DNA of 59,830 nucleotides, from contig CAJJAY010000023.1 of the NCBI GenBank assembly GCA_905182285.1, forward strand, positions 1-59,830, written 5' to 3'. Of this stretch, positions 1 through 59,830 are shown in pieces. This DNA comes from an uncultured Amylibacter sp. GTDB lineage: Bacteria > Pseudomonadota > Alphaproteobacteria > Rhodobacterales > Rhodobacteraceae. The notes beneath the pieces are model-generated. The model did not search any database. It was not told where the DNA came from and was given only the letters and a program-made list of their open reading frames with translations. Position numbers and translations under genes: made by a program. The stretch's first letter is position 1. Each line of letters begins with the position of its first letter.

Positions 1-199
1 CTCTTTTTTGCAAAAAATACAACTTTTTATCAATTCATACTCAACATACTGATTTATATACTCTTTTTATTCGTTTACATCCCAATATATAATCCAATTC
101 ATAGCAATATATTCACTTTTATCTTAAAAAAGCGATTTAAAAACGTATTTCAATGGATAATATGTATCGATATGATCAATATTTAATAGAATTATATAC
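1..199. other. Non-coding AT-rich edge of window
   Basis: No gene, RNA or clear hairpin terminator can be supported in this stretch. It lies downstream of msrQ on the minus strand and is very rich in A and T. A gene beginning outside the window cannot be excluded. Confidence 0.5.
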
Positions 200-802
200 T
201 TAATCTCTACGAACTTTTGTGATTCTATATAAAAGTAAAATAATTATTACTATACAGTAAACAATTGGTTCAATTTGCCAGGTTTTCGTTAGAAGTAAAT
301 AGTGCAAAGCACCACCTACTCCAATTAAGTAAATTAACTTATGCAGATGATTCCATTTGCGAAGTCCTAATTTTCTAATGGATAAATTATTTGAAGTAAT
401 AGCTAAGAAAAACATCAAAATAGCGGAAATCATACCTAAAGTAATATATGGCCTTTTCACGAGATCCACCCACAACTCATTCATATTAAGACCTTGGTCT
501 AAGATTACATATGATGAAAAATGTAAACAAATATAGAAAAAAACCATTAGGCCAAAAGCTCTGCGAAATTTGATTAAATTAATTTTTGTCAAATCTCGAA
601 TTGGGGTTATCAACAATACAAGTATTAATAACTTAAAACCGATTTCGCCTACTTTACGTTCATAAGTTCGTATTGGATCTGGTCCTAATTGATTAGTTAA
701 TAATAAATAAGTAATATAAAAGGCCGGAAGTGCTAATAGAATGTATAAAACCCAAATTGGTAGCTTCATTAATAAACCATTTAGTTTTTTTACATTTTTC
801 AT
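200..802 (-). CDS. msrQ: MsrQ, heme-binding membrane subunit of the periplasmic methionine sulfoxide reductase
   Basis: MsrQ (YedZ) is a heme-containing inner-membrane protein that passes electrons from the respiratory chain to the periplasmic molybdenum enzyme MsrP. The 200-residue product has about six hydrophobic segments and matches the ferric-reductase-like family in length and layout. Histidines that could bind heme are H94 (in YICLHFSSY), H152 and H154 (in WNHLHKL) and H167 (in GALHYLL). The motif around R44-R49 (PIRTYERKVGE) is typical of the family start. It is the last of three minus-strand genes; msrP lies two genes upstream, with a flavin oxidase in between, which is not the usual direct msrPQ pairing. 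Family assignment is firm; cofactor stoichiometry is inferred. Confidence 0.93.
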   Translation of the reverse strand: MKNVKKLNGLLMKLPIWVLYILLALPAFYITYLLLTNQLGPDPIRTYERKVGEIGFKLLILVLLITPIRDLTKINLIKFRRAFGLMVFFYICLHFSSYVILDQGLNMNELWVDLVKRPYITLGMISAILMFFLAITSNNLSIRKLGLRKWNHLHKLIYLIGVGGALHYLLLTKTWQIEPIVYCIVIIILLLYRITKVRRD

Positions 803-895
803 AATATTGTTTAAATTAACCTAGAAGCTTTTGGTCTTTATAAAAGCTATTAAAGTTAGATGTCTATCTTGGATTTAAATATAACAAGTTTATAA

Positions 896-2164
896 TTATC
901 GCCCCTTAATCCAATCTAATGTACTATACCAAATTATAACAAATGGTAAAAACCAGGGTCGACCATTAAAAAGTGGAATTTTTTGTGGAGGTTCTGAATA
1001 AAAAATAGTTTTTTGTGTGTGCTTCTTTAAAACTTTTTGCGCTACTTTTGTCCCTATCCAGGGGGCCCAAACTGTACCAGAACCACAATATCCACAAGCA
1101 TATAATATACCATCTTTTTCAAAAATACTTGGCATTTGCTTTCTTGTGAACCCTACTTTTCCTGCCCAATGATATTCAACTTTCACGTTACTAAGTTCAG
1201 GGAAGATTTTTACTAAACTATTGGATAAACTTTTTGCAGCACCATAAGGATTTTTTCCAACTAAAACATCCCGACCGCCTAGTAATATACGCTTTCCATC
1301 TGGACTAGGTCTATAATATTTTCCCATATATTTACCTTCCCCAAATGATCCCATTCTTGGCATTAATTTTACCATAATTTCAGGTGATATTGGTTCAGTT
1401 GCAATTATCCTACTGGTTATAGGTATAATTATTTTACGAAACCATTTGTTATTTGTTTTATCATAAGCGTTTGTAGCAACAACAATCTTATCACACTTAA
1501 CATGTCCTGCAGCTGTATTTACATTTCTATGGTCAATTATGTTATGTATAGCTGTATTTTCGTGAATTACTGCGCCATATGAAATTGCTACTCGTAATAA
1601 TCCATCTAGGAATTTTACTGGGTTAATATTTCCAATATCATTTCTTAATGTGCCACCGTGATAGATCTCTGACTGAATTACTTTATGTTGATCATAGCGA
1701 TTTAATATCTGAATATCATTGCTAAGTATTTTTCTTTCAAAATCAGCAAGATATTTCATCTGATCAAAATCTTTTATTGTCATTGCACCTGTAAAATGAC
1801 CGTTATATTTCAAATCGCACTCAATGCACTCTTGTTTGATAAACTCCTGCAATTCCTTACGAGCATTTATTCCTTCAATATAATACTCAGTACCTGCTTT
1901 CATACCCTTCGATTCAATTAAGCTCTTCAAAGAAAATCTTAAATTACCACTTAAAATACCAGCGTTTAAACTAGATGCACCGGAACCGACTTGAGCTACA
2001 TCAAATACCTGAACAAACTTCCCAGCCTTTGCCAACTTAATAGCAGTACTCAAACCTGTGTATCCAGCGCCTATTATTACCGCATCACAGTCTGATTTGA
2101 CTGGAATACTTTTATATCTGAGCCGTTCTACATTTGAAGACCAATATGGTATATTTTTAATCAT
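896..2164 (-). CDS. FAD-dependent amine/amino-acid oxidase (DadA/PuuB-like)
   Basis: A 422-residue flavoprotein of the DAO superfamily. The Rossmann motif GAGYTG is at residues 32-37, and the C-terminal region has the CGYCGSGTVWAPWIGTKVA stretch where FAD is usually held, followed by a hydrophobic tail with NGRPWFLP. That tail and the overall length resemble gamma-glutamylputrescine oxidase (PuuB/OrdL) and related amine oxidases, which oxidise an amine or imino acid to an aldehyde or keto acid plus hydrogen peroxide. The substrate cannot be read from sequence. It sits between msrP and msrQ with gaps of about 70 and 90 bases, so it is probably cotranscribed with them. A peroxide-producing enzyme next to a methionine sulfoxide repair system is suggestive, but the functional link is inference. 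Confidence 0.8.
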   Translation of the reverse strand: MIKNIPYWSSNVERLRYKSIPVKSDCDAVIIGAGYTGLSTAIKLAKAGKFVQVFDVAQVGSGASSLNAGILSGNLRFSLKSLIESKGMKAGTEYYIEGINARKELQEFIKQECIECDLKYNGHFTGAMTIKDFDQMKYLADFERKILSNDIQILNRYDQHKVIQSEIYHGGTLRNDIGNINPVKFLDGLLRVAISYGAVIHENTAIHNIIDHRNVNTAAGHVKCDKIVVATNAYDKTNNKWFRKIIIPITSRIIATEPISPEIMVKLMPRMGSFGEGKYMGKYYRPSPDGKRILLGGRDVLVGKNPYGAAKSLSNSLVKIFPELSNVKVEYHWAGKVGFTRKQMPSIFEKDGILYACGYCGSGTVWAPWIGTKVAQKVLKKHTQKTIFYSEPPQKIPLFNGRPWFLPFVIIWYSTLDWIKGR

Positions 2165-2236
2165 AAATTAATAATATCAAATAAATTTAACTAATATATC
2201 AAAATTATGATATTTAATTTATTTTAGAACTTATAT

Positions 2237-3196
2237 TTAATAATATTTTCTAAGATCCATTCCTGAATATAAATTCGCCACTTCTTTACCATATCCATTA
2301 AACATAGGTGTGTCTCTCTTGGAGCCGTTAAACAATGGTGTTCCTAGTTTAAAAATACTCCCACCAATTACGCGCTCCCTAGCTTGGCTCCATCGAGGAT
2401 GATCAACATTAGGGTTAACATTTGAATAAAATCCATATTCTTTGGGGGCTAATTTATTCCAGGTAGTTTCAGGTTGAGTGTCTGTTAGGGTAATTTTAAC
2501 AATAGATTTTATTGATTTAAACCCATATTTCCATGGAACTACTAAACGCAAAGGCGCACCATTTTGATTAGGTAGAGATTCTCCATACATTCCCGTTGCA
2601 ATCATTGTTAGGGGGTTAATCGCTTCATCTAATCGTAGACCTTCAACATATGGCCATGGAAATCTTGGGTTTGAACCAATGCCAACCATTTCAGAAGGTC
2701 TATATAAAGTTTGAAATGCTACATATTTTGCATTAGATCGTATCCCTACTTTTTTAAATATTTCACTGAGTGAAAAACCAATCCAAGGCACAACCATTGA
2801 CCACGCCTCAACACATCGAAAGCGATAAATTCGTTCTTCTAATGATATTCCAGAAAGTAAATCATCTAAATTATAATTACCTGGCTTATCAACTAACCCA
2901 TCAATCTCAACACTCCATGGCTTTATTTTCATCATGCTAGAATTATTTTTTGGATCGTTCTTTCCAGTGCCAAATTCGTAGAAATTATTAAAACTCGTGG
3001 CATCTGATTTTGAAGTAACTTCAGCATCGACTTTATATTCTGTCTTTTTATATTTTAAAATATCAGCTTGGACACTTTTTGAAAGGCTAGAAAAAATACC
3101 AACAGCAGAAGCACCCGCAATTAATTGTCTACGGTTTAAGAAATCTACTTTTGAAGTGATATCAGAATATTTTAAATTATTATTGTATGGTGACAT
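2237..3196 (-). CDS. msrP: MsrP, periplasmic molybdopterin methionine sulfoxide reductase
   Basis: MsrP (YedY) reduces protein-bound methionine sulfoxide in the periplasm using a mononuclear molybdenum cofactor. The 319-residue precursor has a twin-arginine signal (R22-R23 in NRRQLIAG) followed by a hydrophobic stretch and a likely cleavage near residue 43 (SVQA). The molybdenum-ligating cysteine is C128 in RFRCVEAWSM. Other family blocks are NGAPLRLVVPWKYGFKSIK and the C-terminal WN...PKEYGFYSNVNP...HPRWSQA segment. It heads a minus-strand cluster with the FAD oxidase and msrQ. Length and motifs are complete, so this is an intact gene. Confidence 0.95.
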   Translation of the reverse strand: MSPYNNNLKYSDITSKVDFLNRRQLIAGASAVGIFSSLSKSVQADILKYKKTEYKVDAEVTSKSDATSFNNFYEFGTGKNDPKNNSSMMKIKPWSVEIDGLVDKPGNYNLDDLLSGISLEERIYRFRCVEAWSMVVPWIGFSLSEIFKKVGIRSNAKYVAFQTLYRPSEMVGIGSNPRFPWPYVEGLRLDEAINPLTMIATGMYGESLPNQNGAPLRLVVPWKYGFKSIKSIVKITLTDTQPETTWNKLAPKEYGFYSNVNPNVDHPRWSQARERVIGGSIFKLGTPLFNGSKRDTPMFNGYGKEVANLYSGMDLRKYY

Positions 3197-3267
3197 ATTT
3201 CAAATCCCGTTTTATTTGTATCTGTCTTAAAATAAAAAAATATCAAATATAATTAAAAAAATATTTT

Positions 3268-3381
3268 TTAGCCATTAGATTTAATATAAAAATACAAAAG
3301 TATGCTAATTAAAATAATTCCTGGGACACCCAGGAAGCGCCTTATCAATCCTAAAAGTACTGTACGCATTAAAAAACCCAT
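3268..3381 (-). CDS. Possible 37-residue single-span membrane peptide
   Basis: In the gap between msrP and pyrF the minus strand holds an ATG-to-TAA frame of 37 codons. The peptide begins MGFLMRTVLLGLIRRFLG, continues with a strongly hydrophobic run (VPGIILISILLYFYI) and ends KSNG, so it would be a basic-N-terminus, one-helix membrane peptide. There is no clear Shine-Dalgarno sequence upstream, and I recognise no family. The layout (charged helix, proline-glycine turn, hydrophobic helix) looks more ordered than random AT-rich sequence, but chance remains possible. It lies upstream of msrP in the same direction, separated by 71 bases. Confidence 0.3.
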   Translation of the reverse strand: MGFLMRTVLLGLIRRFLGVPGIILISILLYFYIKSNG

Positions 3382-3469
3382 GTAGTATATCTAAGCTTTT
3401 TATAACAACATTAAAAGTAAAATATAAAATTAATGTTCATCTAAATGCATTGAAATTACACAACTATGA

Positions 3470-3499
3470 TTGACACATCCTATCATATTGCCCAAATAA
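3470..3499 (+). promoter_or_regulatory. Candidate housekeeping promoter for pyrF
   Basis: A perfect TTGACA hexamer at 3470-3475 is followed, after 18 bases, by an AAATAA box at 3494-3499, 26 bases before the pyrF start codon. The -35 is excellent and the -10 is weak. Inferred from spacing and position only. Confidence 0.4.
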
Positions 3500-3525
3500 C
3501 ATAAAAAGTTTTTGGAGCTTTAAAA

Positions 3526-4221
3526 ATGAATGCCGATGATCGCTTAATCGTTGCCCTCGACGTACCAAACCTTTTGGATGGAGGGAAAATTATTGATATT
3601 TTAGGTGATAGTGTATCATTTTATAAAATAGGCTTAGGAATGCTTACTGGGGGCGGTTTAGCCCTTGCAAACGAACTCAAAGATAATGGCTATAAAGTTT
3701 TTTTAGACATGAAATTTTTTGATATAGGTGCAACTGTTGAGAAAGCTGTATTAGGAATTTCTCAATATAATTTTGACTTTTTAACAGTGCACGGAGACCC
3801 TCATGTAGTCAGAGCTGCTGTGAAAGGCAGAGGTGATAGTTCCACAAAAATCTTAGCAGTCACAATTTTAACATCATTAGATCGTAATGATCTTGATGAA
3901 TCTTTAATAAAAAGTGGCCGAATAACTGATCTTGTTACAGAGCGTGCAAAAAATGCATTTAAAGCTGGAGCGGATGGGGTAATAGCCAGCCCTCAAGAAG
4001 CAGCATTAATTCGTGCACTGCCTGAATCTCAAGGAAAATTAATTATTACACCAGGTGTGCGCCCTGATGGTTCAAAAGTAGGTGATCAAAAAAGAATTAC
4101 AACTCCAAGTGAGGCTATTAAAAATGGTGCAGATCATATAGTAATTGGTCGTCCAATTTGGGCATCCAAAGATCCATTAAGCGCAACTAAAGAAATATTA
4201 AACGAACTAAAAAATATATGA
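3526..4221 (+). CDS. pyrF: Orotidine 5'-phosphate decarboxylase
   Basis: PyrF converts orotidine monophosphate to UMP, the last step of de novo pyrimidine synthesis, in the cytoplasm. The 231-residue product is the short, bacterial-type enzyme. Catalytic residues are visible: D11 (IVALDVP), K34 (FYKIGLG), and the D61-x-K63-x-x-D66 charged tetrad motif in FLDMKFFDIGATV. The phosphate-binding loop appears near the C-terminus as ITPGVRPDGSKVGDQKR and HIVIGRPI. It starts an apparent two-gene unit with dinB, 58 bases downstream. No anomalies. Confidence 0.97.
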   Translation: MNADDRLIVALDVPNLLDGGKIIDILGDSVSFYKIGLGMLTGGGLALANELKDNGYKVFLDMKFFDIGATVEKAVLGISQYNFDFLTVHGDPHVVRAAVKGRGDSSTKILAVTILTSLDRNDLDESLIKSGRITDLVTERAKNAFKAGADGVIASPQEAALIRALPESQGKLIITPGVRPDGSKVGDQKRITTPSEAIKNGADHIVIGRPIWASKDPLSATKEILNELKNI

Positions 4222-4279
4222 CATCAATAAATACTAAAGTAATCATTTGCTTTCATAAAAATAATGATAAACTTTATTA

Positions 4280-5536
4280 ATGAAATCCATCTGTAGAGAC
4301 TGTTTAAGAAAAATAAATGAAAAAGTATTAAGGTGTCCAAATTGCTCTAGCCCTCGTGTTTTATCGCACCCAGAGCTATTTACTTTAAGTACTGCCCATA
4401 TTGATTGTGATGCATTTTATGCAAGTGTAGAAAAGCGAGATAATCCTGACCTTAAAAACAAACCTTTGATTATTGGAGGTGGTAAAAGAGGTGTGGTTTC
4501 TACAGCTTGTTATATTGCAAGAATAAAAGGCGTTCGATCAGCTATGCCAATGTTTAAGGCACTAAAACTCTGCCCTGAAGCTGTAGTCGTTGCACCTAGA
4601 ATGGATGCATATGCAAAAGCTTCAAAAGAAATTCACGATTTAATGAATAATCTTTCACCCTCAATTGAACCACTATCTTTAGATGAAGCTTTTATAGATC
4701 TAAAAGGTACAGAAAAGTTACATGGAGAACCCCCTGCACTTTCAATGGCACGGTTGGTTCAACAAATAGAACAAAAGCTGAAAATATCAGCATCAATAGG
4801 CCTTTCGTATAATAAATATTTAGCAAAGCTTGCTTCTGATCTCGATAAACCACGTGGTTATTCTATTATTGGTAAGGCAAAGATTGAAGAATTTTTAGCT
4901 CCAAAAAATATAGGTTTAATTTGGGGTGTTGGTAAAGTTGCTCAAGCAAAATTAGAGCACGATGGGATTAGAACATTTGCAGACTTACAACGTCGTGAAC
5001 ATCAAGAATTAATTGATAAATATCAAAATATGGGTGATCATCTTTGGCATCTATGTAGAGGAATAGACAATAGAAATGTAATCTCAAAAAATGTAGTAAA
5101 AAGTATTTCCAACGAAACTACATTTTCTATTGATACAAATGATATTAAAAAACTAGATGGCCATATATGGCGGCTTTCAGAAAAAGTATCGCAACGTGCA
5201 AAAAAGAAAAACCTTCTTGGCCATGTAATTACTTTAAAAGTTAAAACAAGAAACTTTAAAACAATATCAAGACGTAAGACACAAAGAGAACCCACACAAA
5301 TTGCAGAGAGTATTTATACTGAAGTGCGCAGAATGTTAGAGCAGTTAGCGAACGAAGGCCCTTTCAGATTAATTGGAGTAGGAATTAGTCAACTTATAAA
5401 CGCAGATAGTATTGATCATTTAAATGATTTTTTAAAATTAGATGAATCAAAGAAAGCTGACGCAGAAAGAGCAACAGATTTGATAAAAGAACGCTTTGGT
5501 AAAAATGCAATTTTAAAAGGACGTAGCTTGAGGTAG
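4280..5536 (+). CDS. dinB: DNA polymerase IV with N-terminal zinc-ribbon extension
   Basis: A Y-family translesion polymerase of 418 residues. Metal-binding carboxylates are D42 (HIDCDAFYASVE) and D135-E136 (PLSLDEAFIDL). The steric-gate and finger region is in DAFYASVEKR, the thumb helix-hairpin-helix is in NIGLIWGVGKVAQAKL, and a little-finger domain follows. Before the polymerase core lies a roughly 35-residue extension with CxxC pairs at C5/C8 and C19/C22, spaced like a zinc ribbon; similar extensions are known in other alphaproteobacterial DinB proteins, but their role is unclear. No LexA-type operator is evident in the 58-base gap upstream. The gene ends only four bases before the convergent amidohydrolase gene, with no hairpin terminator between them. 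Confidence 0.95.
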   Translation: MKSICRDCLRKINEKVLRCPNCSSPRVLSHPELFTLSTAHIDCDAFYASVEKRDNPDLKNKPLIIGGGKRGVVSTACYIARIKGVRSAMPMFKALKLCPEAVVVAPRMDAYAKASKEIHDLMNNLSPSIEPLSLDEAFIDLKGTEKLHGEPPALSMARLVQQIEQKLKISASIGLSYNKYLAKLASDLDKPRGYSIIGKAKIEEFLAPKNIGLIWGVGKVAQAKLEHDGIRTFADLQRREHQELIDKYQNMGDHLWHLCRGIDNRNVISKNVVKSISNETTFSIDTNDIKKLDGHIWRLSEKVSQRAKKKNLLGHVITLKVKTRNFKTISRRKTQREPTQIAESIYTEVRRMLEQLANEGPFRLIGVGISQLINADSIDHLNDFLKLDESKKADAERATDLIKERFGKNAILKGRSLR

Positions 5537-5540
5537 CGAT

Positions 5541-6377
5541 TTATTTACCTACCAAGATAATGTCTTTGATAACTTTAGTTAGTTTATTTTGTAGGCCTTT
5601 AAAACTTTCAGATTTTTCTACTATTCTCTCATCTAGATATAGGCTGCGATCTATTTCAATCTGGATAGCGTGTTGGTTCATTGATGGGTGTCCATAATTT
5701 TTTAATATATAAGCACCAGAAAATGGAATGTTGTATGAAACAGTAAAACCATAATCTTGAAATACAGACCTAATTTCATTCATTATTTTTGCTGAACATG
5801 ATGAACCAAATCTATCCCCCAATACCACATCTGGAATTTTACCATCTGATTCCTTAGCACTATACGCAGACCCTTTTGGCATTGAATGGCAGTCAATTAA
5901 AATTACTTGCCCAAACTTTGATTTTGTTTGTTCTAAAATTTCTTTTAATTTATTATGATAAGGAAAATATGATTTTTTTAATCTCGAATTTGCCTGTTCA
6001 AGTGTAATTTTACCTGATTGTATATTACGGCCCCGAGAAACAATTCTTGGTATAACACCAAGTCCTGATATAACCCTTGGGTTTAATGAGTTCTTATTTA
6101 CCCCTTTTATTATAGCACTATCTAACTCATCAGACTGGCGATTTAAATCCACGTATGCTCGAGGAGTAACTGCAGCTAATAGAGGCGCACCATATTCTAT
6201 AGCACAAGAAAAAAGGTCATCTATATACGCATCTTCAGAAGCACGTATTTCCGGCTTTTCTAATAAGGTGTCCGCCAAAAATGATTCTGAATAATTTCGC
6301 CCACTGTGCGGAGAACTAAATACCACAGATGTTGTTTGGATTTTAGGCTTTTTCAAAATATAAGATTCATTAATCAT
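5541..6377 (-). CDS. N-formylglutamate amidohydrolase family protein
   Basis: A 278-residue member of the FGase family (PF05013), zinc-dependent hydrolases related to HutG, which releases glutamate and formate from N-formylglutamate. Family motifs are present: SPHSGR at residues 22-27, SEDAYIDDLF around 47-56, RAYVDLNR at 73-80, and DCHSMP at 162-167, where D162 and H164 are likely metal ligands. No other histidine-degradation gene lies nearby, so the in vivo substrate is uncertain; many alphaproteobacterial paralogues sit outside hut operons. The gene is convergent with dinB. A hairpin followed by a T-rich tract lies just upstream of the start. Confidence 0.85.
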   Translation of the reverse strand: MINESYILKKPKIQTTSVVFSSPHSGRNYSESFLADTLLEKPEIRASEDAYIDDLFSCAIEYGAPLLAAVTPRAYVDLNRQSDELDSAIIKGVNKNSLNPRVISGLGVIPRIVSRGRNIQSGKITLEQANSRLKKSYFPYHNKLKEILEQTKSKFGQVILIDCHSMPKGSAYSAKESDGKIPDVVLGDRFGSSCSAKIMNEIRSVFQDYGFTVSYNIPFSGAYILKNYGHPSMNQHAIQIEIDRSLYLDERIVEKSESFKGLQNKLTKVIKDIILVGK

Positions 6378-6390
6378 TTAAGTAAGTTAC

Positions 6391-6429
6391 ATGTAAAAAA
6401 ATAAAAAATAAAACCCTTTTAACAAGGGT
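6391..6429 (-). terminator. Hairpin plus T-rich tract upstream of the amidohydrolase gene
   Basis: ACCCTT (6413-6418) and AAGGGT (6424-6429) form a 6-bp stem with a 5-base loop. Read on the minus strand it is followed by a long T-rich run (6391-6412), directly before the amidohydrolase start at 6377. It could stop antisense transcription from the tRNA region, or act as a leader attenuator. The stem is short, so the call is tentative. Confidence 0.35.
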
Positions 6430-6504
6430 CTTGAATACATTTGATTAACCTTCTATAGAAACAACTCGCAGGAGACATTTTTTTTGTGTCTCTTGATCTT
6501 TTGG

Positions 6505-6579
6505 GGGCGTATAGCTCAGCGGGAGAGCACTTCGTTGACATCGAAGGGGTCACTGGTTCAATCCCAGTTACGCCCACCA
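6505..6579 (+). tRNA. tRNA-Val (anticodon GAC)
   Basis: A complete 75-base cloverleaf with an encoded CCA end can be drawn. The acceptor stem is GGGCGTA (6505-6511) with TACGCCC (6569-6575), the D arm GCTC/GAGC, the anticodon stem CTTCG/CGAAG with loop TTGACAT (anticodon GAC, valine GUC/GUU codons), the variable region GGGTC, the T arm ACTGG/CCAGT with loop TTCAATC, then ACCA. It is followed after 67 bases by rpmJ on the same strand. Confidence 0.97.
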
Positions 6580-6646
6580 ACCAGCCCATATGGGCTAATT
6601 TAAACTGGCGCATCGCTTTTGTGATGTGCGAAAAAGGAGAAGGCCC

Positions 6647-6772
6647 ATGAAGGTCAAAAGCTCACTTCGCTCGCTAAAAGCGCGCCACCGCGACTGTCGT
6701 GTTGTGCGCCGCAAGGGCCGTGTATATGTTATCAATAAAACTCAGCCTCGCTTTAAAGCACGCCAAGGGTAA
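6647..6772 (+). CDS. rpmJ: 50S ribosomal protein L36 (bL36, zinc-free form)
   Basis: A 41-residue highly basic protein starting [17 protein letters not shown] and ending [12 protein letters not shown]. This is the alphaproteobacterial L36, a small protein of the large ribosomal subunit. The zinc-ligand set of C+ L36 forms is absent (only C17 is present), so it is the C-minus type and would not bind zinc. A strong Shine-Dalgarno (GGAGAAGG) lies before the ATG. A 7-bp hairpin (GCGCATC 6608-6614 with GATGTGC 6623-6629) sits in the leader, and a canonical terminator follows the stop codon. The gene follows tRNA-Val, and the two may share a transcript. Confidence 0.95.
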
Positions 6773-6793
6773 CATATAAGAATACGAGATCTC

Positions 6794-6819
6794 AAAGCCG
6801 CTTTTCAGCGGCTTTTTTC
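6794..6819 (+). terminator. Rho-independent terminator after rpmJ
   Basis: AAAGCCGC and GCGGCTTT form an 8-bp stem around a 6-base loop (TTTTCA), followed by a T run (TTTTTT) and TCGTTTT. It ends the rpmJ transcript. Confidence 0.93.
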
Positions 6820-7122
6820 GTTTTAATTCAATGATAAGATCTATATTATTATGTAATTAGTTAAATCAAAACATTTAAAAATGTTTATTATTTAAATTTT
6901 CATATGAAAAATAACTAACCTTATTGTAATAAAGATATTCTAAAGCCTCTTATGTCAATTTTCAATTTCTGATTAATTTCATATAAAAGATGGTATAATC
7001 AATTAAAAATTAAATTATTTTTTTATACTATTGGCTGCAACTATTGCATCCAATAGTAGCCTTTTAAAAAATTAAAAGGTAGTTTAACAACAAATTATAA
7101 TGTGAAATTAACATGATAAAAT
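6820..7122. other. Gap between rpmJ terminator and formate dehydrogenase gene
   Basis: No reading frame of credible length was found on either strand. Two inverted repeats are visible: CTATTGG (7028-7034) with CCAATAG (7050-7056), and CCTTTTAA (7060-7067) with TTAAAAGG (7072-7079). Both lie within 100 bases downstream of the minus-strand fdh gene and may end its transcript, although neither has a clean T tract. A TATAAT-like hexamer at 6994-6999 has no good -35 partner and no plus-strand gene to serve. Confidence 0.4.
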
Positions 7123-9882
7123 TTACTCTGCTGCCACCTGAGTTGTTTTTTCTACTTTAACTGCAGAAAATTTAAATTCTGGTATCTTCCCATAAGGGTC
7201 TAAAGCAGAATTAGTCAAAATATTTGCTGCTGCTTCAACATATGCAAAAGGTAAAAACACCATATCTTCTGATATAGCTCTATCCGCTCGCGCCATTACA
7301 TCAATTGAACCACGCTTTGTCGTTAAAGTTAACATTTCTCCAGCCAAAACACCTAACTTTCTCAAAGTTTTGGGATGTAGAGAACAATTTGCTTCTGGCT
7401 CAACTGCATCAAGTACTTTAGCTCTTCTTGTCATTGAACCTGTATGCCAATGTTCTAATTGTCTCCCAGTAGTCAATATCATGGGATATTCAGCATCTGG
7501 AACATCATCAGGCGCAATGATTGATGCAGGAGTAAATTTTCCCCTGCCATCTAAGCGAGGGAAGCCATCCCCGAATACAATTGATTGTCCAGGATCAGTA
7601 GGGGATAAACTAGGGTAAGTAACTACACTTTCTTCTTCCAAGCGATCCCAAGTAATATTGTTTAATGATTCCATGTTTAGTTTCATTTCATCAAACACTT
7701 GTCTTGGATGCGTATAATTCCAATCTAAGCCACATCGCTTAGCAAGCTCTACTGTAATTTCCCAATCTTCTCGTGCTTCACCTGGTGCTTTTACAGCTGA
7801 GCGGCCCATTTGAACTTGTCGGTTTGTATTTGTAACAGTTCCATTTTTTTCTGCAAACGCTGATGCAGGAAATATAACATCTGCATAATTAGCTGTTTCT
7901 GTTAAGAATATATCCTGAACGACCAGATGATCTAATTTTGCCAATGCATCACGAGCATGTTCAACATCTGGATCAGACATAGCGGGGTTTTCCCCAAGGA
8001 TATACATGGCTTTAATATTATCATTATGAATTGCTTCAATAATTTCAACCACAGTTAAGCCAGCTTCAGAACTGAAGTCCTCAGATTTCCAAACTTCCGT
8101 AAAGGCTGATCTGACACCATCATCCGATACAGGCTGATAATCAGGTAAGAACATAGGAATCATTCCTGCGTCAGATGCCCCCTGAACATTATTTTGCCCC
8201 CTAAGAGGATGCAATCCTGCTCCAGGCTTCCCTACATTACCGGTCATAAACGCAAGTGAAATCAAACAACGTGAGTTATCTGTACCATGTATGTGTTGTG
8301 ACACACCCATACCCCAAAAAATCATACCTGCTTTTGCATTTGCAAATGTACGTGCTACATCACGAAGCATTTCAGCATCAATACCGCATATCGGTGCCAT
8401 TTTTTCTGGACTGAAAGCTTTTAAATGTTCTTTTTGTGCTTCCCAATTTTCAGTGTATTTAGCAACATAATCATCATCATATAAACCCTCCTCAACAATA
8501 ACGTGCATAATAGCATTTAACATTGAAACATCTGCACCAGGTCTAAACTGTAACATATGTGACGAATGACGTTTTAAGGCCTGACCACGCGGATCCATTA
8601 CAATCAACTTTCCACCACGTTTACTAAACTGTTTAAAATATGTGGCTGCTACTGGATGATTTTCGGAAGGATTAGCTCCTATAACAATAGCTACATCTGC
8701 ATTTTCAATTTCATTGAATGTTGCTGTTACCGCAGCAGATCCAACATTTTCCATCAATGCTGCGACAGATGAAGCATGACAAAGCCTCGTACAGTGATCA
8801 ACATTATTATGTCCAAAACCTTGTCTAATAAATTTTTGAAATAAATATGCCTCTTCATTTGTACATTTAGCAGAACCAAAACCTGCGACTTCACGGCCAC
8901 GGCCACGCAGACCATTAGCAGCAAAAGTTAGCGCCTCTTCCCACGATGCCTCTCGGAAATGCGTGGAAGGGTCTTCAGGGTTTACATTAAGCCCTTTTGG
9001 CGCACCATCTATTCTGATTAATGGCTTTTTTAAGCGGTGACTATGATCAATGTAATCAAAACCAAATCGTCCTTTAACACACAATCGATTTTCATTAGCA
9101 GGGCCATCAATACCGTCTACCCATTTTACTTTATCATCTTTTATTTTCAAACTTATTTGGCAGCCAACACCACAGAAAGGGCATACAGATTTGACCTCTC
9201 GATCAAAATCCATGCTGTCACCAACCTGTGCTTCATCCACACCAGTTGAAGGCATTAGCGCACCAGTTGGACAAGCCTGAACGCATTCACCACAAGCAAC
9301 GCATGACGATTCTCCCATTGGATCATCCATATCAAACACAATTTTTGCATCATGCCCACGTCCCGCTAAACCAATAACATCGTTAACTTGTACTTCTCTA
9401 CATGCTCGTACACACAAGTTACATTGTATGCATGCATCTAGATTCACGCTCATTGCAACATGACTGTCATCTAATAAAGGAATTCTATTTATTTCTAGCT
9501 CAGGAAATCTGCTTTCAGAAACATCTTCTAATTTTGCCATATCCCACAGATGAGATGACTTATCATGTGCTTTATCATTTGAAGGCTGATCTGTTAGTAA
9601 TAATTCCATAACCATCTTGCGAGCTGATTTAGCGCGATGGCTTTCAGTTTTTACAACCATATCTGGTACTGGTGTTCTAATACATGACGCTGCTAGTGTT
9701 CTCTCACCATCAACTTCAACCATACATGCTCTACAGTTACCATCTGAACGGTAACCTTTTTTTCCAGAATGGCATAAATGAGGAATAGTTGTACCATGTT
9801 TTTTTGCTACTTCCCAGATTGTCTCACCGGGCTCCGCTTCAACAGAGTTACCATCTAAATTAAATTTAATTTTATCAGCCAT
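7123..9882 (-). CDS. Formate dehydrogenase-type molybdopterin oxidoreductase, alpha subunit
   Basis: A 919-residue bis-MGD molybdenum or tungsten enzyme with an N-terminal electron-transfer module. A [2Fe-2S] ferredoxin domain has C37, C50, C53 and C67. Two [4Fe-4S] sites follow: C151/C154/C157/C161 and C194/C197/C200/C204. The catalytic domain opens with its own [4Fe-4S] set (C234, C237, C241, C268). The likely metal ligand is C368 followed by H369 in the HCTRLCHAS context, the Cys-His pair typical of formate dehydrogenases, with cysteine rather than selenocysteine. The His-Cys3 cluster usually found after the [2Fe-2S] domain in NuoG/FdsA-like proteins is missing here (residues 80-140 have no cysteine). 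No beta, gamma or FdhD genes adjoin it, so the electron acceptor is unknown. A Shine-Dalgarno AGGA precedes the ATG. Confidence 0.88.
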   Translation of the reverse strand: MADKIKFNLDGNSVEAEPGETIWEVAKKHGTTIPHLCHSGKKGYRSDGNCRACMVEVDGERTLAASCIRTPVPDMVVKTESHRAKSARKMVMELLLTDQPSNDKAHDKSSHLWDMAKLEDVSESRFPELEINRIPLLDDSHVAMSVNLDACIQCNLCVRACREVQVNDVIGLAGRGHDAKIVFDMDDPMGESSCVACGECVQACPTGALMPSTGVDEAQVGDSMDFDREVKSVCPFCGVGCQISLKIKDDKVKWVDGIDGPANENRLCVKGRFGFDYIDHSHRLKKPLIRIDGAPKGLNVNPEDPSTHFREASWEEALTFAANGLRGRGREVAGFGSAKCTNEEAYLFQKFIRQGFGHNNVDHCTRLCHASSVAALMENVGSAAVTATFNEIENADVAIVIGANPSENHPVAATYFKQFSKRGGKLIVMDPRGQALKRHSSHMLQFRPGADVSMLNAIMHVIVEEGLYDDDYVAKYTENWEAQKEHLKAFSPEKMAPICGIDAEMLRDVARTFANAKAGMIFWGMGVSQHIHGTDNSRCLISLAFMTGNVGKPGAGLHPLRGQNNVQGASDAGMIPMFLPDYQPVSDDGVRSAFTEVWKSEDFSSEAGLTVVEIIEAIHNDNIKAMYILGENPAMSDPDVEHARDALAKLDHLVVQDIFLTETANYADVIFPASAFAEKNGTVTNTNRQVQMGRSAVKAPGEAREDWEITVELAKRCGLDWNYTHPRQVFDEMKLNMESLNNITWDRLEEESVVTYPSLSPTDPGQSIVFGDGFPRLDGRGKFTPASIIAPDDVPDAEYPMILTTGRQLEHWHTGSMTRRAKVLDAVEPEANCSLHPKTLRKLGVLAGEMLTLTTKRGSIDVMARADRAISEDMVFLPFAYVEAAANILTNSALDPYGKIPEFKFSAVKVEKTTQVAAE

Positions 9883-9988
9883 TTGAAATCCTAATAGAAA
9901 ATTAATATATTTTTATCATAAATGCACTTCAAATCCAAAGAAAGAACCGACATCAAAGGTAAATTTTACGCCTTGTAGCATTCAAATA

Positions 9989-10726
9989 TTATTTTTTATT
10001 TTTTGATGAAAATAACCAAAAGTATAAAAAAGCTGGTAAGAAATTTGTTGCCCTAAATAGTAATGAAAACAAATATGGAAAATTTGTTTGGAAGTGGTTT
10101 TTTTTCATCGCACTTATAACATAATTTGCCGCCTCATCAGCTGACATTATAAATGGCATTTTAAAACTATTTTTTTCTGTCAGGCGAGTAGTAATAAAAC
10201 CAGGATTTATTAACTGAACTTTTATTGTGGATTTATATAAATCAGCTTTAATATTTTCAGCCAAATGCATCATTCCTGCTTTTGAAGCACCATATCCAAT
10301 TGCATTTGGAAGTCCTCGAAATCCTGAAAGGCTTCCTATCAAAACAATATGACCATAATCTTGATTTAAAAATTTTGGAATTACTAAGCCTAAAACCCTT
10401 GCGGCTCCAGTAAAATTAATAGCAATCATCTTCTCAACTTCATCAATATTCCAAGTAGCAGAATTCATTGGTGTATAATCGCCTGCTGCATAAATAATTC
10501 CATCTATTTTGCCGACTGATTTACATGCCTGCTTAACCCCGTCCATATCAAGAACATCAAACGCTAAGACTTTTGCTTTTGTTAAGTCAGATAATTCTTT
10601 TAATCTAACTTCATTCCTTGCACTAACTATAAGATCAGCTCCCATTTCTGATAATTGGAATGCTAGTGCACGCCCCAAACCTTCAGAAGCCCCAATAATC
10701 CAATATTTTTTTTTATAAAATTTCAT
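9989..10726 (-). CDS. Short-chain dehydrogenase/reductase, last gene of the RpoE-linked operon
   Basis: A 245-residue SDR with the nucleotide motif GASEGLG at 12-18, NAD(P)-binding D57-V58, the catalytic S132 and the Y145-x-x-x-K149 pair (YGASK). The end is hydrophobic (FPYLFSLLFRATNFLPAFLYFWLF), suggesting membrane association and a lipophilic substrate. It is the sixth and last gene of a translationally coupled operon and overlaps the preceding DUF3833 gene by four bases (ATGA). SDRs of this type occur with DUF1365 and a flavin oxidase in singlet-oxygen (RpoE/ChrR) regulons. The reaction is not known. Confidence 0.85.
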   Translation of the reverse strand: MKFYKKKYWIIGASEGLGRALAFQLSEMGADLIVSARNEVRLKELSDLTKAKVLAFDVLDMDGVKQACKSVGKIDGIIYAAGDYTPMNSATWNIDEVEKMIAINFTGAARVLGLVIPKFLNQDYGHIVLIGSLSGFRGLPNAIGYGASKAGMMHLAENIKADLYKSTIKVQLINPGFITTRLTEKNSFKMPFIMSADEAANYVISAMKKNHFQTNFPYLFSLLFRATNFLPAFLYFWLFSSKNKK

Positions 10727-11289
10727 GTATCAATTTTGCGCATATTAGCCACTAATTCACCAACTTTTATTCCAAACTTACGAAATTGTGATCTATTTAT
10801 TATTGTTCCATTTTCCATTAGGTAAAGCCAATCAACGGTATTTAATACAAAACCTCCTGCAGATTTTGGTAGTTTAATTTTATAACATAACCGAACTCCA
10901 CTTCCAGATTGCTTGCCTGCACCGATACCAATAATATCTGGGGCCGTAGCTTCAATTATTCCATTACTACCCATTACCTTCAGGTCCCAAATACGTTCTA
11001 ATTTATCTCCGTTATCATAAGTGAAAGATTCAGTCATATGGCCAACATCACCCTCCCACTTTGCATGCATATAAGCAACAAACCTTGTGTTTACTTTTCC
11101 AAAAGGGCCATAGATTACACCCTCACAAATCATGTCTCCACATAGTCTTTCACGAATATCAAATTCAGTACCCTGATTACTATAATGACCAGGTTTCTGT
11201 GAAAGAAACCCAAATTTTATACTACATAACCAGGTTATAAAAACTGCAAATATTGTACCAAACAATATAGTTGAAAAATACAAGGTCAT
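10723..11289 (-). CDS. DUF3833 family membrane-anchored protein
   Basis: A 188-residue protein with one N-terminal hydrophobic segment (about residues 3-24), then a beta-rich soluble domain containing the family's RERLCGDMICEGVIYGPFGKV stretch in outline (residues about 47-67) and a conserved DWLYLMENGTIINRS near the C-terminus. It matches DUF3833 (PF12915), of unknown function. There is no lipobox cysteine right after the hydrophobic stretch; C26 lies near it, so a lipoprotein form is not excluded. It begins one base after the MFS gene stop and overlaps the SDR gene. Its conserved association with flavin oxidase, DUF1365 and RpoE suggests a role in lipid modification or membrane stress. Confidence 0.8.
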   Translation of the reverse strand: MTLYFSTILFGTIFAVFITWLCSIKFGFLSQKPGHYSNQGTEFDIRERLCGDMICEGVIYGPFGKVNTRFVAYMHAKWEGDVGHMTESFTYDNGDKLERIWDLKVMGSNGIIEATAPDIIGIGAGKQSGSGVRLCYKIKLPKSAGGFVLNTVDWLYLMENGTIINRSQFRKFGIKVGELVANMRKIDT

Positions 11290-12510
11290 TTATATCTCCT
11301 TTAAATAATTAGATGAAAGCATCATCACAGCTCCAAGTTTTAAAATACAAGGAAGCCCTGCATAAAGTAATGTTAGTGCCCAAAGTGCTTTTGCTGTATT
11401 TGTTTCAATTGTTGAAAATCCAACCCAATCTAATGCGGGCAAAACGAAAGCTGCGGAAACAGCTAGTGTGAACTTAGCGCAAAAACTCCAGACTCCAAAA
11501 GCTTGCCCAGCATTCATACCAATATGATCAATTCTACGAGCAAAAACTGCAGGAAGAATTGTCATATCAGCACCCAAAGTAAACCCAGAAAGACAACAAA
11601 CAATTGCAAAAGAAATATAATCTCCCGCTCCTAAACTAAGAACAAAAGCAAAAATACTAATCGAGGATAACATTGCAAATATTAATATTTTCCTTGGTGA
11701 AAAATATCTTCCTAAAATACCCCATATAGGAACAGATAATGCTGCTGCGATGAAAAATATCACAAGAAATAAACCCGCTGAAAATTTAGGTCCAAGACAA
11801 TATTCAACATAAAACAAAAATAAAGTTGTTGTTACAGCAAGAGGCGCAGCATTCAATAAGGCAATAATTATTAACCTTCTTAAGACTGGGTCCTTAAATA
11901 TTACCTTTAAATTACTATTTGGCAACAAACTTACATGCCATTCTTTCTTCATCAGAAAAATTGAAATAAATACAATTATTGTAAATGATATTGAAAACCA
12001 AGTCATATCATTTATTATTTCAAAATATTTAAAAACTGCAGGAAGAGCAGAGGCTAAACAAACTCCTATTAATCCACCAGATTCTCTCCATACAGCAAGC
12101 CTAATATGACCCTTTTCACCAAGAGTTTTTGCTTTCTGCACACCTTGCGAATAAAATAAAATTGATAAAACTGAAAAACTAGAAAACAATAATATCATCC
12201 ATACAATAAACCAAATTAAAGGATCTCCAATTGCACTTACAGCAAATAAAGCCATCATTGAAAATGTAATTATCATCCCCATTATTAAAACTAATAATGA
12301 GTGCCACTTCCTCATACTATCTAGTGCACGGCCAATAAGTGGATCTTGGATAAAGTCTAAACACCTAAGAGCCAATAGAGTAAGCCCTATTAATGTCAGT
12401 GATATATCATAGTTGTCTAAAAAGAATTTAGGAGCATGCAAATAAATAGGCAAACCAGCAAATGCTAACATCCCAGAAAAAAAGCTATACCTAACTAATC
12501 CAAAATGCAT
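11290..12510 (-). CDS. MFS transporter, GPH/MFS_2-like
   Basis: A 406-residue integral membrane protein with about 12 predicted helices. The DFIQDPLIGRALDSMRKW motif near residues 52-69 is the signature of the glycoside-pentoside-hexuronide cation symporter family (MFS_2), where an Asp-Pro pair binds the coupling ion. Relatives in RpoE/ChrR-linked operons are not known to carry sugars; lipid or other cargo is possible. The start codon overlaps the stop codon of the preceding gene by one base (position 12510). No sugar-utilisation genes lie nearby, which argues against a catabolic role. Confidence 0.82.
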   Translation of the reverse strand: MHFGLVRYSFFSGMLAFAGLPIYLHAPKFFLDNYDISLTLIGLTLLALRCLDFIQDPLIGRALDSMRKWHSLLVLIMGMIITFSMMALFAVSAIGDPLIWFIVWMILLFSSFSVLSILFYSQGVQKAKTLGEKGHIRLAVWRESGGLIGVCLASALPAVFKYFEIINDMTWFSISFTIIVFISIFLMKKEWHVSLLPNSNLKVIFKDPVLRRLIIIALLNAAPLAVTTTLFLFYVEYCLGPKFSAGLFLVIFFIAAALSVPIWGILGRYFSPRKILIFAMLSSISIFAFVLSLGAGDYISFAIVCCLSGFTLGADMTILPAVFARRIDHIGMNAGQAFGVWSFCAKFTLAVSAAFVLPALDWVGFSTIETNTAKALWALTLLYAGLPCILKLGAVMMLSSNYLKEI

Positions 12511-13034
12511 TATTTTAGGCCCTGCAATCGAAGTGATCCTTCGATATCACGTGTATCATTACCAAGCCAAATACTAAAAAACTTACGCCTAATATCAAGT
12601 ATTTCTAAATCACACTGTTTTGAACCATTGTAGAAAAATCTAACCTTATCTTTACTAAGCGATAAGGCTGTAATTCTGTCACCAGCCAATACATCAACAA
12701 AACAATTTGATAATAGTTTTCTTAAAGTTTTTTTATCTTGAGAAATTAATCCTTCAATTCGATCAATCTCTTTAATTGTAGATTTTATCAAAGTACTTGA
12801 TTTAAAACTTCTCAAATATGATAAACTCAATGCATATTGACCTTCAATATCAAATGCATCAGCATTGGGTGTATATAGCACACCATTATATAATGATATT
12901 CCCAAAATTTTTGTAACAGTTTCACCTTTTTTTAGCCATTTTTCGGGTATCTCTGATGTATTTTTTGAGTACGATACCTCCGGTGAACCAACTACAAGAA
13001 TAAAAAATATTAGTATTGTATATTTCACCATCAC
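12510..13034 (-). CDS. Chalcone-isomerase-like periplasmic protein
   Basis: A 174-residue protein with an N-terminal signal sequence (hydrophobic residues about 5-18, likely cleavage near SYSK). The mature part matches the bacterial chalcone isomerase-like family (PF16036): GETVTKILGISLYNGVLYTP, then LSLSYLRSFKSSTLIKSTIKEI in outline, and a C-terminal IWLGNDTRDIEGSLRLQGL-like block. Eukaryotic relatives bind fatty acids; the bacterial proteins have no proven enzyme activity. It overlaps the DUF1365 gene by four bases and touches the MFS gene. A lipid-binding role in the periplasm is inference from fold and operon. Confidence 0.75.
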   Translation of the reverse strand: MMVKYTILIFFILVVGSPEVSYSKNTSEIPEKWLKKGETVTKILGISLYNGVLYTPNADAFDIEGQYALSLSYLRSFKSSTLIKSTIKEIDRIEGLISQDKKTLRKLLSNCFVDVLAGDRITALSLSKDKVRFFYNGSKQCDLEILDIRRKFFSIWLGNDTRDIEGSLRLQGLK

Positions 13035-13789
13035 GAAACGTCCTTAGAATTTGGGACAGGACGTTTTCTAAAAGTTGCCCCTTTATATTTAAGTTTAATA
13101 GCCTGCCAATGTATAAGGGCTAAAACCCTAAATGAGCCAAAAGGTCGAAATATGATTGTTGATAGAATAGATCGATTAGTTAATTTTTGACGAACACCAG
13201 AAAAAGTAGCCAGGACACCTTTATCATTATTTCTAAAATCAATCCATATATCCACAAATTGATCAGTTATATCAAATCGAAATTTATATTCTCCAGATAT
13301 TTCTTGAAAAGGAGAAACATGAAACACTTTTCTAGCTGTTAAAGTATGATTTTTTTTAATCTCAGACATATTATCATGGTGGCATAAATAACTATGTCTA
13401 TCTCCAAATGTATTACTAACTTCTGCTACAACTAATCTTAGTGATGAAAATTCATCATAAATCATCCAAAAACTTACTGGATTAAATACATGATTAAACA
13501 CTCTAGGCTGAGCTAAAAGAAATATCTTGCCATTTAACAAATTCTTAAACCCATACATTAATAAAATTTTACGAACCCAGTCCAATCCAGTTTCTTTATG
13601 AGATAAACCTCCATAATCATTATCATATATAGATATTAAGTTTTTGTTATTTCTGGAATAAAATAGTGGGCCATTTGTATTTGTTAAATCAGTTAGTATA
13701 TAATCAACACCATATGAAAAATTATTCTTTATATTTCCATGCCGACCATGAAAAGTTTTCCCATGTATATGATCTAAAACAGAACTCAC
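13031..13789 (-). CDS. DUF1365 family protein
   Basis: A 252-residue protein with the DUF1365 (PF07103) signature: HGRHG near residue 14, FLLAQPRVFNHVFNPVSFW-like block, then EVSNTFGDRHSYLCHH, KVFHVSPFQEISGEYKF, and the terminal IHWQAIKLKYKGATFRKRP. DUF1365 proteins nearly always neighbour a flavin amine-oxidase-like protein and often a cyclopropane-fatty-acid-synthase-like methyltransferase. The flavin partner is directly upstream here (ATGA overlap), but the methyltransferase is not in the window. Related genes in Rhodobacter have been tied to fatty-acid modification during singlet-oxygen stress; the biochemical role of this protein is unproven. Confidence 0.88.
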   Translation of the reverse strand: MSSVLDHIHGKTFHGRHGNIKNNFSYGVDYILTDLTNTNGPLFYSRNNKNLISIYDNDYGGLSHKETGLDWVRKILLMYGFKNLLNGKIFLLAQPRVFNHVFNPVSFWMIYDEFSSLRLVVAEVSNTFGDRHSYLCHHDNMSEIKKNHTLTARKVFHVSPFQEISGEYKFRFDITDQFVDIWIDFRNNDKGVLATFSGVRQKLTNRSILSTIIFRPFGSFRVLALIHWQAIKLKYKGATFRKRPVPNSKDVS

Positions 13790-15066
13790 GCAGGCACCAT
13801 TCCAATATTTTCTAAAATATCAACTGCGCTAGAATAGCCATCTTCATGAAAACCGTTACGAAGCCAAGCACCACAATACCAAGTATTGTTTCTTCCTTGT
13901 ATCGTATTGAATTTTTTTTGTGCATCTATTGCTTTACGGTCGAATACTGGATGCATAAACACTTTTTGATCATATATTAGTTCCTGTTTTATCTCTCTGG
14001 TTGGGTTAAGAGATTGAAAGAAGTTTTGGCTTCCAGAAATCGGTTGCAATCGATTCATCCAATAACTTACCCCAAGAGGTTTAACGTCATTAATTTCATC
14101 TGATGCATAAACCCAAGAAGACCAACATCTTTTACGTTTTGGCATCACAACTTCATCTGAGTGTAAAAATGCATGGTTTTTTTGATACTTGATTGCTGAC
14201 AGTAAATTTGTTTCATCTTCCGTTGGGTCCTCTAACATTCGCAATGACTGGTCAGAATGACTAGCCATAACTACACTGTCAAATCTTTGCCACTCATCTC
14301 CATTTACACGAATTTCAACTCCTGAAGGTGTTCGTTTAACCCCTTTAACAATAGAACCCTTACAAATTTTTACCCCGCGCTTCAACATATCCTGCTCTAA
14401 AAGTTTTACGTACTCTATCGAGCCGCCTTTGACTGTATACCATTGGTGATGTCCTGACGTTGCTAACAAATTATGATTTTTAAAAAACCTAATTAATGCC
14501 TCCGCAGGAAAATCTAACATTTGGCCCATAGAAGAAGACCAAATAGCTCCACTGAAAGGAAGAATGTAATAATCTCGAAACCATTCACCAGTTCCAATTT
14601 TATCTAACAAGTCCCTAAGACTCATATCTGGTCCTTCCAGAGAATTCTCAGCACTCTTATTAAATTTGATAATGTCTAATATCATTCTATGATATTTTGG
14701 ACGAATTAAATTTAATCTTTGGCCATATAAAGAGTTTAGTGTTCTCAGAGCATATTCGAATTTTCCAGAATGAACCGACACTCCAAAGCTCATATCACTT
14801 TTAATGACAGGAACATCTAATGTATCAAATAATTGTGCCATTCTTGGGTAATTTGCGTAATTAAATACAATAAAACCAGTATCAACTGGTTTATCCATAT
14901 TTTTTCCTGCCATTACAGTTCGCGCATGTCCACCTAATCGCTTTTCAGACTCGAACAATGTTACAGAATGAGATTTAGCTAAAAGATGGGCCGCACCCAT
15001 TCCTGATATTCCAGCTCCAATCACTGCAATGTTTTTGGATTGTGTATGTGGAAATTCAAACGGCAT
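13786..15066 (-). CDS. FAD/NAD(P)-binding amine-oxidase-like flavoprotein
   Basis: A 426-residue flavoprotein with a Rossmann motif GAGISG at 17-22, an ESEKRLGGHARTV FAD-binding segment, and a C-terminal TWYCGAWLRNGFHEDGYSSA block that is typical of the DUF1365-associated amine-oxidase-like family. It resembles the flavoprotein of the Rhodobacter sphaeroides RSP_1087-1091 region, which is induced by RpoE on singlet oxygen and linked to fatty-acid chemistry; that comparison is from memory. It is the first gene of a six-gene operon, about 30 bases downstream of an RpoE-like promoter, and overlaps the DUF1365 gene by four bases. The substrate is probably an unsaturated or cyclopropane acyl chain, by inference. 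Confidence 0.87.
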   Translation of the reverse strand: MPFEFPHTQSKNIAVIGAGISGMGAAHLLAKSHSVTLFESEKRLGGHARTVMAGKNMDKPVDTGFIVFNYANYPRMAQLFDTLDVPVIKSDMSFGVSVHSGKFEYALRTLNSLYGQRLNLIRPKYHRMILDIIKFNKSAENSLEGPDMSLRDLLDKIGTGEWFRDYYILPFSGAIWSSSMGQMLDFPAEALIRFFKNHNLLATSGHHQWYTVKGGSIEYVKLLEQDMLKRGVKICKGSIVKGVKRTPSGVEIRVNGDEWQRFDSVVMASHSDQSLRMLEDPTEDETNLLSAIKYQKNHAFLHSDEVVMPKRKRCWSSWVYASDEINDVKPLGVSYWMNRLQPISGSQNFFQSLNPTREIKQELIYDQKVFMHPVFDRKAIDAQKKFNTIQGRNNTWYCGAWLRNGFHEDGYSSAVDILENIGMVPA

Positions 15067-15095
15067 AGAAAAGTATCCAATTATTGGTTATTATT

Positions 15096-15123
15096 ATTAC
15101 GAACTTAGTCATCTAATAGATCA
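15096..15123 (-). promoter_or_regulatory. Candidate RpoE (ECF11) promoter for the flavin oxidase operon
   Basis: On the minus strand TGATCT (15118-15123) is followed by exactly 16 bases and then CGTAAT (15096-15101). A start of transcription about 7 bases further would give a leader of roughly 20 bases before the flavin oxidase ATG at 15066. The geometry equals that of the facing element upstream of rpoE. TGATCC-type -35 boxes are reported for ECF11 sigma factors. Confidence 0.72.
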
Positions 15124-15141
15124 AAAATGAAATAAAAAAAA

Positions 15142-15169
15142 TGATCCAAAACACAAACAACTGCGTATT
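15142..15169 (+). promoter_or_regulatory. Candidate autoregulated RpoE (ECF11) promoter for rpoE-chrR
   Basis: TGATCC (15142-15147), 16 bases, then CGTATT (15164-15169). This matches the reported ECF11 -35 sequence and the usual autoregulation of rpoE-chrR operons. The expected transcription start falls at about 15175-15177, on top of the annotated ATG at 15176, so the mRNA would be leaderless or translation starts further inside. Confidence 0.77.
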
Positions 15170-15175
15170 AGTTAT

Positions 15176-15823
15176 ATGTTAGATTTATTAGATAATATCA
15201 ATCCAGACGTTGAAGTATTAGAACGATCCTTTAAGCTGTCAGCAATCTCTAATAGGATGCTGAGCCAAGTGTTGGAAAATAACAATAATAAATCTAAAGA
15301 TTACTGGGCTCGATGTATCGTGGCTGTCGCAGGAAAAAGTGATAAAGAAGCATTTTCAAATCTGTTCACTCATTTTGCACCCAGAATTAAATCTTTTCTA
15401 ATGAAGGGTGGGGCAGACGCTATAATTGCAGAAGAATGCGTTCAAGAAACAATGGTTGCAGTTTGGAACAAAGCACATTTATTTGATCCAACAAGGGCAG
15501 CAGCTTCAACTTGGATATTTACAATAGCAAGAAATAAAAGAATTGATACCGCTCGACGAAATAATCGTCCAGAACCAGATGTATTACCCTGGGGAAATGA
15601 AACAGAGCCAGACGCATCTGAGATAATATCAATTCAAGAAGAGACAACACTATTAGCTCAAGCAGTAAAAGAATTACCTGAAAAGCAAAGAATTATAGTT
15701 GAACGCGCATTTTATAACGATTTGTCACACCAAGAAATTGCAAACGAAACAGGATTACCCCTTGGCACAATCAAATCCCGAATTAGATTAGCGCTACAGC
15801 GATTACGCCATAACATGAAATGA
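15176..15823 (+). CDS. rpoE: ECF11-type sigma factor, RpoE of the ChrR system
   Basis: A 215-residue group IV sigma factor. Region 2 spans about residues 60-125, with the DPTRAAASTWIFTIARNKRID core that is near-identical in style to singlet-oxygen RpoE proteins; region 4 spans about 155-213, with a helix-turn-helix (LSHQEIANETGLPLGTIKSRI-like). It lacks the extra C-terminal domains of larger ECFs. The first 40 or so residues precede the usual family start at about YWARC; M28 (position 15257) is the alternative start, but neither has a Shine-Dalgarno. A promoter-like element ends seven bases before the ATG. It overlaps the anti-sigma gene by four bases. The target set presumably includes the divergent operon. 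Confidence 0.92.
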   Translation: MLDLLDNINPDVEVLERSFKLSAISNRMLSQVLENNNNKSKDYWARCIVAVAGKSDKEAFSNLFTHFAPRIKSFLMKGGADAIIAEECVQETMVAVWNKAHLFDPTRAAASTWIFTIARNKRIDTARRNNRPEPDVLPWGNETEPDASEIISIQEETTLLAQAVKELPEKQRIIVERAFYNDLSHQEIANETGLPLGTIKSRIRLALQRLRHNMK

Positions 15824-16479
15824 ACACACATATGACAATTAAACATCACTTAAACGAACAACTTTTAATGGGCTATGCAGCTGGAATTTTACCAGAAGCA
15901 TTTAGCCTCGTTATTGCTACTCAGGTATCAATAAGTGACGAAGCAAGAGCACGGTTAGAAAGTTATGAAGCTATTGGTGGTGGAATGTTAGAGGACTCAG
16001 ATACAGAAGAAATGAGCCCAAATGCCTTGGATTCAGTATTCAAAAAAATAGAAAAATCAAAATCAACAGTCAAAACTAAAGCTCCTGAAATGGTTGAAGG
16101 TATATTTCCCGAACCATTAAAAAAATATACAGGTGACGAATTAAATTCTATTAAATGGAAAAATATTGGCCGTGGGGTAAAGCAATCTATTTTAAAAACA
16201 GATAAAAATGCAAGTGCAAGATTATTATATATTCCCGCTGGAACAGCTATGCCTAATCATAGCCATAATGGGCTTGAAATGACATTAGTTTTAGAGGGAT
16301 CTTTCTATGATAAAGACGGATATTTCAAGCGCGGTGATATTGAAATTGGTGATCAGGAATTACATCATAAACCAACAGCTAGTGATGAAGGTCCTTGTAT
16401 TTGTTTGATAGCTTCAGATGCACCGTTAAAGTTTAAATCAATTTTACCAAGAATATTGCAGCCGTTTTTTAAGATTTAG
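15820..16479 (+). CDS. chrR: ChrR-like cupin anti-sigma factor lacking anti-sigma-domain zinc ligands
   Basis: A 219-residue (or 215 from M5) homologue of ChrR, which binds RpoE until singlet oxygen or organic peroxide triggers its release. In R. sphaeroides ChrR the N-terminal anti-sigma domain holds zinc through H6, H31, C35 and C38. Counting from M1 here, H10 matches H6, but the other positions are Q35, S39 and A42 (IATQVSISDEARAR), so three of four ligands are gone. The C-terminal cupin keeps its metal set: H147 and H149 (PNHSHNG), E153, and H182 or H183 (QELHHKP). The gene is cotranslated with rpoE and overlaps the convergent DUF3422 gene tail by 11 bases. The reading frame is intact, so this is divergence, not decay. 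Confidence 0.9.
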   Translation: MNTHMTIKHHLNEQLLMGYAAGILPEAFSLVIATQVSISDEARARLESYEAIGGGMLEDSDTEEMSPNALDSVFKKIEKSKSTVKTKAPEMVEGIFPEPLKKYTGDELNSIKWKNIGRGVKQSILKTDKNASARLLYIPAGTAMPNHSHNGLEMTLVLEGSFYDKDGYFKRGDIEIGDQELHHKPTASDEGPCICLIASDAPLKFKSILPRILQPFFKI

Positions 16480-17743
16480 TTAAATGGCGCCTAACTCTCC
16501 GTACCATGTAAAATACAAAAAAAGCTACTGGAATAACTAAAGACGAAGTAAGATTATACTTCTCCCATCCCTGTGCTACAGCTAGTGGGAATAACAAGTA
16601 TGATAATAAATTTACCCCATAATAACTAATAGCAACTACAGATAATCCTTCTACTGTTTGTTGAAGCCTTAATTGAAGTTCTGATCGTTTGTCCATTTGT
16701 TCTAGAAGGGTTCTATTCTGAGCAGCTGTTCGCACATTCACTCTTGTGCTTAACAAATCTGATGCTCTTGCGGCTCTATCAGAAATATCCTGAAGACGAG
16801 TTTGTGCAGCTTTACATGTACGAACTGTAGGGCTGAATCTTCGCATCATAAACTCTGAGAATGTTTGGCGACCTAAGAATCTTTCCTCTCGCAAAACAAA
16901 AATTCGTTGATCTACTAAAGCTGAATAAGCATCCCCAGCGCCAAAACGAAATGCATTTTCAGCGTTTAAATACTCAATTTCTGATGCTATTGTCATTAAA
17001 GTATCAAGGTTTTCTTTATGTGTTCCTGCTCTTCCAGAAATTTCTTGAACTGTTATTGCCAAATCTTTTTCTAATTCTGTTAGCCTTCCAAAAACTTTTT
17101 TTGCAATTGGTAAAGTCAACATCGACATTGCACGATATGTTTCAATTTCAAGTAGCCTTTGAACAATTCGGCCTAATCTATGCCGCCCAACCTGGCCAAT
17201 AGGTAAGACACCAAATCTAATATAACCATTTTCATCTACCTTAAAATCACTAGCAACTATGGCATTTTTGTCTAAAACATAAGAAATTGCTAAACTTTCT
17301 GATTGAAAAGCTGTATGAAAGTTTGTCAAAATATCATGCTCTACTTGCTTTGTGGATGCTGGAGCAACAACCCGTAATTTTACTGCAGTTATAATTTGGC
17401 ATGTTAATGAATCTAACCAAGACGAAGGGAAATGATTTACTGCAATATCAGAAAATGGTGTTTCTTCCTCACCATCAAGAAAAATTGTATAAGTAACAAA
17501 TTCACTATGACGCTCCCACTTTAAGGAATATCCTCCCAAATCTTGATAATAATGTCCTGAACCAGATATGTAATCTAAACCACCTAATTTTTCAGCTAAG
17601 CTTTGGATATATTTTTCATCATCATCATTAGAAGTAAGTGCTAAAAATATAACTTGGCATGGGGCATCAAGTACGGGGAACGGTCGAGCGTGTAATTCTT
17701 TAGATAAATTTTCACGTAAGGGATGGTTTTTAAGATTTAACAC
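16469..17743 (-). CDS. DUF3422 family protein with C-terminal membrane segments
   Basis: A 424-residue protein matching DUF3422 (PF11902). It opens with the family-typical HPLRENLSKELHARPFPVL, has a long helical middle (many Glu, Arg and Leu, residues about 200-355, probably coiled coil), and ends with two hydrophobic segments (VVAISYYGVNLLSYLLFPLA and VIPVAFFVFYMV) followed by a basic tail. The function is unknown; the layout suggests an inner-membrane protein with a large cytoplasmic domain. It stands alone between mutL and the convergent chrR, whose 3' end it overlaps by 11 bases. Confidence 0.85.
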   Translation of the reverse strand: MLNLKNHPLRENLSKELHARPFPVLDAPCQVIFLALTSNDDDEKYIQSLAEKLGGLDYISGSGHYYQDLGGYSLKWERHSEFVTYTIFLDGEEETPFSDIAVNHFPSSWLDSLTCQIITAVKLRVVAPASTKQVEHDILTNFHTAFQSESLAISYVLDKNAIVASDFKVDENGYIRFGVLPIGQVGRHRLGRIVQRLLEIETYRAMSMLTLPIAKKVFGRLTELEKDLAITVQEISGRAGTHKENLDTLMTIASEIEYLNAENAFRFGAGDAYSALVDQRIFVLREERFLGRQTFSEFMMRRFSPTVRTCKAAQTRLQDISDRAARASDLLSTRVNVRTAAQNRTLLEQMDKRSELQLRLQQTVEGLSVVAISYYGVNLLSYLLFPLAVAQGWEKYNLTSSLVIPVAFFVFYMVRRVRRHLTKS

Positions 17744-17836
17744 TATAATACCTTCTTTTCGTATAATATATTTAATTATTTTTACTATACGACCATAGAT
17801 AAGAATTTGTCTCGCAGAAATTCAAATAATATGAAA

Positions 17837-19672
17837 TTATGTTCGACCAAATAATTTCTCAATATCACTTAATTTTAATTCTACATAGGTTGGTCTACCA
17901 TGATTGCATTGCCCTGAATGCGGTGTGACTTCCATCTCACGCAATAATGCATTCATTTCTTCTGCTCTCATAATTCGTCCAGAGCGAATTGATCCATGAC
18001 AAGCAATTCGACTTAAAATTGCATCAAGTTTTTCTTTTACTAAATTAGTATGTGAAGTTTCTTTCAACTCATCTAATATATCTAAAATCAAGTTTTTTGA
18101 ATTAACTTCACCTAATATTGCAGGCGTTTCACGCACTATGATACTACTACCTCCAAAATTTTCTATGCCAAGCCCAAATCGATCTAATTCAACTGAAATT
18201 TCCATTAATAAAGCTGAGTCTTGCTCTGATAACTCAATAATTTCAGGAATTAAAAGTGTTTGAGATGATACCCCATTAAGAGACATTTGTTTTTTTAATC
18301 TTTCATAAACTAAACGCTCATGTGCTGCATGTTGGTCAACTATTATAATTCCATCAGATGTTTGGGAAAGTATATAATTCTCATGAACTTGCGCCCTAGC
18401 TGCCCCAAGTTTATTACTTATTAGTTCATCAAAAACTTCTTCAGATTGATTGCGAGCCGAAAAATCATTTTGTAATTCTAAAAATCCTACTTGATCAATA
18501 TTAGGTTTTGATATTGATCCAGATCGAGAGTAATTCATTTGATAGTTTTCTTTATCATGTGATGACTCAAACTTTTTGAATGAACCTAAAGTTGCATCAG
18601 CTATAGTTGAAGAAGAGCGATGGCCTTCTTCAGCTAGCGCATGTCGCAATCCTGAAACTACCAAACCCCTTACAATACCAGGTTCTCTAAAACGGACCTC
18701 AGCTTTTGCAGGGTGGACATTTACATCAACACGTTCAAAATCGCATTCAACAAACAGTGCTACAACAGGGTAGCGACCATTTGGTAAAAAATCAGAGTAA
18801 GCTGCGCGTAATGCGGATAGTAAATTTTTATCTTTAACAGGCCGGCCGTTAACAAAAACATATTGGAAAATAGACGAGCCCCGAGAATATGTTGGTAAAC
18901 TCGCATACCCAGTTAAAGATATTCCTTCTCGTTCAGCTTCTATCCGAAAACAATTCTTAGAAAAATCAACACCTAATATTTTTGTTAAGCGCCCATGCAT
19001 TGCGTCAAACAAATCTCCAGTTTCTGGGTCAGCACGAAAAATTATTCGCCCTTCACCTCCAGAAGTTACATCTCTAAGTGTGAAGCCAATAAAAGGCTCG
19101 GCCATTGCTAAACGTTTTACTACATCAGATATTGCTCCAGATTCAGAACGATCAGTACGCAAAAACTTCAACCGAGCCGGAGTGGCATGAAATAAATCCC
19201 TTAACTCGACAACTGTTCCTATAGTAGAAGGTGCAGGGCGAATTTTGTTTATTAGTCCACCATTAACTGTAATTTTTGAACCCATGGTGACATTTTTAAT
19301 TCGACTTGTAATAGTAAGGCGACCAACTGCACCCATAGAAGGTAAAGCCTCTCCTCGAAAACCAAATGTATTTATATTTAATAAATCAGACCCATCAATC
19401 TTACTTGTTGCATGACGTGATAATGCAAGTTGCAATTGGTTTTCAGCAATTCCATGTCCATCGTCTTTCACAACTATGAGAGTTTTTCCACCATCACTGT
19501 ATGATATATCAATTCTTGATGCTCCAGCATCAACAGAATTTTCAACAAGTTCTTTTATTGCCGAACTTGGTCTTTCAACGACCTCGCCTGCAGCAATTCG
19601 ATTAGCTGCAGCTTCACTCAATTGTTTTATAATTGGCTGACTATTTTTGATTCTCTGGTTTATTAGTTCCAT
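17837..19672 (-). CDS. mutL: DNA mismatch repair protein MutL (endonuclease type)
   Basis: A 611-residue GHKL ATPase. ATP-site residues: E41 and N45 (KELVENSVDAGA), D70-G74 (DDGHGI) and GFRGEAL at 104-110. The C-terminal domain has the endonuclease motif DQHAAHERLVYE starting at D446 (DQHA-x2-E-x4-E), ACHGS at 557-561 and QCNHGRP at 588-594, so this MutL nicks DNA itself, as expected in bacteria without MutH. A proline/serine-poor linker lies around 345-400. The first 15 residues before QLSEAAANRIAAGE are longer than usual, and no Shine-Dalgarno is evident at the ATG, so a downstream non-ATG start is possible. mutS is not in the window. Confidence 0.96.
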   Translation of the reverse strand: MELINQRIKNSQPIIKQLSEAAANRIAAGEVVERPSSAIKELVENSVDAGASRIDISYSDGGKTLIVVKDDGHGIAENQLQLALSRHATSKIDGSDLLNINTFGFRGEALPSMGAVGRLTITSRIKNVTMGSKITVNGGLINKIRPAPSTIGTVVELRDLFHATPARLKFLRTDRSESGAISDVVKRLAMAEPFIGFTLRDVTSGGEGRIIFRADPETGDLFDAMHGRLTKILGVDFSKNCFRIEAEREGISLTGYASLPTYSRGSSIFQYVFVNGRPVKDKNLLSALRAAYSDFLPNGRYPVVALFVECDFERVDVNVHPAKAEVRFREPGIVRGLVVSGLRHALAEEGHRSSSTIADATLGSFKKFESSHDKENYQMNYSRSGSISKPNIDQVGFLELQNDFSARNQSEEVFDELISNKLGAARAQVHENYILSQTSDGIIIVDQHAAHERLVYERLKKQMSLNGVSSQTLLIPEIIELSEQDSALLMEISVELDRFGLGIENFGGSSIIVRETPAILGEVNSKNLILDILDELKETSHTNLVKEKLDAILSRIACHGSIRSGRIMRAEEMNALLREMEVTPHSGQCNHGRPTYVELKLSDIEKLFGRT

Positions 19673-19729
19673 ACGTTATTAAATAGCATACAATATCTTG
19701 ATTCTACTATAAGGCGATTTAAATATTAA

Positions 19730-20215
19730 TTAATTAGGTGAGGCAGATGGAGTTATAATCCCCAATTTATTTAACCTTGATAATTCTTTCTGAGCATCTA
19801 ATCGTTGGCTCCTGTAACGAATTTTATATGTATTTACTCCAACAAGCCTTTCTAAAACTTTAGCCTTATTTTTTTCTCTAAAATCATTATCTTCCATTGC
19901 TGTAATTATTCGAATGTCTGGAGTTATCCCAAACCGACTTATCGCTTTTAGCAAAGGTTTTTCACTTTTTTGTATTTTAGATTCTTTTTGCAAGTTTGCA
20001 TTACCGCCTAATGCATTTATTACATCATCAATTGGTCGTTTATCTGCTAAATTTTGACCTAATAAATTGGGCTCAGGAAGTTCTTTCAAATTTTTTGGAT
20101 ACTGTAATGGCGTTGTTGGTAAAACACCAAATTCGTCAGGTCCCTTTTGGTTACCACTACAAGCAGTTAATAAAATTCCAATTAAAATAAAATAAATTTT
20201 TATATTCTTAATCAT
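19730..20215 (-). CDS. DUF3035 lipoprotein, BamF-like
   Basis: A 161-residue lipoprotein with signal peptide MIKNIKIYFILIGILLTAC and lipobox LTAC (C19). After the cysteine comes the family hallmark GPDEFGVLPTTPLQYPKNLKELPEP. DUF3035 (PF11233) is associated with BamF, an alphaproteobacterial accessory lipoprotein of the outer-membrane beta-barrel assembly machine, so it probably sits at the inner face of the outer membrane. It lies directly downstream of lspA, the peptidase needed to mature it, a neighbour pair seen in other alphaproteobacteria. Confidence 0.82.
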   Translation of the reverse strand: MIKNIKIYFILIGILLTACSGNQKGPDEFGVLPTTPLQYPKNLKELPEPNLLGQNLADKRPIDDVINALGGNANLQKESKIQKSEKPLLKAISRFGITPDIRIITAMEDNDFREKNKAKVLERLVGVNTYKIRYRSQRLDAQKELSRLNKLGIITPSASPN

Positions 20216-20269
20216 CTATCTAAGCACTCATATAATTCTATTTCTATTTAGCTTAATAATTTGATCTCG

Positions 20270-20740
20270 TCACGTATCTTTCTGGAATCTTTCTGAAAAC
20301 AAAATCAAAGGTAAAAGCCCTATGAAAACAAATATATCTGCTATGTTAAAGATATAAGGATTTTGAATACCGCAACACGACAAATTTAAAAAATCAATAA
20401 CCGCGCCAAATCTTATACGATCTATAACATTTCCAATTGCGCCTCCAATAACAAGCCCAACTAAGATTGGAGAAAAGTTTCCTGTAAGCTTACGAGACCA
20501 GCGTAATAAAAACAGACAAATACCTATAGAAATTATTATTAAAACCCAACGCATTAATTCATGGCTTTCCGCAAACAAACCAAAATTTATCCCTGTATTC
20601 CAACCTATTTTAAAAGATAAAAATGGACTATAAACATCATAATAACCAATTACATCTAGATGTAATTTTTCTAAAATAAACCATTTGCTAGTCTGATCAA
20701 TCAACGTAAAAATAATGCTATATGATAAAGACTTAAACAT
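20270..20740 (-). CDS. lspA: Lipoprotein signal peptidase (signal peptidase II)
   Basis: An aspartic membrane protease that cleaves prolipoproteins after lipidation. From the ATG at 20740 the protein has 156 residues and four hydrophobic segments. Catalytic aspartates are D116 (GAVIDF) and D135 (FNIAD); conserved GGAIGNVIDR and the WNTGINFGLF block are also present. A longer frame starts at 20806, but that would overlap the purH coding sequence by 65 bases and add a non-hydrophobic lead, so the start one base beyond the purH stop codon is preferred. The gene is probably cotranscribed with purH. Confidence 0.93.
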   Translation of the reverse strand: MFKSLSYSIIFTLIDQTSKWFILEKLHLDVIGYYDVYSPFLSFKIGWNTGINFGLFAESHELMRWVLIIISIGICLFLLRWSRKLTGNFSPILVGLVIGGAIGNVIDRIRFGAVIDFLNLSCCGIQNPYIFNIADIFVFIGLLPLILFSERFQKDT

Positions 20741-20741
20741 C

Positions 20742-22334
20742 TTAATGTTTAAAATGGCGCATATTTGTAAATACCATTGCCAATCCAGCTTCATTTGCTG
20801 CTGCAATTACTTCATCATCACGCATAGATCCGCCAGGTTGTATTATTGCAGTAGCACCAGCTTCTGCTGCAGCCAACAAACCATCTGAAAATGGGAAAAA
20901 TGCGTCTGACGCAACAACTGAACCAATCGTTAAGGGATTATTTATACCAATATTATTTGCCATATCTTTAGATTTTCGTGCCGCAATACGTGTACTGTCA
21001 AGTCGATTCATCTGCCCCGCTCCAATTCCAACTGTTACATTGTCTTTTGCATAAACGATAGCATTAGATTTTACATGTTTTGCGACCTTCCATGCAAACA
21101 GCATATCGCGTATTTCAATATCTGTTGGCATACGCCTTGTTACTACCTTGAGGTCTTTTTGTTTAATCAAACCATTATCACGATCTTGTATCAAATACCC
21201 ACCAGAAACCTGGCGCCAAATTTGGCCTTCGTCCTTAACGTTTGGTAAATCTTCAGTTGTCAGTAAACGTAGGTTTTTTTTATTAGCAAAAATTGCCTTG
21301 GCTTCGTCAGTTGCGCTTGGCGCAATCACCACTTCTGTGAAAATCTGGCAAATTTGTTCAGCAGTTTCACCATCGAGAGTATCATTTAAAGCTATAATTC
21401 CTCCAAATGCAGAAGTTTGATCACAATTTAAAGCTTTATTATATGCATCAACTAAAGAAACACCTTTGGCTACACCACAAGGATTGGCATGTTTGATAAT
21501 AGCAACTGCAGGCCCATCTTTAGGGCTAAACTCTGATACTAACTCAAATGCTGCGTCCGTATCATTTATATTATTATATGATAACTCTTTGCCTTGATGT
21601 TGCTTTGCTGATGCAACTCCAGGCCGCACATTACCACTTAAATAAAAGGATGCAGATTGATGCGGGTTTTCCCCATATCTCATTTCTTGCGAAAATTTTC
21701 CTGATATTACTTTACGTCGAGGAGTACTCTCATTGATAGCACCTGCCATCCAAGTTGATACTGCAGCGTCATATGCTCCAGTTAATGCATAAGCATTTTG
21801 TGCTAGTTTTTGGCGAAATTTTAAAGTTGTTGATCCATCATTTGAATTTAATTCTTCAATCAGAAAATTATAATCTTCTACATCTACAACTACTGAAACA
21901 AACCCATGATTTTTGGCAGCCGCCCGTATCATTGCTGGTCCACCTATATCTATATTTTCAATACAACTTGCATAGTCCTCACCTTTTTCTACTGTCTCTT
22001 CAAAGGGATATAAATTTACAACAAGTAGATCAATTTCAATAATGCCATGTGAATTCATAGCATCAACATGATCTTTATTATCTCTTAAGGCTAACAAACC
22101 ACCATGAACCATTGGATGTAAAGTTTTGACTCTACCGTCCATCATTTCAGGAAATCCTGTTATTTCAGAAACATCACGAACTGGCAATCCTACCTCACGA
22201 ATTGATTTAGCAGTTCCTCCAGTAGAAAGTAATTCTATCCCCCTAGAGTTCAAAGCAGTTGCTAATTCAATCAAACCAGTTTTATCAGAAACGGATAAAA
22301 GAGCGCGACGAATTTTTACACAATCATGAGACAT
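20742..22334 (-). CDS. purH: Bifunctional AICAR transformylase / IMP cyclohydrolase
   Basis: PurH performs the last two steps of purine synthesis: formyl transfer to AICAR and ring closure to IMP. The 530-residue product has the IMP cyclohydrolase domain first (SVSDKTG at 15-21, STGGTA at 37-42, [16 protein letters not shown] at 59-74), then the transformylase domain with K281-H282 ([11 protein letters not shown]) and RYGENPHQ at 219-226. A good Shine-Dalgarno (AAGGAAA) precedes the ATG. It is downstream of the heparinase-like gene and abuts lspA. Confidence 0.97.
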
Positions 22335-22373
22335 TTATTTTCCTTTAAATTTTTAATTACTATTTGATATTCT

Positions 22374-23975
22374 TTATTTTGAGAGGATCCATTCAATGCA
22401 ACCCTGATAATCAATAGCACTACTAGTTACCACAATCTGTTTTGCCGCACGTGGGTTTAAATTACTAAACTCAATAAATGCACTGTCTTGGATACTTATT
22501 TCACCATTTAATACTTCAAAAACCCAAATAATTCCTTTTAATGTTTTTAGAATAACTTTTGTTTTATCTTCATTTAATTCAACAGCAACATCTGGTGCGA
22601 TGTGAAATTGTGCTGAAAATGGCATTGTATTTGTTTTGCTCATCCATTGGTCAAAAATTTTACGCTGGATGTTACTTTCTGCTAAAATTGTATCCACACC
22701 TGAAACGATATTACCATTTGAAGACATTTTTATTTTACGGTGGTGAACTACTCCATAAGTTTCAGAATATCCGTCATGGGTACATTCGATTATTTCATTA
22801 TCAAGATCGTTTGTACAAATTACCTCAGGAATAATACTAATTCGCTTGTCAGATGGTGAAGTATTTGCAACAGAAACTCCACTATGCGCAATTAATTTCC
22901 GGCTTGCACTATTCCAATCATTTCCAAATATGTTGCCAGGGCCCATATTTACAATCAATTCTTCGTAACCTGTGGATAATTCAAAAGATAAAGCACTAAA
23001 GCTTGAATTAGAATTCATAAACTGCTCACCTCCATCTAGAATTAAGACAGTTCTATTTTTGAAAATTCTATAATAATCCATAGCATTAGTTTGGGGTTTT
23101 ACATTAGAAAGCTTAATCTCAGATAATATCTGGTCAATACTTCTAACATTTCCCCGGCCACCTTTATGGAAATGAACCATTCCACCATTTCCAAGTCGCA
23201 GTGATCGTATATTAGGAGCTATCTTTTCTATTGCTTTTTGATGTTTTTTAAGTGGATACCTTTTTGCTTTTGCAGCCGCAGACGCACTCCATATCAACAT
23301 AGTTAAAATGTATAATAGTTCTTCTGGATTTCTTGACTTAACACTTCCATTTACATCAACGCACCGTAAAGCTTCACGATTTATTTTTCTCATTGCTGAT
23401 TTCAAAAAATATTTTTTTCCTTTAAGAATTGAACTGCAATAAACCAATCCTGTTAAAGCCTCTAATCTTTTTAAACTTGTAGTTTCAGATTTATATCTAG
23501 AATATAAAAAATTCGTTTGATGGCCTAATAGCTTAAAATATAATTTTTTATGGTTTATAGTTTCACGTGCTAATATCATTTGTGAGTGATTAATTAGGCG
23601 AATTATGCGTCGACCAGTTAAATGTGGCAACCAGCCATTACTACTTCCATATCTATCAACCCACTCCCAAAGCCATTGTCTTGCTAAATTTCGAGCCTGA
23701 TTACTTCCGTCAGCAACTAAGTCATCTAACCATCCAAATCCATGTAATTCATTCTCAAATTCAGCACTTGGAAAACTAATATCCCAAATTGATGTGTTAG
23801 GGCTTTCAATTAAATGCCCAGCAAATAAAAAGTATCCATTCTTTAATTGTTCACCACGTTTATGAGAACCAATAGTAAATGGATCAGGGAGATAAACAAA
23901 AGATTTTGTTGGAAAAGAAATTTTACTGCGTAAAATCGCAATAGAGTTTCTAAATTTATAGCCAAAAACACTCAT
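22374..23975 (-). CDS. Heparinase II/III-like protein
   Basis: A 533-residue protein with an alpha-helical N-terminal toroid-like part and a beta-rich C-terminal half. The NGGMVHFHKGGRGNVRSID and LIVNMGPGNIFGNDWNSASRKLIAHSG-like stretches and the later HDGYSETYGVVHHRKI are typical of the heparinase II/III family (PF07940). Alphaproteobacteria commonly carry one such gene between rsmB and purH, where a role in cell-surface polysaccharide turnover is suspected but not shown. It has no clear signal peptide. The gene starts 26 bases after rsmB ends. Confidence 0.83.
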   Translation of the reverse strand: MSVFGYKFRNSIAILRSKISFPTKSFVYLPDPFTIGSHKRGEQLKNGYFLFAGHLIESPNTSIWDISFPSAEFENELHGFGWLDDLVADGSNQARNLARQWLWEWVDRYGSSNGWLPHLTGRRIIRLINHSQMILARETINHKKLYFKLLGHQTNFLYSRYKSETTSLKRLEALTGLVYCSSILKGKKYFLKSAMRKINREALRCVDVNGSVKSRNPEELLYILTMLIWSASAAAKAKRYPLKKHQKAIEKIAPNIRSLRLGNGGMVHFHKGGRGNVRSIDQILSEIKLSNVKPQTNAMDYYRIFKNRTVLILDGGEQFMNSNSSFSALSFELSTGYEELIVNMGPGNIFGNDWNSASRKLIAHSGVSVANTSPSDKRISIIPEVICTNDLDNEIIECTHDGYSETYGVVHHRKIKMSSNGNIVSGVDTILAESNIQRKIFDQWMSKTNTMPFSAQFHIAPDVAVELNEDKTKVILKTLKGIIWVFEVLNGEISIQDSAFIEFSNLNPRAAKQIVVTSSAIDYQGCIEWILSK

Positions 23976-24001
23976 AAATAAAAGTTAATCCTTTAGAGAA
24001 T

Positions 24002-25294
24002 TCAGTTTTTTAGTGTAAATTTTGCCACAAAAAATCCATCCATTCCACCTTCATCAGAAAAATAATCTGGACGTAATCTAATTTGCCCGTCAGCGTTAGC
24101 CATGTAATCATTTAACCCTAGCGGGATTGGATCAATTTTTTGCGGTGATAATATATTATTATTTTTAGAGAGCCATTGTATTTGTCCTTCGCCTTCAGCC
24201 GAAAATATTGAGCAAGTGGAGTATATAAGTACACCTCCAGGCGCTAACCACTTTGATGCCTTTAGAAGCAAAGCACGTTGTAATTTTAATAAATCGCCTA
24301 AATCAAAATTTTCTTTTGCAAAAGGCAAATCTGGATGACGGCGAATCGTCCCTGATGCAGAACAAGGTGCATCAAGTAAAATTGCATCAAAAAATTGTTT
24401 TGGCTCCCATTGTAATGCATCAGCTGTAATACAATTTGCTTTCAACTTAGTACGCTCTAAATTCTGCTTCACACGTTCTAATCTCTTTGAAGAAATATCT
24501 AATGCTGTTACATCCGCACCCATTGAAGCTAGCTGCATAGTTTTGCCACCTGGAGCCGCGCAAAGATCCAATACTTTTTTACCATTTATATTATCAAAGC
24601 ACTTTGCTGGTATAGAAGCAGCTAAATCTTGCACCCACCAATCACCTTCTGAAAAACCATTCATTTCAGTAATTTGCCCTGCACGTTTTAACCTAACAGA
24701 TCCATTGGACATCATAATGCCGTTAGTATGTTTTAAAAAGGCGCTGGCTTTTTCTTTATCTTTAAAACTTAAATCAACAGGTGCTCCTAATTGATGAGAT
24801 CTCTCAATTTCAATTATTTCATTTTTTGTAACAATTTTAGCCATTTGAGATCGAAATGGCTTTGGCAATTCCTGAGGGGGTAGTTGAGCAAATATTTCTT
24901 TTCCTTCAGTAGAAACTTTACGTAAAACTGCATTTGCTAAATCTTTTAAATGTGCCGTTTTATGTCTTCGTTTAGCCATAGTTACTGCACTATCAACTGC
25001 AGCATGAGCAGCTATACCATCAACTAACATTTCTGCCGCAGAAACTCTCAAAATATTTAATAAAGCAAACGGAGTTTGTTTAGTTAAATATTTTTGGAGT
25101 ACGAAATCAATTGGACCCAAATTCCGTAAAGTTGTCATTGCCAACGATTGTGCTCTAGCCCTTTCACTGGGCTCTAAATCAATTAGCAGGCTATCTTCGC
25201 CATTTACTATATCAATTAATAATCGGCGCTCTAGTAAAACGGCATGTAATAATCGTACAGCAGCTTCACGGGCAAATAATCCAGGTTTGGCCAT
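24002..25294 (-). CDS. rsmB: 16S rRNA (cytosine-967 C5) methyltransferase RsmB family
   Basis: A 430-residue SAM-dependent RNA m5C methyltransferase. The N-terminal 130 residues form a NusB-like RNA-binding domain. The catalytic domain has the SAM motif VLDLCAAPGGKT (241-252), the DAPCSASGTIRRHPD motif with C311, and the nucleophile C361 in YSTCSIF. Two catalytic cysteines, one for covalent attack and one for release, are as expected. It precedes the heparinase-like gene, and is divergent from the small DUF1674 gene 71 bases away. Confidence 0.93.
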   Translation of the reverse strand: MAKPGLFAREAAVRLLHAVLLERRLLIDIVNGEDSLLIDLEPSERARAQSLAMTTLRNLGPIDFVLQKYLTKQTPFALLNILRVSAAEMLVDGIAAHAAVDSAVTMAKRRHKTAHLKDLANAVLRKVSTEGKEIFAQLPPQELPKPFRSQMAKIVTKNEIIEIERSHQLGAPVDLSFKDKEKASAFLKHTNGIMMSNGSVRLKRAGQITEMNGFSEGDWWVQDLAASIPAKCFDNINGKKVLDLCAAPGGKTMQLASMGADVTALDISSKRLERVKQNLERTKLKANCITADALQWEPKQFFDAILLDAPCSASGTIRRHPDLPFAKENFDLGDLLKLQRALLLKASKWLAPGGVLIYSTCSIFSAEGEGQIQWLSKNNNILSPQKIDPIPLGLNDYMANADGQIRLRPDYFSDEGGMDGFFVAKFTLKN

Positions 25295-25365
25295 TTGCGT
25301 CTCTTTCTATTGTAGTTTAGAAAACTACTACTACATGGTTACGTACAACAACAGAGTAAAAGAAT

Positions 25366-25545
25366 ATGAAAAATTCTAAATCAGACCGAATTAAAGCAGC
25401 TGCATTACGTGCACTTGAAGAAGCGCGCAATCGCAAAAAAGAAATAGAAGAACCTAAACTAGATTTAGAATTAGGTGGCCCAAAAGGTTTAGAGCCTACT
25501 CGATTTGGAGACTGGGAGCGCAAAGGTATCGCTTCAGACTTTTAA
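25366..25545 (+). CDS. DUF1674 protein, succinate dehydrogenase assembly factor 4-like
   Basis: A 59-residue protein missed by a 60-residue cutoff. The N-terminal half is charged and helical; the C-terminal half carries the family signature GGPKGLEPTRFGDWERKG followed by IASDF, near-universal in DUF1674 (PF07896). The mitochondrial relative SDHAF4 binds flavinated SdhA during assembly of succinate dehydrogenase, so a similar role is likely but not shown here. It lies alone on the plus strand between divergent rsmB and convergent dapB, a common alphaproteobacterial placement. Confidence 0.93.
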   Translation: MKNSKSDRIKAAALRALEEARNRKKEIEEPKLDLELGGPKGLEPTRFGDWERKGIASDF

Positions 25546-25559
25546 AAATGAGGACTAAA

Positions 25560-26369
25560 TTAAAGTCCTAAAACATCAACCATATCATATTCTCCAGCAT
25601 CTTTACCTTGCCCCCAAATAGCAGCGCGTAATGCACCTCTTACAAATATTTGGCGGTCAGTAGCTAAATGGCGCAAAACTATTCTCTCGCCATCTGCAGC
25701 AAATATAACGTCATGTTCACCAACAACATCTCCACCTCTTATAGCATGGAATCCGATATCACCTCTTTTACGCACTCCTGTGATTCCATCACGACCACGA
25801 TCCTCTATACTGGATAAATCAACACCACGACCTTCTGCAGCGGCTTTTCCTAACATCAAGGCAGTACCAGAGGGAGCATCAACTTTATGCTTGTGATGAC
25901 TTTCAACAATCTCGATATCAAAATCTTCATCAAGTACAGCTGATATTTTTTTTGTCAGTAATGTTAATAAGTTTAAACCTAAACTCATGTTTCCAGCACG
26001 AATAATTACAATGTCTTTTGAAAGTTTTTTTAATTCATCCAAATGACCAGCATCCATTCCTGTTGTGCCAATTACATGAACAATTCCCGCTTTTACAGCT
26101 AATTTAGCATGCTCAATAGTTGCTTTAGGAGAAGTAAAGTCTATTACGGCATGGGCATTTTTAAAAACTTCCAAAGGATTATCACTAACATTGATTCCAA
26201 TTTCTGCACCGCCCATACAAACTCCCAAATCAAGACCAAGCCAATCATGGCCTTCACGTTCAGTTACACCAACTAATTTTACTTTATTAGATGCTAAAAC
26301 TGATTGAACTAACATTTGCCCCATACGTCCTGATGCGCCAACAATAGCAATTTTTGGAAGATTTTTCAT
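25560..26369 (-). CDS. dapB: 4-hydroxy-tetrahydrodipicolinate reductase
   Basis: DapB reduces the DapA product with NAD(P)H in lysine and diaminopimelate synthesis. The 269-residue protein has the nucleotide motif GASGRMG at 11-17, the IGTTGM loop, the catalytic [15 protein letters not shown] block and the C-terminal [20 protein letters not shown] Shine-Dalgarno (AAGGAAA) precedes the ATG. It is divergent from rbfA with 97 bases between them. The partner dapA lies about 24 kb away at 50.3 kb. Confidence 0.96.
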
Positions 26370-26466
26370 AATTATTTCCTTTTTATACTATACCCATTTA
26401 CAGCGCATTCTCTCGCTTGCAAACCCCCGCTTGCGACTAGATTGAAAAACGATTAAGTGCAATTAA

Positions 26467-26874
26467 ATGGTAAAACAAAATGATCTCTCCGCCAAAGGGC
26501 CAACACAACGACAACTTAGAGTTGGCGAGATGCTTAGGCGTGCGGTATCAGACGTTCTCTTAAGAGGCGATATACATGATGCTGATTTAGCACATGTCTC
26601 CGTAACCGTTGGTGAAGTAAGGTCAACACCTGACCTAAAGTTAGCGCTTGTATATGTACTTCCTTTAGGTGGTGAGAATGCTGATATTGTAATAAACGCT
26701 CTCAATAGAAATAAATATGAAATAAGAAGATCAGTTAATAAATTAGTCTCACTAAAATATTCTCCTGACCTAAAGTTTGTTTTGGATAGAACCTTTGACC
26801 AACTAGATGAAACTCGCAGATTGCTTGGCCAAGAAATTGTCAAAAAAGATGTAGAATCTAGTGATGATCTATAA
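26467..26874 (+). CDS. rbfA: Ribosome-binding factor A
   Basis: A 135-residue KH-like protein that helps mature the 5' end of 16S rRNA in the small subunit. The family pattern is clear: RQLRVGEMLRRAVSDVLLRG, then VSVTVGEVRSTPDLKLALVY, then IRRSVNKLVSLKYSPDLKF and D...DETRRLL. It begins a plus-strand run with truB; the two are separated by 48 bases. nusA and infB, often upstream, are not here. Confidence 0.95.
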   Translation: MVKQNDLSAKGPTQRQLRVGEMLRRAVSDVLLRGDIHDADLAHVSVTVGEVRSTPDLKLALVYVLPLGGENADIVINALNRNKYEIRRSVNKLVSLKYSPDLKFVLDRTFDQLDETRRLLGQEIVKKDVESSDDL

Positions 26875-26922
26875 ATCAAGTCAAATTTACATGTTAACAA
26901 CGACTTTACGAGGAATAATAAG

Positions 26923-27831
26923 ATGGGGAAAACATCAAGTAAACGTCGCATCGATGGTTGGCTATTAATAGATAAACCAGCCGGGATAACTTCTAGTGCT
27001 GTCGTTAACAAAGTTAAGTGGGCTTTAAATGCAAAAAAAGCAGGCCATGCAGGAACTCTTGATCCTGAAGCTACTGGATTATTAGCCATAGCATTAGGCG
27101 AGGCAACAAAAACCGTACCATATATAACTTCTGGAATAAAAGCATATACATTTATAATTAAACTGGGCGAAGCTACAAATACAGACGATAGTGAAGGCAA
27201 AGTCATAGCTCAAAGCACCAACAGGCCTAGCGATCATAAAATCAAAGAGGGCTTAAAAGCCTTTATTGGAAATATTAAACAAATTCCTCCACAATTTTCA
27301 GCTGTAAAAGTTGATGGCCAACGTGCGTACAAATTAGCTCGGGATGGAGAAGACTTAGATTTAGCACCCAGAGATTTATTTGTACAAAACTTACAGTTTG
27401 AAAAACGAATAGACATCGATCATGTAGAGTTAAAGTTAATTTGCGGTAAGGGAGGATATGTTAGGTCTATTGCTCGTGACTTAGGTGAATTATTAGAGTG
27501 CTTTGCATATGTAAAATCCCTACGTCGTATTTGGTCATGTTCACTAAATGTAAATGATGCAATTGATTTTAAACTAGTTGAACAGCTAGCCAAGAACCCA
27601 GAATTGGAAGATTACTTACACCCAATTGAACTAGGTCTCTCTGAATTACCTGAGCTTAAATGTAGGCCTGAAGAAATAACAAAATTAAGGAATGGAAATC
27701 CCGCTATGGTTTTAGCATCAGATTTAAATTATGGTGATGAAGCATGGGTCTCTTGCAATGGGGAACCCTTGGCAATAGGCATTTATAAATCAGGTAGCAT
27801 TCATCCTAGTCGCGTATTCGTTGAAAAATGA
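26923..27831 (+). CDS. truB: tRNA pseudouridine-55 synthase
   Basis: TruB makes the universal pseudouridine at position 55 of tRNA. The 302-residue protein has the catalytic aspartate D47 in GHAGTLDPEATGLL, the RNA-binding KPAGITSS start, the IPPQFSAVKVDGQRAYKLAR block and the GGYVRSIARDLGE motif. A PUA-like tail follows. It lies downstream of rbfA, as in many bacteria. Confidence 0.97.
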   Translation: MGKTSSKRRIDGWLLIDKPAGITSSAVVNKVKWALNAKKAGHAGTLDPEATGLLAIALGEATKTVPYITSGIKAYTFIIKLGEATNTDDSEGKVIAQSTNRPSDHKIKEGLKAFIGNIKQIPPQFSAVKVDGQRAYKLARDGEDLDLAPRDLFVQNLQFEKRIDIDHVELKLICGKGGYVRSIARDLGELLECFAYVKSLRRIWSCSLNVNDAIDFKLVEQLAKNPELEDYLHPIELGLSELPELKCRPEEITKLRNGNPAMVLASDLNYGDEAWVSCNGEPLAIGIYKSGSIHPSRVFVEK

Positions 27832-27902
27832 TATCTGCAAAATAACTTCCAAATCTGAAAACTATTTATAAACTTTTGAATATTTAACTTGGCAATCTTA
27901 AA

Positions 27903-28415
27903 ATGATAACTCGCAGTCACAAAAAAGAACTTACAAAATCAACTGCTGTTTATTCTGATTGTGAGTTATATAGATATTCATTGACCCGCTCATGGAGTAA
28001 CAGCAAAAAAAAAGTTTTATTTATTATGCTAAATCCATCAACTGCGACAGAGATTCAAAATGATCCAACAGTTGAGCGATGCGAAAGGCGGGCTAAGTCG
28101 TTAGGATATGGTGCATTTAAAGTATGCAATATCTTTGCTTACAGATCTACGGATCCTAAGGTTATGCGATTACAAAAAGACCCTATTGGTCCAGAGAATG
28201 ATAAAATCATTATTAAAAGTGCAAATTGGAGTAACGATATTGTTTGTGCATGGGGTACCAATGGTATTCATCTTAATCGTGGTAAAAAAATTGAAGAACT
28301 TTTGAGAGCAAAAAACTTTATCTTAACACACCTTGGTTTATCTAAAGATGGTCACCCAAAGCATCCGCTATATATAAGTTACAAAATAAACCCTTTATTA
28401 TGGCCTGAAGCATGA
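27903..28415 (+). CDS. DUF1643 family protein
   Basis: A 170-residue soluble protein with the DUF1643 (PF07799) hallmarks: FIMLNPSTATEIQNDPTVERC, the ICNIFAYRSTDP-like block (FKVCNIFAYRSTDPKVM), a CAWGTNG motif and a terminal GHPKHPLY. The function is unknown; the fold resembles nucleotide- or DNA-glycosylase-like families in some predictions, which I cannot test. It is translationally coupled (ATGA overlap) to the following transporter, unusual for this family and possibly fortuitous. Confidence 0.85.
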   Translation: MITRSHKKELTKSTAVYSDCELYRYSLTRSWSNSKKKVLFIMLNPSTATEIQNDPTVERCERRAKSLGYGAFKVCNIFAYRSTDPKVMRLQKDPIGPENDKIIIKSANWSNDIVCAWGTNGIHLNRGKKIEELLRAKNFILTHLGLSKDGHPKHPLYISYKINPLLWPEA

Positions 28416-29275
28416 CAGATCATTCTAAAGGGATAATAATAACTATTTTTGCTGTTTTATTTATTATTCCAGATAGCCTTTTTATTCGATTACTTAGCGC
28501 AGACATCTATACAATTATTGTTTGGCGTAGCTTTATCTCTGGGTTTTTTATATTGCTCGGATTATGTATTTATCATGGCTCAAATATTTTTAATATATAT
28601 CGCAATATTGGAAAAAATTCTATTATTTTTGCATGCTTGCTAGCTATTAGTGGTCCTATGTTTGCTTTATCAGTCAGCATGACGGCAGTTTCAAATACTG
28701 TATTTATACTTGCATCAATGCCAATATTTTCTGCTATTTCTAGTTGGTTTATACTAAATGAAAAAATATCAAAACGTATGCTGTGGACTATTTTATTTTC
28801 ATTATCTGGGGTGCTATTAATTTCTTATGGTTCTTCTCAAAATCAATCTACGTCAATTTATGGAGATTTATGTGCAGTTGGCTGCGCTGCAAGTTATGGA
28901 GTAGCTTTAACATATGCGCGCAAATCAAAAGCTAAATCTATGATTCCAATTACACCATTTGCTTTATTTATGAGTGGAGTTGTATTTTTACCTTGGGCAA
29001 GTCCATTTGTTTTTAATAATTTAGACGCTCAATATGCATTATTTCATAACCTCTTGATCGCTGCATCAACATGTTTAATTGTTGTTGGCCCTAGATATAT
29101 TCCTAGCGCAGAGGTTACCCTCCTAATATTAGGTGAATCTATTCTTGCACCAATATTAATTTGGCTAATAATAGGTGAATACCCAGGAACCTGGACATTA
29201 ACAGGAGGATTTATTGTACTGATGACATTATTCATATCTAACCTAATTGCTCTAATGCATCAAAAATCAAAATAA
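28412..29275 (+). CDS. EamA-family (DMT) transporter
   Basis: A 287-residue membrane protein with ten hydrophobic segments arranged as two EamA repeats. The second repeat carries the characteristic SAEVTLLILGESILAPILIW segment and GEYPGTWTLTGGFIVL. Substrate unknown; relatives export amino acids or metabolites. It overlaps the DUF1643 stop codon by four bases. Confidence 0.85.
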   Translation: MTDHSKGIIITIFAVLFIIPDSLFIRLLSADIYTIIVWRSFISGFFILLGLCIYHGSNIFNIYRNIGKNSIIFACLLAISGPMFALSVSMTAVSNTVFILASMPIFSAISSWFILNEKISKRMLWTILFSLSGVLLISYGSSQNQSTSIYGDLCAVGCAASYGVALTYARKSKAKSMIPITPFALFMSGVVFLPWASPFVFNNLDAQYALFHNLLIAASTCLIVVGPRYIPSAEVTLLILGESILAPILIWLIIGEYPGTWTLTGGFIVLMTLFISNLIALMHQKSK

Positions 29276-29398
29276 TTTTTCACTTTATTTTTATTAGAAT
29301 CAACTTTATAGGGTTCATTATCTGCAAAACAGATACTCCATGGGCCTTGCTGGACGATATCCCGGCATGTGCCATCAACCTTAACCAAGGAGACCCCG

Positions 29399-29668
29399 AT
29401 GTCGATAACTGCCGAAGAAAAAGCCCGTTTGATCAAAGAATATGCGATTAAAGAGGGTGATACTGGTTCACCAGAAGTACAAGTTGCAATCCTAACATCT
29501 CGGATCAAAACTCTTACAGAGCATTTTAAAACTAATAAAAAAGATAACCACTCACGCCGTGGCCTTTTAAAAATGGTTGCTCTACGTCGTAAGCTATTAG
29601 ATTATACCCGTGGCAAGGACGAAGCTCGTTACCAAGATATAATAAAACGATTAGAAATACGTCGATAA
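29399..29668 (+). CDS. rpsO: 30S ribosomal protein S15
   Basis: An 89-residue ribosomal protein. The start at 29399 ([12 protein letters not shown]) is chosen over 29369 because AAGGAG lies eight bases upstream and because S15 proteins begin at this point. Family blocks [37 protein letters not shown] and the final IIKRLEIRR are complete. It is followed by a strong terminator and then pnp, the conserved rpsO-pnp order. Confidence 0.97.
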
Positions 29669-29687
29669 GATTGATTTTAAATTCATT

Positions 29688-29719
29688 AAAAAGCCTGCTC
29701 ATATGTGTGCAGGCTTTTT
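29688..29719 (+). terminator. Rho-independent terminator between rpsO and pnp
   Basis: AAAAAGCCTGC (29688-29698) and GCAGGCTTTTT (29709-29719) form a long perfect stem with a 10-base loop, ending in a T run. It separates the rpsO message from the pnp leader, at least partly. Confidence 0.93.
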
Positions 29720-29832
29720 AATAGAAGCCAATAGTTCCTTACCCCCTTCACATATTCAAATTTAATGTATATACGCCCGCGTATCTGAAACGTTATGCAT
29801 TGACCTATGCATATACCACAAGGGTTCGGGTC

Positions 29833-29887
29833 GGTGGCAATGGGGCCACCTTTTAAAAGGAGACTTCGGAGGGCCGAAGACAGCTCC
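29833..29887 (+). promoter_or_regulatory. Structured 5' leader of pnp
   Basis: Two compact hairpins are visible: GGTGGC/GCCACC (29833-29838 with 29845-29850), and CTTCGG/CCGAAG with loop AGGG (29864-29869 with 29874-29879). The second is enclosed by GGAG (29859-29862) and CTCC (29884-29887). Enterobacterial pnp is autoregulated through RNase III cleavage of a leader stem; whether this leader works in a similar way is inference. The pnp Shine-Dalgarno (AGGA) follows just downstream. Confidence 0.5.
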
Positions 29888-29903
29888 AACGATAGGAAAA
29901 TAA

Positions 29904-32033
29904 ATGTTTAATGAAGTAAAAAAATCCATTCAATGGGGCGAAGAAACGCTTACGTTGGAAACTGGTAAGATTGCGCGACAAGCAGATAGCACAGTAATCG
30001 CAACATATGGCGAAACATCTGTTCTTGCAGCAGTTTGTTTTGCAAAAAAAGAAAAGGACGGACAGTCCTTTTTTCCACTTACTGTAAATTATCAAGAAAA
30101 ATATTATGCTGCTGGTAAGATTCCTGGTGGTTTCTTTAAAAGAGAAGCTCGACCAACTGAAAAAGAGACACTAACGGCACGTTTAATTGACCGCCCAATA
30201 CGTCCTTTATTCATCCCAGGATTCAAACATGAGGTTCAAATTACATTAACTGTACTATCACATGATTTAGTAAATGATCCAGATATGGTAGCAATGATCG
30301 CTGCTTCAGCTGCATTAACATTATCAGGTGCACCATTTATGGGCCCAATTGGTAATTGTCGTGTTGGTTTTGAAGGTGGTCAATATGTATTGAACCCAAC
30401 TTGTGATGACATGCATGAATTGAAAAATAATCCTGATCAACGTCTTGATTTGGTAGTTGCGGGCACAAAAGATGCAGTAATGATGGTTGAATCTGAGGCC
30501 TATGAATTAACTGAAGAGGAAATGCTGGGTGCAATCAATTTCGCTCATAAGCAAATTCAACCTGTTATTGATATGATAATTGATATGGCAGAAGATGCGG
30601 CAAATGAACCTTTTGATTATCAATCACCAGATTATTCTGAACTTTATTCTGCAGTTAAAACTGTTGGCGAAGATGGCATCCGAGCGGCGTACGCACTTAC
30701 GGACAAACAAGAACGGACAAGTGCAGTCTCAGCAGCAAAAGATTTAATTATTGGTGCATTATCAGAGGAACAAGTATCTGACGCAAACTTTGGAACTTGT
30801 TTGAAAAAACTAGAATCAGAAGTTGTTCGTGGAGATATCGTAAAAACTGGTAAGAGAATTGACGGTAGAGATTTATCAACTGTTCGTCCAATTGTCTCTG
30901 AAACTGCAGTTCTTCCTCGAACACATGGATCTGCACTATTTACCCGTGGAGAAACTCAAGCGTTAGCAGTAACAACATTAGGTACTGGTGATGATGAGCA
31001 AATGATTGATGCATTAAGCGGAACATATCGTTCAAATTTCTTGTTACATTATAATTTCCCTCCATATTCAGTAGGAGAATGCGGTCGAAGCATGGGGCCA
31101 GGTCGTAGGGAAATTGGGCACGGAAAACTTGCATGGCGTGCACTTCAAGCAGTATTACCTCCAGCAACTGAATTTCCATATACAATAAGAGTGGTATCAG
31201 AAATAACAGAATCAAACGGATCGTCTTCTATGGCTTCTGTATGTGGTGGATCATTATCTATGATGGATGCTGGTGTGCCACTTCGCGCACCTGTTGCCGG
31301 CGTTGCTATGGGTTTAATATTACAAGATAGTGGTGAATACGCTGTTTTAACAGATATACTTGGTGATGAAGACCATTTGGGTGATATGGACTTTAAAGTA
31401 GCTGGTACTGAAAACGGTATAACTTCATTACAAATGGATATTAAAGTAGCCGGTATCACTCCAGAAATTATGGAAAAAGCTATGGCACAAGCCAAAGACG
31501 GACGATTACACATCCTAGGTGAAATGGCCAATGCTTTAACTGAAGCTGGTTCATTTAGCGAACATGCTCCACGTATTGAAACAATTAAAATAAACCCAGA
31601 AAAAATTCGCGAAGTAATTGGCTCAGGTGGTAAAGTTATCCGTGAAATTTGTGAAGTTTCTGGTGCAAAAGTTAATATCGATGATGAAGGTGTTATAAAA
31701 ATTGCATCAAGCAATGGTGAACAAATCGAAAAAGCTAAAGAAATGATTATGGAAATTGCGGCAGAACCTGAAGTAGGTGTTGTTTACACTGGTACAGTTG
31801 TAAAAGTCATGGATTTTGGAGCATTTGTAAACTTCTTTGGTAAAAGAGATGGACTTGTTCATGTATCACAAATGGCTAATGAACGTGTTAACCATCCAAG
31901 TGATTTAGTTAAAGAAGGTCAAAAAGTTAAAGTTAAATTAATGGGCTTTGATGATCGAGGCAAAGTGCGCCTATCAATGAAAGTAATTGATCAAGAAACT
32001 GGTACAGAAATTGTCACTGAAAAAGATAGCTAA
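29904..32033 (+). CDS. pnp: Polyribonucleotide nucleotidyltransferase (PNPase)
   Basis: A 709-residue 3'-to-5' phosphorolytic exoribonuclease, a core RNA-decay enzyme. Two RNase PH domains (about 15-230 and 310-545) flank a helical domain. The second holds the catalytic block with [18 protein letters not shown] and the D487/D493-equivalent acidic pair in [21 protein letters not shown] domain ([15 protein letters not shown]) and an S1 domain ([17 protein letters not shown]) follow. The protein ends right after S1 and lacks the long tail of some homologues. A strong terminator follows. Confidence 0.97.
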
Positions 32034-32070
32034 AATTTCAAGTTACCTTATATAAATAATCTTAATATTT

Positions 32071-32097
32071 AGGCCTCAAAACTTTGAGGCCTTTTTA
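32071..32097 (+). terminator. Rho-independent terminator after pnp
   Basis: AGGCCTCAAA (32071-32080) and TTTGAGGCCT (32083-32092) form a 10-bp stem (the innermost pairs opening into the loop), followed by TTTTATTTT. Confidence 0.92.
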
Positions 32098-32144
32098 TTT
32101 TCTAAAACATAAAGAAAATAATTGAACATAAATTGGAGATATAA

Positions 32145-32504
32145 ATGAGTATTATACGTAAACATTCAAGTGAACGAATGAGTAAAATTAACATCCATAA
32201 TGGAACAATATACTTTTCTGGTCAGGTTGCTAATGATGTAACAGTTGGAATTAAAGAACAAACAAAAGACTGCCTTAAAAAAATTGACGAATTACTTTTA
32301 GAAGCAGGTTCAGATCGTGATAACATCTTATCCACATCAATATACATTCGTACTATGGGCGATTTTGCCTCAATGAATGAGGTTTGGAATGAATGGATTG
32401 GGCCTCATGAAAAACCGGCGCGAGCGTGCGTTGAAGCAAATATGGCTCGTGAACAAATTTTAGTAGAAATTTGCATGATTGCTGCTGTTAAAACTAATAA
32501 ATAA
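32145..32504 (+). CDS. RidA-family (YjgF/YER057c/UK114) protein
   Basis: A 119-residue single-domain protein. RidA members hydrolyse reactive enamine/imine intermediates or play related roles. Visible features are IYFSGQVA near the start, DRDNILSTSIYIRTMGDF, and the end RACVEANMAREQILVEICMIA, with the substrate-carboxylate arginine in ARACVEANMA. The spacing GPHEKPARA fits the RidA-like subfamilies rather than canonical RidA, so imine deaminase activity is not certain. GGAGATAT precedes the ATG. It may pair with the aldehyde dehydrogenase 122 bases downstream. Confidence 0.88.
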   Translation: MSIIRKHSSERMSKINIHNGTIYFSGQVANDVTVGIKEQTKDCLKKIDELLLEAGSDRDNILSTSIYIRTMGDFASMNEVWNEWIGPHEKPARACVEANMAREQILVEICMIAAVKTNK

Positions 32505-32626
32505 TTTAAATGTACTAAATTAAGTAACAAAATGTCGAAATAGTTATATTTTTACGTCGTGTTCAAACTTGCCATTTGGTTTTACCAATGCCATTTACAT
32601 TATGTAATCAATTATACAGGTGAATC

Positions 32627-34060
32627 ATGTTAGACAGACGCCAATTTTACATAAATGGTCAATGGGTAAATCCAGTTAAAGAAAATGACTTTAAAGTAAT
32701 AAACCCTGCCACTGAAGAAGCTTTTGCTGTTATTTCTTTAGGCGACCAGGCAGATACAGATGCCGCTGTAAGCGCAGCACGTAACGCTTTTAAATCATGG
32801 CAACATTCATCAAAATCTGAAAGAATAGCATTATTAAAATCTATTCAATCAGAATATGCTAAGCGCGAGGAAGATATTGCTCAAGCAACTACCATGGAAA
32901 TGGGTGCACCTATTTCCTTATCGCGCACTCAACAAGTTGGTTGTGGTACGGGTCATATTCAAAAATTTATTGATTCATTAGAAGGTTTCGAGTTCGAAGA
33001 AAAACTTGAGGGATTCCCAACAGAAAAAATCATTAAAGAACCAATCGGAGTAGCTGGCCTAATTACACCTTGGAACTGGCCTATGAACCAAATTTTCTTA
33101 AAGGTGATCCCAGCTATAGCAGCCGGTTCTACATGTGTTTTAAAACCTTCAGAAGTATCTCCTTTATCAGCTTATGTTTTTTCAGAAATTATGCATGATG
33201 CAGGAGTGCCGCCTGGTGTATATAATATGTTGAATGGTGATGGGATTGGCGTCGGATCACAAATGTCTTCTCATAAAGATATAGATATGATCTCATTTAC
33301 GGGCTCAACAAGAGCTGGTGCTCTTATATCAAAAGCAGCTTCAGATACCGTCAAACGGGTAACATTAGAATTAGGCGGAAAAGGAGCAAATATTGTATTT
33401 GCTGATGCCGATGAAAAAGCTGTTAAGCGAGGCACCATGCATGTCTTTAACAACTCAGGCCAAAGCTGTAATGCACCAACTAGAATGCTAGTTGAACGAT
33501 CATATTATGATGAAGCAGTTGAAATTGCTGCGTCAATTGCAAAAAACCATTCAGTTGGTGATCCTGCAAACGAAGGGCCACACATGGGTGCTATGTCTTC
33601 AGGTGCACATTACGATAAAGTCCAAAATATGATTGATATTGGAATTAAAGAAGGTGCGCGTTTGGTAGCTGGTGGCTTAGGGCGGCCTGATGGAATGAAC
33701 AAAGGCTATTTTGTTAGACCAACAGTTTTTGCAGATGTTTCAAATGATATGACAATTGGTAGAGACGAAATTTTTGGCCCTGTTATGGTTATGATGCCAT
33801 TTGATGATGAAGCTCATGCTTACGAATTAGCAAATGACACCGATTATGGGCTAACCAATTATGTGCAGACACAAGACCCTGCAAAAGCAAAACGCGCTGC
33901 ATGTGCAATGAGAGCAGGTATGATAAGAATTAATGGAGATGGTGGCGCAGCTCCATCACCATTTGGCGGCTATAAACAATCAGGCAATGGTCGTGAAGGT
34001 GGCAAATGGGGTATTGAAGATTTCTGTGAGATTAAACATATCAGTGGGTGGACACTTTAA
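32627..34060 (+). CDS. NAD(P)-dependent aldehyde dehydrogenase
   Basis: A 477-residue ALDH-superfamily enzyme that oxidises an aldehyde to a carboxylate. The catalytic cysteine is C281 (NNSGQSCNAP), the general base E248 (LELGGKG), with N150 (TPWNWP) and K173 (LKPSE) in the expected positions, and FTGSTRAG at 224-231 for the nucleotide. The C-terminal PFGGYKQSGNGREGG block is complete. Substrate cannot be set from sequence. It is convergent with smc, with a shared hairpin between them. Confidence 0.93.
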   Translation: MLDRRQFYINGQWVNPVKENDFKVINPATEEAFAVISLGDQADTDAAVSAARNAFKSWQHSSKSERIALLKSIQSEYAKREEDIAQATTMEMGAPISLSRTQQVGCGTGHIQKFIDSLEGFEFEEKLEGFPTEKIIKEPIGVAGLITPWNWPMNQIFLKVIPAIAAGSTCVLKPSEVSPLSAYVFSEIMHDAGVPPGVYNMLNGDGIGVGSQMSSHKDIDMISFTGSTRAGALISKAASDTVKRVTLELGGKGANIVFADADEKAVKRGTMHVFNNSGQSCNAPTRMLVERSYYDEAVEIAASIAKNHSVGDPANEGPHMGAMSSGAHYDKVQNMIDIGIKEGARLVAGGLGRPDGMNKGYFVRPTVFADVSNDMTIGRDEIFGPVMVMMPFDDEAHAYELANDTDYGLTNYVQTQDPAKAKRAACAMRAGMIRINGDGGAAPSPFGGYKQSGNGREGGKWGIEDFCEIKHISGWTL

Positions 34061-34061
34061 T

Positions 34062-34107
34062 AAATAAAAATGGTTTCTAGGGTGAGTTTTTGCATTTTAG
34101 AAACCAT
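34062..34107 (-). terminator. Terminator of smc, possibly bidirectional
   Basis: ATGGTTTCTA (34070-34079) and TAGAAACCAT (34098-34107) form a perfect 10-bp stem around 18 bases. Read on the minus strand, the stem is followed by TTTTTATTTATT, a good terminator for smc. On the plus strand the tail is less T-rich, so ALDH termination there is weaker. Confidence 0.75.
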
Positions 34108-34129
34108 CAATTATTTATCTAATTTATAT

Positions 34130-37100
34130 CTAATCAATCAATCTTTCTGCTGCAGAAAGGTCTACTGAAACTAGTTGACTAACACCCTGCTCGGCCATTG
34201 TTACTCCAAACAATCTATCCATTCGGGCCATTGTAACTGCATGATGAGTAATTATTAGGAAACGAGTATCTGTTTGGCTGGTCATATCATCCAGCATATC
34301 ACAAAACCTATTTACGTTAGCATCATCAAGAGGAGCATCAACCTCATCCAGAACACAAATTGGTGCTGGGTTTGCTAAGAATACTGCAAAAATTAATGCC
34401 AAGGCTGTTAGGGTTTGCTCTCCACCAGAAAGCAACGACAGAGTAGAAAGCTTTTTGCCAGGTGGCTGGCACATTATTTCAAGGCCTGCTTCAAGAGGAT
34501 CATCACTTTCAACAAGTACAAGATTGGCTTCACCTCCACCAAATAAAGTTTTAAATAATCTTGAAAAGTTAATATTTACTTCATCAAATGCCGCTAATAA
34601 ACGCTCACGACCCTCTTTGTTTAAGCTTGATATACCAACACGAAGTGCTTTGATTGCTTCTTCCAGATCATTTTTTTCGATTACCAGCGCATCTCGCTCT
34701 TCACTTACTTCTTTTGAATCCTCTTCAGCTCTTAGGTTTACTGCACCAAGCGCATCTCGCTGACGTCTTAATCTAATGACATCTGATTCAATTTTTTCTG
34801 CTGAAGGAATTTCTTCAGGATCAGCATCTAGTGTCTCAAGTAAACTTTCAGGATCTATGTTTAAATCTTCACGTATTCTATCAGATGCTGCTGAAACTTG
34901 AATAGCTGAAGCTTCAGAAACTGCATCAGCTCGAGCACGTTTTTCTCTACTTTCGGATGCTCGCCTTTCAGCATCACGCTCACCTTGTTCTGCTTTTCGT
35001 AATTCACTTTCCCCAATGGCTAGATTATCTGATGCGCTTTTTAAGCGATCATTTGATTCTTCAATTGATTTTGACAACTCATCGCGCTTTGCCAGAATTT
35101 CATCAGGTGCAGAAGACGCTAACTTAAGCTCTGCTTCAAAAGTCTTCTTTCGTTCATCCAATTCAAAAATACGTTTTTCAGCTGTTGTTAATCGATGACG
35201 CCATCCGGATACTTCTTGTATGATTTCTTGACGCCGTTTTGTTCGTAATTCGCCTTCTCGGCGAATTTCATCAAACATAGAACGTTTTGTCATCATGGTC
35301 ATTCGCGCAGCTTCAACAGCAACTTTAATTGTCTCAAGTAAATCTCGAGCTACTTCAAGATCGGCTAGATTTGCTATCGCTCTAGTAGCATCCCTTAAAT
35401 CATCAGATGCTGAATATGTTTCTTCTTCTAATCTTGTTTTAGCTAATTTTAGGGCCTCCACTTTACCAGCTAACATATCACAATCAGCTTCAGCTCTAGA
35501 CATCTGTCGGCTTGCGTTAGTAGTCATCTCATCCGCAGATTTTCGTTCTGATCTCGCATCTTGATCAGCCTGCATTAAATCTAACAATTTATTATGTATT
35601 TGTTCAAATTTTTCTTGAGAAGTATCCAAACGAGTAGATGCTAGTCTAAGGGCTGTGCGTAATTCTTCTAACCTATTTTTTTGTTGCAGTCGTAGTGCTG
35701 CAGAAGATGGTGCATCATCACCACCCTGTCTAAACCCATCCCATCTCCACAAATCACCTTCTGCAGAAACTAGCCTTTGTCCTGGTAACAATTCTGCTTG
35801 TAAGCGCTCACCATCTTTCCTAAGCACTAATCCTATTTGACTTAAACGTCGTGAAAGTACGAGAGGTGCATCAACATAAATTGATAAAGATTCACTATTG
35901 CCTGGTAATTTACCGACATTCGAATAGTCTGGCATTTGTGCCCAACCCGATAGTCCATTTACATCTATTATTGGCATTTTAAGATCATCTGATAAAGCAG
36001 CACCTAAAGCTGCCTCATAACCCTTTTGGGCCGATATTGCGTCAATTAATTGTTTACCATTTTCACTATCACGAGCAATCATTCTCTCTAAAGCAGAGAC
36101 CTCTGCCCTCAGTGCATTTGCTTCACCTTCGGCTTCAGATAATTCAGATCGAGCATCGCTATCATTAGCCTGAGTTATTGTTCTTTTTTCTTCTATCTCT
36201 AATAATTTTGCTTCTGATTTCAACATAACTTCTTGTGTTATTGCTCTAGTAGCTGTTGCTTGTTTCAAACGCTCCTGGGCTTCTTCTAATCCTTGCTCAG
36301 CAATCAATACATTACTAACAGCAGAATCTGAATCAGTTTGACGTTTTTCAAGCAAAGCCTTTGCTTCATCTAAAAGGCGATGTGCAGATTGGTGGCGAGC
36401 AGATAATCGAGCAGCATCTTCAGTATGCTTATCAAGCCCACTCTCTTTATCTTGTAAAATAGAAGCCGCTTCACGGGCAGCATTATTTGCTAAATTAAGT
36501 TTTTCTTCATGCCCCATGGAAGCTTTTTGAATTTGATCTTGCTCCCACACTAAACGCTTAATTGTTTCTTCAGCATCTTTGTTTAGGTCAGCTTCTCTCT
36601 CAATATCTTTGGTAAGCTGTTCTATTCGTGATGTTAAAGTTTCAATTTGGCCACGCGCTCTAAATTCTTCATCTGCTAGAGTATCGCGTTGAACATTAAG
36701 CCTTTGAACTATAGCAGAAGAAATTGCCTCTTCTTCTCGTAAAGGTGGTACTTTTTCTTCACATAACTCACGAAGTCTTAGTAATTGTAATGCTTCAGTT
36801 TGTGCAGTTGCGGCAGCTTTTGTTGCGTCTGATAATTCCTCAACCGCTTTTTGTCGGGAAACATCAGCTTCACGCCAGCGCCTGTAAAGTAATAAACCTT
36901 CTGATTGACGCAATTCATTACCTATTTCACGATAACGTTTTGCTTGTCGAGCTTGTCGAGCAAGTGATGCTAACTGACTGTCAAGTTGTTCTACAACGTC
37001 GTCAACTCTATTTAAATTTGTTTCTGATCCCCTTAATTTGAGTTCAGCTTCATGGCGGCGTTGATATAGCCCTGAAATACCCGCAGCTTCTTCCAATACT

Positions 37101-37585
37101 CTTCTTCGTGCTTTTGGCTTAGCATTAATAAGTTCTGAAATTTGGCCTTGCCGAACCAATGCAGGCGAATGTGCACCTGTTGATGCATCTGCAAAAAGCA
37201 TTTGCACATCTTTTGCTCGAGAATCTTTTCCATTAGTTTTAAATGCAGATCCAACATCTCGGGTTATTCTACGAATAACTTCTAAAACATCCTGGGTATT
37301 AAAAGCCGCAGGGGCAAGGCGTTGTGTGTTATCAATAAGCAACGATACTTCAGCATAATTTCTTGCAGGACGAGACGCTGCTCCAGCAAAAATTACATCT
37401 TCCATACCTCCACCACGCATTGCCGTAGGGCGATTTTCGCCCATTACCCAACGCAATGCTTCTAAAAGGTTTGATTTACCACAACCATTGGGTCCAACCA
37501 CACCTGTTAAACCATCTGCAATAATCAATTCTGTAGGATCTACAAAACTCTTAAAACCCGTTAATCTTAGCTTACTAAACTGCAC
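34130..37585 (-). CDS. smc: Chromosome segregation protein SMC
   Basis: A 1151-residue SMC ATPase that compacts and aligns chromosomes with ScpA and ScpB. The N-terminal head has the Walker A GPNGCGKS at 31-38, and the C-terminal head has the ABC signature LSGGEQ at 1052-1057 and Walker B ending D1080-E1081 (ICVLDEVDAPLDD). Long coiled coils rich in Glu, Arg, Ala and Leu flank a hinge at roughly 500-640. The start codon is GTG (37583-37585), with AAGGG about 10 bases upstream. scpA and scpB are not in the window. A terminator lies just downstream. Confidence 0.97.
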   Translation of the reverse strand: MQFSKLRLTGFKSFVDPTELIIADGLTGVVGPNGCGKSNLLEALRWVMGENRPTAMRGGGMEDVIFAGAASRPARNYAEVSLLIDNTQRLAPAAFNTQDVLEVIRRITRDVGSAFKTNGKDSRAKDVQMLFADASTGAHSPALVRQGQISELINAKPKARRRVLEEAAGISGLYQRRHEAELKLRGSETNLNRVDDVVEQLDSQLASLARQARQAKRYREIGNELRQSEGLLLYRRWREADVSRQKAVEELSDATKAAATAQTEALQLLRLRELCEEKVPPLREEEAISSAIVQRLNVQRDTLADEEFRARGQIETLTSRIEQLTKDIEREADLNKDAEETIKRLVWEQDQIQKASMGHEEKLNLANNAAREAASILQDKESGLDKHTEDAARLSARHQSAHRLLDEAKALLEKRQTDSDSAVSNVLIAEQGLEEAQERLKQATATRAITQEVMLKSEAKLLEIEEKRTITQANDSDARSELSEAEGEANALRAEVSALERMIARDSENGKQLIDAISAQKGYEAALGAALSDDLKMPIIDVNGLSGWAQMPDYSNVGKLPGNSESLSIYVDAPLVLSRRLSQIGLVLRKDGERLQAELLPGQRLVSAEGDLWRWDGFRQGGDDAPSSAALRLQQKNRLEELRTALRLASTRLDTSQEKFEQIHNKLLDLMQADQDARSERKSADEMTTNASRQMSRAEADCDMLAGKVEALKLAKTRLEEETYSASDDLRDATRAIANLADLEVARDLLETIKVAVEAARMTMMTKRSMFDEIRREGELRTKRRQEIIQEVSGWRHRLTTAEKRIFELDERKKTFEAELKLASSAPDEILAKRDELSKSIEESNDRLKSASDNLAIGESELRKAEQGERDAERRASESREKRARADAVSEASAIQVSAASDRIREDLNIDPESLLETLDADPEEIPSAEKIESDVIRLRRQRDALGAVNLRAEEDSKEVSEERDALVIEKNDLEEAIKALRVGISSLNKEGRERLLAAFDEVNINFSRLFKTLFGGGEANLVLVESDDPLEAGLEIMCQPPGKKLSTLSLLSGGEQTLTALALIFAVFLANPAPICVLDEVDAPLDDANVNRFCDMLDDMTSQTDTRFLIITHHAVTMARMDRLFGVTMAEQGVSQLVSVDLSAAERLID

Positions 37586-37784
37586 AAAGCTGCCCTTGAT
37601 TCTTATTTTATTAATTCTCTATTTTGAAGCCTATGTGTCAACACTAAAACCCTCTATTTAGCTATTACAACAGAGTTATCCACAATATATTGCAGTTTAT
37701 ATGTTTTATTTAAATACCCCATGGCGTGATAATGTGATGACTGGTCGGAAATACACTTGCGTATTCTCTAACTAAAAGGCACTA
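37586..37784. other. Divergent control region between smc and the cobalamin riboswitch
   Basis: No gene is visible. The stretch must hold the smc promoter (leftward) and the promoter of the B12 transcript (rightward). It contains one perfect DnaA-box sequence, TTATCCACA at 37676-37684, which alone is not evidence of an origin. Confidence 0.5.
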
Positions 37785-37980
37785 AGGTTTTGCATGGTTC
37801 CCCACTAAAGACGTAATAAACGACTGGGGATCAAATGGGAATGTAGATAGGGACGACCCGAATGGGGCCTGAAGCTACAACCGCCCCCGCGACTGTATGC
37901 GGAGAGTGAAGCCCAAAACCACTGGCGTTAGCTGGGAAGGTGGGTGAAACGATCTATCCGTGAGTCAGGAAACCAGCCTT
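37785..37980 (+). promoter_or_regulatory. Cobalamin (AdoCbl) riboswitch
   Basis: The conserved B12-box architecture is present in order: GGTTCC (37796-37801), TGGGAA near 37836-37841, the CCGAATGGGGC segment around 37858-37868, GCCCCCGCGACTG (37883-37895), GGAGAGTGAAGCC (37901-37913), ACTGGCGTTAGCTGGGAAGG (37921-37940), and the core end CCGTGAGTCAGGAAACCAGC (37959-37978). It lies upstream of hupE-cobW-cobN-cobO on the same strand, so it lowers their expression when cobalamin is plentiful. Confidence 0.95.
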
Positions 37981-37984
37981 GCAA

Positions 37985-38090
37985 CGGCGCTTGCGCCGAC
38001 CACACTAACGGACGGGGTGTTCCGTGATGGTAAAGGCCATTGGCCCCATCGCTTCTGCACCCCCAAAACATAAATTTTTGGGGACCCAAA
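37985..38090 (+). promoter_or_regulatory. Putative expression platform of the cobalamin riboswitch
   Basis: Hairpins follow the aptamer: CGGCG/CGCCG (37985-37998), ACGGA/TCCGT (38008-38012 with 38021-38025), and GATGG/CCATC (38026-38030 with 38046-38050). Next to the hupE start, TTTTGGGG (38076-38083) can pair back with CCCCAAAA (38061-38068), or its TTTGGG part can pair forward with CCCAAA (38085-38090). Both pairings bury the GGGGA that would serve as ribosome-binding site. There is no T tract, so control at translation initiation is the likelier mode. The mechanism is inferred. Confidence 0.5.
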
Positions 38091-38737
38091 TGAAAAAACT
38101 TATTACAATTACAACAGCATTATTTGCTGCGAGCCCAGCACTCGCCCACCATCCTTTAGCGGGCGCTAAAATGGAAACTTTTATGCACGGGATGTTATCA
38201 GGTGTAGGCCATCCTTTACTTGGTTTTGACCACTTATTTTTCGTTGCGTTAGTAGGTATAGTAGGCGTGTACACCGCTCGCCATTATAGTGTGCCTCTTG
38301 CCTTCATTTCCGCTATGTTAATAGGCACCTTGTTTTCATCATTTGGCTTTGCAATTCCAGCAACAGAAATAATGATTATAATTTCGTTATTAGCTCTTGG
38401 TGGAATTGTAGCTGCTGGACGTAAAATAAATTTAAAATCAGCGATGATATTATTTGCAATCACTGGACTTTTTCATGGTTCAGCATTTGGTGCTTCAATC
38501 GCAGGGCAAGAAATTGCAGTTGGAAGTACAGTTCTAATTGGATATCTTTTAGGCCTTGGTATAATACAATATTTGATTGTAATATTAACAGGTTTTGTTG
38601 CAATTACTATCTGGAAAGCTAGTGAAGCTACCGCAGTATCAGTACGTATGTCTGGTGCGTTTGTTGCTGGTATAGGTGTCTTTTTAGCTCTTGAAGAAAT
38701 TGAAGGTGCAGCTTTCAATGCATTAGGCTTAGGCTAA
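38090..38737 (+). CDS. HupE/UreJ-family cobalt (or nickel) transporter
   Basis: A 215-residue membrane protein from the ATG at 38090. This start gives a clean signal sequence (MKKLITITTALFAASPALA) and follows GGGGA; longer frames begin at 38024 or 38027 inside the leader. After the signal comes the metal-binding HHPLAG and the family motif GVGHPLLGFDHLFF, then six or so helices. HupE homologues under B12 riboswitches are predicted cobalt importers, which suits the following cobW-cobN-cobO genes. Cobalt specificity is by context. Confidence 0.87.
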   Translation: MKKLITITTALFAASPALAHHPLAGAKMETFMHGMLSGVGHPLLGFDHLFFVALVGIVGVYTARHYSVPLAFISAMLIGTLFSSFGFAIPATEIMIIISLLALGGIVAAGRKINLKSAMILFAITGLFHGSAFGASIAGQEIAVGSTVLIGYLLGLGIIQYLIVILTGFVAITIWKASEATAVSVRMSGAFVAGIGVFLALEEIEGAAFNALGLG

Positions 38738-38757
38738 ATATCAAATTTAATATTATC

Positions 38758-38787
38758 AATCGGTCGGGCTTTGCTCGGCCGATTCTA
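38758..38787 (+). terminator. Hairpin between hupE and cobW
   Basis: AATCGGTCG (38758-38766) and CGGCCGATT (38776-38784) form a 9-bp stem with one G-T pair and a 9-base loop; CTATTTAATA follows. The T tract is weak, so it may be an attenuator, or a processing or stability element setting the hupE to cobW ratio, rather than a full stop. Confidence 0.5.
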
Positions 38788-38810
38788 TTTAATAAAAGGC
38801 ATTTCAAATT

Positions 38811-39866
38811 ATGGCACAAAAAATTCCAACAACTGTAGTGACAGGTTTTCTTGGCGCAGGCAAAACAACTTTAATTCGCCATATGCTCCAAAATGCTCAA
38901 GGCAAACGAATTGCACTTATTATTAATGAATTTGGTGATTTGGGTGTTGATGGGGATATATTAAAAGGCTGTGGTGATGAAACATGCACAGAAGACGATA
39001 TCATGGAACTATCAAATGGCTGCATTTGTTGCACTGTTGCAGATGACTTTATACCAACTATTAAATCACTATTAGAACGCGAAAATAAACCTGACCATAT
39101 TGTAATAGAAACATCAGGCTTAGCATTGCCGCAACCCTTAATACGTGCATTTAATTGGCCCGAAATTTCCACTAAAGTTACCGTAGATGGTGTAATTACA
39201 GTAATAGATGGTAAAGCCGTAACGGAGGGAAGGTTTGCTCATAATGTTGAAGCTGTAGATTCCCAGCGGAAATTAGATGAAAATCTTGATCATGAAACTC
39301 CACTATCAGAATTATATGAAGATCAGATTTCCTGTGCAGACATGATTATAATTAACAAATCTGATCTCTTAACCGATCAAGAAGCATCCAACCTTACAAC
39401 AAATTTAAAGAATAGTAGTCGTGATGGTGTCCAAGTTGTAAAGTCCACCAATGGAGCCTTGCCTATTGATATACTTTTGGGCAAGCAAATTGCCGCAGAA
39501 AATGATATGAAATCTCGTCATGAGATACACCATCACCATGAGCATGATGAGAATGGAGACCATATCCATCATCAGCATGACCATGATGATTTTGAAAGTT
39601 TCGTATTTAATTGTGGTGAAATAGATGATGCAAAATCATTTATTAGTAAAATTTCAGAGACCATTAATAAACATGATATTTTACGCCTCAAGGGATTTAT
39701 TGCTGTGAAAAACAAACCAATGCGTATGACAGTTCAAGCTGTTGGTCCACGCATTGATACTTACTTTGACCAGCCATTTGGTAGCGATTTAAGATTAACA
39801 AAATTTGTAGTTATTGGACAGTCTGGATTAGATCAAATGGCTATAAAAAAAGCATTGTCTGAATAA
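38811..39866 (+). CDS. cobW: CobW-family GTPase metallochaperone
   Basis: A 351-residue COG0523 GTPase. It has the P-loop GFLGAGKTT at 12-20, the nucleotide-coupled metal motif CICC at 71-74 (NGCICCTVAD), the GTP-base motif NKSD, and a histidine-rich insert around residues 238-260 (HHHHEH and HHQHDHDD). CobW is thought to deliver cobalt to CobNST in aerobic cobalamin synthesis. It lies directly before cobN under the riboswitch, in line with this. Confidence 0.95.
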   Translation: MAQKIPTTVVTGFLGAGKTTLIRHMLQNAQGKRIALIINEFGDLGVDGDILKGCGDETCTEDDIMELSNGCICCTVADDFIPTIKSLLERENKPDHIVIETSGLALPQPLIRAFNWPEISTKVTVDGVITVIDGKAVTEGRFAHNVEAVDSQRKLDENLDHETPLSELYEDQISCADMIIINKSDLLTDQEASNLTTNLKNSSRDGVQVVKSTNGALPIDILLGKQIAAENDMKSRHEIHHHHEHDENGDHIHHQHDHDDFESFVFNCGEIDDAKSFISKISETINKHDILRLKGFIAVKNKPMRMTVQAVGPRIDTYFDQPFGSDLRLTKFVVIGQSGLDQMAIKKALSE

Positions 39867-39909
39867 TTACATATAAATATTTTTCAGATAAACTTTAATA
39901 GGTAAATTT

Positions 39910-42900
39910 ATGCATTTATTGGCAGCAATTCCAGGTCAAATCGATGATGGTTCAGAAGCGATTGATTTAGGTCAAACACCAGCTGATATTGTATATATTT
40001 CAGCTGCTGATACCGAATTAGCTGCATTGTCTGAAGCACATTCAAGTTTGAGTTTGAACTCATCCTTGAGGTTAGCAAATCTAACTCATTTATCCCATCC
40101 AATGTCAGTAGATTTACATATTAATGATTGCGCTTCTAAATCTAAAATTGTTGTGGCTAGGATTTTAGGTGGTGCAGGATATTGGAAATATGGCATTGAG
40201 CAATACGCAGCTAGACTAGGCAGTGCAGGGATAAAATTTGTAGCACTGCCAGGAGATGACAAACCAGATGAAGAGCTATGGAAATTCTCAACAATCAATC
40301 GATCTGACTGGGAATCATTATGGGCATATATGGTTGAGGGTGGCCCTGAGAATTCGCGCAATTTTTTATTGTATATACAAGCAATAATAGGGAGCAAGAA
40401 TAAGCCTGAATCCGCAAAGCCACTATTAAAGGCAGGCTTATATTGGCCTGCTGTTGGCATTACAGATATGCGTACTATTAAAGATAAGTGGGCCAATGAT
40501 GCCCCTATAGTGCCAATAATATTCTATCGAGCTTTAGTGCAGGGAGCGGGTCTTCATCCAATAAATAGAATGATTAAAGCACTCCTAAAACGCGGTCTAA
40601 ATCCTATGCCAGTTTTTGTGGCATCCTTAAAAGACCCTCTATCTGTTGCTACTTTAGAAAGCTTATTTAATTCTGCACCACCAGATATAATTTTAAATTG
40701 TACAAGTTTTGCAGTAGGTTCGCCTGATCAAAGTGTAAAAAATTCTGGTGGATTAAATCCATTAATTATGAAATCTGCTAAACGGGCACCTGTATTCCAA
40801 GTTGTTCTATCAGGGTCATCAGAAGCTTTATGGGAAACTGGATTAAGCGGTTTAAGTGCAAGAGATATTGCAATGAATGTAGCATTACCAGAAGTTGATG
40901 GAAGAATACTTACTCGAGCTATCTCATTTAAAGGTGAAGCTTTTTTTGACGAAGAAACACAATGCCCGATAGGCAGCTACCGAGCTCGAGGAGATCGCAT
41001 TGAATATGTAGCGGATTTAACAAAGAATTGGGCAAAGCTACGTCATACAAAAAATAAAGCTAAAAAAATCTCATTAATACTTGCTAATTATCCCAACAAA
41101 GATGGCCGATTAGCAAATGGAGTTGGCTTAGATACACCTCAAGCTACAGTTGATATGCTTGAGGTGCTAAGTAATGAAGGATTTCATACAAAAGATTTAC
41201 CCAAATCATCAGATGATTTAATGACATTAATTATGAATGGTCCAACAAATTGGCTTACCGACCGTTCAAAAAGATCTGGGGGCAAAAGAATGCCTCTAGA
41301 ACTTTATTTAGAATATTTTAAGAAAATTCCTTTGAAAGCTCGCAACCAAATAGAGGACCGCTGGGGTAAAGCAGAAGATGATCCTTTCTTTGGAGATGGT
41401 GGGTTTGCTTTATCGATCTTTGAATTTGGCAATGTCTGTATAGGCATTCAACCTGCACGAGGTTATAATATTAATCCAAAAGAAACCTATCATTCACCCG
41501 ATCTAGTCCCGCCACATAATTATTTGGCATTTTATTTTTGGTTGAGATTCTCTTTTCATTCAAATGCACTAGTTCACATGGGTAAACATGGGAATCTTGA
41601 ATGGTTACCAGGAAAGGCTTTGGCGCTTTCAAATGAATGCTGGCCAGAAATAATAATTGGACCCACTCCAAATGCTTATCCATTTATTGTAAACGACCCT
41701 GGTGAAGGCACCCAGGCTAAAAGACGAATATCTTCTGTTATCGTTGATCATCTAACTCCACCACTCACACGAGCTGAAACTTACGGGCCATTAAGGGAAT
41801 TAGAATCTTTAGTTGACGAATATTATGAAGCAGCAGGCGTAGATCCAAGAAGGCTTGATTATATAAGAAATGCTATTTTATCTCTAACATCAGTTACGGG
41901 AATTGATCTTGATGCTGGAATGGCTGGAGAGAACCAAGATAGTGATTTAGCAAAGCTAGATGAATACCTTTGTGAGCTAAAAGAAGCGCAAATTCGTGAC
42001 GGTTTACACATATTTGGCACTTCACCAACTGGCCAGTTAGAGAGAGATTTATGTATAGCGTTAGCTCGCGTTCCTAGAGGTGATGGAAAAGGTAGCAACG
42101 CAAGCCTACAAAGAGCCCTAGCAATTGATTTGAATATGGGCTTCGACCCTTTAGATTGTCAATTAGGAGAAAAATATAATGGAAACAAACCAAAAGTTCT
42201 TCAAGATGTTAGTAAAGATAATTGGCGTACAAATGGAGATGCCATAGAACGTATAGAGTTACTTGCTATAGATTTACTTGACGGAAGTAAGCCAGGTAAC
42301 TGGCCAAATGCATTAGTTGTATTAGACACAATACATAATTCAATAAGGCCAACTATCGCAAGTTGTGGTATTAATGAGAGGCAAGGTTTAATTGATACTT
42401 TGGATGGTTTATTCATTCCTCCCGCCCCATCAGGGGCCCCCACTAGAGGTCGCCTAGATGTTTTACCAACAGGCAGAAATTTTTTTTCGGTTGATAGCCG
42501 CGCAGTCCCAACCCCAACTGCTTGGGCTTTAGGGTGGAAGTCAGCAAATTTGTTAATTGAGAAGCATTTGCAAGAACATGGTGATTGGCCAAGATCTATA
42601 TTATTAACAGCTTGGGGAACAGCAAACATGCGCACTGGAGGGGATGATATAGCTCAGGCACTGGCTTTAATGGGAGTTAAGCCCAAATGGGATACATCTA
42701 ATAGAAGAGTAATTGGCTTTGAAATAATCCCCATTAATGTTTTAGATCGCCCCAGAGTTGATGTCACATTACGTGTATCTGGATTTTTTCGTGATGCCTT
42801 TCCTCAACAAATGGCTTTGGTAGATAGCGCTGCGCGCGCTGTTATGAAATTAGAAGAGCCAGAGGATCTAAATCCAGCTGCTCAAAAATTTAAAACTGAA

Positions 42901-43620
42901 AATAATGACGATAGTTCTTATCGCGTATTTGGCTCTAAACCTGGCTCTTATGGTGCTGGATTGCAAACAATGATAGATGAAAAAATTTGGTCAACTAAAG
43001 CTGACCTAGCTGAAAGTTATCTTGAGTGGGGCTCTTACGCATATGGTAAAGGGTCAGATGGAAAGCAAGCACGTAAAGCATTAGAAACAAGACTGTTCCA
43101 AGTAGATGCCGTTGTTCAAAATCAAGATAACCGTGAACACGATATATTAGACAGTGATGATTATTATCAGTTTGAAGGTGGCGCAGCTGCTGCCGTATCT
43201 ACACTTCAAGGGCGAGAAAGACCAATTTATCATAATGACCATTCAAGACCAGAACGTCCAGTAATCAGAACGTTAGATGAAGAAATTGGAAGAGTAATGC
43301 GAAGTAGAGTAGTTAATCCTAAATGGATAGCAGGCGTAAAACGCCATGGTTATAAAGGTGCTTTTGAAATGGCTGCAACTTTAGACTACTTATTTGCATT
43401 TTCTGCAACAACAGGTGCAGTGAAAAATCATCACTTTGATATGGCAGAAGCTGCATTTATTGAAGATCAAGATACACGAGAATTTATCTACCAGCATAAT
43501 CCGTCTGCACTTTTAGAAATGGCAGAACGTTTCAAAGAAGCTATTGAGCGAGGGTTGTGGTTACCTAAGTCAAATTCAGTACATGCTAGAATAGAAAATA
43601 TATTGAAAAAGATGAATTAA
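39910..43620 (+). CDS. cobN: Cobaltochelatase subunit CobN
   Basis: CobN is the large catalytic subunit of the aerobic, ATP-dependent cobalt chelatase that inserts Co2+ into hydrogenobyrinic acid a,c-diamide. The 1236-residue protein is full length for the family. Recognisable blocks include the MGKHGNLEWLPGKALALSNECWP and DPGEGTQAKRR sections in the middle, PPAPSGAPTRGRLDVLPTGR and the AWGTANMRTGGDDIAQALALMG block near residues 900-920, and the C-terminal WIAGVKRHGYKGAFEMAATLD. The CobS and CobT partners are not in the window. It follows cobW by 43 bases. Confidence 0.96.
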   Translation: MHLLAAIPGQIDDGSEAIDLGQTPADIVYISAADTELAALSEAHSSLSLNSSLRLANLTHLSHPMSVDLHINDCASKSKIVVARILGGAGYWKYGIEQYAARLGSAGIKFVALPGDDKPDEELWKFSTINRSDWESLWAYMVEGGPENSRNFLLYIQAIIGSKNKPESAKPLLKAGLYWPAVGITDMRTIKDKWANDAPIVPIIFYRALVQGAGLHPINRMIKALLKRGLNPMPVFVASLKDPLSVATLESLFNSAPPDIILNCTSFAVGSPDQSVKNSGGLNPLIMKSAKRAPVFQVVLSGSSEALWETGLSGLSARDIAMNVALPEVDGRILTRAISFKGEAFFDEETQCPIGSYRARGDRIEYVADLTKNWAKLRHTKNKAKKISLILANYPNKDGRLANGVGLDTPQATVDMLEVLSNEGFHTKDLPKSSDDLMTLIMNGPTNWLTDRSKRSGGKRMPLELYLEYFKKIPLKARNQIEDRWGKAEDDPFFGDGGFALSIFEFGNVCIGIQPARGYNINPKETYHSPDLVPPHNYLAFYFWLRFSFHSNALVHMGKHGNLEWLPGKALALSNECWPEIIIGPTPNAYPFIVNDPGEGTQAKRRISSVIVDHLTPPLTRAETYGPLRELESLVDEYYEAAGVDPRRLDYIRNAILSLTSVTGIDLDAGMAGENQDSDLAKLDEYLCELKEAQIRDGLHIFGTSPTGQLERDLCIALARVPRGDGKGSNASLQRALAIDLNMGFDPLDCQLGEKYNGNKPKVLQDVSKDNWRTNGDAIERIELLAIDLLDGSKPGNWPNALVVLDTIHNSIRPTIASCGINERQGLIDTLDGLFIPPAPSGAPTRGRLDVLPTGRNFFSVDSRAVPTPTAWALGWKSANLLIEKHLQEHGDWPRSILLTAWGTANMRTGGDDIAQALALMGVKPKWDTSNRRVIGFEIIPINVLDRPRVDVTLRVSGFFRDAFPQQMALVDSAARAVMKLEEPEDLNPAAQKFKTENNDDSSYRVFGSKPGSYGAGLQTMIDEKIWSTKADLAESYLEWGSYAYGKGSDGKQARKALETRLFQVDAVVQNQDNREHDILDSDDYYQFEGGAAAAVSTLQGRERPIYHNDHSRPERPVIRTLDEEIGRVMRSRVVNPKWIAGVKRHGYKGAFEMAATLDYLFAFSATTGAVKNHHFDMAEAAFIEDQDTREFIYQHNPSALLEMAERFKEAIERGLWLPKSNSVHARIENILKKMN

Positions 43621-43699
43621 AAATTACAGCTAATATGATATATTGCATATGTTGCAATATCTGCCAAAATAGAAATAAATGAACCTCAAGGATAATAAA

Positions 43700-44308
43700 A
43701 TGTCAGAAGATACCGAACGACACGCGATGAAAATGGCAAAAAAAAAGGCCGCACGCGATAAAATTATGGCAACTAAGACTGACAAAAAAGGATTAATAAT
43801 AATCCACACAGGCAAAGGTAAAGGTAAATCAACAGCAGCTTTTGGAATGATATTTCGACATATTGCTCATGGTATGCAATCAGCAGTCGTACAGTTCATA
43901 AAGGGAGGCATGTCAACTGGTGAACGTGACATGATTTTAGATCGTTTCACTGATATTTGTTCTTTTCATACAATGGGAGAAGGCTTTACTTGGGAAACAC
44001 AAGACAAAACTCGCGATACAGAAATGGCACAAGCAGCATGGTCGAAAGCAAAAGATTTAATACGTGATCCTTCGAACTCAATGGTACTTCTTGACGAATT
44101 AAACATAGCCATTAGATACGATTACGTGGATGTAAACGAAGTTGCTGAATTTTTATTAGAAGAAAAGCCTGAGATGACTCATGTTGTAATTACTGGTCGA
44201 AACGCAAAAGATGAATTAATAGAAATAGCTGATTTAGTAACCGAAATGGAGTTAATAAAACATCCATTCCGTGCAGGAATTAAAGCACAAATTGGTGTCG
44301 AGTATTAA
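43700..44308 (+). CDS. cobO: Corrinoid adenosyltransferase (CobO/CobA type)
   Basis: A 202-residue P-loop enzyme that transfers the adenosyl group from ATP to cob(I)yrinic acid a,c-diamide or related corrinoids. From the start at 43700 (preceded by AAGGA), the P-loop GKGKGKST is at 38-45, and the family blocks VVQFIKGG, GEGFTWETQD, VLLDELNIAIRYDYV and HVVITGRNA are intact. An earlier ATG at 43679 lacks a ribosome-binding site and is not preferred. It ends the riboswitch-headed group. Confidence 0.95.
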   Translation: MSEDTERHAMKMAKKKAARDKIMATKTDKKGLIIIHTGKGKGKSTAAFGMIFRHIAHGMQSAVVQFIKGGMSTGERDMILDRFTDICSFHTMGEGFTWETQDKTRDTEMAQAAWSKAKDLIRDPSNSMVLLDELNIAIRYDYVDVNEVAEFLLEEKPEMTHVVITGRNAKDELIEIADLVTEMELIKHPFRAGIKAQIGVEY

Positions 44309-44317
44309 AAATAATTT

Positions 44318-45442
44318 CTACTCCAAATGATGTTCTATTGTAAAACTTTTTGGCAAATTATCCGGCTTTTTCTCAATCAAATCTGCTATTGAAATTCCAA
44401 CTTTATGAGCAATTCCAAATCCAATCTTAAAACCTCCCATTGCTAAAAACACACCATCAATATTTGGAACCTTTCCAATCATAGGGTCCCGGCGACGGGC
44501 TTTTGGCCTTACTCCTGCCCATGCCTTTATTGAATGTGCATTCTTAATTTTTGGGCAAATTATTCGAGCACGATCAATGAGTTCTTCAAGTTGAAAATCA
44601 ATATTTGAAGGTTTTGACCAATTTTTTTCTGATGTAGACCCTATGGTAGTTGTTCCATCGTCATGGGGGACAATATAAACACCATCTGCATAAATTTGAG
44701 GGGCATCCCCTAAATTAATATCAAGTAATGCTGCCTGTCCTTTAACTCCAGATCCCATAGGTATATTAAAGTATTCATCTAACGACTCAAAGCCTTCATA
44801 CCCACTGGCTACAATGATTGAGGCACCAAATTCTTGACCCCAACTACCAGAAATCATGCCTGTTTGAAAATTAGTCACTTTAGTATTCTCACGAAACTCA
44901 ACACCTAATACTCTGCAAGCTCGTGCTAAAGAAAGACATGCTCTAGATGGGTAAATGCGGGCAGATAAAGTATCATGAATTAAACCAAATGGTGCAGAGC
45001 TTGGTGAAACTAGATCATGGGATTCAATAACGTCCCACTTAAATTTACCCCAATTTATCTTTGCTTCTTCATGCCTATTTAATGCTAAATTATAGACACG
45101 CTCATGAATGATTGGAGAAATTCTGCCTATTCTACCATATCCAGAGGATAAATTAGATAACTTATCTACTTTTATCCAGTGCGCTTCTGCAGAAGATAAT
45201 GCCTGAAACTGATATTCTTTTTTTACGTGCCATTGATCTGGAGTATAAGGGGCCATTGCTCCTAATATTCCTCCTGATGCCCCAGATCCAATTTTATTTG
45301 AATCAACCACTAAGACTGAAAAATTTCGTTTTGAACAGGCATAAGCACAAGATAGGCCAAATATACCAGCACCAATAATAATTACATCATATGATTTAGT
45401 CGTTGTCATTCTGAAGCCATGAGCGTTAAACTTTAATTTCAT
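44318..45442 (-). CDS. FAD-dependent oxidoreductase (DAO family), possible MnmC(o) partner
   Basis: A 374-residue DAO-fold flavoprotein, with the Rossmann motif GAGIFG at 24-29 and a C-terminal AWAGVRPKARRRDP...AMGGFKIGFGIAHKVG region typical of glycine oxidase-like enzymes. The start may be M12 (45409), since the first 11 residues precede the usual beta strand. It is divergent from mnmD, 15 bases away (or 48 from M12). In gammaproteobacteria the MnmC protein fuses an MnmD-like methyltransferase with a DAO-type domain that removes the carboxymethyl group from cmnm5U34 of tRNA. This gene may be that oxidase on its own; a free amino-acid oxidase is the alternative. Confidence 0.8.
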   Translation of the reverse strand: MKLKFNAHGFRMTTTKSYDVIIIGAGIFGLSCAYACSKRNFSVLVVDSNKIGSGASGGILGAMAPYTPDQWHVKKEYQFQALSSAEAHWIKVDKLSNLSSGYGRIGRISPIIHERVYNLALNRHEEAKINWGKFKWDVIESHDLVSPSSAPFGLIHDTLSARIYPSRACLSLARACRVLGVEFRENTKVTNFQTGMISGSWGQEFGASIIVASGYEGFESLDEYFNIPMGSGVKGQAALLDINLGDAPQIYADGVYIVPHDDGTTTIGSTSEKNWSKPSNIDFQLEELIDRARIICPKIKNAHSIKAWAGVRPKARRRDPMIGKVPNIDGVFLAMGGFKIGFGIAHKVGISIADLIEKKPDNLPKSFTIEHHLE

Positions 45443-45457
45443 TTAAGGCAAAAACGT

Positions 45458-46132
45458 ATGTGCGACCAGATAAAAAATGCATCCCTTAAATGGCATAATA
45501 AAACAATTCCTATATCAACAGTTTTTGATGACAGTTATTTTTCAATATATGATGGCTTAGCCGAAACTAAGCATGTATTCTTATCAGGAAATAATTTGTC
45601 AAACCGTTTTAAAAAGGGATTTCATGTTGCAGAGTTAGGCTTTGGGTCAGGGCTAAATCTACTGGCAACATGGCAATTATGGTTAAAATCAGGTCAAACA
45701 ACACCTTTAAAGTTTACAAGCTTTGAAGCTTTCCCGATGGCATTAAAAGATATGGAACAGGCCTTGGAAAGTTGGCCTGAATTAAATCATTTTGCAGAGG
45801 AAATGCTAAAACAATTAGAAAATGGTTGGACAATAAATACCACAACTTTAAATGCTGAAATTATAATTGGTGATGCAAGAAATACACTTAAATCCTATCA
45901 TCAATTAGCAGATGCATGGTTTTTAGATGGTTTCAGCCCTGCAAAAAATCCTGAAATGTGGGAAAAAAATTTATTAACTTTAGTTGCTGACCATACTTCT
46001 CTTCTAGGAACATTTTCAACCTACACTGCCGCTGGGTTTGTTCGAAGACATCTTACTCAGGCTGGCTTTGAAGTTGAACGTATCAAGGGATTCAATAAAA
46101 AACGTCACATGAGTATCGGGTATAAATTATGA
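45458..46132 (+). CDS. mnmD: tRNA 5-aminomethyl-uridine-34 methyltransferase MnmD
   Basis: A 224-residue SAM-dependent methyltransferase equal to the N-terminal half of MnmC. It adds the methyl group in the last step of mnm5(s2)U34 formation in the wobble position. The SAM motif ELGFGSGLN is at 59-67; the catalytic block DAWFLDGFSPAKNPEMW and the end GFNKKRHM are typical. It overlaps the following MFS gene by four bases and is divergent from an FAD oxidase, the likely other half of MnmC. Confidence 0.92.
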   Translation: MCDQIKNASLKWHNKTIPISTVFDDSYFSIYDGLAETKHVFLSGNNLSNRFKKGFHVAELGFGSGLNLLATWQLWLKSGQTTPLKFTSFEAFPMALKDMEQALESWPELNHFAEEMLKQLENGWTINTTTLNAEIIIGDARNTLKSYHQLADAWFLDGFSPAKNPEMWEKNLLTLVADHTSLLGTFSTYTAAGFVRRHLTQAGFEVERIKGFNKKRHMSIGYKL

Positions 46133-47328
46133 ATTTCTATGCAGCTAAATCAGATCCTCATTTAATAACATTAATAATAATTACAGCCGCTTCTATAATT
46201 TCATTAAATATGTTCCTACCATCATTAGCACATATGGCATCAGAATTTAATGTATCATACAGTATTATGAATATTTCAGTAGCAGGCTATTTAGCCGTTA
46301 CAGCAATTTTACAACTCATTATAGGTCCGTTATCTGATCGTTTTGGTAGGCGTATAATATTACTAGGAAGTGTTGCTATATTTTGTTTAGCAACAGTTGG
46401 ATGCATTTTTTCAACAAATATATGGTGGTTTTTAGTTTTTAGAATCTTACAAGGTTCAATGATTTCTGGGGCTGCTCTTTCACGCGCTATTGTCCGAGAT
46501 ATGATGGATACAAAAGATGCAGTAAAAGTCTTGGCAGTTATAGCAATGGCAATGGCAATTGTTCCAATGATTGCGCCAATGTTTGGTGGGTTTTTAGATG
46601 AACTCTATGGATGGCGTATAAACTTTTGGGTCTATTTAATCATAGGGTTTTGCCTTCTTTTCTTAATATGGCTTGACCTTGGAGAAACCAATACAAAACA
46701 AAATGAGACATTCCATAAACAATTTTCTTCATACCCAATACTATTTAAATCTAGGAAATTTTGGGGGTATTCTATTTGTATGTCCAGTTCAGTAGCATGC
46801 TTTTATGGTTTTCTAAGTGGCGCTCCACTCGTAGCAACAAAGGTATTAGAACTTCCACCATCAGAGTTAGGTTTATATATTGGTTCAACATCTCTTGGTT
46901 TTTTTGTTGGAAGTTTCTTGTCAACAAAAATTAATTTATATCTTAACCTTACTCAAATGATATTATTTGGTCGAATTGTTGCAGTTATAGGAATATCTTC
47001 AGGCCTAATTTTGGTTTTAATGGGAAATATTTCCACATTTACAATATTTGGGTCTGTAATTTTTATTGGTTTAGGGAATGGGTTTTCATTACCTGGTAGT
47101 CATGTTGGGATTATGAATGTGCGTTCTGATTTAGCAGGTAGTGCATCAGGATTATCTGGAGCAATGGCTGTAGGTTTTGGCGCTATTGTTGCAACTTTAA
47201 TGGGTTTAATATTAACAGCCGTTGATGGGGCATATAAATTTTTACTAATACTACTAATTGTAAAATTAATTAGTCTTGGTGCTGCAATTTGGGTGCATAT
47301 GTTAGAATCTAAGTCTATAGAAACATAA
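46129..47328 (+). CDS. Bcr/CflA-family multidrug-efflux-type MFS transporter
   Basis: A 399-residue membrane protein with about 12 hydrophobic helices. The opening FLPSLAHMASEFNVSYSIMN and motif A in GPLSDRFGRRIIL mark the Bcr/CflA drug-proton antiporters. FRILQGSMISGAALSRAIVRDM is the family's helix-4/5 block. Substrate unknown. Its ATG overlaps the mnmD stop, so the two are translationally coupled; a functional link is not obvious. Confidence 0.88.
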   Translation: MNFYAAKSDPHLITLIIITAASIISLNMFLPSLAHMASEFNVSYSIMNISVAGYLAVTAILQLIIGPLSDRFGRRIILLGSVAIFCLATVGCIFSTNIWWFLVFRILQGSMISGAALSRAIVRDMMDTKDAVKVLAVIAMAMAIVPMIAPMFGGFLDELYGWRINFWVYLIIGFCLLFLIWLDLGETNTKQNETFHKQFSSYPILFKSRKFWGYSICMSSSVACFYGFLSGAPLVATKVLELPPSELGLYIGSTSLGFFVGSFLSTKINLYLNLTQMILFGRIVAVIGISSGLILVLMGNISTFTIFGSVIFIGLGNGFSLPGSHVGIMNVRSDLAGSASGLSGAMAVGFGAIVATLMGLILTAVDGAYKFLLILLIVKLISLGAAIWVHMLESKSIET

Positions 47329-47378
47329 CATAGCTAAAATATAATACATATTTCAATTAAACACTTGGAATTTTTTAG

Positions 47379-48251
47379 ATGGAACAAACTAATCTTCGTC
47401 TTGGCATAGCACTAATGGTTGCGACTACTTTTGTTTTTGCAATGCAAGATGGTATCTCACGTTATCTAGCAGGTGAGTATAATGTCTTTTTGGTTGTAAT
47501 GATTAGATACTGGTTCTTTGCAGCATTTGTAATTTTTTGGGCAAAAGCAAATGTAGGGTCAATTAGAAAGGCCGCGCAAACTCAGCAACCAATACTACAG
47601 TGTTTTAGGGGTATAATTCTAGCAGTTGAAATTTGCATTATGGTGCTTGGATTTGTTTTAATAGGGTTAATACAAAGTTTGGCAATATTTACTATTTATC
47701 CATTAATTATTGCAGCTTTATCAGGGCCCATATTAGGCGAGAAAGTTGGTTGGCGTAGATCAATTGCTATTTGTATTGGTTTTTTAGGTATACTAATTAT
47801 TCTTCAACCAGGTTATGCAGTATTTAGTATTTATGCGGTGTTTCCATTATGCTCAGCAATTTTATTCGCACTATATGGCCTTTTAACAAGATATGCTGCA
47901 AGAAAAGATAGTGCGGCTACTAGTTTCTTTTGGACCGGAACTACAGGGCTTATTGTTACCACTGTTGTAGGTGTATTTTTTTGGGAACCCATGGCATCAA
48001 GTGATTGGATATGGATGTCACTTCTTTGTGTAACTGGTGCGCTTGGGCACTTTCTATTAATAAAATGTTACGAAGTAGCTGAAGCAAGTGGCGTACAACC
48101 TTTTGCCTATTTACAGTTAGTTTTTGGTTCTGCTTTAGCAATGCTCGTGTTTGGAGAAACTTTGAAGTTAACAACAGCATTTGGCTCAAGTATTGTAATA
48201 TTAGCAGGTTTATATACCCTTTGGCGCGAGCATATTGCAAAGCAAAACTAA
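47379..48251 (+). CDS. EamA-family (DMT) transporter
   Basis: A 290-residue, ten-helix membrane protein with two EamA repeats. The start ALMVATTFVFAMQDGISRYLA and the GHFLLIKCYEVAEASGVQPF stretch are characteristic of the RhaT/EamA-type subfamily common in alphaproteobacteria. Cargo unknown. It is separated from the MFS gene by 50 bases and overlaps the convergent lytic transglycosylase gene by four bases. Confidence 0.87.
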   Translation: MEQTNLRLGIALMVATTFVFAMQDGISRYLAGEYNVFLVVMIRYWFFAAFVIFWAKANVGSIRKAAQTQQPILQCFRGIILAVEICIMVLGFVLIGLIQSLAIFTIYPLIIAALSGPILGEKVGWRRSIAICIGFLGILIILQPGYAVFSIYAVFPLCSAILFALYGLLTRYAARKDSAATSFFWTGTTGLIVTTVVGVFFWEPMASSDWIWMSLLCVTGALGHFLLIKCYEVAEASGVQPFAYLQLVFGSALAMLVFGETLKLTTAFGSSIVILAGLYTLWREHIAKQN

Positions 48252-50197
48252 TAGCGTTTCAAGTCTTTTATCAGTCCTATAGGTTCAACAAATCCATTTA
48301 TTCTACTGCGGTAAACATAAAGACTCTCAGTTACTCTCATTACATAGTTTCGAGTCTCTTTATATGGAATATGCTCTATCCAATCTACTACTGATATAAC
48401 TGGGTCTCTTGGATCTCCATAAAACTCAATCCATTCATCAACTTTTCTAGGCCCAGCATTATATGCAGCAAAAGCTAATAAATAAGAACCCTCATATTTT
48501 TCTATCAATCTAATTAAATAGGTTGCCCCAAATTTAACATTATATTTGGAATCTGACTTAAGGCGTTTTTTTGAATATTTAATGCCTAATTCTTTTGCCA
48601 TTTGGCGTGCTGTTGAGGGTAGTATTTGCATTAATCCTATTGCTCCCGCTGGGCTAATCGCATTGGCATTTAGCTCACTTTCTCGTCTCGCAACAGATAA
48701 TAAAACCTCTAGTGGCAAATCATTAGGATATATTGATATATCGTTAATTGGAAAATAAGCTTTTGGTAAGATAATTCCCCTTTTAGCTGCTTGCTTTGCA
48801 ATCCCAATTTCTACAAACGATATATTTTTTTCATTTGTAAAATTTGTTAATTTTAACAATTCATCACGGTCTAATGTTTCAGCCATATGAGTCATAAACC
48901 AACGCATCATATCAAGTCTTTTCGCTTGGTGTAAAATAACTGCAGCCTGAAAAACTGTATTATTCACAAAACTAGCAGTTTCCCAATTTACTTTATGTTC
49001 ATTCTCAATAAATGATTTATCTCCAATGAGGCCTAATCTTTCTGATGATAATTGCCCATAATAAGTAAACTGATATCTGGCTGAAAATTTATAATTTTTT
49101 TCTGCTTCCTTTAAATGCCCTAATTTTTCATATATTTTTCCAAGCCAATATCCCGCACGTCCCTTACTAATTGGTGAAGAAACTGACATTTTAAAATTCT
49201 CGAAATGTTTAAGTGCTTGCTTTGCTTCATTTAAATAAGTCATGGAAATATATCCAGATAACCATTCCAAATCTGCATAATCCGCACCATTAGTTAACTG
49301 ATGGTTACTGGCTAGATAATATGCTACCTTTGGTTGGCTTTCTCTCATCGCTCGTCTAGCAAATCCTCGTCGTCTGCTAGCCCATTTTTCAGGCCGCCCT
49401 AGGCTTGATGATACTTTAGTTCTATCGATTAATAAATCTTGCGCATCATCCCATCTATTTTTTCTAATGCGCCACTGAAATCTATCATATGCTAATCCAG
49501 CATCATTTTTGTATAAATCAGGAACTTTTGAAATCAACTGATCAACGTTGGATGAACCTAGCTGTAATCCAATTCTTGCATTTATAAGTTTTTGCATACT
49601 TTTAGGAAATAGATTTAATATTCTCTTTGCAGAAATAACGTCACCACGCCATAAAAGATTATTAAGTCTGTCTATATGATTTGCATTAGTTAGTATTATT
49701 TCGTGATTTAAAAAATCACTTTGACTATCAGAAGTTAGTGAAAGTGTTTTCCAAGAATCAATAAATATTTTAGTAGCCTTAGTGTCTTGCTTTTCGCTCA
49801 ATAAAGCATCTACCAGCCTAAGAGTTCCCCAGGCAGTTTGTGGTCTTTCCGTACCAAAAAAATCCAATATATCTTGAGAATTTGTATTTTTTGGGATTTG
49901 TTTTTCAGCACGCTCTCTTAATTTCTTCAATCCAGGCCATTTCGAATTTCGACTTAAGAAACTCTGATATTCGATCCAATCGCCATGACCTGCCCGTAAT
50001 CGTGACCATTCTAGAATAATCTTAGCAACTGGGTCTTTTATTTTTTTAGAAAAGTCATGCGATTTTGACCACTTTCCATACTCTATTGCGTTTAAACCAT
50101 CGGATAAAATTGATACATCTTTAGAATCTGTTTTTGCACAAATTGGTGACACCAAAATGAACACAAAAAATATAAAAAAATTTAATACTCGAAACAT
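48248..50197 (-). CDS. Soluble lytic murein transglycosylase (Slt70-like)
   Basis: A 649-residue periplasmic enzyme that cuts peptidoglycan glycan strands to form 1,6-anhydro ends. It has an N-terminal signal peptide (about residues 1-21), a long alpha-superhelical region, and a C-terminal SLT domain with the catalytic E506 (RRESELN), followed by GAIGLMQILPSTARQMA and the AAYNAGPRKVDEWI block. The layout is that of Slt70-like proteins. It stands alone, divergent from dapA; the two starts are 144 bases apart. Confidence 0.93.
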   Translation of the reverse strand: MFRVLNFFIFFVFILVSPICAKTDSKDVSILSDGLNAIEYGKWSKSHDFSKKIKDPVAKIILEWSRLRAGHGDWIEYQSFLSRNSKWPGLKKLRERAEKQIPKNTNSQDILDFFGTERPQTAWGTLRLVDALLSEKQDTKATKIFIDSWKTLSLTSDSQSDFLNHEIILTNANHIDRLNNLLWRGDVISAKRILNLFPKSMQKLINARIGLQLGSSNVDQLISKVPDLYKNDAGLAYDRFQWRIRKNRWDDAQDLLIDRTKVSSSLGRPEKWASRRRGFARRAMRESQPKVAYYLASNHQLTNGADYADLEWLSGYISMTYLNEAKQALKHFENFKMSVSSPISKGRAGYWLGKIYEKLGHLKEAEKNYKFSARYQFTYYGQLSSERLGLIGDKSFIENEHKVNWETASFVNNTVFQAAVILHQAKRLDMMRWFMTHMAETLDRDELLKLTNFTNEKNISFVEIGIAKQAAKRGIILPKAYFPINDISIYPNDLPLEVLLSVARRESELNANAISPAGAIGLMQILPSTARQMAKELGIKYSKKRLKSDSKYNVKFGATYLIRLIEKYEGSYLLAFAAYNAGPRKVDEWIEFYGDPRDPVISVVDWIEHIPYKETRNYVMRVTESLYVYRSRINGFVEPIGLIKDLKRY

Positions 50198-50341
50198 TTA
50201 AATCTCAAAAATTTAATGTATTCTTAAGGTAAAATTTTCTATTTTCAAAGCAACATATTATCGAATTTAAATTTCATGGTACACATGGAGCTATTTTAGC
50301 GTTATAGAAATTTTGAATCAGTTACTTTTAGGAGATATGTT

Positions 50342-51214
50342 ATGTTTAAAGGTTCAATGCCAGCTCTAATTACACCATTTAAAAATGGAAAAGTAGATGT
50401 TGATGCACTTAAACATTTAGTAGATTGGCAAATAGCTGAAGGTAGCCATGGCCTTGTCCCAGTTGGCACAACTGGTGAAAGCGCAACTCTCTCTCATTCT
50501 GAACATGAAGAGGTTATTCGCGTTGTAGTTGAACACAATGCAAATAGAGTTCCTGTTATAGCCGGTGCGGGCTCAAACAACACAACAGAAGCACTCCGTC
50601 TTATGCAATTTGCTAAAGATGTAGGGGCAGATGCAGCTTTGGTAGTAACCCCTTATTATAATAAACCTACCCAACGTGGGTTATATGCACATTTTAAAGC
50701 ATTAAACGATATTGGTTTACCAATTTTTGTTTATAATATTCCTGGTAGGTCAGTGGTTGATATGACGCCTCAAACAATGGGCGAGCTATCTAAGTTAGAA
50801 TTTATTGTAGGCGTTAAGGATGCTACAGGATCAATGGATCGCGTTACTCAACAACGCTTAGAATGTGGTGAGAATTTCATACAGATGTCTGCCGAAGATG
50901 CCAGTGCATTAGGATTTTATGCTCATGGCGGTGTTGGAGCTATTTCAGTTACAGCAAATGTAGCACCTAGGTTATGTGCTGAATTTCAAAACTTGTTAGC
51001 AGATGGAAATTTCAACGCTGCATTAAAATTGCAAGATAGACTTATGCCCTTGCATGAAGCCATTTTTACCGAACCAGGTTTGGTAGGCGCAAAATATGCT
51101 GCTTCCCTATTGGATAAATGCAGCGAAGACGTTAGACTTCCATTAACATCTTTGTTGAAAGAAACTAAAGAAAAAATACAAGCTGCTATGCGGCATGCAG
51201 GCATTTTAAATTAG
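50342..51214 (+). CDS. dapA: 4-hydroxy-tetrahydrodipicolinate synthase
   Basis: DapA condenses pyruvate with aspartate semialdehyde, the first committed step to lysine and diaminopimelate. The 290-residue protein has the Schiff-base lysine K159 (GVKDATG), Y131 (VYNIPGR), T43-T44 (GTTGES) and R136, all as in proven enzymes. AGGAG precedes the ATG. It shares the strand with smpB 88 bases downstream, the common dapA-smpB order. Confidence 0.96.
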
Positions 51215-51302
51215 TGCTCTTATTTAAAGTAACTATTTCTATAGCTTTTGTTCTTTTTATAGGCTTGGCAGGACGTCACTCGTAGATTATATCCAATGGA
51301 TT

Positions 51303-51779
51303 ATGGCAAAAAATAAATCACCTGATAACAACAAAATGATCGTCGAAAATCGACGTGCCCGTTACGACTATGCAGTAGAAGATGTACTGGAATGTGGACT
51401 CATATTAATGGGCTCAGAAGTAAAAGCATTGCGTATTGGTTCAGCAAATATTGCTGAAAGCTATGTAGATATTGAAAATGGAGAGCTTTGGTTAATTAAC
51501 TCTTATATTTCTCTATACACCCAAGCTAAAAATTTTGGACATGAAGAAAGACGTCGACGAAAACTATTAGTATCCAAGAAACAAATATCAAAACTGTGGC
51601 AAGCAAAAGGCCGCGAAGCTATGACTATTGTTGCACTGAAAATGTATTTTAATGAAAAGGGGAAAGTTAAATTACTAATAGGTACTGCTAAAGGTAAAAA
51701 ACAATCCGATAAACGTGAAACTGAAAAAAAACGAGATTGGAACCGTCAAAAATCACGCCTTTTACGTGAGCACAGTTAG
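51303..51779 (+). CDS. smpB: SsrA (tmRNA)-binding protein SmpB
   Basis: A 158-residue protein that delivers tmRNA to stalled ribosomes for trans-translation. Core blocks: [22 protein letters not shown]-like start, [18 protein letters not shown], and the C-terminal basic tail [20 protein letters not shown] needed in the mRNA channel. The tmRNA gene itself was not found in the window. A second rescue factor, arfB, lies 3.5 kb downstream. Confidence 0.96.
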
Positions 51780-51838
51780 TTTATAAAATCTTTTTTATAA
51801 TAATTAGTTAATTAAATTTATGGACCAATTATCACACA

Positions 51839-52120
51839 ATGGAAGCATTACTTATACAATTATTTGCAGGTACATTAAGTTGCATATGTTTAAAAAAAAG
51901 ATTTGTAAAAAGACAATACACTTATTTCAATTGTATCATAGTTGGCATCTTTGGAGGTGGTTTTGGTGGCCAAGCTTTAAGTCCTGATATAAATGTAATG
52001 AACATCAGTTCAGTAATAAATTTAATCATTTCGGGTGGGTTTTGTGGTGTAAGCTTGATGATATTTATATTTATACTTAGAGTAATATATAATGATCTGA
52101 ATAACATTAGACAAAATTAG
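51839..52120 (+). CDS. Small membrane protein, GlsB/YeaQ/YmgE-like
   Basis: A 93-residue protein with three hydrophobic stretches and a glycine-rich centre (GIFGGGFGGQAL). The centre resembles the GlsB/YeaQ/YmgE (transglycosylase-associated) family, whose role is unknown, but the rest is divergent and the assignment is weak. A CLKKRFVKRQ segment gives a basic cytoplasmic loop. It sits between smpB and the sulfurtransferase gene on the same strand. The start codon lacks a strong ribosome-binding site. Confidence 0.6.
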   Translation: MEALLIQLFAGTLSCICLKKRFVKRQYTYFNCIIVGIFGGGFGGQALSPDINVMNISSVINLIISGGFCGVSLMIFIFILRVIYNDLNNIRQN

Positions 52121-52172
52121 TGAGTAATTAAAATCTTTTATCTTCAAGCCAACTCTTATATGAGATTTAAAT

Positions 52173-52991
52173 ATGCAAGTTACAGTAACAACTGATTGGT
52201 TGGAAAAAAATCACCAAACCGTCAAAATTCTTGATGCATCATGGTATCTACCATCTGAGGGTAGAAATACATTTAATGAATTCAAATCCAAACACATTCC
52301 TAACGCACAGTTTTTTGATATAGATGTAATTTCTGATAAAAATAGCCATTTACCTCACATGCTACCTTCTCCATCTTCATTTAATGACCAAGTTGAGAAA
52401 CTCGGTATTTCAAATAATGTAAAACTTATTATATATGACACTGATGGTTTATTTTCAGCCGCTAGAGTTTGGTGGATGTTTAAAGTTATGGGTCATATTG
52501 AAGTTTTCATACTAGATGGTGGATTACCAAAGTGGATTTCTGAAAATAGACCCATTTCAAACGATCATTACAAAGCACAACGAGGTATTTTTAAATCTTC
52601 ACTCATGCCTTCAACCGTAGTAGATATTCCCCAAATTCTAGAAACAACAGCACAAATTATTGATGCTAGGCACCCAAAAAGATTTTCTGGTGAAGCTCCC
52701 GAACCAAGAATTAATCTAAGATCAGGTCACATACCCAATTCAATTAATATATTTTACAAATCATTATTAAATAAGCAAAACTGTTTAAGGCCTAAATCAG
52801 AATTACTTTCAATTTTTTTAAATGCAGGAATTGATTTAAATAAACCAATAATTACTTCTTGTGGATCAGGCGTAACTGCATCAATTATAATTTTAGCTTT
52901 AAAACAACTAGACCATATTCAGACTGCGTTGTATGACGGGTCATGGTCTGAATGGGGTCTCCGAGACGACCTTCCCATTGCAACTAATTAA
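52173..52991 (+). CDS. 3-mercaptopyruvate/thiosulfate sulfurtransferase family protein
   Basis: A 272-residue protein with two rhodanese domains. The N-terminal one is inactive; the C-terminal one holds the catalytic C230 in the loop CGSGVTA, the signature of mercaptopyruvate sulfurtransferases (SseA/MST) rather than thiosulfate-preferring rhodaneses. The domain linker contains the EAPEPRINLRSGHIPNS block. The reaction is transfer of sulfur from 3-mercaptopyruvate to cyanide or a thiol. It is nine bases upstream of an aminotransferase that can make keto acids such as mercaptopyruvate, so the pair may act in cysteine breakdown (inference). Confidence 0.9.
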   Translation: MQVTVTTDWLEKNHQTVKILDASWYLPSEGRNTFNEFKSKHIPNAQFFDIDVISDKNSHLPHMLPSPSSFNDQVEKLGISNNVKLIIYDTDGLFSAARVWWMFKVMGHIEVFILDGGLPKWISENRPISNDHYKAQRGIFKSSLMPSTVVDIPQILETTAQIIDARHPKRFSGEAPEPRINLRSGHIPNSINIFYKSLLNKQNCLRPKSELLSIFLNAGIDLNKPIITSCGSGVTASIIILALKQLDHIQTALYDGSWSEWGLRDDLPIATN

Positions 52992-53000
52992 GGGCGTAAA

Positions 53001-54185
53001 ATGCTAACTTCTTTAAAAAAACAACCTGCAGATCGTATAATAGGACTATCAGCACTTTATAATGCTGATCCAAGACAAGAAAAAATAGATCTTGGTGTTG
53101 GTGTCTATAAAGATGCCCACGGTAATACTCCAATTATGCGCTCCATAAAAGAAGCAGAGAGCCAATTATGGAATACAGAATCTACTAAAACATATACTGC
53201 AATGACTGGAGATAGTGGCTTTCATAATGCAATGGCGGATCTTGTTTTGGCTGACAGTGTTGACCAAGATCGAGTTTCCTTTTGCGCAACCCCTGGAGGA
53301 ACAGGCGCTATTCACCACGTTTTAGAATTAGTTAAACTAACAGAAACTAATCCTACAATTTGGTTTAGTGACCCAACATGGGGAAATCACCTTACAATTG
53401 CAAAGCATTTAAATATGCAAATTGGGAAATATAGCTATTTTGATAATGAGACACGATCAGTAGATTTTAAAGCTATGCTTTCAGATTTATCTAACGTAGC
53501 TAATGGTGATATTGTAGTATTACATGGATGTTGTCATAATCCTACTGGTGCTAATCTAAGTAAAGATCAATGGAACATAATTTCAGAACTTTTACTTGAA
53601 AAAGAAGCTATACCTTTTATTGACATTGCTTACCAAGGCTTTGGTGAAGGCATCGAAGAAGATGCTTTTGGAACTAGACTTTTAGCAAATAAATTTCCAG
53701 AAATGTTTATTGCAGCAAGTTGTTCAAAGAATTTTGGTATTTATCGTGAACGATGTGGAATTGTTATGGCTATTTCAAAAAATCCAGACATTAGCATTAT
53801 CACACAAGGAAATCTTTCTTACGTAAATCGCCAAAACTTTAGTTTTCCACCAGACCATGGTGCCAGACTGGTAACAATGGTTCTAAGAGACGCCGACTTA
53901 CGTGCGGATTGGGCATCAGAACTAGAACAAGTTCGTATTGGCATGTTAGACGCCAGAACGCATTTAGCTGAAGCACTCCGCACAGAATGTAACTCTGATA
54001 GATTTGATTTTCTTGCACATCACAGAGGAATGTTTTCTCGCCTTGGAGCAACTGAAGAGCAAGTTAATCGTTTACGCGACGAATTTGGGATTTATATGGT
54101 TTTCGACAGTCGCTTAAATATAGCTGGCGTTACTCTGGATAAAGTTAAAACCATCGCAAAAGCTGTTATAGAAGTTGGTATTTAA
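53001..54185 (+). CDS. Aspartate/aromatic aminotransferase (class I, TyrB-like)
   Basis: A 394-residue PLP-dependent transaminase of the AspC/TyrB subgroup (Ib-type relatives excluded). PLP is bound by K243 (SCSKNFGIYRERCG); HGCCHNPTGANL, DIAYQGFGEG and the N-terminal GVGVYKD block are typical. The family moves amino groups between aspartate, aromatic amino acids and 2-oxoglutarate. AAGGG precedes the ATG. The adjacent sulfurtransferase suggests that cysteine could be a substrate, but the sequence does not show it. Confidence 0.92.
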   Translation: MLTSLKKQPADRIIGLSALYNADPRQEKIDLGVGVYKDAHGNTPIMRSIKEAESQLWNTESTKTYTAMTGDSGFHNAMADLVLADSVDQDRVSFCATPGGTGAIHHVLELVKLTETNPTIWFSDPTWGNHLTIAKHLNMQIGKYSYFDNETRSVDFKAMLSDLSNVANGDIVVLHGCCHNPTGANLSKDQWNIISELLLEKEAIPFIDIAYQGFGEGIEEDAFGTRLLANKFPEMFIAASCSKNFGIYRERCGIVMAISKNPDISIITQGNLSYVNRQNFSFPPDHGARLVTMVLRDADLRADWASELEQVRIGMLDARTHLAEALRTECNSDRFDFLAHHRGMFSRLGATEEQVNRLRDEFGIYMVFDSRLNIAGVTLDKVKTIAKAVIEVGI

Positions 54186-54284
54186 TAAAATATAAAATTT
54201 AGATAAGCAAACATAGCGATCCATGTAAAAAAGCTCCCTTGATAAAATTCATAAAACGAGGTAACTGGCACTTGCTTTTACATA

Positions 54285-54315
54285 GCAAAGTTCCCGCAAC
54301 CTTTTCAAAACGGAG
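54285..54315 (+). promoter_or_regulatory. Candidate minimal preQ1-I riboswitch at the ribosome-binding site
   Basis: Directly before the VUT transporter ATG (54322) the RNA can form an H-type pseudoknot. P1 is AAAG (54287-54290) with CTTT (54301-54304); the loop is TTCCCGCAAC; P2 pairs CCG (54294-54296) with CGG (54311-54313); an A-rich tract (AAAA, 54307-54310) bridges them. C54300 takes the place of the preQ1-pairing cytosine, and G54296-C54311 corresponds to the first P2 pair of known class I aptamers. P2 includes GG of the Shine-Dalgarno GGAG. P1 is short (4 bp) and the A-rich linker is shorter than usual. A competing hairpin TTGCT/AGCAA (54272-54276 with 54284-54288) exists. Confidence 0.58.
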
Positions 54316-54321
54316 TTTATA

Positions 54322-54945
54322 ATGAATCGTGGTTTAATTTTTGGCATAGTTGCCATGGCAGCAGTCGTTGTCGCTTCTAATATTTTAGTACAATTTTTAA
54401 TGGGTAATTGGCTCACATGGGGGGCGTTTACGTATCCTTTTGCGTTTCTAATTACTGACCTTACAAACCGCCTTTATGGAGCTCAACAAGCCCGTAAAGT
54501 TGTTCTAGTTGGCTTTTTTGTTGGTGTCTTATGTTCATTCATCGGCACTCAAATAATTGGTGAATTTGGCCCGTTAGTCACATTAAGAATAGCAATTGGT
54601 TCTGGTGTTGCATTTTTAGTTGCTCAATTAGTTGATATACTTATTTTTGACAAACTACGAAAAAATATATGGTGGAAAGCACCCCTCTCATCAACACTAG
54701 TCGGTTCATCTATTGATACAGCTCTATTTTTTACAATTGCTTTTTCAATTTCATTCTCTTCGTTAGAGCCATTAAATGATGTATCTTGGGCTAATGAAAT
54801 TTTACCCCTGCTAGGTATAGGGCCACTACTTCCACTATGGGTTTCTCTCGCATTTGCTGATTGGTCAATTAAAGTATCATTGGCATTGATTGCATTATTA
54901 CCATTCCGTTTCCTTGTTACTCAATTACAAAAAGCAAAACTTTAG
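54322..54945 (+). CDS. Queuosine precursor transporter, VUT/YhhQ family
   Basis: A 207-residue membrane protein with six or so helices. The GAFTYPFAFLITDLTNRLYG block and the DTALFFTIAFS segment mark the VUT family (PF02592), to which E. coli YhhQ belongs; YhhQ imports preQ0 and preQ1, the precursors of the wobble-base modification queuosine. The gene has a Shine-Dalgarno GGAG that lies inside a preQ1-I-like fold, which supports the substrate prediction. No other queuosine gene is present nearby. Confidence 0.9.
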   Translation: MNRGLIFGIVAMAAVVVASNILVQFLMGNWLTWGAFTYPFAFLITDLTNRLYGAQQARKVVLVGFFVGVLCSFIGTQIIGEFGPLVTLRIAIGSGVAFLVAQLVDILIFDKLRKNIWWKAPLSSTLVGSSIDTALFFTIAFSISFSSLEPLNDVSWANEILPLLGIGPLLPLWVSLAFADWSIKVSLALIALLPFRFLVTQLQKAKL

Positions 54946-55086
54946 GTCTTAAACAGTTCAAATAACTAATATTTTATATCCTTGGTTATAATTTTATATA
55001 ATTTTGAAAAAAACATTTGGATTTTTTGTTAAGACGTTGCATGATTCAAATATCGGCAAAAATAACCCGATTAAAAGAAACAAACG

Positions 55087-55218
55087 AAAGGAGGTGCCCA
55101 TGATTATTAAGACAACAGAGCAGCTGGTGAAGGATACGAGCAAGATAATGCTCTAGGGGGCAGCCCCCCAAAGTGATTATCTGGCTTCAAAGCCTATTTT
55201 GGTTTTGCTCGCCACCTC
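55087..55218 (+). ncRNA. Unassigned structured RNA upstream of arfB
   Basis: This 132-base stretch is bounded by GAGGTG (55091-55096) and CACCTC (55213-55218), which can pair and would bury a near-perfect Shine-Dalgarno. Inside lie two GAGCA elements (55118-55122, 55138-55142) and two TGCTC elements (55149-55153, 55206-55210) that can pair in alternative ways, plus a GGGGG/CCCCC hairpin (55156-55160 with 55165-55169). A terminator follows at 55232-55262. It contains an 18-codon frame. I recognise no Rfam class; it could be an independent small RNA or a leader with attenuation for arfB. Confidence 0.5.
55100..55156 (+). CDS. 18-codon reading frame with strong ribosome-binding site
   Basis: ATG to TAG encodes 18 residues (MIIKTTEQLVKDTSKIML). 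AAAGGAGGTG (55087-55096), an almost perfect anti-16S match, lies at ideal spacing (five bases from GGAGG to ATG), stronger than most gene starts in the window. A G5/C5 hairpin begins at the last base of the stop codon. It may be a leader peptide that controls the terminator downstream. No residue is over-represented in a way that names an amino-acid signal. Confidence 0.45.
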   Translation: MIIKTTEQLVKDTSKIML

Positions 55219-55231
55219 TAAATCTTGAGAG

Positions 55232-55262
55232 AAGCCCACATTCCTTGGTGTGGGCTTTTTCA
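55232..55262 (+). terminator. Rho-independent terminator before arfB
   Basis: AAGCCCACA (55232-55240) and TGTGGGCTT (55249-55257) form a perfect 9-bp stem with an 8-base loop, followed by TTTTTCATT. It ends the upstream RNA or attenuates arfB transcription. Confidence 0.92.
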
Positions 55263-55279
55263 TTAAAACACAAATTATT

Positions 55280-55699
55280 ATGATAAAAATAAATGATACG
55301 ATCACAATTGAAGACTGGGAAATAACAGAAAGCTTTATGCGCTCATCTGGCCCTGGAGGTCAGCATGTCAATAAAGTGTCCTCAGCAGTTGAATTGCGAT
55401 TTGAAGCAGAACGTTCGCCTAATTTATCTTCTTTTGTAAAAACAAGATTGCGCAAAATTGCTGGGCGCAAATGGACAAAAGATGGTGCTTTAATAATTAC
55501 AGCCGAAAAGCATCGATTGCAGCCCCTTAATAGAGCTCTAGCAGTAGAAAAATTGATTGCATTAATAACTGAAGCTACCAAACGGCCTAAATACCGTATA
55601 AAAACTAGACCAACAAAAGCTTCGCAGCGGCGAAGAATAGACTCAAAAACAAAACGCGGCCAGATAAAAGCTCTTCGTGGCAAAGTTAATGACAATTAA
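55280..55699 (+). CDS. arfB: Alternative ribosome-rescue factor ArfB (peptidyl-tRNA hydrolase)
   Basis: A 139-residue release-factor-like protein that frees peptides from stalled ribosomes lacking a stop codon. The catalytic GGQ is at 26-28 (SSGPGGQHVNK), and the end is a basic tail (RPTKASQRRRIDSKTKRGQIKALRG in outline) that enters the empty mRNA channel. The start at 55280 is chosen because the earlier ATG at 55250 lies inside the terminator hairpin. There is no strong Shine-Dalgarno. SmpB is encoded 3.5 kb upstream, so two rescue systems coexist. Confidence 0.93.
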   Translation: MIKINDTITIEDWEITESFMRSSGPGGQHVNKVSSAVELRFEAERSPNLSSFVKTRLRKIAGRKWTKDGALIITAEKHRLQPLNRALAVEKLIALITEATKRPKYRIKTRPTKASQRRRIDSKTKRGQIKALRGKVNDN

Positions 55700-55816
55700 C
55701 GTAGTTTATAAATAAAGATCAAAGCTTTAAAAGCTGATTAAACTAAATATCTTTCGGTCTTTAAGTTTCACTTAAAATCACCTAGAACGCGACAAAATAT
55801 CCACAAGGAATATCTA

Positions 55817-57430
55817 ATGGCTAAGTTCACAACAATTGCTGATTTTACGCGCCGCTTACGCATACCTGATAGAAGCCCAGACAATACTTTAATGACACCA
55901 ATGCAAGCAAAAACAGATATTCTATCTGGCTTAACAGTTGCTCTGGCTTTAGTTCCAGAAGCCGTTGCGTTTGCATTTGTTGCAGGAGTTGAACCATTAG
56001 TTGGCCTTTATGCTGCTTTTATTGTTGGGTTAATAACGGCTGTATTTGGTGGTCGCCCAGGAATGATCTCAGGTGCAACAGGTGCTTTAGCTGTCGTTAT
56101 GGTGGCTTTAGTTGCTAACCATGGTGTTCAGTATTTATTTGCAACTGTAGTTTTGATGGGCTTATTGCAAGTTGGTGCTGGTGTATTTAGATTAGGGAAG
56201 TTTATGAGGTTAGTACCTCATCCAGTAATGTTAGGCTTTGTTAATGGTTTAGCAATTGTAATCTTTCTCGCACAAATGGAACATTTCAAAACAGTAGATA
56301 GTTCAGGACACCATGTATGGATGACAGGCGTAACACTATTAATCACACTAGGATTAGTTGCATTAACAATGCTGTTGATTTGGATCACTCCAAAAATAAC
56401 TCGCGCTATACCAGCACCTTTAGTAGCAATTGGTTTAGTTGCAACTTTAGTAATTATGTTTGATATACCTGTTCCACGTGTAGATGATTTAGCTTCTGTA
56501 AAAGGTGGCCTACCAAAGTTTTCAGTACCTATTGTACCCTTTAACCTTGAAACATTTCTAATAATATTTCCATATGCTTTAATTTTAGCTGCAATTGGAT
56601 TAATTGAAAGTCTTCTTACTTTAAATCTTGTTGGTGATATTACAGGTAAAAAGGGTGGAGCGAGCCAAGAATGTTTAGCTCAAGGAGGTGCCAATATAGT
56701 GACTGGCTTCTTTGGAGGTATGGGCGGATGTGCTATGATCGGACAATCAATGATTAACGTTAATTCGGGGGGGCGTACACGCCTAGCGGGAATATCTGCA
56801 GCAATATTTCTATTAATATTTATATTGTTTGCTAGTGGCATAATCGACTTGATACCGTTGGCTGCATTAGTTGGGGTAATGTTTATGGTCGTCATAGGTA
56901 CATTTGCTTGGCAATCAATTCGATTAATGGGCAAAATTCCAATGTCTGATATTTTAGTCATAATTGTTGTAACTGCAGTTACTGTATATTCTGATTTAGC
57001 TACTGCAGTAATAGTTGGTGTCATAATTTCGGCATTAGTTTATGCATGGAATGCAGCAGCTCAAATTCAAGTCCATTCACGCCTTTCAGAAACTGAAAAA
57101 GGGGCCATAGTCTATGAGTTGTCTGGGCCATTATTTTTTGGCTCAACAACAAGATTTCAAGAACTTTTTGAACCAAATAATGATCCAGACACAGTTATTA
57201 TAGATTTCAATGGTTCACGTGTTGTTGATCATAGTGCATTACAAGCCATTGATGCTGTAGCTGCTAAATACGAATTAGCAGGTAAAAAATTAATGCTTAG
57301 GCACCTATCACGCGACTGTCATGCTCTACTAACCAAAGCAGGTCAACTGATTGTAGATATGGACGATGATCCAAGTTATCGTATAGCAACAGACTATAGA
57401 ATTTTAGCAGGTAGGATTGGTGGCCACTAA
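55817..57430 (+). CDS. SulP-family anion transporter with STAS domain
   Basis: A 537-residue SLC26/SulP protein. The membrane part (about 30-420) has the GLTVALALVPEAVAFAFVAGV opening and the GFFGGMGGCAMIGQSMINVNSGG-like core; the C-terminal 110 residues form a STAS domain (DFNGSRVVDHSALQAID). Family members carry sulfate, bicarbonate or dicarboxylates. The QSMINVNSGGRTRLAG signature is typical of bacterial members; cargo cannot be set. AAGGAAT precedes the ATG. No cys genes or carbonic anhydrase adjoin it. Confidence 0.93.
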   Translation: MAKFTTIADFTRRLRIPDRSPDNTLMTPMQAKTDILSGLTVALALVPEAVAFAFVAGVEPLVGLYAAFIVGLITAVFGGRPGMISGATGALAVVMVALVANHGVQYLFATVVLMGLLQVGAGVFRLGKFMRLVPHPVMLGFVNGLAIVIFLAQMEHFKTVDSSGHHVWMTGVTLLITLGLVALTMLLIWITPKITRAIPAPLVAIGLVATLVIMFDIPVPRVDDLASVKGGLPKFSVPIVPFNLETFLIIFPYALILAAIGLIESLLTLNLVGDITGKKGGASQECLAQGGANIVTGFFGGMGGCAMIGQSMINVNSGGRTRLAGISAAIFLLIFILFASGIIDLIPLAALVGVMFMVVIGTFAWQSIRLMGKIPMSDILVIIVVTAVTVYSDLATAVIVGVIISALVYAWNAAAQIQVHSRLSETEKGAIVYELSGPLFFGSTTRFQELFEPNNDPDTVIIDFNGSRVVDHSALQAIDAVAAKYELAGKKLMLRHLSRDCHALLTKAGQLIVDMDDDPSYRIATDYRILAGRIGGH

Positions 57431-57454
57431 TATGGCTTAAATTATAGGTATATT

Positions 57455-58360
57455 ATGACCAAAGTTATTGTAGCAGCTCTTTATCATTTCACAAAGTTTT
57501 CAGATTATAAAACCCTGCAAGGCCCATTGAAAAAAATCTGTAATACTGAAGGTATTAAAGGTTCTTTATTATTAGCTTACGAAGGAATTAATGGTACAAT
57601 ATCAGGCTCTAGGTTGGGAATTGATAAAGTTTTAGACCACATACGATCTTGGCCAGGGTGTTCTGATTTAGTTCACAAAGAGAGCTATGCAACTGAAATG
57701 CCATTCAAAAGAATGAAGGTTAAATTAAAAAATGAAATAGTTACTATGGGTCAGCCGAACATCGATCCAACAGTTAATGTAGGCAATTACGTTGATGCAT
57801 CTGACTGGAATAACCTCATATCACAAGAAGATGTTGTAGTAATAGACACACGAAATGATTATGAAGTTGCAATCGGAAGTTTCGAGGGTGCTATAGATCC
57901 AGAAACCAAAAGTTTTGGTGAATTTCCTGATTGGTGGCAAGATAATAAATCAAAATATCAAAATAAACGAATTGCAATGTTTTGCACGGGTGGAATTCGA
58001 TGTGAAAAATCAACAAACTTTCTACTAAATGAAGGCGTTGAGAACGTGTATCATTTAAAAGGTGGTATACTAAAATACCTTGAAGAAGTTCCAAAAGATA
58101 ATAGTAAATGGACTGGTGAATGCTTTGTTTTTGACTCAAGAGTATCTGTTAAGCACGGATTAGAAGAGGGCATATATAGCTTATGTTATGCATGCAGAAT
58201 GCCTCTATCACCAAATGATTTAAACAGAAGCGAATTTGAAAAAGGTGTTTCTTGTCATCTCTGTATAAACAGCAATGATGATGAACGAAAAGAACGATTT
58301 CGGGAGCGCCAACGTCAAGTTGAATTAGCTGATAAACGTGGCAAACATCATATTGGGTAG
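57455..58360 (+). CDS. trhO: tRNA uridine-34 hydroxylase TrhO
   Basis: A 301-residue rhodanese-like protein (formerly UPF0176/YceA) that hydroxylates U34 in certain tRNAs to 5-hydroxyuridine in an oxygen-dependent reaction. The N-terminal domain has AYEGINGTISGS and YATEMPFKRMKVKLKNEIVTMG-type features; the rhodanese loop is CTGGIRCEKS. A four-cysteine set near the C-terminus (CYACRMPL and SCHLC) resembles a zinc site. It begins 24 bases after the SulP gene and lies eight bases before the TSUP gene, so the three may be cotranscribed. Confidence 0.94.
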   Translation: MTKVIVAALYHFTKFSDYKTLQGPLKKICNTEGIKGSLLLAYEGINGTISGSRLGIDKVLDHIRSWPGCSDLVHKESYATEMPFKRMKVKLKNEIVTMGQPNIDPTVNVGNYVDASDWNNLISQEDVVVIDTRNDYEVAIGSFEGAIDPETKSFGEFPDWWQDNKSKYQNKRIAMFCTGGIRCEKSTNFLLNEGVENVYHLKGGILKYLEEVPKDNSKWTGECFVFDSRVSVKHGLEEGIYSLCYACRMPLSPNDLNRSEFEKGVSCHLCINSNDDERKERFRERQRQVELADKRGKHHIG

Positions 58361-58368
58361 CAAATTAA

Positions 58369-59118
58369 ATGATTGATATAACTATCAATTTACTAATAAT
58401 ATTTTTCATAATTGGTATGTTTGCTGGTTTTTTTGATTCTATTTCAGGTGGTGGGGGGTTGTTAACTATTCCCGCAATGCTGATGGCTGGAGTTCCTCCT
58501 CTTGAAGCATTAGGAACAAATAAATTACAAGGAATATTTGGCACAGGATCAGCTACTATAACATTTGCATCAAAAGGCCATTTAGATTTTAAATCACTAT
58601 GGCCTATTGCTTTGCTTTGCTTTATTTCGTCTATTGTGGGTGCACTTATTGCATCACATATACCAGAACAAAGATTAACAGTTTTTATTCCCTACATATT
58701 AATCTTAGTTGCATTATATTTTGGATTATCGAAAAGTATATCTGATATAGGAAAGGCACCACTTTTAAATTTTTTAATTTTAGCCACTTTAATATATCCT
58801 ATTATTGGCTTGTATGACGGTATGTTTGGACCAGGTGCAGGTTCTTTTTATATGTTGGCTCTCTTATCTTTGGCTCGACTTGGAATAGTTCAAGCAACCG
58901 CCCAAACAAAATTACTAAACTTTTCATCAAATTTAGGTGGATTTGTATTTTTCTGCATTATTGGGGCAATTAATTGGAAAATAGGGTTAACAATGGCAAT
59001 TGGACAAATAATTGGAAGTTCAATTGGTGCGCGGCTAGCAATTAAAAAAGGAATTCATTTAATAAGACCTCTCTTAGTAACGATCTGTATAATTACTGCT
59101 ATCAAATTATTGATTTAG
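58369..59118 (+). CDS. TSUP-family (TauE/SafE) sulfite/organosulfonate permease
   Basis: A 249-residue membrane protein with about eight helices. The family hallmark GFFDSISGGGGLLTIPAML is near the start, followed by GTNKLQGIFGTGSATITF, and in the second half the pseudo-repeat YDGMFGPGAGSFYMLAL. TSUP proteins export or import sulfite, sulfoacetate and similar anions. The neighbouring SulP gene could be part of the same sulfur-anion handling, but that is inference. It is the last protein gene before the rRNA operon end. Confidence 0.9.
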   Translation: MIDITINLLIIFFIIGMFAGFFDSISGGGGLLTIPAMLMAGVPPLEALGTNKLQGIFGTGSATITFASKGHLDFKSLWPIALLCFISSIVGALIASHIPEQRLTVFIPYILILVALYFGLSKSISDIGKAPLLNFLILATLIYPIIGLYDGMFGPGAGSFYMLALLSLARLGIVQATAQTKLLNFSSNLGGFVFFCIIGAINWKIGLTMAIGQIIGSSIGARLAIKKGIHLIRPLLVTICIITAIKLLI

Positions 59119-59154
59119 CATTTTATAAATTTTGTTAAGGATCAAATGATATTG

Positions 59155-59183
59155 TATAAAAAAAGCCGCCCTTAGAGGCGGCT
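59155..59183 (-). terminator. Terminator of the rRNA operon
   Basis: AGCCGCC (59164-59170) and GGCGGCT (59177-59183) form a 7-bp G+C-rich stem with a 6-base loop. Read on the minus strand, the stem is followed by TTTTTTT, ending the 16S-23S-5S transcript just after 5S. On the plus strand it may also serve the TSUP gene. Confidence 0.92.
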
Positions 59184-59231
59184 ATTTTATAATTACAATC
59201 GAATTGAGAGCTTACTCTTTAATCCTTACTA

Positions 59232-59349
59232 GGTTTGGCGATGACTTACTCTCCCACGCCTTAAGACGCAGTACCATCAGCGCAACCGCACTTAACGGCC
59301 GAGTTCGAGATGGGATCGGGTGTTTTGCTGGTGCTATGATCACCAAACC
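59232..59349 (-). rRNA. rrf: 5S ribosomal RNA
   Basis: Read on the minus strand, helix I pairs GGTTTGG (5' end) with CCAAACC (3' end). The conserved loop C region CGATCCCATCTCGAACTCGG and the later GGTACTGCGTCTTAAGG are intact. Length is about 118 bases; the ends are approximate to a few bases. No tRNA-fMet gene follows 5S before the terminator, unlike many alphaproteobacterial rRNA operons. Confidence 0.93.
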
Positions 59350-59441
59350 AAGAAAAGATTAAAGAACACGAGACCCTGCCGTAGCAGGTCACTTTCCACT
59401 TCTGTCCAGATAACAGATATCTAATCTGTCTATTACTGGAT

Positions 59442-59830
<389 letters not shown>

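Follow-up and report, generated by a model that had tools for sequence, protein, structure and literature searches.

A ChrR homologue with three of four anti-sigma-domain zinc ligands replaced: a candidate zinc-free anti-sigma factor and its relatives

The ECF11 anti-sigma factor ChrR of R. sphaeroides holds a zinc ion in its anti-sigma domain (ASD) through H6, H31, C35 and C38, and its cupin domain has a second metal site formed by H141, H143, E147 and H177 (PMC6852236, figure legend). Assignment of the ASD ligands came from alanine substitutions made one at a time (Newman 2001, cited through PMC6852236). Zinc binding by this domain is reported to be required for ChrR to inhibit sigmaE, its precise role in the response being given as unknown (PMC6852236). 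How ChrR senses singlet oxygen is debated. Photo-oxidation of the ASD zinc finger has been proposed as a possible key event (PMC6432622), versus the view that the cupin is the singlet-oxygen sensor and that HHCC proteins are blind to disulfide or peroxide stress (PMC4960319). RSP1091 and RSP1090 are both required for full singlet-oxygen activation, which proceeds through ChrR proteolysis (PMC3818230); they have been described as the furan-fatty-acid enzymes UfaD and UfaO (PMC7380195).

The chrR locus and its zinc ligands

The window, the whole stretch of 59,830 nucleotides analysed here, carries a chrR homologue at 15820-16479 (+). It is an open frame of 219 residues whose first ATG overlaps the stop codon of a sigma-factor gene. 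The homologous start is probably the in-frame ATG at 15832, and with this codon as M1 the residue numbers equal those of R. sphaeroides ChrR. The whole product scores 208.1 bits against TIGR02451 (anti_sig_ChrR; curated cut-off 124.5) and 55.3 bits against Cupin_7 (E 6.3e-15; cut-off 27); its score for the ChrR equivalog NF051881, 153 bits, lies under the 300-bit threshold. Among solved structures it matches best the R. sphaeroides complexes of sigmaE with ChrR, 2z2s (E 9.9e-56) and 2q1z (E 5.6e-52), with 45% identity to R. sphaeroides ChrR in the Foldseek alignment.

Because the first gap in the alignment to chain B of 2z2s (R. sphaeroides ChrR) comes only after residue 76 of that chain, the ASD ligand columns are beyond doubt. 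They read H-Q-S-A instead of H-H-C-C. H6 (codon CAC, 15847-15849) is the sole ligand kept, while Q31 (CAG, 15922-15924), S35 (AGT, 15934-15936) and A38 (GCA, 15943-15945) stand where zinc-type ChrRs have His, Cys and Cys. Residues 1-85 contain no cysteine and two histidines, H5 and H6 (four histidines if the codons before ATG 15832 are included). The cupin ligands H-H-E-H are all present, as H143, H145, E149 and H179 (R. sphaeroides H141, H143, E147 and H177; codons within 16258-16368, +). The sequence-only reading of this DNA had described the Gln, Ser and Ala replacements, the retained first His, the open frame and the complete cupin site, all exactly, and the columns that it picked out do align with the zinc ligands of 2z2s. 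Family score, cupin, partner and neighbourhood all mark the product as a ChrR, but it does not count as a ZAS (zinc-binding anti-sigma) protein, because the motif that defines these, H-X24-H-X3-C-X2-C, is absent from its ASD. The H-Q-S-A state recurs in three other genomes of the genus (L002-L004), one of which (G030) is assembled in 2 contigs, and this makes a sequencing error unlikely; error and pseudogene were both rejected on this state common to four genomes and on the low pN/pS described below.

The partner ECF sigma factor is encoded directly upstream in the same direction (15176-15823, +; Sigma70_r2 E 1.2e-16, Sigma70_r4_2 E 4e-14), its frame ending at 15823 where that of chrR starts at 15820. 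Its regions 2 and 4, the TGATCY-N18-TA sites and a gene order as in R. sphaeroides bear on its membership in ECF11. The listed ATG lies just 5 bases past a -10-like element, so the true start of the sigma gene may be ATG 15257, which is preceded by the frame region 15176-15256. Pattern matching placed a sigmaE-type promoter-like site, TGATCC-N18-TATTAG, before the sigma gene (15142-15171, +) and a divergent one, TGATCT-N18-TAATAA, at 15094-15123 (-). The window by itself gives 3 matches to the pattern versus 1.71 expected, a number reached by 21 of 100 shuffles, and the promoter evidence therefore rests on conservation across loci. In the listed matches of the named, genus and family sets, TGATCY-N18-TA precedes the sigma gene at 30/30 zinc-less and 147/154 HHCC loci, and its backward-read form does so at 2 of 184. 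The divergent site occurs at 21/30 zinc-less versus 66/154 HHCC loci among these matches. Over the whole of its own genome the pattern has 69 matches (36 forward, 33 reverse) versus 15 for the backward-read control, and no regulon was drawn from them.

On the divergent side, an FAD oxidoreductase (13786-15066, -; Amino_oxidase E 1.1e-17) takes the place of RSP_1091 (UfaD) by gene order (PMC3818230), and a DUF1365 protein (13031-13789, -; PF07103 E 8.4e-65) that of RSP_1090 (UfaO), which is reported to have DUF1365 (PMC7380195). A chalcone-isomerase-like protein (12510-13034, -; PF16036 E 1.3e-7) and an MFS transporter (11290-12510, -; PF13347 E 1e-47) follow in the same direction. Two more frames, one SDR-like by eye and the other of 188 residues, lie closely behind at 9989-11289 (-) and are possibly part of one operon with them.

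We consider it quite probable that the window protein is orthologous to ChrR of R. sphaeroides, with an ASD that folds and binds sigma without zinc and with sensing that runs through the cupin, UfaD/UfaO and proteolysis.

Occurrence and origins of ligand loss

A protein search gave a ChrR match in 24 of 33 genomes of the genus, with 22 loci that include the ASD. Seven of the 22 are HHCC and fifteen lack one or more zinc ligands, in the states HQSA (4, the window group), LHSS (3), VHSS (2), HHSS (2), and VHSA, HHSA, IHSS and THCS (1 each). Before the phylum-wide addition, all sets taken together comprised, among the matches listed, 298 loci, which encode 275 different ChrR-like proteins. Three of these have no ASD; the remaining 272 divide into 231 HHCC proteins and 41 that lack ligands. 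The phylum-wide addition brought, again among the matches listed, 84 loci that added 82 proteins (65 HHCC, 17 lacking), so that zinc ligands are missing in 58 of 354 ChrRs overall, a non-random sample of the matches listed. Among the matches listed, the 47 proteins that come from the phylum's other classes all keep every ligand. The counts are not random frequencies: one relatives set is the best 80 of at least 530 confirmed relatives, and three further searches each gave 150 places by score, with loci for 30 of them. Sixty of the remaining 120 places per search were fetched, being the best 60 not already included, sixty of the best 70, or sixty hand-chosen full-length ones.

Several ligand-lacking proteins come from named strains: Roseibacterium persicicum KMU-115 (L044, HHSA), Boseongicola sp. 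H5 (L057, HHSS), 'Maritalea mobilis' DP3N28-3 (L103, QHSV), Roseicyclus mahoneyensis DSM 16097 (L112, THSA) and Amylibacter cionae m18, now Neptunicoccus (L042, LHSS). In these five genomes no second ChrR exceeds the TIGR02451 cut-off; the zinc-less protein is the sole match, and no zinc-type ChrR turned up that could replace it. A separate observation concerns ten TIGR02451-type proteins of other Alphaproteobacteria (L400-L403, L406-L409, L411, L412), which have no ASD zinc ligands and no sigma gene found directly upstream. These may be of another type, stand-alone or acting on a distant sigma factor.

Trees of ChrR (with the four ligand columns removed) plus sigma were built with FastTree, leaving out rows without an adjacent sigma gene. 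The fewest changes between the HHCC and ligand-lacking states are 12 on a 262-row tree (50 shuffles: mean 36.9, minimum 33) and 16 on a 334-row tree with the phylum set, 46 rows of which are lacking (50 shuffles: mean 44.1, minimum 41). On these sequence trees the ligand-lacking trait is polyphyletic and scattered. A single origin of all zinc-less ChrRs was rejected, with at least 16 changes on the 334-row tree, and the HHCC state of every one of the 47 proteins outside the class makes loss, rather than gain, the likely direction. The ChrR tree is uncertain in places. A careful 45-row tree gives support of 100/98 to the genus group (the 15 lacking members plus the HHCC proteins L012 and L013), and the position of L012/L013 beside the window group is weakly supported (85/34). 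One clade of the 15 zinc-less genus members excluding L012/L013 is compatible with the data (p-AU 0.424), as is one clade of the six Roseicyclus-type rows (p-AU 0.468), so the loss count may be somewhat lower or higher than given. The earlier expectation of a clade sharing the loss, making up one distinct class, stands in part. Relatives do share the loss (15/22 in the genus; 58/354 among the matches listed), but it is scattered over the tree and leaves different residues in place, which does not bear out one class. As to the suggested redox insensitivity, HHCC proteins have already been argued to be unable to respond to disulfide or peroxide stress (PMC4960319).

These residues also bear on the possibility of a different metal site in the ASD, formed for example by H5 and H6 with acidic residues, or of zinc shared with the cupin or sigma. 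Mixed ASD-cupin coordination has been raised as a possibility (PMC6432622), and H5 and H6 are found in 4/4 of the window group, H5 in 24/24 rows of one alignment. H5, however, is equally common in HHCC proteins (219/231, among the matches listed), and among the 11 other zinc-less genus members 8 have Val, Leu, Ile or Thr at position 6. Residues 1-85 offer just the two histidines and no cysteine, and the 41 zinc-less proteins among the matches listed retain between none and two of the four ligands, different ones by lineage, which fits decay and not a new shared site. We thus regard another metal site as improbable. A residual role of H6 is possible, since the window group keeps it in 4/4.

The cupin site and the furan-fatty-acid genes

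The cupin ligands H-H-E-H are kept in 38/41 and, in the phylum-wide addition, 17/17 zinc-less ChrRs, that is 55/58 among the matches listed, and in all 231 HHCC proteins; 2 of the 65 phylum-wide HHCC proteins (L362, L377) are unaligned at the ligand columns. In these two, which are non-alphaproteobacterial ChrR-like proteins, the columns read --D-: the site is absent or misaligned and the zinc ASD is kept, the reverse combination. A sigma gene lies directly upstream at 39/41 and 7/17 zinc-less loci (46/58, among the matches listed). A ufaD-like gene stands beside the zinc-less chrR at 13/17, 7/7 and 6/6 loci of three Rhodobacteraceae-type sets, among the matches listed.

Within the genus, ufaD and ufaO are both present in 12 of 16 genomes searched. 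The other four (G019, G010, G011 and G029, with completeness of 70%, 100%, 79% and 93%) gave no DUF1365 match and only short and weak FAD protein matches, and a CMAS search (possible UfaM) did not separate them from the rest. Their ChrRs (L020, L024, L031 and L035, respectively) are all zinc-less. L020 keeps H-H-E-H; L024 (HRES), L031 (HLEH) and L035 (FQQE) have the only degenerate cupin sites in the 58 zinc-less proteins among the matches listed. In L020/L024/L035, pN/pS is 0.468 for the cupin and 0.200 for the ASD, and identity is 0.80 for sigma and 0.51 for the cupin; in the ufa-less members the ASD and sigma thus stay better conserved than the ChrR cupin. The association of undetected ufa genes with a degenerate cupin represents one or two events at most and is for this reason suggestive only.

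One could read these four genomes as a sign that zinc loss is a change of signal, the systems now serving another stress and no longer singlet oxygen, all the more as three of them account for the only degenerate cupins among the 58 listed. Against this stand the ufaD-like neighbours at most zinc-less loci, the 55/58 intact cupins, and Roseicyclus mahoneyensis, which is zinc-less and has bacteriochlorophyll absorption peaks, being listed among aerobic anoxygenic phototrophs (PMC12654162). A change of signal appears to us as improbable as another metal site.

The reading of a zinc-free ASD, with sensing left to the cupin, was already offered by the sequence-only account, and it is favoured by the lost ligands, the relatives that share the loss and the complete cupin. 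The loss of ligands in related bacteria too suggests that zinc is not the stress sensor. Chances seem about even for a wider statement: that ASD zinc was shed repeatedly across Alphaproteobacteria with the cupin kept, so that the zinc finger is not the general singlet-oxygen sensor, and that one sub-lineage decays on, with zinc site, ufaD/ufaO and cupin site gone and a bare sigma-binding domain left under selection. If true, this would be evolutionary evidence for a sensor made of the cupin coupled to the furan-fatty-acid pathway. The interest of the window protein lies more in this recurrence, and in its bearing on the debated mechanism, than in the single protein. It also bounds the term 'zinc-dependent' for the ChrR family, as a ligand set needed in one species changed state at least 16 times on the tree. 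Zinc-less ChrRs with an intact cupin amount to natural mutants, and with several in named, sequenced strains the question is testable without building mutants.

Constraint on the zinc-less domain and comparison with known anti-sigma factors

In the window group pN/pS is 0.085 for the ASD and 0.173 for the cupin, values of which only the order of size counts because pS (0.73-0.80) is near saturation. The ASD ratio is 0.020-0.200 in four other zinc-less groups tried. It lies below that of the cupin in each of the five zinc-less groups compared, and likewise in the single HHCC pair compared (0.025 vs 0.042), so the low values denote constraint but no special one. Identity within the window group is 90% for the ASD (residues 5-51, ligands left out), 40% for helix IV (58-76), 79% for the cupin and 76% for sigma. 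HHCC pairs of like cupin identity, which are not matched for phylogeny, give 72 +- 7%, 36 +- 12% and 68 +- 5% for ASD, helix IV and sigma; for helix IV the window group (0.40) shows no conservation beyond that of these pairs (0.36 +- 0.12). Judged by these comparisons, the zinc-less ASD is under strong purifying selection and looks functional. Slightly less probable than either alternative above is a loss of anti-sigma function, with sigma constitutively active and the chrR frame a decaying relic, as might follow from the need for ASD zinc in R. sphaeroides (PMC6852236): it sits ill with these pN/pS values and the high ASD identity, and with the same operon and autoregulatory-type promoter-like site in 30/30 loci (among the matches listed), where a dead anti-sigma factor would presumably leave positive feedback unchecked.

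An AlphaFold model built with 40 sequences has the ASD (residues 1-85; 15832-16086, +) as helices 9-17, 22-34, 36-54 and 65-75, together with the cupin, at a mean pLDDT of 83.0. Within the ASD pLDDT is 91-96 for residues 11-40, 81 for 41-50 and 52-72 for 51-70. With 10 zinc-less sequences alone it is 34-46 over residues 1-80 and the ASD is not confident; the 40-sequence model leans on zinc-type relatives, and the predicted structure thus supports a zinc-free ASD only in part. In a Foldseek search with the model six ChrR chains rank first (TM by query 0.63-0.73), with an rmsd of ~10 A over both domains that we read as a different domain placement. Residue 35 forms a one-residue break in the model between helices II (22-34) and III (36-54), the place of an N-cap. 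Among the 58 zinc-less ChrRs of the matches listed it is Ser (33), Asp (4) or Asn (3) in 40, Cys in 6 and Arg, Lys, His or Gln in 12, and the N-cap idea fails to cover the last two groups. Residue 38 is Ala in 25 and Ser in 17 of the same 58.

On the preferred reading, then, zinc in other ChrRs would be a replaceable structural brace at the helix II-III knuckle. Ser35 may cap helix III in its stead, with Ala38 in place of the second Cys, and hydrophobic helix packing would hold the bundle, as in zinc-free RseA. Sigma would be released not by zinc-thiolate oxidation but through the cupin with its metal site and through proteolysis of ChrR that depends on UfaD/UfaO.

Similar variation has been reported elsewhere. 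In the anti-sigma groups AS19-1 and AS27, Hx3Cx2C is present and absent within one group, and such mixing is taken as a sign of a structural role (PMC7406223). These belong to other ECF groups, and AS11 (ChrR) is not known to be described there as mixed, though a figure of that paper may show it; a search of the open-access literature found no report of zinc-ligand loss within ChrR. RsiW of Bacillus subtilis has the same conformation with its sigma factor SigW with or without zinc (PMC5358783); unlike the window protein, it keeps the zinc motif, is membrane-bound and has no cupin. A helical ASD bundle able to function in the absence of zinc, as proposed here, is known from the zinc-free class I proteins RseA (PMC6852236, PMC7406223) and RskA (PMC7406223). 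RseA differs from ChrR in being membrane-bound and without a cupin, and both proteins are zinc-free by another history. RskA, too, is membrane-bound and lacks a cupin, unlike ChrR. R. sphaeroides ChrR itself (2z2s, 2q1z) resembles the window protein in domain order, cupin ligands and adjacent sigma gene, and its divergent operon likewise starts with the FAD oxidoreductase and DUF1365 genes (RSP_1091-1087 order). The window protein departs from it in having three of the four ASD zinc ligands replaced and an ASD free of cysteine.
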